A stretch of DNA of 30,775 bases, taken from the IMG/VR virus record IMGVR_UViG_3300024320_000025, positions 1 through 30,775 of that record; one strand, 5' to 3'. The translations under genes were made by a program, and so were the position numbers. A model generated the notes under the pieces. That model saw only the letters and a list, made by a program, of their open reading frames with translations, was not told the origin of the DNA and did not search any database. Shown here in pieces: positions 1 to 30,775 of the stretch (position 1 is its first letter; each line of letters begins with the position of its first letter). This DNA is from a virus.

Positions 1-1
1 A

Positions 2-892
2 CTGTCTGAGTGGCTAGGGCAGGTCTGTAACGATGGGAGGATACACGGTACTATCAACAACATCGGGGCTTGGACAGGGCGTTGTGCTCATAACAACCCT
101 AACACAGCTAACATCTCTTCAGTCTTTCATGGAGATGCTAAAACACCAGTCGAAGAAGTCAAGAAGAAATACGATGGATTCTTACGGCAGTGTTGGGGTA
201 CACCTGATGGTTCGTATCTTGTAGGTTGTGACGCAGACGGTATCCAACTTAGGGTTCTTGCTGATTACCTATGGCGACACTTTGACGCTGACCAGTATGC
301 ACTAGCTATTATGGAGGGCAATAAAGAGGATGAAACAGACATTCATAATGTTAACAAACGTGCATTAGGTGTCGAGAGTGCCACAAGGGATGACGCAAAG
401 ACTTTCATCTACAGTTGGCTCCTTGGAGCAGGGGTAGCTAAAACTGCCTCGATACTAGGTGTTAATCAAAGAGAGGCTCAAGCTGCTCGTACTCGTTTTG
501 AACAGGGTATTGATGGGTTGGCCCCTTTAAAGAGACGACTTATCCCTTACATTGGTGAACAGGGGTATTTCACAGGGTACGATGGCCGTAAGGTTAAAGT
601 ACCTAGCGAGTATAAAGTACTAGCGGGTCTTCTTCAATCAGGGGAGAGTGTGTTGATGAAACATACCCTCATTAACTTCCACAAGAAAGCTAGGGCAGAA
701 GGTATCAACTTCAAGATGACGGCTTTTGTTCATGATGAATATCAGGTGGAAGTTATAGGCACTGAGGAAGAGGCACACCACATGGGTAAGCTCATAGCCA
801 CTACTATGACGCAGACTGGTGAAGAACTTGGTTTTAGAATACCAACTCCAGGTTCTTATGACTTAGGGAGGACTTGGTATGATACTCACTAA
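2..892 (+). CDS. DNA polymerase, family A (T7 gp5-like), C-terminal part
   Basis: Replicative family A DNA polymerase; the 5' part lies outside the window. The reading frame is open from base 2, upstream of the first ATG at 311. Visible in order: a TGRCAHNNPNTANI segment matching the family TGR motif; motif A as VGCDADG with the metal-binding Asp codon at 230-232; the O-helix motif B RDDAKTFIYSWLLGAG, nearly identical to the T7 version and keeping the Lys and Tyr of K-TFIY; and motif C as VHDEYQV with the catalytic Asp at 734-736. These are the palm and fingers of a T7-type polymerase with no break. It overlaps the next gene by 14 bases. The N-terminal exonuclease domain cannot be judged from this window. 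Confidence 0.96.
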   Translation: MSEWLGQVCNDGRIHGTINNIGAWTGRCAHNNPNTANISSVFHGDAKTPVEEVKKKYDGFLRQCWGTPDGSYLVGCDADGIQLRVLADYLWRHFDADQYALAIMEGNKEDETDIHNVNKRALGVESATRDDAKTFIYSWLLGAGVAKTASILGVNQREAQAARTRFEQGIDGLAPLKRRLIPYIGEQGYFTGYDGRKVKVPSEYKVLAGLLQSGESVLMKHTLINFHKKARAEGINFKMTAFVHDEYQVEVIGTEEEAHHMGKLIATTMTQTGEELGFRIPTPGSYDLGRTWYDTH

Positions 893-1325
893 GGTTTGTG
901 TAGTTTGTGAAACTGAGAAAGAACACTCTGAGTTTCACGCTAACAAGCAGATGAAGGACGGTAAGGATAGCCGCTGTAAAATCTGTAAGAAGACAATAGC
1001 AAAGGAGAGATACACCAATGACTGGTTTAAAGCTACATGTACCCTGAAGAGGTCTTGGTGCTCTAAGAATGGAGTACCTTACGACCTTGATCCTGAGTAT
1101 CTAGGGGAGATATGGACTGATAACTGCCCAGTGTTTGATAGGCCTTTTATTAAACATGACAAGACTCAGGATATGTCACCCGCCCTAGATAGGATCGACC
1201 CTAACCTTGGTTACGTCAAAGGGAATGTCAAATACATCTCTGCTAGGGCTAACCGAATTAAGTATGATGCATCTGTCGATGAACTTAAAAAGGTACTTGA
1301 CTATATGCAATCAAACATGTTATAA
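879..1325 (+). CDS. Putative zinc-ribbon HNH / endonuclease VII-like nuclease
   Basis: A 148-residue protein with two N-terminal CxxC pairs (CVVC and CKIC, about residues 8-36), which suggest a zinc ribbon. The C-terminal segment LDRIDPNLGYVKGNVKYIS followed by ANRIK is the signature of many small phage HNH/endonuclease VII-type proteins. Its start overlaps the polymerase stop by 14 bases, and a GGGAGG ribosome site lies inside the polymerase gene. Small endonuclease genes beside phage polymerase genes often behave as homing endonucleases; that role is an inference here. The -35 box of the next gene's promoter lies inside its 3' end. Confidence 0.72.
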   Translation: MILTKVCVVCETEKEHSEFHANKQMKDGKDSRCKICKKTIAKERYTNDWFKATCTLKRSWCSKNGVPYDLDPEYLGEIWTDNCPVFDRPFIKHDKTQDMSPALDRIDPNLGYVKGNVKYISARANRIKYDASVDELKKVLDYMQSNML

Positions 1326-1326
1326 T
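1297..1326 (+). promoter_or_regulatory. Sigma70-type promoter for the SSB gene
   Basis: TTGACT at 1297-1302, an 18-base spacer and a perfect TATAAT at 1321-1326. It overlaps the end of the upstream endonuclease gene and sits 35 bases before the SSB start codon, which has an AGGAG ribosome site. It fits extra expression of SSB, a protein needed in quantity. Confidence 0.7.
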
Positions 1327-1361
1327 TCACGAATAATAGAAGAGCTATAGGAGATATACAC

Positions 1362-1904
1362 ATGGCTACTAAAACAATCGAACTGACAGGAACGCTAGAG
1401 TGGGCTAAACTCTTCGAGTCCAACCGTGACAACGGGGAGTATGACGTAGAGACAGACGGTGCTACGACAGTTACACTCCTCATGGAAGATGATGTCTTCA
1501 AAGCCATGAAGGACGCTGGTGTACGTAAGCAAGGTAAACCAGACCCAGACGGTAAAGGAATCCGTGTTACATTCAAGCGTCCTTGGAACGACAAGTTTGG
1601 ACGTGACTGGGCAGCAGGTGCCCCTCAGGTCTTCACCCCAGCTGGAGAGGAGTGGGATATGGAGACAGACGGTCTTATCGGTAACGGCTCGGTAGGTGTT
1701 GTGTTCCTCGACGTATACGATACGAAGATGGGTAAAGGTTGCCGACTAAGTGGTGTTCAGGTTGTTGACCACGTTGAGTTCGAAGGCGGAGGTGGTTCTG
1801 GCCCTTCAATCAAACCTCGAAACTACACCACACAAAGCAGTGCAGCACCAACACCCAAAGCTGCACCAGCTTCTAAAGAGTCTCCTGGTGAGGTGCCCTT
1901 TTGA
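1362..1904 (+). CDS. Single-stranded DNA-binding protein (T7 gp2.5-like role)
   Basis: A 180-residue protein with a beta-rich N-terminal region (about 1-135), a low-complexity Ser/Ala/Pro/Lys linker and an acidic tail ending GEVPF. The layout of OB-type core, flexible linker and short acidic tip with terminal Phe is that of phage and bacterial SSBs. The tip is closer to the bacterial -DDIPF tip than to the T7 gp2.5 end. Position between polymerase and exonuclease supports the role. It would coat ssDNA at the fork and recruit polymerase through the tip. It has its own promoter and an AGGAG ribosome site, and its stop overlaps the next gene's TTG start. Assignment rests on layout and context, not on a strong motif. 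Confidence 0.72.
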   Translation: MATKTIELTGTLEWAKLFESNRDNGEYDVETDGATTVTLLMEDDVFKAMKDAGVRKQGKPDPDGKGIRVTFKRPWNDKFGRDWAAGAPQVFTPAGEEWDMETDGLIGNGSVGVVFLDVYDTKMGKGCRLSGVQVVDHVEFEGGGGSGPSIKPRNYTTQSSAAPTPKAAPASKESPGEVPF

Positions 1905-2326
1905 GTGTAGATGTTAAACCTTCCCTGAGCATAGAGGGAGCTTACGTTAACGGGCTAGGGCAGTTTAAGCTGCCCAACCCAACCTCAACAATGCCTAACG
2001 GTGCTCCACGGAAACAAGAGACCCTTTGGAGGTACGGGGAGGAGCGTAAAGCTGGTAAGACAGCCAAGCACAAGTACATGGGCACGACTTACCGAAAGAA
2101 GAACTACAAGGTACATACCCTTGTATGTGAAGCCTTCCACGGTCCAAAGCCAACTGACACCTCAGTCGTCATCCATATTAATGAGGATGGTACAGACAAC
2201 AGACCTGAAAACTTAAGGTGGGGCACTCAAAAGGAGAATCTAAATATGCCTAAGTTCATAGAGTACTGTAAAAGTAGGACAGGGGTCAAAAGCCCCCGCT
2301 CAAAAGGAATAGCAGCTAAGGGTTAG
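1901..2326 (+). CDS. HNH homing-type endonuclease
   Basis: A 141-residue protein starting with TTG at 1901, overlapping the SSB stop by four bases (TTGA). The segment VHTLVCEAFHGPKP, then VIHINEDGTDNRPENLRWGT and KENLNMP, is the classic HNH_3/I-HmuI-type core of free-standing phage endonucleases. The basic C-terminus may help bind DNA. It is inserted between SSB and exonuclease and is followed by a hairpin and a fresh ribosome site, as expected of an insertion in an otherwise compact operon. The target site cannot be read from the sequence. Confidence 0.82.
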   Translation: MSVDVKPSLSIEGAYVNGLGQFKLPNPTSTMPNGAPRKQETLWRYGEERKAGKTAKHKYMGTTYRKKNYKVHTLVCEAFHGPKPTDTSVVIHINEDGTDNRPENLRWGTQKENLNMPKFIEYCKSRTGVKSPRSKGIAAKG

Positions 2327-2339
2327 GTAAACAAAGGAG

Positions 2340-2360
2340 AGGGGTTACGGCCCCTTTCTT
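2340..2360 (+). terminator. Weak hairpin terminator candidate
   Basis: AGGGG and CCCCT arms around TTACGG, followed by TTTCTT. The stem is only five pairs and the T-run is interrupted, so it may be a partial terminator or chance. It lies in the 56-base gap between the HNH gene and the exonuclease gene. Confidence 0.35.
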
Positions 2361-2382
2361 CACCTAATATGAGGAGAAACCA

Positions 2383-3246
2383 ATGACTAAAGACATCTCA
2401 ACACTAGTAACCGACATGGAGGACGTGATACTCGGTAAGAAAGGATGGGACTCTGTAATAGGGGACCAGATGGCCAAGAACTACTCAACTATCGTAGCTG
2501 ACAGGTTCAGCAAACCACAGGAGCCACGGGCTTACCTATCTATGTCCTCCTTAGGGACACCGTGTGATCGTAAGCTATGGTACAAAATTAACCAACCTGA
2601 GACTGCTATTCCGCTTCGAGCTAACGCCCTGCTCAAGTTTAACTTCGGTGACATGATTGAAGAGCTTGCCTTAAGTATCGCACAGCAAGCAGGACACACT
2701 GTTGAAGGTCAACAGGACCGTATGGAGGCCCACGGTATCGAGGGTAGTCGAGATTGTGTCATTGACGGTATGACCGTTGATGTTAAGTCAGCATCTCCCT
2801 ACTCTTTCAAGAAGTTCCAAGAGGGTAACCTACGAGAGCAAGACCCCTTCGGGTATATCTCTCAACTCTCCTCCTACGTCTACGCAGCTAAAGATGATCC
2901 ACTTGTGACAAATAAGACACACGGTGCATTCTTGGTTATCGACAAGGTTAACGGACACATCTGTTTGGGTATGTATGACTTCACTGAGGAGATGAAGACA
3001 AAGGAAGAAGAGATCACTCGTATCAAAGAGATGGTCAAAACCAAGACACCACCTGAGCGTGGGTTTGAGGACGTACCTCAGAGCAAGACATCACCCAACA
3101 TGAAACTGGGTATGGAGTGCAGTTATTGTGAGTTCAAGAAGGCTTGCTGGCCTGGGCTTAAGATGTTCGCTTACAGCCACGGACCCACCTACCTGACTAA
3201 GATCAAGAAACCTCTACAAGTCAAAGAGGTAGAGGACTGGTCATGA
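2383..3246 (+). CDS. Cas4/RecB-type PD-(D/E)XK exonuclease with Fe-S cysteines
   Basis: A 287-residue nuclease. The catalytic core is visible as IDG (Asp128) followed by VDVKSAS (Asp133, Lys135). A single early cysteine (Cys61, in TPCDRKLWY) plus a C-terminal CSYC..KKAC cluster (Cys246, 249, 255) matches the Cas4/AddB/Dna2 pattern that holds a 4Fe-4S cluster. It probably processes DNA ends for recombination, replication or degradation of host DNA, taking the place held by gp6 exonuclease in T7. It is followed by endonuclease I with a four-base ATGA overlap, so the two are likely translated together. Preceded by a GAGGAG ribosome site. Confidence 0.85.
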   Translation: MTKDISTLVTDMEDVILGKKGWDSVIGDQMAKNYSTIVADRFSKPQEPRAYLSMSSLGTPCDRKLWYKINQPETAIPLRANALLKFNFGDMIEELALSIAQQAGHTVEGQQDRMEAHGIEGSRDCVIDGMTVDVKSASPYSFKKFQEGNLREQDPFGYISQLSSYVYAAKDDPLVTNKTHGAFLVIDKVNGHICLGMYDFTEEMKTKEEEITRIKEMVKTKTPPERGFEDVPQSKTSPNMKLGMECSYCEFKKACWPGLKMFAYSHGPTYLTKIKKPLQVKEVEDWS

Positions 3247-3650
3247 AGAAGAGTAGCACACGACAAAGGGCTATACAGGCTGGTTACCGTTCAGGGTTAG
3301 AGGAGGCACTGAGTATAAACCTCACTGAACGGGAGGTTCCTTTCGAGTACGAGACTATGAAGATCAAGTGGCTTGACAGTAAGATGCGTAGCTACACGCC
3401 TGACTTTATTCTCGAGAATGGTATCATCATTGAAACCAAGGGTAGGTTTGTTTCAGCTGATCGACGTAAACACAAGGAGATCAAGAAGCAATACCCTGAC
3501 CTTGACATACGGTTCGTGTTCAGTAACTCACGGGCTAAACTCTATAAAGGGGCCAAGAGCTCTTACTCCGATTGGTGTGAGAAGGAAGGGTTCCTCTACT
3601 CAGATAAGACCATTCCAGAGGAGTGGATCACAGAGGAGAATAAAGAATGA
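3243..3650 (+). CDS. Endonuclease I, Holliday-junction resolvase (T7 gp3-like)
   Basis: A 135-residue protein that aligns along its whole length with T7 endonuclease I. The shared blocks are RSGLEE (catalytic Glu20), FEYE, YTPDFIL (Asp54), IIETKGRF (Glu64, Lys66), DRRKHKEI, RFVFSNSR-KLYKG and IPEEWI. All four active-site residues (Glu, Asp, Glu, Lys) are kept. The family resolves branched DNA during packaging and breaks down host DNA. The start overlaps the exonuclease stop (ATGA) and the stop overlaps the next gene's start. The usual T7 C-terminal Lys tail is shortened. Confidence 0.96.
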   Translation: MKKSSTRQRAIQAGYRSGLEEALSINLTEREVPFEYETMKIKWLDSKMRSYTPDFILENGIIIETKGRFVSADRRKHKEIKKQYPDLDIRFVFSNSRAKLYKGAKSSYSDWCEKEGFLYSDKTIPEEWITEENKE

Positions 3651-4426
3651 CAACAGGTAAAACAGCTATCGTGTTTAGTTGCGGCCACGCCACACCTGAA
3701 ACAACCAATGAGCGGTTTGACTGGTTAGGTGGCCTCATCTACGACATTAAACCTGACTACGTAGTGGACCTAGGGGATGGTGCGGACATGAAGTCCCTCA
3801 ACTCCTACGACACACGTAAACCAGAGGCGGTAGTATCACAGAACTACGGACGTGACATCGAGTCATACAACGAAGCACAGGACTTGCTCCGTTACCGTTT
3901 CAAGAAGCAACGGCGTAAGCGTCCAGCTTTCTACGGGTTCGAAGGAAACCACGAGCACCGTATCAAAACAGCAATCTCATATGACCCAAGACTTGAAGGA
4001 GACAAGTATGGAATCTCGTTCTCGCACCTCAACACTAAGAAGTGGTTCGACGAGTACCATGAGTACGTTGATGGTGCCCCCGCCATTCATAATTACGATG
4101 GCGTTGACTACGCTCATTACGTGGGCGCTGGTAACTTTGGCCGTGCCATTAGTGGTGTACATCACGCTTACGCTCTCATCCAAAAGCGGTATCGCTCTTG
4201 CAGCGTTGGTCACAGCCATAAGCGCGATATGTATTTTAAGGACGACGTTGGTTCTCATGGTGCAATTGGGGCGGTGGTCGGCTGTTATAAGGGCGCTGCG
4301 GAGGCTTGGGCTGGGCAAGCTAATAAGGAGTGGTGGAAAGGAGTTCTCATCAAAAGAAATGTATCCGATGGTTGTTATGAGCCTCAATGGGTATCGCTTG
4401 ATACACTTAGACGGGAATATGGATGA
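3647..4426 (+). CDS. Calcineurin-like metallophosphoesterase
   Basis: A 259-residue metallophosphoesterase. The motifs run FSCGH (residues 10-14), VDLGDGADM (GD motif, about 41-48), GFEGNHEHR (GNH motif, about 97-105) and VGHSHK near residue 187. The first motif has Cys12 where the family usually has the metal-binding Asp of DxH, a difference worth noting; I have the impression the variant occurs in related marine phage proteins but cannot check it. The substrate is unknown (nucleotide or nucleic acid phosphate ester). The start overlaps endonuclease I. The 3' half, from about 4070, looks richer in GGC/GCG-type codons than its neighbours. Confidence 0.85.
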   Translation: MTTGKTAIVFSCGHATPETTNERFDWLGGLIYDIKPDYVVDLGDGADMKSLNSYDTRKPEAVVSQNYGRDIESYNEAQDLLRYRFKKQRRKRPAFYGFEGNHEHRIKTAISYDPRLEGDKYGISFSHLNTKKWFDEYHEYVDGAPAIHNYDGVDYAHYVGAGNFGRAISGVHHAYALIQKRYRSCSVGHSHKRDMYFKDDVGSHGAIGAVVGCYKGAAEAWAGQANKEWWKGVLIKRNVSDGCYEPQWVSLDTLRREYG

Positions 4427-4446
4427 GGACATACATGATCGTATCA

Positions 4447-4471
4447 GGGGTGACAAATAGTCATCCCTTTT
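4447..4471 (+). terminator. Intrinsic terminator after the metallophosphoesterase gene
   Basis: GGGGTGAC (4447-4454) pairs with GTCATCCC (4460-4467) as eight pairs with one G.T, loop AAATA, followed by TTTTAT. It ends the transcription unit that includes the polymerase, exonuclease and endonuclease genes, just before a new promoter. Confidence 0.75.
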
Positions 4472-4474
4472 ATC

Positions 4475-4503
4475 TTGACGTAAAGACAACACTGTGATAT
4501 AAT
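4475..4503 (+). promoter_or_regulatory. Sigma70-type promoter for the MazG-RNR unit
   Basis: TTGACG at 4475-4480, a 17-base spacer and a perfect TATAAT at 4498-4503. It starts directly after a terminator and lies 15 bases before the ATG at 4518, so it probably drives the unit from 4518 to the ribonucleotide reductase. Confidence 0.8.
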
Positions 4504-4517
4504 TGGGAGCTCGACAT

Positions 4518-4685
4518 ATGGAATATGTAGTAACGATGAAGGTTAAGGTAGACGAGGATTACTTCTACTTAACGGAGGATGTAGCTGAACGACAGGCTAC
4601 TTTGTCTGAGCAACTTAGGAACGCCTTGTACGACCTAGATGACCTCTCTGTCACACAGGTGTTGGCGGAGGAGGTTGGTCAATGA
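4518..4685 (+). CDS. Small acidic protein, function unknown
   Basis: A 55-residue protein beginning MEYVVTMKVKVDEDYF. A TTG five codons upstream (4503) is in frame, but its T is the last base of the -10 box, so the ATG at 4518 is preferred; it has GGGAG eight bases upstream. The protein looks like a beta-hairpin followed by an acidic helix, with no recognised motif. It is the first gene after the promoter, and its stop overlaps the MazG start (ATGA). Not recognised. Confidence 0.65.
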   Translation: MEYVVTMKVKVDEDYFYLTEDVAERQATLSEQLRNALYDLDDLSVTQVLAEEVGQ

Positions 4686-4996
4686 ATACTATGGAGTACT
4701 CCTATTGGGTTGAAGATAAGATCATGACAGAAGGTAATGACAGGCTTATTGAGAATACACTAGGTCTTGTCGGAGAAGCAGGGGAGGTAGCTGAGAAGAT
4801 AAAGAAACTTATTAGAGACTCCAATCGTTTCTCTAACCAAGACATCGTCAAAGAGTTAGGTGATGTAGTGTTCTACGCTACCGCCCTAGCTAACTACTTC
4901 GAGAGCAGCCTTGAGGAGGTTATTGAACTCAATGTAGATAAACTAGATGACCGCCAAGCAAGAGGTGTGCTAGGGGGTTCCGGCGATGATCGGTGA
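4682..4996 (+). CDS. MazG-like nucleoside triphosphate pyrophosphohydrolase
   Basis: A 104-residue protein with the all-alpha NTP pyrophosphohydrolase signature. GLVGEAGEVAEKIKK gives the first Glu pair and KELGDVVFYATALA gives the ExxD motif, so the metal-binding acidic residues are present. The family hydrolyses (d)NTPs to (d)NMPs; in phages it is thought to adjust nucleotide pools or alarmone levels, which fits its place in the same unit as ribonucleotide reductase. Start and stop both overlap neighbours. Met4 is an alternative start. Confidence 0.87.
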   Translation: MNTMEYSYWVEDKIMTEGNDRLIENTLGLVGEAGEVAEKIKKLIRDSNRFSNQDIVKELGDVVFYATALANYFESSLEEVIELNVDKLDDRQARGVLGGSGDDR

Positions 4997-5390
4997 TTGC
5001 GTAGAGACGCCTCACGGGGTTAAAGACAAGGATGGTTACCCCAGAGCTAAGTACCAAGGTAGGTTGGAGAATGTGTCACGTACCATAATGGGCCTTCTCT
5101 ATGGAAGAGACGCCATCGAGGGTAAGCTAGTGTGTCACACATGTAACAACAGAGCTTGTGTCAACCCCGCTCACCTCTACATTGGAAACCCACAATCCAA
5201 CTCCGACGACAAGTGGGCAGACGGAACCATGTGCCAAGGTGAAACAAGCGGCAGATGGCGTCACGATGTAAAAACAGAAGACCTGTACTATATGTACAAC
5301 GACTTGGGCATGTCACAAGATGCTATTTCTAAACAAGTTGGAATTTCACAAAGCTCCATTTCGGGACGACTAAGGGGACGTAACCGATGA
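4986..5390 (+). CDS. HNH endonuclease with C-terminal helix-turn-helix
   Basis: A 134-residue protein. The segment LVCHTCNNRACVNPAHLYIG followed by PQSNSDD is the HNH core of free-standing phage endonucleases. The C-terminus (DLGMSQDAISKQVGISQSS, about residues 108-126) reads as a helix-turn-helix for DNA recognition. Its start lies inside the end of the MazG gene, and a 22-residue ORF begins on its stop. It is probably a selfish or homing element lying between two nucleotide-metabolism genes. Confidence 0.82.
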   Translation: MIGDCVETPHGVKDKDGYPRAKYQGRLENVSRTIMGLLYGRDAIEGKLVCHTCNNRACVNPAHLYIGNPQSNSDDKWADGTMCQGETSGRWRHDVKTEDLYYMYNDLGMSQDAISKQVGISQSSISGRLRGRNR

Positions 5391-5455
5391 GTGAATACAA
5401 CTCATACCACTATGTAATGCAACTAATTGAACAAACATTAAAGGATAGCTTATGA
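5387..5455 (+). CDS. Possible 22-residue coupled mini-gene
   Basis: An ATG-to-TGA ORF encoding MSEYNSYHYVMQLIEQTLKD plus two residues. It joins its neighbours through ATGA overlaps at both ends: its ATG overlaps the stop of the HNH gene and its TGA overlaps the ATG of the reductase. An AGGGGAC element lies about nine bases upstream, and the reductase ribosome site AAAGGA lies inside it. It may be a true peptide or a leader that couples translation to the reductase. No homology is recognised, and the length allows chance. Confidence 0.45.
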   Translation: MSEYNSYHYVMQLIEQTLKDSL

Positions 5456-7218
5456 TCAAGAACTCAGAATCAGACCGCCCAGTAGGCCCAACAATCGGTC
5501 TGTCTGAAGAGATTCACCAGATGAAGTACCGGTCGAAGGGTGAGAGCTTTCGAGCGGCTATGACACGGGTTGCCAACGCACTCAAGGACGACGAGCACCA
5601 CTTCCAAGAGTTCCGTGATATCCTATACGACATGCGCTTCATGCCGGCTGGACGGGTACAATCAGCTATGGGTGCTCCTAGACGCGTCACGGCTTACAAC
5701 TGCTTTGTGAGTATGACCATCCCTGACTCTATGGAAGGTATCATGCTCGCAGCACAAGAGGCTGCTAAGACTATGCAGCTTGGAGGTGGTATCGGTTATG
5801 ACTTCAGTACCCTCCGTCCCTCAGGTGCCCTCATTAAGGGCCTAGAGAGCCGCTCTAGTGGTCCTCTGAGCTTCATGGGTATCTTTGACGCAGTATGCAA
5901 GACTATCAGCTCAGCTGGCCACCGTAGAGGCGCTCAGATGGGTGTACTGCGGGTAGACCACCCTGACATTTCTTCATTCATCCACGCCAAGACCAATTCA
6001 ACAGCTTTTACACAGTTCAACCTATCAGTAGGTGTCACAGACAAGTTCATGCAAGCTGTTAAAGAAGATGATACCTTTGATTTAGTCTTTGAAGGCCGTG
6101 TCTATGACACTGTCAATGCCCGTGCCCTGTGGGATGACATCCTGCGTAGTACATGGGATTGGGCTGAACCAGGCATCTTGTTCATCGACCGTATTAACAA
6201 GAAGAATAACCTGCACTACTGCGAGACTATTGCAGCGACTAACCCATGCGGTGAGCAACCCTTGCCACCAAACGGTGCATGTCTCCTTGGTTCATTCAAC
6301 CTAGTCAAGTACATCTACGAGTGTGACGGTACCTACTCGTTTGACTACGAGAGCCTTAAGCATGACATCCCGCATGTCGTACGTGCTATGGACAATGTAG
6401 TTGACCGAGCAGTATACCCTCTTCCTTCACAAGAGGCAGAAGCTAAGTCTAAAAGACGTATGGGTCTTGGGGTCACAGGTGTAGCTAACGCTATCGAAGC
6501 TATGGGCCACGAGTATGGCTCCCCTATGTTCCTTCTTACTCTCATGAAGATCATGAAGCTTATCCGTGACACAGCGTATATAGCCTCTGTATCTCTTGCG
6601 GCTGAGAAAGGACCGTTCCCGTTGTACCGCGAAGAGTTCCTCGACAGTGACTTCGCAAAGACACTACCAACAGACATTCGGGATAGGATCAGCCGCTATG
6701 GTATCCGTAACAGCCACCTACTCAGTGTAGCACCAACTGGTACTATCAGCCTCTCAGCTGACAACGTCTCGTCGGGTATCGAACCAGTCTTCTCCTACGG
6801 TTTTGACCGTACTATCCAGACCTTCGATGGCCCACGGGTTGAACGTGTAGACGACTACGGTTACCGCACATTCGGTGTTAAAGGCCGCAAGGCTGATGAC
6901 CTCCCTGTGTTGACCCACGTAGAGGTTCTTAACCTAGCCTCACGCTACGTAGACAGTGCTTGCTCTAAGACCTGTAACGTAGGTGACGATGTGTCATGGG
7001 ATGAGTTCAAAGCTGTGTACATGGCTGCGTATGACGGAGGTGCATCTGGTTGTACTACTTTCCGTGCCTCTGGTAAGCGCTACGGCATCCTCAACGCCTC
7101 CTCCTCCGAGGATGTAGTAGAGGAGAAAGTAGAAGAGGACAACAGTGACTTCGTCGATGAGAAAGAGGGAGGAGCCTGTTACTTCGACGTCAATACAGGT
7201 CAACGTGAGTGTAGTTGA
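5452..7218 (+). CDS. nrdJ: Class II (adenosylcobalamin-dependent) ribonucleotide reductase
   Basis: A 588-residue ribonucleotide reductase making deoxynucleotides for phage replication. The active-site blocks are AYNCFV (Cys84, redox pair), NPCGEQP (Asn264, radical Cys266, Glu268) and GACLLGSFNL (Cys277, second redox Cys). APTGTISLSADN is the phosphate-binding loop. The C-terminal tail has Cys576 and Cys587 (GACYF...RECS), probably the reducing pair. The single-subunit size, the sequence style and the lack of an nrdB neighbour point to the B12-dependent class II. It is the last gene before a terminator and forms one unit with the MazG-like gene. B12 dependence is inferred, not shown. Confidence 0.93.
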   Translation: MIKNSESDRPVGPTIGLSEEIHQMKYRSKGESFRAAMTRVANALKDDEHHFQEFRDILYDMRFMPAGRVQSAMGAPRRVTAYNCFVSMTIPDSMEGIMLAAQEAAKTMQLGGGIGYDFSTLRPSGALIKGLESRSSGPLSFMGIFDAVCKTISSAGHRRGAQMGVLRVDHPDISSFIHAKTNSTAFTQFNLSVGVTDKFMQAVKEDDTFDLVFEGRVYDTVNARALWDDILRSTWDWAEPGILFIDRINKKNNLHYCETIAATNPCGEQPLPPNGACLLGSFNLVKYIYECDGTYSFDYESLKHDIPHVVRAMDNVVDRAVYPLPSQEAEAKSKRRMGLGVTGVANAIEAMGHEYGSPMFLLTLMKIMKLIRDTAYIASVSLAAEKGPFPLYREEFLDSDFAKTLPTDIRDRISRYGIRNSHLLSVAPTGTISLSADNVSSGIEPVFSYGFDRTIQTFDGPRVERVDDYGYRTFGVKGRKADDLPVLTHVEVLNLASRYVDSACSKTCNVGDDVSWDEFKAVYMAAYDGGASGCTTFRASGKRYGILNASSSEDVVEEKVEEDNSDFVDEKEGGACYFDVNTGQRECS

Positions 7219-7220
7219 CC

Positions 7221-7250
7221 TTGACATAACATAACCAAGTATGATATACT
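7221..7250 (+). promoter_or_regulatory. Sigma70-type promoter for the envelope operon
   Basis: Perfect TTGACA at 7221-7226, an 18-base spacer and TATACT at 7245-7250. It follows the reductase stop. The predicted transcription start (about 7257) falls in the first arm of the terminator-like hairpin at 7254-7283. Confidence 0.78.
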
Positions 7251-7253
7251 AAC

Positions 7254-7283
7254 GGGGAGGATCGCAAGGTCTTCCCCTTTTTT
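7254..7283 (+). terminator. Intrinsic terminator / 5' attenuator hairpin
   Basis: GGGGAGGATC (7254-7263) pairs with GGTCTTCCCC (7268-7277), ten pairs with two G.T, closed by a GCAA (GNRA) tetraloop and followed by six T. It is a textbook terminator for the reductase unit. It also lies at the very 5' end of transcripts from the promoter at 7221-7250, so it could attenuate or cap that mRNA. Confidence 0.85.
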
Positions 7284-7303
7284 AATACAGAATAGGAAAA
7301 GAT

Positions 7304-7627
7304 ATGGCCCCGCAGAAACCAAAGCCTAAGGGCAAGACTAAGCGTGAAACTACTTATAAAGGTGCCGCAGCTAAGAAGACTTCCGGTATCGAAGATAACA
7401 ACTACAACAACATTGATAAACCCTTTCACTACAACCAAGCTGGGGTGGAATGTATCGACTACATCAAGCAAGTTCTTGGCAAGGAAGGCTTCATCGCTTA
7501 CTGTCGAGGTAACGTAATGAAGTACAACCATCGAGCTTTCTATAAAGGAAACCCCACAGAAGACATGGCGAAAGCTGAACAGTACCTGAAGTGGGCCAAT
7601 GAGACACTAAAGGAGATACACAAATGA
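7304..7627 (+). CDS. DUF3310 / SaV-like protein (T7 gp1.7 relative)
   Basis: A 107-residue protein with a Lys-rich N-terminus (about 1-30) and a C-terminal DUF3310 core: KPFHYNQAGVECIDYIKQVL, then YCRGNVMKYNHRAFYKGN and EDMAKAEQYLKWA. This helical family is common in phages; T7 gp1.7, reported as a nucleotide kinase, belongs to it, so a nucleotide-linked role is possible. It is the first gene after the promoter and hairpin at 7221-7283, and its stop overlaps the next start (ATGA). Confidence 0.82.
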   Translation: MAPQKPKPKGKTKRETTYKGAAAKKTSGIEDNNYNNIDKPFHYNQAGVECIDYIKQVLGKEGFIAYCRGNVMKYNHRAFYKGNPTEDMAKAEQYLKWANETLKEIHK

Positions 7628-8259
7628 TTCGAGGTTTAGCAGGAGTCCTAACAGCCCTTACACTGGGCATAGGCTCCGCCCACGCAGCCATCGCCACATC
7701 CACATCAAACGCCATCCATCTGTCAGGGGACATCCTCCAAGGTGATTCAGCAAAGGTACGAGCTAAGGTAGAGGAGACAGGCATTAGGGTTTTAGTCCTG
7801 TCCTCTAACGGAGGTGTGGCTGTGGAGGGGTACGAGCTTGGGTACACAATAAAGGACCTCGGTCTTACAACTGTTGTCCGTCGAGGGGAGGTCTGTCTAA
7901 GCGCTTGTGCTGTGGCCTTTATAGCTGGTAAAGAGAAGGTCTCAGAGGGCCTCCTTGGGTTCCATGTGGCATGGGCTAACAATGCCCGAGGTACCTTCTC
8001 TGATGGCTTAAAAGGAGGTCAGTATATGGGTACCTTGACAGCTGGTTACTTCTTCAACATGGGTTACACGCTTCAGATACCGTACATGGTTTCCCGGTAC
8101 ACAGACTCTGGTACGTTCCTACTACTTACCACACAAGACTTAAAACTCTTTGAGATGAAAGATAACGACTTTACGGAACCAAGGGACCTCCCAGCTAACT
8201 GGGCTGCTACCCGTATCGCTGGTTCAACAAGGTTGCACCTCCTACGGAAAGGACTATAA
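7624..8259 (+). CDS. Exported ClpP/crotonase-fold protein (COG3904-like)
   Basis: A 211-residue protein with a clear signal peptide: basic MIRG, a hydrophobic stretch and an AHA-A cleavage site near residue 21. The mature part has the ClpP-fold order: VLSSNGG (59-64, oxyanion-type loop), EGYELGYTIKDLGL, then CLSACAVAFIAG with candidate nucleophile Ser93, and LGFHVAW with His114. This matches periplasmic proteins of the COG3904 type, suspected serine peptidases. The acidic third residue is not obvious. It heads an operon of membrane proteins, so it may act in the periplasm on the envelope or on the neighbouring complex. Substrate unknown. Confidence 0.76.
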   Translation: MIRGLAGVLTALTLGIGSAHAAIATSTSNAIHLSGDILQGDSAKVRAKVEETGIRVLVLSSNGGVAVEGYELGYTIKDLGLTTVVRRGEVCLSACAVAFIAGKEKVSEGLLGFHVAWANNARGTFSDGLKGGQYMGTLTAGYFFNMGYTLQIPYMVSRYTDSGTFLLLTTQDLKLFEMKDNDFTEPRDLPANWAATRIAGSTRLHLLRKGL

Positions 8260-8260
8260 G

Positions 8261-8692
8261 ATGAGAACTTGGAAATGGTACTTCGTGTTTAACGCCGGTA
8301 TCTTGGGTCTTATAGGGGGTCAGTACTGGTTTAATCTAGGTAATGTGTTATACGAAGCAGACAGCACAATGTTGACATTCATTATCCTAGGTATAGCTAT
8401 TATCTCATCGTCCATGATGGGACTACGTGCTAAGAAAATGGTTGGACAAGATAACAACATGTCCTGGTTCCTCTCTGATGCAGTTCTTAGCCTTGGTATG
8501 GTAGGTACTCTATTCGGGTTCCTCCTTGTACTAGACTCTGCCTTCACAGAGATCGACACATCGTCCACAGAGAGTATGACAGAGGCTATCGGAGTTCTTG
8601 CATCAGGTATGTCTACTGCTCTTGTAACGTCCCTTGTAGGGCTCCTATCGTCACTCTGGTTAAAACTACAGCTAGTCATCTTGGAGGGTTGA
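8261..8692 (+). CDS. ExbB/TolQ/MotA-like proton channel subunit
   Basis: A 143-residue membrane protein with about four hydrophobic segments (near residues 7-26, 37-56, 73-92 and 113-138). The last two resemble the two core helices of ExbB/TolQ: LGMVGTLFGFLLVLDSAF and GMSTALVTSLVGLLSS, with the Gly-Thr and Thr/Ser residues that line the proton path in the family. It is much smaller than host ExbB, with no large cytoplasmic loop. The next gene encodes a single-TM protein with a buried Asp, as ExbD/TolR/MotB do, so the two probably form a proton-driven complex in the inner membrane. Confidence 0.76.
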   Translation: MRTWKWYFVFNAGILGLIGGQYWFNLGNVLYEADSTMLTFIILGIAIISSSMMGLRAKKMVGQDNNMSWFLSDAVLSLGMVGTLFGFLLVLDSAFTEIDTSSTESMTEAIGVLASGMSTALVTSLVGLLSSLWLKLQLVILEG

Positions 8693-8693
8693 T

Positions 8694-9278
8694 ATGAGAC
8701 GTTACTCAAGCAACCTTGCGTTCGTTGACTTGTTGTTTAACCTCCTGGTGGGTTTCACTTCTCTGTTTGTTATCGCTTTCCTGTTGATAAACCCTATCGC
8801 TAAAACAGGGGTGGTTGACCCACCCGTAGTAATCATGGTGGAGTTGACATGGGATGATGAGAGTACAAGAGACCTTGACCTGTACACCCGTGGTCCTGAC
8901 GGTAAGATCGTTAGCTACGGGTACAAGAGCAACGGGTTCATAACCCTAAAGAAGGATGACCTTGGTAAAGGCAGTGACACTTTCGTTATCAACGGGGAGC
9001 GAGTAGAGGTTACCCGTAACTACGAGATCACTACTATGACGGTCTTGCCTGACGGGGACTACATCATCAACGTACACTACTTCTCATCGAAAGGTGACCC
9101 AGAAACGGTTAACCTTCGTATAACAGGGCTCCAACCCTTTAAGGTACACCACGAGGATTCTGTTACGTTGTCACCTAGGCAGGAGCGTACTATTGTGGCT
9201 TTCAGGGTGGTAGACGGGGAGATAGTGGACCTTCGTTCTGATATCGAAGTGAAACTAAGAGGAGAGGAAGGTCCATAA
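8694..9278 (+). CDS. ExbD/TolR/MotB-like stator with periplasmic beta domain
   Basis: A 194-residue protein with a short N-terminus, one TM helix (about 8-32) that begins AFVDLLFNLLVGF, and a large periplasmic part. Asp12 sits where ExbD, TolR and MotB carry the essential proton-binding Asp. The periplasmic part (about 45-185) does not look like the usual ExbD domain. It reads as a beta-sandwich: VELTWDDES, DLDLYTRGPDGKIV, LPDGDYIINVHY, resembling DUF2135/YfaP-type domains. It follows the ExbB-like gene by one base. The unusual periplasmic domain suggests a different partner from TonB or TolA. The pair assignment is inferred from topology, Asp12 and gene order. Confidence 0.68.
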   Translation: MRRYSSNLAFVDLLFNLLVGFTSLFVIAFLLINPIAKTGVVDPPVVIMVELTWDDESTRDLDLYTRGPDGKIVSYGYKSNGFITLKKDDLGKGSDTFVINGERVEVTRNYEITTMTVLPDGDYIINVHYFSSKGDPETVNLRITGLQPFKVHHEDSVTLSPRQERTIVAFRVVDGEIVDLRSDIEVKLRGEEGP

Positions 9279-9718
9279 TGTTAGTCATTCAAACAGTATA
9301 CGTAGTACTCGTTACACTTGTTGTGTTCCTTATGTTCTACTCCAAGTTAGGTAGGTTCTTTAAGGCATCAGCCCTTACACTTTCTATCTTACTTGGGGCT
9401 GTTACGCAGACACACTACGTTAAACAACTAGGTAGTCCCATCGAGGGCTACCCATCCTACGAGTTCCTGTACATTCACCATATAGCTACAGGTAAGTTTA
9501 TCAAGGTATGGGTCTGGGATAAAGAACGAGGTGATCGTCTCTACGTTATCCCCTACAACCAGGATGATGCTGAAAAGCTAGAACAAGCTAAGCAGAGGAC
9601 TGAGCAAGGGTCTCCTCAGGGTGGCTCCTTTGACCAAGAACAAGGAGATAGGGAACGAGCCGAAGGACTACGTATAGACGACTGGCAGAACCCTGACATC
9701 TCAGAAAGGAAGAGTTGA
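9278..9718 (+). CDS. Two-TM membrane protein, function unknown
   Basis: A 146-residue protein with two N-terminal hydrophobic segments (about 3-21 and 29-45), a middle domain (IHHIATGKFIKVWVWDKERG, about 66-85) and a hydrophilic Gln/Glu/Asp-rich tail. It starts on the TAATG overlap with the stator gene, and its stop overlaps the SbmA-like start, so it is co-translated with the envelope module. It could link the stator to the transporter, or be a holin or spanin-like protein; nothing in the sequence decides this. Not recognised. Confidence 0.7.
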   Translation: MLVIQTVYVVLVTLVVFLMFYSKLGRFFKASALTLSILLGAVTQTHYVKQLGSPIEGYPSYEFLYIHHIATGKFIKVWVWDKERGDRLYVIPYNQDDAEKLEQAKQRTEQGSPQGGSFDQEQGDRERAEGLRIDDWQNPDISERKS

Positions 9719-10689
9719 TGTGGGTTTTTTACACAAGCAAGAAGTGGGCCCTCTGGGCCTACCTCGGCACCTTCTTTATACTAGGTACCCTATGGTTACA
9801 GGTACAAGTAGACGTACAGATTAACCACTGGTTCGGTGACTTCTACGACCTGATCCAGAAGGCACTTGCCACCCCAGGGTCTGTGACTATAGGTGAGTAC
9901 TGGGCAGGGCTTGCATCTTTTGGTTGGTTGGCTGGTACCTGGGTTGCCCTCAGTCTTGTTGGTTCCTTTGTCACCGCTCACTTCCTCTTCCGCTGGAGAG
10001 CGTCAATGGTCGAGTGGTACCACGAGGTCTTCGATAAAGGGCGTACCATTGAGGGTGCTTCACAACGTGTCCAAGAAGACACGATCAAGTACACGAGGAT
10101 CGTAGAAGGTCTAGGTGTTTCACTAATAGAGAGCGTAATGATTCTCGTCGAGTTCTTCCCACTACTACTGGGTCTTGGCGCAGGGTTGTCTATCCTCTGG
10201 TTTGGAGATTGGAAATATGGATTGGTTACAGGAGCTTTCGTCTGGACATTGGGCGGTACTTTGCTACTTGTTGTTAGTGGTTATATCTTACGGCTGGTTG
10301 GCATTGAATACGACATCCAGAAGAAAGAAGCAGCGTATCGTAAACACCTTGTCAAGATGGAAGACGACGGTACTGTCTCTCCTAAGGCGTTAACTGAGCT
10401 ATTCGAGGATGTACGTACAATACACTTCACTAGTTATCTTCAGTACCTTAAGTTTAACGTGGTGCGTATGGCCTATCTACAAGTTAATGTCCTGACTGCT
10501 TATATCTTCTTAGCTCCTGCTATTGTAGGTGGTCTTATTTCACTAGGTTTGATGCAGCAAATCATCCGTGCCTTTGGTAGAGTAGAGGGTTCTATGCAGT
10601 TCTTGATTAAGTCTTGGCCCACTATCATAGAGCTCATCTCAGTGTACAAACGACTACGTGAGTATGAGGCACAGATCAAGTCATCTTGA
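9718..10689 (+). CDS. SbmA/BacA-family inner-membrane transporter, N-terminally short
   Basis: A 323-residue polytopic protein that follows E. coli SbmA closely from about SbmA residue 80 to near its end. Shared blocks are FYDLIQKAL.TPGSVTI (42-59), FRWRASM, IEGASQRVQEDT, GVSLIES, EAAYRKHLV, ELFEDVRTIHF, GLMQQI and IYKRLR-like VYKRLREYE. SbmA/BacA imports peptides and related compounds across the inner membrane, and the mycobacterial relative Rv1819c imports cobalamin. The phage version lacks the first about 80 residues (one to two helices). ATG at 9718 with an AGGAAG ribosome site is preferred to TTG at 9715. It is the last gene of the envelope operon and is likely host-derived. Confidence 0.9.
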   Translation: MWVFYTSKKWALWAYLGTFFILGTLWLQVQVDVQINHWFGDFYDLIQKALATPGSVTIGEYWAGLASFGWLAGTWVALSLVGSFVTAHFLFRWRASMVEWYHEVFDKGRTIEGASQRVQEDTIKYTRIVEGLGVSLIESVMILVEFFPLLLGLGAGLSILWFGDWKYGLVTGAFVWTLGGTLLLVVSGYILRLVGIEYDIQKKEAAYRKHLVKMEDDGTVSPKALTELFEDVRTIHFTSYLQYLKFNVVRMAYLQVNVLTAYIFLAPAIVGGLISLGLMQQIIRAFGRVEGSMQFLIKSWPTIIELISVYKRLREYEAQIKSS

Positions 10690-10714
10690 CCTTTTAGCAA
10701 CAGTGTGTTACACT
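10686..10714 (+). promoter_or_regulatory. Sigma70-type promoter for the ClpP-like gene
   Basis: TTGACC at 10686-10691 (overlapping the transporter stop), a 17-base spacer and TACACT at 10709-10714. It lies 28 bases before the start codon, with an AGAAAGGA ribosome site between. Confidence 0.62.
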
Positions 10715-10742
10715 AACTTAATGTCTTTAGAAAGGACCTAGA

Positions 10743-11435
10743 ATGTTCGAACAGATGATTAACGCAGCTAAGAAGAAGACACCAGCCAAGAAACCAGCCA
10801 CTAGGAAGAAGACTGTTACTCCGAAGACCTCTGAACCTGTAGCAGCACCCTCTGTCTGCCCTAAGTGCAACCCACCTGAACCAACACCAGAGATGCAGGC
10901 CCCTGGCTCCTACCTCCGCGAGAACGGACTTATGTTATTAGTTGACAAGTTTGATCAGGAAAAGATCATGCCTCTTGTTGCTACCATCTACGAGTACAAC
11001 CTGATGCCCGAAGAGATACGACCACAGCAGCTTACTCTTATCATCAACAGCCCTGGGGGCTCTGTACACTCAGCCTTCCACCTCATCGACGCTATGATGA
11101 TGTCAGAGATTCCAGTAGTGACTATCGGTAAGGGTCTGGTAGCCTCTTGTGGTGTTCTCACCCTTATGGCTGGTGATCGACGACTCTTGACACACAACAC
11201 CTCAGTTATGTCACATCAATATAGCTGGGGTTCTCGTGGGAAGGAACACGAACTACAGGCTATCGTTAAAGAGTTTGACATGGCAAGCGCCCGTATGATT
11301 GACCACTACAAGAAGTGTACAAAGAAGTCTGAGCGGTACATCCGCAAGAACCTCCTCCACCCAACAGATGAGTGGTTGACCCCTGAGGAGTGTAAGAAAC
11401 ACGGCATCATCGACGATATCATCCAGACATATTAA
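10743..11435 (+). CDS. ClpP-like serine protease (cytoplasmic)
   Basis: A 230-residue protein with a Lys-rich N-terminal tail (1-30) and a CPKC pair (39-42), followed by a ClpP domain. Visible motifs are LIINSPGGSV (oxyanion loop, 99-108), GLVASCGVLTLMAG with catalytic Ser135, VMSHQY with His158, and TDEWLTPEECKKHGIIDD with Asp209: a complete triad. There is no signal peptide. It lies outside the head genes, with its own promoter, so it may act on host or early phage proteins, possibly with a host Clp ATPase, rather than as a prohead protease. The two-Cys extension is unlike bacterial ClpP. Confidence 0.88.
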   Translation: MFEQMINAAKKKTPAKKPATRKKTVTPKTSEPVAAPSVCPKCNPPEPTPEMQAPGSYLRENGLMLLVDKFDQEKIMPLVATIYEYNLMPEEIRPQQLTLIINSPGGSVHSAFHLIDAMMMSEIPVVTIGKGLVASCGVLTLMAGDRRLLTHNTSVMSHQYSWGSRGKEHELQAIVKEFDMASARMIDHYKKCTKKSERYIRKNLLHPTDEWLTPEECKKHGIIDDIIQTY

Positions 11436-11441
11436 AACTAC

Positions 11442-11471
11442 TTGACAGGAGGGGTGTGCTTATGGTATACT
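11442..11471 (+). promoter_or_regulatory. Sigma70-type promoter with overlapping inverted repeat
   Basis: TTGACA at 11442-11447, an 18-base spacer and TATACT at 11466-11471, with TGG just before the -10 (extended -10). The arms AGGAGGGGT (11447-11455) and ACTCCTCCT (11469-11477) pair as nine positions with one G.T and span from the end of the -35 to beyond the -10, so they may form an operator. Confidence 0.74.
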
Positions 11472-11505
11472 CCTCCTATTGTTTAATTAGAGAAGGATTA
11501 TCACT

Positions 11506-11589
11506 ATGGGTTTCAAATTCACATGGAAATGGGCGGCTGTCTTTCTTATCGGTCTTGTGTTCGCATCTAAGTTCTTTGGTTTGATCTAA
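11506..11589 (+). CDS. 27-residue single-TM membrane peptide
   Basis: An ATG with an AGAAGGA ribosome site encodes MGFKFTWKWAAVFLIGLVFA followed by SKFFGLI and a stop. A short basic start and one hydrophobic helix make it a membrane micro-protein. It lies between a strong promoter and a gene starting one base after its stop, so it is likely translated. The function is unknown; phage peptides of this kind include holin-like, superinfection-exclusion and regulatory peptides. Confidence 0.66.
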   Translation: MGFKFTWKWAAVFLIGLVFASKFFGLI

Positions 11590-11590
11590 G

Positions 11591-11830
11591 ATGGCCCCTA
11601 AACGAAAGAAGCCCCCTGCTCCAAGTCTGGAACAAGAGGCTAAAGCCTTCGTAGAAGGTAAGAGGAATGTTACTAAGAAGACCGTACCTACAGGTGATCC
11701 CTCCACCTTACGGTTACAATTAGCAGCTTCGGTACTAGCTGGGTTGCTTCCTTCTGGTAATATAGTACGAGCAGAAGAACTCGTAGAAGAGGCATTTAGG
11801 TATGCAGACCTAATCCTCGAGTATAAATAA
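11591..11830 (+). CDS. Small basic/acidic helical protein, function unknown
   Basis: A 79-residue protein. Its N-terminus is Lys/Pro-rich (MAPKRKKPPAPSLEQEAKAF) and the C-terminal half is helical, ending EELVEEAFRYADLILEYK. It starts one base after the membrane peptide, so the two share the promoter at 11442. It is the last plus-strand gene before the bidirectional terminator. Not recognised. Confidence 0.72.
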   Translation: MAPKRKKPPAPSLEQEAKAFVEGKRNVTKKTVPTGDPSTLRLQLAASVLAGLLPSGNIVRAEELVEEAFRYADLILEYK

Positions 11831-11849
11831 GAACTAACTAACTGTTAAC

Positions 11850-11890
11850 TTTAAACCCCTCTCGGTGTAAAAACTGAGGGGGGTCTTTTT
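11850..11890. terminator. Bidirectional terminator between convergent arms
   Basis: CCCCTC (11856-11861) pairs with GAGGGG (11876-11881), flanked by TCTTTTT on the plus side and by TTTAA when read on the minus strand. It lies between the last plus-strand gene (stop 11830) and the last minus-strand gene (stop 11903), where opposing transcripts must stop. Confidence 0.75.
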
Positions 11891-11902
11891 GTGTTTGGAC
11901 TA

Positions 11903-14900
11903 CTAGTCGTACGTAGCTGCAGGGGCTTCCATACGCTTGATGAAGTCAGCTGTTTCTAGCTGTGATCTAACGATACTAACCTGTGCTAGGTTCAAGGCAC
12001 CTAGGTCATCCCCTAGCTCCAGTTCCGTAAGAGCTTCCTTAACAGCTTCAACGCTATGCTTACTCATTATGTCGTACTGGGCACCCAGTGTGTCCTGAGG
12101 GCCGTTATAACGGGCAACAAGCATGAACATAGCTTCTTTACGCACCTTCTTCACCTGATCCTCGTAGTGCATCTTCTGTACGTCTCCAGGGGCTTTAAGG
12201 AACGCCTCGTTGTTCATCTTAGCCGCAGCCCAGTCTTCCATAGCGAGGTAGACCTGACGCTGGTACTCATTGACAGCCTCAGGTATCATACCCTTCTTGT
12301 CTTTTGAGAGACCAGAGTTAAGACCCCATTGGTCAACTCCTACAACATTCATAACACGTTGGAGGTTGGTGAGCATTGGTGTACGAGCGCCACCGAAGGC
12401 AGCAGTACTCATCTGGTCCATCTCACCTGTAGCAGAGCTTACCTTAGGTGGATCACTCTTACCAAGGAGGAAGCTAGTTGTAGTGTCGATATAACGGAGG
12501 GAGTTACCTACAAACTTATTACCCTGTGCTACGTCCTTAGGGCGTTGATTAGCACCTGTTGCAAGACCAATAGCTGTGTCTATAGGTTGATACGGACGTA
12601 AGAAACCACTGAGAGCCTGTGCTGTAATGTCAGAGGCAATAGTGATGCCTTCTACACCTGCCTGCTTAAGCTCACCTGCAAGGAGGGCGGCTCCGAAGTC
12701 AGCAAACTCAGCTGTAGTCTTGTTGAGGTTACGTGTAAGACCACCGCCACCGAAGTCTTTACCGATCTGTGTGATGATCTCAGCTGGTACGTCCTCCCCT
12801 GCCATGTTGTAAGCGGCTACACGTGATGCAGCCTTGAACAAGGAGATAGGGTAGTCGTACTGTTGCGATATTACAACACCATCTACCAGCTCATCGTACA
12901 GACCCAAGCCATTACGGCGGTTCTCGTCCTCATCCTGAGCCATTCCGTATACAAGACCAGCTGCAACAGCCCCACGTGCATTAAGCTCAAGGAAGGACTT
13001 ATCTGCGTACTTACCGGTCTTCTTAGCTGCGATGTTAAGAAGAGGTGTATGTTTGATACCGAAATCAATAGTGTTGTTGAAGAACTTACCGAATGGAATC
13101 ATGAAGCCAAGGCCAGGGATGTTACGTGCATCCTCAATCATACCAGCCACTTGACCAAGTTTACTGTTGTCTTTGTATGACTTAGAGAAGATGTTCTCTT
13201 GGGTTCGCATAACGGCATCAAGCTCAAGCTGCTTATACTCCTTCGTCGCCATGATCTTTATAGCGTTGGGATCGGAGTAGAACTCATCCCATTCTTTACC
13301 AAACTTAGTACGAAGCATCTTGTTCATCTGGCTTACGTACTCTTGTGACTTAGTAAAACTATCCTGTGCGTGTACGAATGTAGCGTGTTGAACACCATTG
13401 ATCCATGTATCAAGGTTACCTTGTACTCTACCAGCCTTACCACCCATACGGCTCATAGCGTCTACTGACTGTACTACGTCAATACCACCAGCCAAGGTAC
13501 GGTCAAGGGTGTCCAGACCACCTGTGCTCCGAAGCAATGCGCTCTTGAACGCAGCATGGGTCATATCAGGGTCCATAGCAAACTTAACACGGTCCTTAAC
13601 AGACAGAAGCAGCTGCTTAGCTACAAACAGCTCACTCTTACCGCTGTCAGCACCTTTTAGGACAGACTTAAGAATACCGACATTACCTTTGTACAGAGCC
13701 ATTGTGATATCTGTAGCAGCGTCTATAGCGGCAGCACCGCTGTAACCAACAAGGTTGAGCATAGACGTGGAGGGGTGTGACACTAGGCTTCTGATGAACT
13801 TGTTCTGTGACTCAGTTACGTTAGCAAGGAATGCACCTTTACCTTTGAACCGCTCTGCTTGCGGCACGATGTCAGCAATAAGGTTATGCCCAAGGGCTTC
13901 TTCCATGAAGTCATTCAGGTTGAGGTCCTTAAGGTTTGTATCAAGCCGTTTAGCCACCTGACCCACACTGTTCATCATGCGAGCACTCTCGTTCATACGG
14001 TTAGCGAAAGCATCGGAGAAGGCTTCAACTGTCATCTGACCCTTAGGTATACCTACCGTACCCACAAGGCTGTCGATGGCGTCCTGGTCTAGCTCCTCAC
14101 GCATGAAGTCTGATATCCAGTTAGACATTGTGTCATCGTCTGTACGTTTGACGTAGAAGTAACCACCTTCGTGCATGATCTCAGCAAGACCACGTAGACG
14201 AGGAGCCTCCTCAGCGCCTTCCTCAGCTGTCTCCTTACCAGTACGGCCAAGGAGGAGGTCAATAAAGAAGTCAGTATCCTCTGGTGTGATCTGCTCACCG
14301 TTCTTAACCTTTGTAAGCCAGGCTACTTCGCCTTCAGGGGCCTGGTCAGCCCACTCCCGCAGTGACTTCTCTAGGTCAGCTGCAATCTTCTTGGGGTCAG
14401 CCTTCTGGACTGTCTCAGATACAAGGGCTGTATTTGTGAAGCCACGTTTAGCTACAACACCAGCTTGGATGCCACCCATAGCCATGGCTGATAGAGCGGC
14501 AATACCGACAGCACCTTTGCTTATCTCGTCCTGTACACCTGTCTCAAGTAGACTACGTTGGTAGAGGAACTCAGTACCTGCGTTAGCAACGGCATCAACA
14601 GCTGTGGTAGCTGCAATCTCCTTGAGACCAGCCTTTGTCAGAACACGTTGGATACCTTTGTTAGCTGCCATCTTAGCAGAGAACTCAGCTACCTCTTGAG
14701 CACCTTCTACAGCTGCTGCAGCACCAGCCTTCTTAAGGACTGATGTACCTGCCTTCTTAGCTACTTCACGGCTAGCTCCTTTTATAAGCTGCTTAGCTAC
14801 TTCTTTCTGTGCGATAGTCTGAGCAGTCTTAGTACCTGTCCGTATAGCTGTACCGCCTACTGCCTTGCCCACAATACCACCTACAAGGTTAATAGGGTCA

Positions 14901-15601
14901 AGGAGTGTAGTAGAAAGGTAATCAGCAACCCCACTACCTGTCTCAGCCCACGTAGCTTCACTACTGAAGAGACCTGCCATACCTTCATAGATAGCGTAAG
15001 CCTTACCTACCTTAAGCATAGCCTCAGGGTTTTCCTTGGCGTCCATAAGGTAGTCAGCCTCACTGATAGCACGTACAGAGTTACCCGCTGCGTTACCACG
15101 GCGGTTCTCAAGGAACATCTCTACGACCTCAGCTCGGTCTTTGTTGCTCACAGCCGAACGACCGTACCGATCCTTTACAAAGTCAAAGATAGGGTTGTAC
15201 AGCTCAGGGCGTTCAATAAGATCATTCTCTGAATAGGAGCCAGGTTCAACACCTGAAGGGAGAAGACCATTAAAGGGAGTACCGCTGTCCTCTGGGGCTT
15301 CCCTACGGATCATCCCTGGGTTCTCAGATAGTAGATCATCAATAGACAAAGGAGTCTTTTCCTCTGAGACTTCCCTGCGGATCATTCCTGGGTTCTCAGC
15401 TATTAGATCATCAATAGACAAAGGAGTCTTTTCCTCTGGGACTTCCCTACGGATCATCCCTGGGTTCTTAGATACTAGATCATCAGTAGACAAAGGAGGT
15501 AACGCCTCGGCACTCTTCCCGATAACGTCCTCTTCCTCCCCGAACCTACCTCTCTCCTTAGCCACATTGACTGGTTTGAAAGTGTCTTGAAGGGAACTCA
15601 T
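11903..15601 (-). CDS. Large internal virion protein (T7 gp16-like role)
   Basis: A 1232-residue protein, last gene of the structural arm and close in length to the T7 gp16 ejection protein. The N-terminal region has three tandem 24-residue repeats with the core SIDDL..ENPGMIRRE (residues 36-107). Residues about 215-390 are Ala/Gly-rich with amphipathic stretches that could insert into membranes. The rest is mostly helical. I see no lytic transglycosylase motif, and a separate lysozyme gene lies three genes upstream. The internal or ejection role is inferred from position, size and composition. The start codon overlaps the previous stop (TAATG). Confidence 0.7.
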   Translation of the reverse strand: MSSLQDTFKPVNVAKERGRFGEEEDVIGKSAEALPPLSTDDLVSKNPGMIRREVPEEKTPLSIDDLIAENPGMIRREVSEEKTPLSIDDLLSENPGMIRREAPEDSGTPFNGLLPSGVEPGSYSENDLIERPELYNPIFDFVKDRYGRSAVSNKDRAEVVEMFLENRRGNAAGNSVRAISEADYLMDAKENPEAMLKVGKAYAIYEGMAGLFSSEATWAETGSGVADYLSTTLLDPINLVGGIVGKAVGGTAIRTGTKTAQTIAQKEVAKQLIKGASREVAKKAGTSVLKKAGAAAAVEGAQEVAEFSAKMAANKGIQRVLTKAGLKEIAATTAVDAVANAGTEFLYQRSLLETGVQDEISKGAVGIAALSAMAMGGIQAGVVAKRGFTNTALVSETVQKADPKKIAADLEKSLREWADQAPEGEVAWLTKVKNGEQITPEDTDFFIDLLLGRTGKETAEEGAEEAPRLRGLAEIMHEGGYFYVKRTDDDTMSNWISDFMREELDQDAIDSLVGTVGIPKGQMTVEAFSDAFANRMNESARMMNSVGQVAKRLDTNLKDLNLNDFMEEALGHNLIADIVPQAERFKGKGAFLANVTESQNKFIRSLVSHPSTSMLNLVGYSGAAAIDAATDITMALYKGNVGILKSVLKGADSGKSELFVAKQLLLSVKDRVKFAMDPDMTHAAFKSALLRSTGGLDTLDRTLAGGIDVVQSVDAMSRMGGKAGRVQGNLDTWINGVQHATFVHAQDSFTKSQEYVSQMNKMLRTKFGKEWDEFYSDPNAIKIMATKEYKQLELDAVMRTQENIFSKSYKDNSKLGQVAGMIEDARNIPGLGFMIPFGKFFNNTIDFGIKHTPLLNIAAKKTGKYADKSFLELNARGAVAAGLVYGMAQDEDENRRNGLGLYDELVDGVVISQQYDYPISLFKAASRVAAYNMAGEDVPAEIITQIGKDFGGGGLTRNLNKTTAEFADFGAALLAGELKQAGVEGITIASDITAQALSGFLRPYQPIDTAIGLATGANQRPKDVAQGNKFVGNSLRYIDTTTSFLLGKSDPPKVSSATGEMDQMSTAAFGGARTPMLTNLQRVMNVVGVDQWGLNSGLSKDKKGMIPEAVNEYQRQVYLAMEDWAAAKMNNEAFLKAPGDVQKMHYEDQVKKVRKEAMFMLVARYNGPQDTLGAQYDIMSKHSVEAVKEALTELELGDDLGALNLAQVSIVRSQLETADFIKRMEAPAATYD
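15281..15496 (-). repeat. Three tandem 72-bp coding repeats
   Basis: Three copies in the 5' end of the 1232-residue gene encode PLSTDDLVSKNPGMIRREVP, PLSIDDLIAENPGMIRREVS and PLSIDDLLSENPGMIRREAP plus four residues each. The nucleotide copies are near-identical in parts, which suggests recent duplication. A weaker related motif (NDLIERPEL) follows. Confidence 0.9.
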
Positions 15602-17358
15602 TAACGTGACCTTCCTGTGTTACGGCGAGCTCTTGCGTCTAGTTCATCATCAGGTGTTCTGAGTACACGTCCTCTGCGATTATCCCAGTCCATAGCCTCT
15701 TCTGTTTGCTCGACTTCGGGACGTGAGTAATCCTTAGGACCGTCGGCTTTGTAAGTAACACGTGCAATAACATTCTCTACAACACCCTTAAGGACCTCAG
15801 GTGGGATTTGGATCTCAAGATCAGAGATAAGAACATTAAGGTCTTCCTTAAAGTAAGCCAACTCCTGCACGTTTGTTGGTTCGTAGACACCAAGGTCGAA
15901 GAGCTCCTCTTCAACAGCAACAACCTTCTCCTCAAGTGCTTCCCCTTCGAGAGCACCTTCGATACCACTTTCGATCTCTTCGATAGTCTGCGGCTCACGA
16001 ATAGGACGGTTGTCAGGGATAACTGTCTTAGGCTGTGCGCCTTCAGTCATAACTTCTTCGAACAGAGCATCAAGCTCAGGTACTGGTTTAAGAGATGTAT
16101 CTACATTGCTTACACTGAATCCACTCTCGTCTACACCACCAGCAGCTCCTTGCTCAGGTGCTACAGAACCTTGGGTAAGACCTTCAGGACCCTCTGCTGG
16201 TGCCTCTATTATTAAGATTTCATCACCTACCTTAGCCCGTCCTGTGAAACCATCCTTAATGGCGTCCGACAACTCCTGAGGAGTTGCGAAGGAGGTAGAC
16301 GACCCCCTCGATGCGCTAGGAGCTGTAACTACAGGTGCTGTACCTGTACCTCCACCAGGGGGTGTAACCACAGCTTCCTCAGAGGTGTAGGAACTACCAA
16401 TAACAGAGTTATCCAGAAGGTTATGTTTCTCAGCAGCAGCTTTACCGAACCCAAGCTTAGCCAACTTAGAAAGACCTTGAACACGAGTAGCTTTCTGCCC
16501 CAACATAGCAAGGGCTTGCTGGGTTTCTTCTCGGAGACCATCCGGTAGACCACTAAGGCTCCTAACCGCTTCTGTCTCAGTAGCTGCTTCCCAGAAACTC
16601 ATCTGCTTATCAAGGTCCTCCAAGTTAGTAGGGGTTCCTGTTTGTTGGAAGAGGTGTTTAGTAGGTTTGTAGTTCTTAAAAGCAACCAGACCTTTAGCAA
16701 AGCTTTTAGGGTCTGTGATACCTTCACCTGTAGTAAGCATCTCCAAAGCCTTTTGAGCTTCAGCTTCCCCTTGACCTTCGATAGTACCTGCGTACTTAAA
16801 GTACTTGGGGAGGTCTCCTAGAGTAACAGTGTTACCCTTTTGAGCCTGCGCTGTTATAAAAGCCATCATGGAGGCTTGTGTACCTGCGTCACCTTTAAGC
16901 ATCTTAAAGAACTCAGAGTCCTTCTGCTCTTCACTGAGGTTTTGGTACTCGTTGTGGTACATAGTTGCACCTTCAGTGATAGCTTCTGCTGACATCACCG
17001 TTGAACCACCTTTAGAACCACCTTTAGATGGGGTACCCCCTCCTAGTGATGATGCAAGACCAGGTGGCATAATCTCTATCAAGGCAAGCTGACGGTCAAT
17101 ATAAACAGACTCTTGAGCACGGGTATCTGCTCGCTCCGCCATCTTACGGTCAAAAGCTATTTGCTCTTGACGTGTCATGAACTCTTGTGTACGGAACGCG
17201 ACATCCTCTGAACGGTAACGCTCAGCCCGTGCAGTCTCCGACTCATACCGTGCATCTTGAATAGCTAGACGCTCTTTCTGAAGCTCTACAGCCTTATCCC
17301 GTTCTTTCTTCTCTGAGGCATCCTTGAAGCCTCGTGCCATACCACCCCAGAAACTCAT
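15601..17358 (-). CDS. Internal/structural virion protein
   Basis: A 585-residue protein. The N-terminal 80 residues are highly charged and probably coiled coil, a Gly/Ser-rich linker follows near 105-120, the middle is helical, and the C-terminal half is acidic with a basic end (ARARRNTGRSR). Its place between the lysozyme-containing block and the 1232-residue protein suggests an internal virion or ejection protein. Overlapping start and stop codons with both neighbours indicate co-translation. No family recognised. Confidence 0.66.
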   Translation of the reverse strand: MSFWGGMARGFKDASEKKERDKAVELQKERLAIQDARYESETARAERYRSEDVAFRTQEFMTRQEQIAFDRKMAERADTRAQESVYIDRQLALIEIMPPGLASSLGGGTPSKGGSKGGSTVMSAEAITEGATMYHNEYQNLSEEQKDSEFFKMLKGDAGTQASMMAFITAQAQKGNTVTLGDLPKYFKYAGTIEGQGEAEAQKALEMLTTGEGITDPKSFAKGLVAFKNYKPTKHLFQQTGTPTNLEDLDKQMSFWEAATETEAVRSLSGLPDGLREETQQALAMLGQKATRVQGLSKLAKLGFGKAAAEKHNLLDNSVIGSSYTSEEAVVTPPGGGTGTAPVVTAPSASRGSSTSFATPQELSDAIKDGFTGRAKVGDEILIIEAPAEGPEGLTQGSVAPEQGAAGGVDESGFSVSNVDTSLKPVPELDALFEEVMTEGAQPKTVIPDNRPIREPQTIEEIESGIEGALEGEALEEKVVAVEEELFDLGVYEPTNVQELAYFKEDLNVLISDLEIQIPPEVLKGVVENVIARVTYKADGPKDYSRPEVEQTEEAMDWDNRRGRVLRTPDDELDARARRNTGRSR

Positions 17359-17876
17359 GCTTTATCTCCTTTACGAGCCATAAGACCCTTAGGGGCCTCT
17401 TTGACTGTATCCATCTCAACTTCCTCTGGCATCGACATATCGTCTTCAACGTCAAGCTCAGGGCTTTCGTCCTCTACCTCCATGTCTAGTTCAGATAGTT
17501 TCTTAGCAGCTTTACGGCTATTGATCTGGTACCTAACAAGTTCACGCTTCTCGGTATCATCAGGGAAACCCTCTTCGTACTCGATACCTGCTTGTTTAGC
17601 GGAGGAGACTACAAACTCATGGATAATAGGTGCGATGATCATAGACACGTCAACACTGTGACGACCCTCCATCACAGCACCCCGTAGGAGGCCCTCAGTG
17701 ATCGTTACAACATCCATACCTAGTTCGAGGATATCGAACAAAGCTTCCATACGATCCTCTTCTGTGAGGCGCTCTAGATGCCACATAACAGCATCATCAG
17801 GGTTTGTCATCTCTGGTGGGTTTTCGTATGGAGCATTCTTTGGCTCCGCTGTAAGGCTTTGTCCTGGAAGGATCAT
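17355..17876 (-). CDS. Acidic virion-region protein, function unknown
   Basis: A 173-residue protein with a helical core (about 28-125) and an Asp/Glu/Met-rich tail ending in a short basic segment (LMARKGDKA). It lies between the tail lysozyme and the 585-residue protein with four-base overlaps on both sides. Probably structural or an assembly factor. Not recognised. Confidence 0.66.
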   Translation of the reverse strand: MILPGQSLTAEPKNAPYENPPEMTNPDDAVMWHLERLTEEDRMEALFDILELGMDVVTITEGLLRGAVMEGRHSVDVSMIIAPIIHEFVVSSAKQAGIEYEEGFPDDTEKRELVRYQINSRKAAKKLSELDMEVEDESPELDVEDDMSMPEEVEMDTVKEAPKGLMARKGDKA

Positions 17877-18631
17877 ACGCTGTACCTCTTATATTTAGTT
17901 ATACGATTTTCACGATGTTCTTTTGCTGGGCGAAGGAACTTGTCTACAATAGCGACAGCTGCATCGGAGGTGTTAGTTGCACCGTAGATATGCTCAGCAG
18001 CCCCCTTCTCAGTAGTAGCTAGTTCTTTCATCATAAAGTCTAGCTGGACATCTTCATTATCTACTGAGACACCCTTCTCTGCTGCAAAGGCTTCGAATGC
18101 TTTACGGCGTGGACCTGTCAGTTGGTATAGACCAAAGCCACCACGTGAGCCAGCTACGAGTGGGTTCTTCTCATTAACACCTGCATCAAAGCCAGACTCA
18201 TCTGCCATGTTCAATACAAAGGCTTCAGCAATATGTTCTGGGAGACCACGGGCTACCAACTTGCTCTTGATACGCTCAGGGGCTTCTCCAGTAGGGCGTG
18301 CTACATCTGAGTATGTCTTTGGACGTTTCTCACCGAGTGTACTGCCTGGACGTGCTTGTGGCCGAAGAGACTCATCAGGGGCGAGGTGTGTGTCTGGGTC
18401 AGTACCTTGGTTCATCTGACGCATAAGCTGCATACCGAGGCTAGTCTGACGTTCCTCACCACCTGTACCTGGACGGGCTTTAGGACGCATGAGGCCTTCC
18501 TGCTGGATACCCTTCTGTTGAGCAGCAGTAGGAGCTCCAAACTTAGAGTCACCACCATCTAGTTTGGCTAGACGTTCTTCTTCTGCAACTTGCTTACGGG
18601 CTTCTTCTAACTTCTTCTTATAGAATGACAT
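17873..18631 (-). CDS. Virion-associated lysozyme (phage tail lysozyme-type)
   Basis: A 252-residue protein. An N-terminal charged, linker-like region (1-115) carries a duplicated motif (RPKARPGTGGE and RPQARPGSTLGE, near residues 49-59 and 90-101). The C-terminal domain starts at about 120 and has LPEHIAEAFVLNMADESGFD with candidate catalytic Glu145, then GGFGLYQLTGPRRKAF and DVQLDFMMKEL, the pattern of tail lysozymes that open peptidoglycan during DNA entry. Its place among internal virion proteins fits a particle-borne enzyme rather than a lysis endolysin. Confidence 0.82.
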   Translation of the reverse strand: MSFYKKKLEEARKQVAEEERLAKLDGGDSKFGAPTAAQQKGIQQEGLMRPKARPGTGGEERQTSLGMQLMRQMNQGTDPDTHLAPDESLRPQARPGSTLGEKRPKTYSDVARPTGEAPERIKSKLVARGLPEHIAEAFVLNMADESGFDAGVNEKNPLVAGSRGGFGLYQLTGPRRKAFEAFAAEKGVSVDNEDVQLDFMMKELATTEKGAAEHIYGATNTSDAAVAIVDKFLRPAKEHRENRITKYKRYSV

Positions 18632-18643
18632 ATTCTTCTCCTA

Positions 18644-20449
18644 TCAACCGAACAGCAGGCGGCTAACTAGGTAACCCTTGCCTTCTTTGTCTGCTTGTGC
18701 GTTAGCTTGCCCTGTCTGCCATTCAGCAAGACTTACTTGTTTATCCGCCAAGAAGACACTAAGAGCTCTATCAGCTTCGTTCTCTGACTGACGGAAGGCG
18801 TAATCCATAATGTCACGTTCACGTTGCCACAGGGTGTCGACCATGTTCTGTGTCATTTGGTTGGTCTGCATAGCGGCATCGGCGTTAGCTTGGTTCTGGG
18901 CAGCTGTGTTGATGGTAGTAGCATTCTGACGCCACTGTGCATTAGCCTGTGCTACAATCAAAGCATTCTGCGCATTGAACTGATCACGTTGCACTTCCAT
19001 ACCAGCATTGAACTGTTGAACCTGCTGTGCCATAGTGGCAAAGAACTGGTTAGTCTGGTTCTCACTAGAGGCGTTGAATTGCTTAGCAGCGTTTTCAGCA
19101 GCCTGGTCACTAAAGATAGCTTGGATATTACTCTGTGCCTTAAACAACTCTGTTTGTTGAGCAAGGTCCATGTTCTTCATATCCATCTGGAGAAAGGCTT
19201 GTGCATTCATCACAGCAGCCTGTTGACGGTTACTCAGGTTCTGCATGTCCATCTGCGACATAGCAGCTGCATCAGCCATAACTTTAGCATTCTTAGCATT
19301 GAGGTTAGCTAAGTCTACTGTCTGCGCCATACGTGCGTTCTCTAGAGCGATCTGTTGCTCAGCTGTGAAGTTCATATTGGCGATATCAGAGACCTTAGCA
19401 GCGTTAGCTACTCGAGACTGGAAGTCCTGTGTAAACTTCATACCGAGGAAGTTAGCACGTTGCTCGGCTGCGAACATAGCAGTTTGCTGGCGGTTGGACA
19501 GGTTCTGTGACTCAAACTTAGCAAAGGTCTGTGCGTCTGCCATAGCGATAGGCATTGCAGACTCCATAGCGGCTTGGACCAAAGCTTGACCAGCCATACT
19601 AGAAGCACCAAGACCACGAGCAGCCATCTGAGCTGTCGCGTTACGAAGGGCTCCAGCGGCCCAAGGAGGAGGTGACCCAGCATCGAAGTCGGCCATCAGG
19701 TCTGACATCTGACCCTGTACTGTAGCTTGCTGAGATGGGTTAGCTGTAGCTGCTTGTACATCAAGAGCGGCATCAACAGCTGCCATATCGACAGCACTAC
19801 CTGAGATCATCTCACCAGTCTGAAGTGTACGCTGTGCAGCAGGTGCGACTACCTGAGACTGGGCTAGTTGCTCAGCACTGAGACCTAGGCTTGATAGTTG
19901 GCTAGTGTCTCCAGTTTGAGCCTGTACCATAGCTGAGGGGCCCACAGAGCCTTGTACAGCTTGAACTCCACTGGTTGCAGCAGCTACATCACCAGCAGCA
20001 ACAACAGGGTTGACAGAGGCTGCATTGAAAGCAGTGGGGTCTGTGATCTTAGGGGCATCCCCTGTCAGCTGACCTGTTGAACCATCAATTATGGTTCCAG
20101 GTGCATTCGGGTCTATTTCAACTACCTCAGCTTTAGTTGTCAGGCTACCAGGGTCTTCCATAGAAGCCAGTGCCATCTCTTGCTGAGCCTTGCTCATCTT
20201 TAACCGAGCTTCTTCAGCCTTACGTGCTTCTTCAGCTTTACGTGCTTCCTCAGCAGCTTTCTTAGCAGCAGCTTCCTCTGCGGCTTTCTTAGCGGCAGCT
20301 TCTTCAGCAGCAGCTTTCTTAGCAGCAGCTTCTTCTGCAGCAAGCTCCTCAGCTGTCTTAGGGACAGGAGCAGGATTACCACCACCTCCACCACCCCTAG
20401 CGATGTAGCTATTGAACCGTGTAGCAGGCATAAAAGGATTGTTAATCAT
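18644..20449 (-). CDS. Ala/Gln-rich coiled-coil internal virion protein
   Basis: A 601-residue protein. Residues 35-85 form an Ala/Lys/Glu repeat (EEAAAKKAAEE type), a TolA-like helical rod. The middle is low complexity. The rest (about 270-580) is very rich in Gln, Asn, Ala and Met with recurring NLSNRQQ and QMDM(Q/K)N motifs, suggesting long helices. It has no enzyme motif. Composition and position match internal virion proteins that build the ejection tube. The stop lies 13 bases before the lysozyme start, and the start overlaps the stop of the acyltransferase-like gene. Confidence 0.7.
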   Translation of the reverse strand: MINNPFMPATRFNSYIARGGGGGGNPAPVPKTAEELAAEEAAAKKAAAEEAAAKKAAEEAAAKKAAEEARKAEEARKAEEARLKMSKAQQEMALASMEDPGSLTTKAEVVEIDPNAPGTIIDGSTGQLTGDAPKITDPTAFNAASVNPVVAAGDVAAATSGVQAVQGSVGPSAMVQAQTGDTSQLSSLGLSAEQLAQSQVVAPAAQRTLQTGEMISGSAVDMAAVDAALDVQAATANPSQQATVQGQMSDLMADFDAGSPPPWAAGALRNATAQMAARGLGASSMAGQALVQAAMESAMPIAMADAQTFAKFESQNLSNRQQTAMFAAEQRANFLGMKFTQDFQSRVANAAKVSDIANMNFTAEQQIALENARMAQTVDLANLNAKNAKVMADAAAMSQMDMQNLSNRQQAAVMNAQAFLQMDMKNMDLAQQTELFKAQSNIQAIFSDQAAENAAKQFNASSENQTNQFFATMAQQVQQFNAGMEVQRDQFNAQNALIVAQANAQWRQNATTINTAAQNQANADAAMQTNQMTQNMVDTLWQRERDIMDYAFRQSENEADRALSVFLADKQVSLAEWQTGQANAQADKEGKGYLVSRLLFG

Positions 20450-20871
20450 CAGAAAGTCCTTCTGTGTAGTCTATTTCTATTATAAAACCTACGGAAGTGG
20501 ACCTTCGTGGTTCCGTACAGCTCTCTATGTTCTTGTCTTATAGCCTTCATCACCTTAGAGGCGTGACCATAAGGAGTTATAAACTCGATACCCCATAGTT
20601 GGTAATCAGAGCCAGGGTTCTCTAGTTGATAGTCCTCATCTGTAGGAGAGTACTTATCCTCTAGGAATAGGTTGGCTTTGGTAGGTGATAACCAACACCA
20701 TGTGACCAATCCTATTGGCTTAGTGCCTTGGTAGTAGAATCTTATTCTATTGTTATTGATAGGGAGGAGGAGGTAGGAGATAATCTCTTGAGGCGTATAC
20801 TTAGCATGTACATCTCCTTTAGTTAGTAACTCTAAGCCATCCCCTATAGCCTTATACTTATCTATATACAT
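20449..20871 (-). CDS. HlyC-like toxin-activating lysine acyltransferase homologue
   Basis: A 140-residue protein resembling RTX toxin acyltransferases (HlyC, a GNAT-like fold). Comparable blocks are GDVHAKY (His22, aligned with HlyC His23), KPIGLVTWCWLS (HlyC has PVAYCSWANLS), NLFLEDKY and LWGIEFITPYG (HlyC WFIDWIAPFG). The second catalytic residue of HlyC, Asp92, is Glu96 here. HlyC acylates toxin lysines from acyl-ACP; a phage enzyme might acylate a virion protein. A longer frame begins at TTG 20931, but that TTG is the -35 box of a perfect promoter, so ATG 20871 with GGGGG 11 bases upstream is preferred. Confidence 0.66.
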   Translation of the reverse strand: MYIDKYKAIGDGLELLTKGDVHAKYTPQEIISYLLLPINNNRIRFYYQGTKPIGLVTWCWLSPTKANLFLEDKYSPTDEDYQLENPGSDYQLWGIEFITPYGHASKVMKAIRQEHRELYGTTKVHFRRFYNRNRLHRRTF

Positions 20872-20880
20872 ATGTATATA
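20863..20880. repeat. 18-bp perfect palindrome over a start codon
   Basis: TATATACATATGTATATA is self-complementary. Its central CATATG contains the preferred start codon of the acyltransferase-like gene (20869-20871 on the minus strand). It may be an operator, an mRNA hairpin hiding the start, or an AT-rich chance event. Confidence 0.8.
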
Positions 20881-20882
20881 TA

Positions 20883-20922
20883 CCCCCGGAAACCTTAAGT
20901 TAATTATACATGTTTCCAGGGG
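20883..20922. repeat. 11-bp inverted repeat spanning a -10 box
   Basis: The arms CCCCCGGAAAC (20883-20893) and GTTTCCAGGGG (20912-20922) pair at 11 positions with one G.T, around an 18-base centre that holds the -10 box of the minus-strand promoter. There is no T-run on either side, so an operator is more likely than a terminator. Confidence 0.8.
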
Positions 20923-20931
20923 TTCTGTCAA
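20903..20931 (-). promoter_or_regulatory. Consensus sigma70 promoter inside the structural arm
   Basis: Read on the minus strand: TTGACA (20931-20926), exactly 17 bases, TATAAT (20908-20903), a full-consensus promoter. It lies between the two-TM gene and the acyltransferase-like gene and would drive the block of internal virion proteins down to 11903. Confidence 0.85.
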
Positions 20932-20960
20932 GTACTTTATTCACTTTGGTATAATTAACA

Positions 20961-21326
20961 TCAGTAATGGTTAGGGTCCTGACTGTTTAGGAAGCCACCA
21001 AGCATATCAGCAAGTTCACGCTTAGCTGGGTTGTCTGACTTCTTATGACGCTTCAGTCTGTTAGTTGTAGTCATCTCTCTTGGAAACTCAGTGAACAGGA
21101 TTGTACATACCGTGAAGTTATGTAAAGCGTTTATAACACTGAAGGCGAAGACGAGTGGCATCGTAATGACACCCCATACTCCTTTATCGTATCCATTACG
21201 TAGGAGAAGGTAACCAAAACTATAGAGTGTATAGACTGGTAGGATCAACGGACCTAAAAGCAGAAATGCACAGGTGCGCCAGAAGCCAATGATACGTGTC
21301 TCTGCGTAGTGGTGCTCTGATGACAT
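20961..21326 (-). CDS. Two-TM membrane protein, function unknown
   Basis: A 121-residue protein with hydrophobic segments at about 17-42 and 52-77, the first being FWRTCAFLLLGPLILPVYTL, and a basic C-terminus (NRLKRHKKS). It begins on the TAATG overlap with the S74 fibre gene and ends just before the internal promoter. It could be a holin or a membrane-modifying protein, since no other holin is seen, but this is a guess from topology alone. Confidence 0.62.
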   Translation of the reverse strand: MSSEHHYAETRIIGFWRTCAFLLLGPLILPVYTLYSFGYLLLRNGYDKGVWGVITMPLVFAFSVINALHNFTVCTILFTEFPREMTTTNRLKRHKKSDNPAKRELADMLGGFLNSQDPNHY

Positions 21327-22153
21327 TACACTGCCTCCAATGCTGCTAGTCGTGTTTCCATGTCGTCAATCTTTGTGAGTGCCTCCTGCAGTGCAGCAGT
21401 CAGCAATGGAACAATCTTGCTTTGGTCAATGCCTTGGTAGTCAGGAACGCTGCGAGTGCTTATTACAGCCTCTGTTACAACATTTCCATCATCATCAAGA
21501 ACAGCAGGAGTGACTTCATACTCTTCATCACGCATGGCGTCTTTCGTACCTGTGACAGCCTCAGGGATAACTGCCTGCACCTCATGGGCGAGGAAGCCAT
21601 CGACACGAGTACCGTCTGAAATCCACTCAAAGTTCACTGGCTTGAGAGCTTGGATACGAGCAGATGCACCTGTCATTGGCTGTGCGTCAGTCTTTAGGCG
21701 GTAGTCTGAGGATGTGCCATAAGCTGTCGCCGATCCTGCTGTTGTGATTTTACCAACAACACCATTGCCGTTCATAAACTCAATTTGAGTGGCTGTAGTG
21801 TTAACAGTAACTGACTGCTTCACCCAAGAGTTATTACTGTCTGCTTCAACATAATATGTCCATCCATTGTTGCTGGGGTCTGCCGTTACAGGAGTATTGA
21901 GGTGGACATTACCGCTGCTGTCGATGCGCATGCGTTCTGAGCCGTTGGTGTTAAAACCCATACCCGTAACACCTTGACGCAGTATACCGCTGCTGCCCTC
22001 AAGGAAATACCCGCCACCGTCTCCCGTTGAAGCAAGTATATTACCATCCGTCACTAACTTTTCCGTAGGCGAACTCGTGCCAATCCCGACATTACCGCTG
22101 CTGTCTACATCAAGGCCGTTACTAAGGTCAGCTGTATCTCTTGCTTTAGACAT
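21326..22153 (-). CDS. Tail fibre protein with S74 intramolecular chaperone
   Basis: A 275-residue protein. It starts MSKARDTADLSNGL with short beta repeats (DSSGNVGIGTSSP, DSSGNVHLNT) typical of fibre shafts. The C-terminal part (about 145-275) is a peptidase S74 chaperone: TSSDYRLK with Ser149 and Lys154 five residues apart as in the endosialidase dyad, then FLAHEVQAVIPEAV and a terminal coiled coil. The chaperone helps the trimer fold and is then cut off before the Ser. It is preceded by a 46-base gap. Confidence 0.9.
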   Translation of the reverse strand: MSKARDTADLSNGLDVDSSGNVGIGTSSPTEKLVTDGNILASTGDGGGYFLEGSSGILRQGVTGMGFNTNGSERMRIDSSGNVHLNTPVTADPSNNGWTYYVEADSNNSWVKQSVTVNTTATQIEFMNGNGVVGKITTAGSATAYGTSSDYRLKTDAQPMTGASARIQALKPVNFEWISDGTRVDGFLAHEVQAVIPEAVTGTKDAMRDEEYEVTPAVLDDDGNVVTEAVISTRSVPDYQGIDQSKIVPLLTAALQEALTKIDDMETRLAALEAV

Positions 22154-22199
22154 CGGTCGTGCCTCCCTCGTTACGCATTGTAAATGCTACCGTCATAGC

Positions 22200-22457
22200 T
22201 TATACCCCTGCTTGCTGTGCAGCGAGATGAGCAGCGTAAGCAGCCTTAACCTCGTCTGTGTGAACTGCGGCAGCAATCGCTTGTACTTCAGCACTCTCAC
22301 CTGACACATCTGCATCTGGTGCAACGACATGGCGTGAGAAGCTGCGGCTGATCTCTACACCGTCACGTTCAATGACTGTGGCTGTTCTGACTTGGATAAA
22401 CTTATGAGCCGAAACGATCTCAATCTTATCCTGTTCTGTTCTTTCGGTTAATGCCAT
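22200..22457 (-). CDS. Small tail-region protein, function unknown
   Basis: An 85-residue protein with a beta-rich N-terminus (KIEIVSAHKFIQVRTATVIE, DGVEISRSFSRHVV) and an Ala-rich helical C-terminus. Small proteins of this look recur in fibre clusters of marine phages, perhaps as assembly factors. It lies between the HNH gene and the S74 fibre gene. Confidence 0.62.
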   Translation of the reverse strand: MALTERTEQDKIEIVSAHKFIQVRTATVIERDGVEISRSFSRHVVAPDADVSGESAEVQAIAAAVHTDEVKAAYAAHLAAQQAGV

Positions 22458-22458
22458 A

Positions 22459-22974
22459 TCAGGCTCCTTTCTGCTGTCCAGACCAACTATCCAGATGATC
22501 TATGCGGTTTGCCTTGCGGCGGTTTTCCTCACGAGTGAGAACTTGAAGGTTGATCGGGGCGTTTAATCCACAGATCAGATCGTGCGTGACAGGCACAATG
22601 TGGTCTACCTCATGTGGTATTCCTGTTTGCTCTGTCAGTTGTTGAGCCTTGAGGTACACAGTCTGAATGTCTGCGCTCTTTACCCACGGCGGTGTGGCAT
22701 TACGGCAGCGTTCCTCACGGGCATTGGTTGTAGCCAGCTTGCGGTGCTTGTTCTCAGCATACCATTCTTTGCTGCTCTCAAGGTGTTGCTCTTTGTTGTC
22801 CTGATACCAACGCTGCGTAAGTTCACGGTGACGGTCTTTGTTAGCTTGATGCCACTTGCGGTTATGCTCTAGGCGACAAACTTTGCACCAAGCCTCACGA
22901 CCATCTGGTGTGCGCTTCCGTTTGTAGAAGGCATCCAGTTCCTTGGTGCTATGACACTTGGTGCAGGTTTTCAT
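22459..22974 (-). CDS. HNH endonuclease in the tail fibre cluster
   Basis: A 171-residue protein. N-terminal CTKC and CKVC pairs (about 3-33) suggest a zinc ribbon. A middle region repeats a WxxxNKxxH-type motif three times (WHQANKDRH, WYQDNKEQH, WYAENKHRK). The C-terminal HNH core is HEVDHIVPV..LICGLNAPINLQVL followed by NRRKANR. It lies tightly between two tail genes, where it has no structural role, so it is probably a mobile intergenic endonuclease. Confidence 0.84.
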   Translation of the reverse strand: MKTCTKCHSTKELDAFYKRKRTPDGREAWCKVCRLEHNRKWHQANKDRHRELTQRWYQDNKEQHLESSKEWYAENKHRKLATTNAREERCRNATPPWVKSADIQTVYLKAQQLTEQTGIPHEVDHIVPVTHDLICGLNAPINLQVLTREENRRKANRIDHLDSWSGQQKGA

Positions 22975-22976
22975 GT

Positions 22977-24089
22977 TTATGCCCTGTATGTAAATGTGCC
23001 TTGAACTTCGCCCACAGGGTCACAATCTTGTAAGTTTACAGATGACCAACTAGCGTTATCATTCATGAAACGATAAAGTATCTTATTTATGTTCCCGTCG
23101 ATAACAGTAATGATCTGCTTGCCCCCAGAAGTATCCAATCCAGTGTGTGTACCCAGAGACCCGCCTGCTCTTGCGTCACCATCACCAGAAAAAGGTGTAA
23201 AGGGCATCCCAGTAACTTCCAGTTGGCCACTACCAGACCTTGCCCCCCAAGTGATTGAGTACCAAACGGTTACAAGATTGCCAACCTTTGTGTAACGCCC
23301 ATATTGCTTATTGTAAGTCCAAGAGCCAAGGCCAAAAGTAGGCGTCCAAGTCCCAGTCTCATAGTCATCCAGCTTATTAGCCGAACCAGTGCCGCCAAGG
23401 TAGACACCGCCAGACAGGTAGAGGTCTTTGAAGCGGTTGCCTGATGCCCCTATATCAGCGACACCTGTAGTTTCTGGGTATACTATAGAGGAAGTGCCAA
23501 ACGCTAAACGAGAAGCTGCGGATGGGTTTCCGTCAATGAAAAGACCTCCATTGAGCGCCCCAATACTCCCCACCACGGTGCCGTCTTTGTTGAAGTCTAT
23601 AAGACTGCCATCTGAGTTGTTGCGGCGAAGAAACGCAGGAACTGCTCCATCACGAGTTACCGCTATTTGTCCAGAAGACGCCAACTCAACACCTGTCGCA
23701 GCACCAAGACTCGTCTTACCCACCAGCAGGTTGCCCGATGAGTCCAGCGTCATAGCTGTGCTTGTAGCGTTGTCGTCGATGCCCCGTGAAGTGAAGCTGC
23801 CAGTAACGGTGAAGTCTGTAGCGCCAGTCACGTTAGCTGCTTCAAACGCTGTGTAAGCTACAACCTCCAGTACATCACCTGAAGCTGCACCAGTCGTCAG
23901 CACTACATCTGAGCCATTGGTAGCTGTGAAGTCTGTGCCATCCACCAGCTTAACACCGTTGAGGTATACGTCGAGGAACTGTGGTGTGTAGCCAATAGTA
24001 GCGAAGCTAGTCTGACTTGAAGTGGCTGTGAAACTCTCACGGTTCTGTGTTGCCTGTGGTACAGGCTGTGTGCCAATGTATCCTGACAT
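22977..24089 (-). CDS. Tail fibre / receptor-binding protein candidate
   Basis: A 370-residue protein. The N-terminus MSGYIGTQPVPQATQNRESF leads into a phage fibre module (FLDVYLNGVKLVDGTDFTAT, 39-58). Shaft-like beta segments follow (DDNATSTAMTLDSSGNLLVG), and the C-terminal domain begins DDYETGTWTPTFGLGSWTY, the YETGTWTPT head found at the ends of many fibres. It probably contacts the host surface. The start lies one base from the stop of the small MAGYLGT gene upstream. Confidence 0.8.
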   Translation of the reverse strand: MSGYIGTQPVPQATQNRESFTATSSQTSFATIGYTPQFLDVYLNGVKLVDGTDFTATNGSDVVLTTGAASGDVLEVVAYTAFEAANVTGATDFTVTGSFTSRGIDDNATSTAMTLDSSGNLLVGKTSLGAATGVELASSGQIAVTRDGAVPAFLRRNNSDGSLIDFNKDGTVVGSIGALNGGLFIDGNPSAASRLAFGTSSIVYPETTGVADIGASGNRFKDLYLSGGVYLGGTGSANKLDDYETGTWTPTFGLGSWTYNKQYGRYTKVGNLVTVWYSITWGARSGSGQLEVTGMPFTPFSGDGDARAGGSLGTHTGLDTSGGKQIITVIDGNINKILYRFMNDNASWSSVNLQDCDPVGEVQGTFTYRA

Positions 24090-24090
24090 G

Positions 24091-24222
24091 TTACATAGCT
24101 CCTATAATAAATGCGAGTAGTTCAGGGTAACGTACACCAAGTCGGGTACGCTCAGTGGCACCTGTTACATTAGCAGCAGTAGTGCTAAGGAGTACGGCCT
24201 TAGTGCCGAGATACCCAGCCAT
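24091..24222 (-). CDS. 43-residue fibre N-terminus-like protein
   Basis: ATG at 24222, on the TAATG overlap with the upstream gene, encodes MAGYLGTKAVLLSTTAANVT and 23 more residues, ending LLAFIIGAM. The start resembles the first residues of the 370-residue fibre (MSGYIGT) and the later AANVTGAT phrase is also shared, so it may be a remnant or a short form of a fibre adaptor. It is tightly packed between two tail genes. Confidence 0.65.
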   Translation of the reverse strand: MAGYLGTKAVLLSTTAANVTGATERTRLGVRYPELLAFIIGAM

Positions 24223-24530
24223 TATGATTGCTCCAGTACTGAGATGATTACATCAGCAGAAGTAGCTGTATTAGAAGTAACTACTACTGTATCAGCAGCT
24301 GCTAGGATGATCTTACCATCTAGTACACTCAAGCTAGAGCCGGCTGGAATAGCCGCATCTTTAACTAGGTATACACCAGCACACTGCACTGAGATAGAAA
24401 TCTGAGATGCTGCTGTGTTAGCCACAGTCATACCGATCATGACTGCTGTAGTAGACCCTGGTACAGTGTAGACTGTAGAAGGTGAAGTACCTACTGAGGC
24501 GCTTGTGTAGTTGACGAAAGTATTAGCCAT
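24222..24530 (-). CDS. Small beta-rich structural protein
   Basis: A 102-residue protein of alternating hydrophobic and Thr/Ser/Val residues (TVYTVPGSTTAVMIGMTVAN, SISVQCAGVYLVKDAAIPAG), predicted to be a beta-sandwich. It sits between two fibre-type genes. It is probably a minor tail or decoration protein; no specific family recognised. Confidence 0.68.
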   Translation of the reverse strand: MANTFVNYTSASVGTSPSTVYTVPGSTTAVMIGMTVANTAASQISISVQCAGVYLVKDAAIPAGSSLSVLDGKIILAAADTVVVTSNTATSADVIISVLEQS

Positions 24531-24550
24531 TTGTTAGTTCCTTGTTTGAT

Positions 24551-25747
24551 TCAACCGAGGGCGATTGCCAAGGCAAGGGCTGTGCCTGCTTGGTCTACAT
24601 CTAAGTTAGTACGTGCTGCAGCCGCTGTGGAGGCGCCTGTACCACCGTCTGCTACTGCTAGGTCACCTGAGGAGGTGATTGAGGAAAGGTCTGCTGTAAA
24701 GGCCCCTGAGGCGCTCAGGGTAGTGAAGCTACCAGCTGCTGCAGATGTACCACCGATGACTGTACCATCGACTGTACCCCCGTTAATATCCACCGTGGAT
24801 ACAGAACCTAGGTCAGACCAAGTACCAGTAAGAGAACCACCACCTGTAGCACTCAGTGCAGTGAAGCTACCAGCTAAAGGGCTTACACTTCCTATTACAG
24901 TGTTATCAATCCCACCTCCAAGGATACCAGCTGAAGCTATGACCGCTGAAGGGATAGTCATAACACCTGTTGAGTCAGCAATGGTGGCTGAAGCAGTACC
25001 GTCTTTGGCTTTGATGTTGGTTACTTCAATGTTAGTTGTATCTAACGTGGTAGAGTTAACTGTTACAAAGGTAGGGCTGTCTGTTGTGTTTACACCTTGG
25101 TTTAACAGAGTGTCAATGCCATCGAGTTTAACACCATCTGCAGCTACATCACGCCCATCTACAGTGCCACCAACAGTGATGTTACCTGTAGCACTCAGTG
25201 CAGTGAAGCTACCCGCTAGAGGAGTTGTAGCACCAATGACAGTGTTATCAACAGTACCACCGTTGATGTCAGCAGTAGTAAGCACAGCAGAGGTGATAGT
25301 AAAGACACCAGTGCTATCAGCAATAGAAGCAGAAGCTGTACCATCGTTAGCTTTGATGTTAGTCGCTTGCAGGTTAACTGACTCAAGGGTACCAGCGAAG
25401 TAGCCGTCCTTAAACATGTAGACTGAAGTACCTAAATCGATATCGTTGTTAGTAACTGGGTAAGCTATACCGTCTTCGATACGAAGTTGTTCAACACCTG
25501 TCGACGCTACATCTACGTAGAAGCTAAGACGATCATTAACAGTGTCTACTTCAATCTTATTAAGAGGGGTTGTGATACCAGCATCACCTATAAGACCAAT
25601 GACAGGCCCTTCAGCTGTTGTACCATCATGTGCGTGACCTGTAGAGTTATTGAATGCGTCAAGAAGTGCACTGAACTCATTGTTAGAGTCAGACGCTTGA
25701 ATAACATCACCGTCAGTATAGGTACTTTGTCTTACGTAACCTGCCAT
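24551..25747 (-). CDS. Repeat-rich tail fibre protein
   Basis: A 398-residue protein. The N-terminus (TDGDVIQASDSNNEFSALLD, then GHAHDGTTAEG) is a common attachment module of podovirus fibres. A 59-residue unit occurs at residues 130-188 and 244-302 (NIKA.DGTASA.IADSTGV through PLAGSFTALSATG), with a partial third copy at 320-348. The end has GDLAVADGGTGASTAAAART, a frequent fibre motif. No receptor-binding tip is evident, so it may be a proximal fibre or shaft segment. Confidence 0.82.
   Translation of the reverse strand: MAGYVRQSTYTDGDVIQASDSNNEFSALLDAFNNSTGHAHDGTTAEGPVIGLIGDAGITTPLNKIEVDTVNDRLSFYVDVASTGVEQLRIEDGIAYPVTNNDIDLGTSVYMFKDGYFAGTLESVNLQATNIKANDGTASASIADSTGVFTITSAVLTTADINGGTVDNTVIGATTPLAGSFTALSATGNITVGGTVDGRDVAADGVKLDGIDTLLNQGVNTTDSPTFVTVNSTTLDTTNIEVTNIKAKDGTASATIADSTGVMTIPSAVIASAGILGGGIDNTVIGSVSPLAGSFTALSATGGGSLTGTWSDLGSVSTVDINGGTVDGTVIGGTSAAAGSFTTLSASGAFTADLSSITSSGDLAVADGGTGASTAAAARTNLDVDQAGTALALAIALG
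24704..25360 (-). repeat. Internal repeats of the fibre gene
   Basis: Two long copies (25184-25360 and 24842-25018) and one short copy (24704-24790) of the INGGTVDNTVIG..PLAGSF unit. The spacing of the long copies is 114 codons. They point to shaft growth by duplication. Confidence 0.8.
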
Positions 25748-25759
25748 TTGTCTCTCCTG

Positions 25760-27469
25760 TTATCTCCGTGCCCCAGTGGTAAACTCTAGGGAGAAGCCTT
25801 TTAATGAATATGGGACCGATACACCGTTATCTACAACACGTAGAGCAACAGAGAAACCTGAACCCTCTACCGGTTGCCTAATCAGTGGGTCTGTCTGACC
25901 ACCGTAGGTAACTGTACCGTACAGGCCAACACCGTATAGAGCAGCAACCTTCGTTGAGTCAAAGGGGTAAGCCTCTGGTCTAGCTACTTCAGCACTTTCG
26001 TAGTCATACCTAAGGAACAGGTCAGAGTTAACGGCACCTTCTGGTGCGTAGTTGATAATCACTCGTTGAAATGCTTTACGAATACCAGGGTCACCTGCTG
26101 TGATGTCTGGGCTACGGTAACGTCCAAGGATTGTAGTAGTGTCGAAGGTGTTACCCTCTTGGTCCCTGTATACGTACCCATCGTAACCACCTAGCATAAT
26201 AAAGTAGTCACCTTGGTACTCTTCGGTATCACTGCAGTACATCTTAATACCACGGGTGGTAGAGAACTCATAACCTTGGTCTTTACCACTACAGATAACA
26301 CCTTTAGTGTCTACTGCGTCTACACCGTCTTTAGAGAATAAGATTCTATACTGTGTCTTATTTGGAATAACGTATGACTCAAACTCAGACACACTCTTCT
26401 TATCTTGGAACAGTTCTTGGATTGGCTTAGTGATAGAACCTAGTTCAACGTCACCAATCTTCTGAGTACCAGCGATAGTCCGTAGACCGTCTGGTCCGAG
26501 AAAGATAACATCCCCTGCAAACTCTTTAATAGTCCAACCACTACGGCAACCAATCTCACGAGTAATGGGTTCTAGTTTGAAGTCAGCTTGGGAGCTACCA
26601 GTAAGACGATAGATACGGTTAGCTGAGAAGATGTACAAGCTGTCGCGGAAGACGATCATCCCTGTTACAGGGCTGTCCACTACTAGGCTACCAGCTCCAT
26701 TAGCAACTGAGAAGTCATCCAGTGTAAGAGGTGCTGTAAATATAACCTCTTGTGGGTTGGCCGACATACCAGTATAGAAACCTGTGTTCTTAAACACTGA
26801 GATGTAGTGTGCATCAACTGGAGAGTTAGTCCCGTTGATATCTGTCACAGAGGTACCATCCCAGTATGAGACACTGTTAGACCCATCAGCAAAAGCTAGG
26901 AGCTCTACACCGTTAAAGTTAACACGGCGGAACGTATACTTCTTAGCACCTGTACGCCCAGAGTCGATGGAAGTCCACATCTGGTATACTGCTGTAGAAT
27001 CTAAGTGCTCAACGTCAAGAGTGCTATTAGCACCCCGAGTACACCCTGTGAAGGTCGTAGTGGTTTTACCTGTGTAACTGATCTGCTCAGAGTCAATGAT
27101 AATAGTACCAGTGTCTGAGAAGCCTGTAGTGCTGTCTACAGTGACTGTTGTAGCTGCCTGGGCTAAGACCCCACTTAAGGTATTAGATGCGTCTGTAGAG
27201 CGGTATACAGCCTCCCCACGGGCTGCTATAGCCTCCCCTTGGTAGAAAGCTGACATCAAAACAGGCTCAGCATCTGATACAGTAAACGGGACCTTCTCTG
27301 AGGTCCACTTAGTATAACCGTCTATACGGCGGTAGCCACCTGTTGTGTCTGGTTCAAAGTTCTCTAACTCAAGAGCCATACCTGACTCGATGTTGAAGTT
27401 GGAACGGTTGAGGACTAGGCCACCCTTGAGAGGAAACACAAAGGGGCTAAGACCAGAGGAATCTGCCAT
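25760..27469 (-). CDS. Tail nozzle / tail tubular protein B-like
   Basis: A 569-residue beta-rich protein directly after the head-tail adaptor, the position of T7 gp12 (nozzle) or the P22 stabilisation protein. The N-terminus FPLKGGLVLNRSNFNIESGM and ELENFEPDTTGGYRRIDGY (about residues 12-52) is typical of phage nozzle-like proteins, followed by repeated blade-like segments (SVFKNTGFYTGMSA, MIVFRDSLYIFSANRIYRLT). It probably forms the distal tail tube. Assignment by position and style, without a catalytic motif. Confidence 0.74.
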   Translation of the reverse strand: MADSSGLSPFVFPLKGGLVLNRSNFNIESGMALELENFEPDTTGGYRRIDGYTKWTSEKVPFTVSDAEPVLMSAFYQGEAIAARGEAVYRSTDASNTLSGVLAQAATTVTVDSTTGFSDTGTIIIDSEQISYTGKTTTTFTGCTRGANSTLDVEHLDSTAVYQMWTSIDSGRTGAKKYTFRRVNFNGVELLAFADGSNSVSYWDGTSVTDINGTNSPVDAHYISVFKNTGFYTGMSANPQEVIFTAPLTLDDFSVANGAGSLVVDSPVTGMIVFRDSLYIFSANRIYRLTGSSQADFKLEPITREIGCRSGWTIKEFAGDVIFLGPDGLRTIAGTQKIGDVELGSITKPIQELFQDKKSVSEFESYVIPNKTQYRILFSKDGVDAVDTKGVICSGKDQGYEFSTTRGIKMYCSDTEEYQGDYFIMLGGYDGYVYRDQEGNTFDTTTILGRYRSPDITAGDPGIRKAFQRVIINYAPEGAVNSDLFLRYDYESAEVARPEAYPFDSTKVAALYGVGLYGTVTYGGQTDPLIRQPVEGSGFSVALRVVDNGVSVPYSLKGFSLEFTTGARR

Positions 27470-27484
27470 GTTATTTAGCCCTTA

Positions 27485-28204
27485 TTAAGAGATGGAAGGA
27501 AAGACGGAAGGGGTGCCTGACCTTTCTACTACAGTGGAGCGTACGTACGGGTAACGGTTAGTCAGGATACTTCTAATGTTAGAGATGCCATCCTGGAAGC
27601 GAGCCCAGTTTGCACTATACTGGTCTAGCTCACCACGGTACTGGTATGCGTAAGCCGTAGCACCGTCTGAGATTACCTGACGGTACGCAGAGGGGATACT
27701 AGGTACGTCAGCTGCAGCAGTAAGAGAAACAGGTTGATCGTAGTATTCGTACTTAAGTGTGTAAGCTTTATCTGGGTATGGACACAAAAGATAGTTGTTA
27801 TCAGGTGTACGTACTACCCAGAGGGGACGACCACCTTGTGTTGTTGTATCATCTTCTTGATCTACATACTTGTCTAGGTACTCTTTGTAATCTAGACGGG
27901 AGAGGGCACCACCTGTTGAACCGAGACTAGCGTCTTTAACTAGACGGAATGTATCGTAGTCAACAGTCTTGGCTGTTGTAGGAATTGTGTAACGAGTTTG
28001 ACCAGCTACCAATACTTCGGTCTGGGTAGCGTGGTTGAAAGGCCAGTTAAACTCTCTGTGGTTGATGTAGTTAATAGCATCGTTAACTGCATTCTTACAT
28101 TGGATCTGGAATCCCCGAGCTGAGCCAAAGTTAGAGGAAGTAAGAGACACCTCGTTCAAGCGGGCCAATACTTCGTTAGTAATGTCTAGGTATGTATAAG
28201 CCAT
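27485..28204 (-). CDS. Head-tail adaptor (tail tubular protein A-like)
   Basis: A 239-residue protein. The helical N-terminus (YLDITNEVLARLNEV, then FQIQCKNAVNDAINYINHRE) is the hallmark of T7 gp11/P22 gp4-type adaptors. The middle is a beta domain (TRYTIPTTAKTVDYDTFRLV), and the end has helical segments (SIPSAYRQVISDGATAYAYQ). It would join portal and tail nozzle. It lies between capsid and nozzle genes, as expected. Confidence 0.84.
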   Translation of the reverse strand: MAYTYLDITNEVLARLNEVSLTSSNFGSARGFQIQCKNAVNDAINYINHREFNWPFNHATQTEVLVAGQTRYTIPTTAKTVDYDTFRLVKDASLGSTGGALSRLDYKEYLDKYVDQEDDTTTQGGRPLWVVRTPDNNYLLCPYPDKAYTLKYEYYDQPVSLTAAADVPSIPSAYRQVISDGATAYAYQYRGELDQYSANWARFQDGISNIRSILTNRYPYVRSTVVERSGTPSVFPSIS

Positions 28205-28237
28205 TTCTTACCTTGTCTATGAAGTCCGTACAGTGTT

Positions 28238-28259
28238 AGAGGCCCCCGAAGGGGCCCCT
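28238..28259 (-). terminator. UUCG-capped hairpin after the capsid gene
   Basis: Read on the minus strand: AGGGGCCCC, TTCG, GGGGCCTCT, nine pairs with one G.T and a C(UUCG)G tetraloop. It starts ten bases after the capsid stop. There is no T-run, so it may be a 3'-end stabiliser or partial terminator that keeps capsid mRNA above tail mRNA, in the place of the T7 late terminator. Confidence 0.5.
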
Positions 28260-28268
28260 AGTTAGTTA

Positions 28269-29342
28269 TTATGCCAAGTTGTACTTAGCTGTTACAAGAG
28301 CCTCAGGACGCAGAATCTTACGACCATAGAGGTGCATACCACGGACGATGTCAGCAAAGCTGTCTGGGTCACGGTATGTTTCTGTCTTGTTGATCTGCTC
28401 AGCAGTTGCAACAGCAGAGTCATGGCCACCAACAATAACACCGTAGTCAGTGTTCTGGTTAGCTGTACCTGTAGTAGCAGCACCACCACCTACACTTGGC
28501 AGGTTGTTTGAGACATAGACGCGGAAGCCGTTCCACTTGTTCATGACGAGACCGTTGCGCAGGGCACCTGAGTCACCGAAGTCAGCATTCAGGAAGCGGC
28601 TGTCTTCGTCCATGAGAACTTCAAGCATAACTGGGTCAATTACGATCCAGCGGCCATCTTTATCAACGTTCTGTTGGTCAAGAAGACGACCCATACGGTT
28701 GATCAACATAACAGGTGAAGCATATGCTGTTGGTAGAGCTGTTGCACCTGGGAGGCGAGCAGCAACTGGGATCGAGTGATCAGCAGCAGAAGCAGTTGTG
28801 ATGTTACCAAATGAGTCTTTGCGGAGCTTCATTGAAGCCAGCAGTTCGTCTGAACCAGCCGTTGTGTCAGCTTTAGTGCCGTTTACTTGGTCGTTTACAG
28901 TGTCACCGGCAGTGTGCAGAGCAGACTGTTTGTAACCTGAAAGGTAACCGAGTACTTCTTGGTCAAGCTGGTCAGCCAGGCGGTAAGCCGCGCGGTTTGT
29001 AGCAAGGTCCATGAAGTTAACGTGGCTGTGTGCTTCTTCGATATCGTCAATCTTGAAAGCAAAGTAGTTAGCTTTGTCGACAACGAGTGAGAAGTCTGCG
29101 TCATCAAGGTCTTGAGCAGCGATAGTTGTACCACGTGCGTAGCTTGATACTGAGATTTCAGGCTCTTTGATGATTTTAACTGTATCACCTTGTGCACTGA
29201 TTTCACCGAAGTAGTCAGAGTTAGTGATGTCATTACAGATAGCCTTCTTGCGGAATGCAAGTTGTACTTTCTTGGAATAGATAACACTTGAGAAGTTGCC
29301 GTTAGGCAAGTTGGTGTAACCACCAGCTGATGCGAAAGCCAT
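28269..29342 (-). CDS. Major capsid protein
   Basis: A 357-residue protein. Features of HK97-fold podovirus capsids are a KKVQLAFRKKAICNDITNSD segment near the N-terminus (about 24-43), an FKIDDIEEAHSHVNFMD spine region, the long DQLDQEVLGYLSGYKQSALH helix, and DGRWIVIDPVMLEVLMDEDS in the C-terminal half. It follows a 310-residue scaffold gene and precedes the adaptor gene, the usual order. It has its own strong promoter, a structured leader of about 290 bases and an AAGGA ribosome site, consistent with high expression. Confidence 0.9.
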   Translation of the reverse strand: MAFASAGGYTNLPNGNFSSVIYSKKVQLAFRKKAICNDITNSDYFGEISAQGDTVKIIKEPEISVSSYARGTTIAAQDLDDADFSLVVDKANYFAFKIDDIEEAHSHVNFMDLATNRAAYRLADQLDQEVLGYLSGYKQSALHTAGDTVNDQVNGTKADTTAGSDELLASMKLRKDSFGNITTASAADHSIPVAARLPGATALPTAYASPVMLINRMGRLLDQQNVDKDGRWIVIDPVMLEVLMDEDSRFLNADFGDSGALRNGLVMNKWNGFRVYVSNNLPSVGGGAATTGTANQNTDYGVIVGGHDSAVATAEQINKTETYRDPDSFADIVRGMHLYGRKILRPEALVTAKYNLA

Positions 29343-29638
29343 TGTATATATCCTTCTAGATGTTTGGCTTGATAAGTAAGAATCCTAAAGACCCACACAA
29401 GGTGCTTAAGGTTAATCGAGTTATGTGTGGGAGGATTCCAGTTAAGAGAACCTAAACAATCGGGATAAGAGGCTGATAGATTTCTAGGGTGCTTTCAGGG
29501 TAGCTTGCCAGCTAGTCCCTCCAGGGCCTGTACTTAATCAGGTAAGTCTTAGAGATTATTAGTGTTCAGTAGTCTACCCCGTTAGGGGCTACTGTATATG
29601 TTCACGGGTATCCAAGGCGGGGCCGTTAAACATATACA
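29343..29638 (-). promoter_or_regulatory. Structured untranslated leader of the capsid mRNA
   Basis: The gap between scaffold and capsid genes (29343-29689) holds no supported ORF. The transcript predicted from the promoter at 29639-29667 would fold as several hairpins: CAGTAG/CTACTG with an inner CCCC/GGGG (29567-29594); AGGG-TAGCT/AGCTA-CCCT (29497-29520); and a long stem of GAATCCT/AGGATTC plus CCCACACA/TGTGTGGG (29380-29438). They may be RNase III-like processing sites, mRNA stabilisers or a cis control element. Confidence 0.65.
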
Positions 29639-29640
29639 GT
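29591..29640. repeat. 12-bp perfect inverted repeat beside the capsid promoter
   Basis: ACTGTATATGTT (29591-29602) and AACATATACAGT (29629-29640) are perfectly complementary around a 26-base centre, which also has ACGG/CCGT arms. The right arm touches the -10 box and covers the likely transcription start. Candidate operator or RNA hairpin. Confidence 0.85.
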
Positions 29641-29667
29641 TATACCATACTCGTCCTTGGGTGTCAA
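29639..29667 (-). promoter_or_regulatory. Sigma70-type promoter for the capsid gene
   Basis: On the minus strand: TTGACA (29667-29662), a 17-base spacer and TATAAC (29644-29639), with TGG just before the -10 (extended -10). It lies between scaffold and capsid genes. Confidence 0.78.
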
Positions 29668-29689
29668 GGTTTAATTGAGTATAATGATA

Positions 29690-30622
29690 TTAGCGAGCAC
29701 GGCCAGAGATGTCGTAAACAAACTTACCTGAGGCCATCGCTTCTTGGATTTCATCGTAACGGTTCTCAAACTCTTTGTCACTCATCTTAGAGACAACTGA
29801 CTCTTTGAGATAAGAACCTGCCTCGTCTGTATCAACTACAGTACGGGACTTCTTAGCTACTGTTTTAGCAGCATCCTTGGCTTGAGCCTTCTTAGCAGAA
29901 GGTGTAAGACCGTTGTCAACCTTGTAAAGGTCAAGAACACGGATAACACTACCGGCATCGTCTGAGTTCTCATAGAGGGCGTCACGTACCCACTTAGGTT
30001 GCTCGTCGACCCAGTCATGGAACTCGTCTGCCTCACGGAGGTCATCGAAGTCAGAGTGTGCTTTACGAATCTCTGTCTCAGCACGAGTACGGGATGCTTC
30101 GTACTTAGCCTCATCCAACTCCTTGAATCGTTCACTAGCATCAGCGAAACGCTCAGCAGCTTTCTTCTCAGCAATGGTCTCTACGATAGCAGCTACATCG
30201 GGGTGCTTGCTTGCCCATGCTTCGATGTCTTCGTCTGACTTAGGTGGACGGACTGAGGTGTCGGATTTAGCAGCTTCAAGCTTCTCTTTCCACTCCTTCT
30301 CCTTCTCAGCCATATGTCGGCGCAAGTCACCATAACGTTTCTTAAAGGACTTCTCCTCACGGCTAAGCTTCTCATCATCTTCTTCATCAGACTCGTCAGA
30401 CTCAGGAGCAGCCTCTACAGGCTCTTTAACCTCTTTAGGGGCCTTGGGTACCTCGGACTCCTCCTCGACCTCCTCAGGGGCCTCTACGCCGCTCTGAGCG
30501 GCCATCAATGCTGCTAGTTCCGCTTCATCCTTTTTCATACGAGCTTGCTTAGCTGCGTAGTTGCTTCCACGGGCCATCATAGCCTCATCAATCTTAACTT
30601 CTTTAACCATTTCTTTAGCCAT
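29690..30622 (-). CDS. Capsid assembly scaffolding protein
   Basis: A 310-residue protein, very acidic and rich in Glu, Lys and Ala, with long predicted helices (LSREEKSFKKRYGDLRRHMA, KKAAERFADASERFKELDEA). It lies immediately before the capsid gene. The C-terminal segment (MSDKEFENRYDEIQEAMASG, then a basic end) is where scaffolds usually bind the coat. It would guide prohead assembly and then leave the capsid. Assignment by composition, helicity and gene order. Confidence 0.84.
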   Translation of the reverse strand: MAKEMVKEVKIDEAMMARGSNYAAKQARMKKDEAELAALMAAQSGVEAPEEVEEESEVPKAPKEVKEPVEAAPESDESDEEDDEKLSREEKSFKKRYGDLRRHMAEKEKEWKEKLEAAKSDTSVRPPKSDEDIEAWASKHPDVAAIVETIAEKKAAERFADASERFKELDEAKYEASRTRAETEIRKAHSDFDDLREADEFHDWVDEQPKWVRDALYENSDDAGSVIRVLDLYKVDNGLTPSAKKAQAKDAAKTVAKKSRTVVDTDEAGSYLKESVVSKMSDKEFENRYDEIQEAMASGKFVYDISGRAR

Positions 30623-30697
30623 TGTATATTCCTTTATGTTGGGGTCAGCTTATGCTGAGTGGCCTTAGTTAATTATATAGGAGTAGTTGGTAAGGGC

Positions 30698-30775
30698 CTA
30701 CTTACGGCCCAAACCCTTCTTAACAGTTGGTTTCTTTTCCATCTTCTTCTTCTTAGAGGGACGAGGGGCTACGAG
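30698..30775 (-). CDS. C-terminus of an upstream gene, probably portal
   Basis: The minus strand is open from the window edge to a TAG at 30700-30698 and ends PSKKKKMEKKPTVKKGLGRK. Only 25 residues are visible. A Lys-rich tail just before a scaffold gene fits a portal (head-tail connector) protein by gene order. Identity is a guess. Confidence 0.5.
   Translation of the reverse strand, partial: LVAPRPSKKKKMEKKPTVKKGLGRK

Follow-up and report, generated by a model that had tools for sequence, protein, structure and literature searches.

A conserved, covarying leader RNA precedes the major capsid gene of HMO-2011-type phages

The major capsid gene of an HMO-2011-type podovirus and of its relatives is preceded by a long structured RNA, in which helices are maintained by compensatory base changes and the letters of a repeated internal loop are strongly conserved. 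It is described here both from the window (that is, the whole stretch of DNA analysed: the 30,775 bases of virus record IMGVR_UViG_3300024320_000025, an HMO-2011-type podovirus contig) and from homologous capsid loci. Judged by comparison of sequences, this RNA is a new family of phage leader RNA, for which a function is proposed below. That it is a structured cis-regulatory element is very likely, given that paired positions change in a compensatory manner across homologues and that it keeps a fixed position before one gene.

The closest named relatives of the window's capsid are found in Roseobacter phages CRP-13 and CRP-9 and in Puniceispirillum phage HMO-2011, and its match to the P22 coat family (PF11651) is weak. 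The gene upstream of the capsid gene stands in the scaffold position (Table 1); because its product matches no Pfam family, its putative scaffold role is suggested by position and composition. Between the two genes lies the capsid leader gap of 347 nt (29343-29689, minus strand), the largest among genes taken from the list of open reading frames, in agreement with the initial annotation, which had pointed to it as the only gap over 300 bp. The homologous loci were collected by a capsid search (the best 80 of at least 600 IMG/VR loci, plus 15 named phage records), and a set of 90 loci was formed by setting aside one truncated locus and five leaders that duplicate others exactly. Across loci in which both genes can be placed, the gap before the capsid gene measures 155-347 nt, with the exception of ctYwJ313 (locus L086; 798 nt), whose leader contains, between the hairpin termed here H1 and the conserved core, a gene with the annotation PacI-like HNH-motif endonuclease. 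Despite being split from H1 by this gene, the core of ctYwJ313 still adjoins the capsid start. The HNH insertion itself resembles a homing-type insertion.

The gap carries a near-consensus sigma-70-type promoter; an extended -10 promoter had been noticed here at the outset, and the exact string TTGACA-N16/17-TATAAC turns out to occur only once in the window (0.01 occurrences expected by chance). TTGACA-like and TATAAC-like hexamers 16-18 nt apart are kept in 86 of the 90 leaders, with the -10 hexamer reading exactly TATAAC in 80 of these 86. A second promoter, with the perfect consensus TTGACA-17-TATAAT, lies within the late genes at 20903-20931 (minus strand) and is followed by an AT-rich stretch.

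Table 1. Coordinates of the capsid leader features and flanking genes in the window
Feature	Position	Strand	Description
GC-rich hairpin with UUCG loop	28238..28259	(-)	directly 3' of capsid stop codon; no T run
Major capsid gene	28269..29342	(-)	357 aa; PHROG 267; Pfam PF25209, PF19821, PF11651
Conserved box, Shine-Dalgarno-like motif and spacer	29343..29370	(-)	box AAGCCAAACAUC, GAAGGAU, spacer before capsid ATG
Accessory two-helix hairpin	29380..29439	(-)	about 15 pairs; variable module
P1, 3' strand	29448..29461	(-)	GAUUGUUUAGGUUC; from duplex energies
Core RNA	29466..29551	(-)	86 nt; P2, central loop AAGUA/GAAA, P3a, P3; model R1 75.8 bits, E 4e-20
P2 internal loop, short strand	29471..29472	(-)	CC
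P3 internal loop, long strand	29489..29491	(-)	CAC
P3 apical loop	29506-29509	(-)	GGCA
P3 internal loop, short strand	29525..29526	(-)	CC
P2 internal loop, long strand	29542..29546	(-)	CUUAC
P1, 5' strand	29554..29567	(-)	GAACACUAAUAAUC; from duplex energies
Hairpin H2	29567..29593	(-)	GC-rich, CCCC/GGGG with CAGUAG/CUACUG; in window and near relatives
Hairpin H1	29591..29640	(-)	at transcript start; 12-bp dyad as outer stem, with arms at 29629-29640 and 29591-29602
H1 internal loop	29621-29622 / 29608-29611	(-)	G[CC] / [AUAC]C
Promoter, sigma-70 type	29639..29667	(-)	TTGACA-17-TATAAC, TGn extended -10 (TGG before -10)
Upstream gene, scaffold position	29690..30622	(-)	310 aa; PHROG 13678, function not assigned

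The most conserved element of the leader, which the initial annotation did not single out, is the core at 29466-29551. Its structure (P2, P3a and P3) was outlined by visual inspection of members of the very family on which it was then tested. On a MAFFT alignment of 38 cores built without structural information, it leaves 88.5% of cells paired, and changes on both sides occur in 15 of the 23 pairs. The covariation score for these 38 cores is 0.374, as against 0.133 ± 0.012 for shuffled alignments, none of 500 shuffles reaching it, and it falls to 0.043-0.085 when partners are slid by 1-3 columns. A covariance model (R1), built from 38 of 54 cores by omitting near-duplicates and the most divergent ones, detects the core in 87 of the 90 capsid loci; in the alignment of these 87 matches (A3), which is fitted to the model, both-side changes are seen in 21 of 23 pairs and covariation is 0.394 (0.119 ± 0.007 shuffled). 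The three leaders that R1 misses, namely those of CRP-738, RHph_N3_13 and phiM6, show the same layout in their unconstrained minimum-energy folds, with a 4/2 and then a 2/4 internal loop, at fold energies that are ordinary relative to shuffles. Absence of covariation had been named in advance as grounds for discarding the idea of a structured RNA here; instead the structure covaries strongly, which supports the earlier view that the region exceeds the needs of simple ribosome binding. Because the fold energy of the core region alone is no better than that of shuffles (z -0.55), the evidence for the core is covariation and not stability. A candidate local hairpin CCUG/UAGG was rejected and replaced by the covarying P3a UAGG/CCUA together with P2 CUG/CAG. 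Elsewhere in the window, a weak R1 match (8579-8616, minus strand; 15.2 bits, E 0.046) resembles the P2 part only and is probably due to chance.

An asymmetric internal loop, G[CC]/[N-YAC]C, recurs in the leader at up to three places: once in H1 and twice in the core, where the copies run opposite to each other, P2 having its long strand first and P3 its short strand first. Both short strands read CC in all 83 distinct cores. The long strand of P2 is ACUAC in 34 of the 83, CUUAC in 13, AUUAC in 9, ACCAC in 8, CCUAC in 7 and others in the rest, and its 12 commonest variants (82 of the 83 cores) all end in AC; the long strand of P3 is CAC in 79, ACUAC in two, UUAC in one and ACCAC in one. Between the two copies, the central loop reads AAGUA in 66 of 83 cores, opposite GAAAA-like letters. 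The resulting pseudo-twofold symmetry of the two core loops would therefore point to a symmetric or multivalent protein. The P3 apical loop is GGCC in 33 cores, GGCA in 13, GCGC in 12, GGCG in three and GAUC in three, with 19 of the 83 unaligned there. Kissing or dimerisation through palindromic apical loops (GGCC, GCGC, GAUC) was considered and rejected, inasmuch as the palindrome is lost in the window group, which has GGCA, and in others that have GGCG. At its apex P3 seems to accept interchangeable parts: either short loops or longer arms, whose ACUGAUC(C/A)UUA-like tip is shared by phages that otherwise differ.

The leader strand as a whole folds at -92.9 kcal/mol, as compared with -76.2 kcal/mol for shuffled sequences (z -3.5), and beats all 100 dinucleotide shuffles; the opposite strand departs less from its shuffles (z -2.2), 3 out of 100 of which fold equally well. 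The perfect 12-bp inverted repeat reported earlier is indeed present and forms the outer stem of H1; because it overlaps the end of the -10 box, part of it may precede the transcript start. The H1 loop motif is present in 68 of 81 leaders tested (13 being without it) and reads G[CC] against [CUAC]C or [AUAC]C plus variants, the last five letters of the long side being CUACC in 46, AUACC in 8, ACACC in 6, CCACC in 4, UUACC in 3 and UCACC in one. Helix H1 likewise covaries: with rows anchored by maximising pairing, and with four odd rows and the 13 motif-less leaders dropped before the count, 188 cells are double-changed as against 76 ± 7 in shuffled alignments (52 distinct rows). Its lower stem probably shields the 5' end of an abundant mRNA. 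The outer helix of the core hairpin, P1, appears to be real on the strength of its duplex energies, which average -9.2 kcal/mol for a strand with its own partner, -8.2 for swapped partners and -6.2 for shuffled ones (84 leaders), though it is supported more weakly than the core.

At least three further strong hairpins had been noticed in the initial annotation. Those found here are a GC-rich hairpin (about 29567-29593), the long hairpin of the core (29448-29567) and a two-helix hairpin of about 15 pairs (29380-29439). The last of these, which had been stressed earlier, proved however to be the least conserved part of the leader: it occurs in five of the leaders examined, including the window and an identical copy (L001), and all 28 of the IMG/VR matches to its pattern lie before a capsid gene. 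This accessory hairpin adds to the distance between core and start codon, and the core therefore tolerates a variable distance. Nearer the start codon, the box AAGCCAAACAUC before the Shine-Dalgarno (SD) sequence is strongly conserved yet lacks a conserved pairing partner. Two candidate partners were rejected. In many leaders the 3' strand of P1 can form a good helix with the AAGCC box that precedes the SD, but in the window group this helix is disrupted, P1 having changed against an unchanged box. The other candidate was the P3 apical loop (UUGGC), which varies, whereas that box stays constant. Sequestration of the SD was also rejected, pairing of this region giving no signal: it is on average 0.43 unpaired versus 0.44 for the rest of the leader, and with SD pairing thus ordinary, no built-in on/off switch is visible.

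When whole records are searched with R1, 28 of 31 give a match at E ≤1, with one confident match apiece; no second confident copy occurs in the 28 matching records, any extra match having E 0.017 or worse. A DNA pattern for the core yields at least 120 matches in IMG/VR. Among the 115 that fall in newly fetched loci, 114 lie 27-125 nt before the capsid start, and the one exception sits 18 nt from a contig end. No match is found in one genome each of 84,980 bacterial and archaeal species. A looser pattern gives four bacterial or archaeal matches, which show no convincing capsid homologue or full downstream motif and were judged to be chance; the best of the four reaches 24.7 bits, having been selected on about 22 letters. 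Among more distant phages, eight whose capsids are 28-44% identical (four pelagiphages, Aeromonas 1233, Slicky01, CHOED and RHph_TM3_14A) show no confident core match and have pre-capsid gaps of 16-58 nt. By contrast, RHph_N3_19, whose capsid is 57% identical and which R1 misses, has a 155-nt gap in which both loop strands occur twice, as in RHph_N3_13. In this sample, therefore, the element follows a capsid clade above about 55% identity.

What might such a leader do? It is rather more probable that it binds a protein than that it binds a small molecule or nothing and, granted a protein partner, scaffold or coat is the likely choice. The reading as a whole, namely a protein-binding cis-regulatory leader that most likely provides assembly-sensing control of the capsid through scaffold or coat, is put forward tentatively. 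The leader is taken to be the 5' untranslated region of the capsid mRNA: a host-type promoter lies right behind the upstream gene, H1 stands at the transcript start, and the long core hairpin P1-P2-P3 ends a short distance ahead of the capsid start codon. Under the proposal, the repeated loops would together offer several contacts to a single protein, with scaffold or coat as the likeliest candidate; whenever this protein is in excess over growing proheads it would bind the leader, and the bound leader would lower the translation or the stability of the capsid mRNA and so match coat supply to assembly. A more elaborate version, which seems rather doubtful as a whole, is that the leader is a multivalent RNA operator of a previously unknown kind: a loop used three times would bind oligomers of scaffold or coat, the assembly state of the prohead would directly set capsid synthesis in a phage group that ranks among the most abundant in the sea, and the module would have arisen once, with its promoter, in alphaproteobacterial phages. 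The distance of 27-125 nt between core and start codon argues against tight steric occlusion by a protein bound to the core.

A dedicated partner gene would be expected to track the RNA, and gene content was accordingly compared between eight RNA-bearing and four RNA-free genomes by tblastn (E 1e-4, 45 codons; CRP-738, Slicky01, RHph_TM3_14A and ctYwJ313 stand outside these 8 + 4 genomes). Ten annotated CRP-13 genes, all on the late strand, are matched in all eight RNA-bearing genomes: gp37, gp39, gp48, gp49, gp50, the capsid gene, the upstream gene, the portal gene and those of both terminase subunits. All ten are also matched in three or four of the four RNA-free genomes. The other reading frames matched in eight of eight lie inside or antisense to genes; one of them, a frame of 122 codons antisense to the portal gene (a shadow ORF), is absent from the RNA-free set. 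No dedicated partner gene thus tracks the RNA in this comparison, so that one is unlikely within the reach of tblastn. Because RNA-free relatives possess homologues of the capsid and upstream proteins, these proteins do not in general depend on the RNA. Distances between RNAs correlate with distances between upstream proteins (partial r 0.45) more than with those between capsids (0.14-0.22; 77 loci), and similarly so with nucleotide distances, but this is a hint only, inasmuch as the loci were picked by capsid similarity, the genes are linked and the upstream gene evolves faster.

Three ideas were offered by the initial annotation: a family of processing sites, a separate small RNA, and a feedback element to which coat or scaffold would bind. 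The last of these now appears to be the leading idea. A separate small RNA is disfavoured because a scan of the leader strand found no terminator between the core and the start codon and because the RNA stays adjoining the capsid start. A family of processing sites is disfavoured because there is no second confident copy per record and because loop letters, not just helices, are conserved. In its RNase III form, where cleavage would separate the capsid mRNA from the upstream transcript and so give it a defined 5' end, this idea draws on the presence of a long irregular hairpin between two genes, besides having been suggested at the outset. Yet the promoter already defines a 5' end, the loop letters are conserved, and each searched record has a single confident site, a T7-type arrangement of several sites per genome being found in none of the 28 matching records; it is accordingly highly improbable. 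An alternative that dispenses with a ligand altogether is a passive expression element, which would yield a strong, stable and well-translated capsid mRNA with its 5' end hidden in H1 and a structured body that would protect it from nucleases. The strength and conservation of the promoter and the closeness of the H1 stem to the transcript start suit this explanation, as does the stable hairpin found 3' of the capsid gene in 24 of the 84 distinct stretches that follow it (3 of these hairpins have at least five T in the next eight bases). Stability, however, needs neither invariant loop letters (CC in 83 of 83 cores twice over; AAGUA in 66 of 83) nor the same loop repeated in fixed orientations, and a passive role therefore seems unlikely.

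Two further alternatives retain a ligand other than scaffold or coat. As a put-type antiterminator, the nascent leader would bind the host RNA polymerase and let it read through terminators of the late operon. Its place right behind a host-type promoter (86 of 90 leaders), near the transcript start, is what one would look for in such an RNA, which would use the host polymerase, and the hairpins 3' of the capsid gene in 24 of 84 phages might be its targets. However, the remaining 60 of the 84 phages carry the leader RNA nonetheless and have no strong hairpin within 60 nt 3' of the capsid gene; there is one copy at one promoter, R1 giving no match at the promoter at 20903-20931; and when a gene is inserted, as in ctYwJ313, the core stays near the capsid start and not near the promoter. 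Antitermination is thus distinctly unlikely. A riboswitch, in which the central loop AAGUA/GAAAA and the two flanking loops would bind a small molecule as an indicator of the infected cell's condition, is very unlikely. Conserved loop letters and covarying helices do look aptamer-like, but no alternative helix is conserved (the candidate, P1 3' strand with AAGCC box, being the pairing broken in the window group), and a loop that occurs in as many as three copies is more in keeping with a multivalent protein. Moreover, riboswitches usually have cellular homologues, whereas this RNA has no match beyond chance in the 84,980 bacterial and archaeal species searched.

The proposed control by scaffold or coat has precedents. 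Phage coat and scaffolding proteins are known to autoregulate, as in the MS2 coat/replicase hairpin and the P22 scaffolding gene. The likeness is that the mRNA of an assembly gene is structured or regulated and that the partner here would be a virion assembly protein; in addition, the window's capsid matches the P22 coat family PF11651. What differs is that the present RNA is a long leader of two domains in which an internal loop recurs and whose binding is putative, the systems being likened by description and not by sequence or fold. Ribosomal protein leader RNAs are also multi-helix leaders with conserved loops that precede a highly expressed assembly protein; unlike these, the capsid leader is specific to a phage clade, was not found in bacteria and has no Rfam match. 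The put antiterminator RNAs of phage HK022 are hairpins with conserved loops at a phage transcript start, and the capsid leader, too, is promoter-proximal and has hairpins with conserved loops, but it is a single site at a late gene with no terminator consistently apparent downstream. At the level of three-dimensional motifs, the C-loop, which is defined by non-canonical pairs, is described as a recurrent asymmetric internal loop inside a stem (PMC8570644, PMC3854523); the leader loop is likewise recurrent and asymmetric, a likeness that concerns layout. Structured RNAs in marine phages also include manA, wcaG and PhotoRC-II of cyanophages, of which PhotoRC-II is reported to go with photosynthesis genes (PMC2864571). 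These three are in Rfam, whereas the capsid leader RNA is without an Rfam match and precedes a capsid gene.

The claim of novelty rests on Rfam 15 and on a search of the literature. The Rfam search that had been suggested from the start matched no family: there is no match at gathering score in the whole window, none at E up to 5 in the leader and none in the leaders of five relatives. Among the titles and opening abstract lines surveyed in an open literature library, no account was found of a structured RNA before an HMO-2011-type capsid gene, nor any work on late-gene control in HMO-2011-type phages. The words intergenic, non-coding, promoter and RNA polymerase are all absent from the main text of one genome paper on these phages (PMC9038755); in another (PMC6918029) promoter is absent and intergenic is used for rDNA only.

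In the ocean, HMO-2011-type phages are reported to be both dominant and widespread (PMC9038755). A conserved and covarying RNA offers a testable handle on their late-gene control, with defined helices, loop letters, candidate partners and relatives with and without the RNA. It would also supply a new family for RNA libraries and a marker for such phages in metagenomes and metatranscriptomes. If the leader does sense assembly, it would be a DNA-phage counterpart of the coat operators of RNA phages, and a route into how tailed phages match coat to scaffold.
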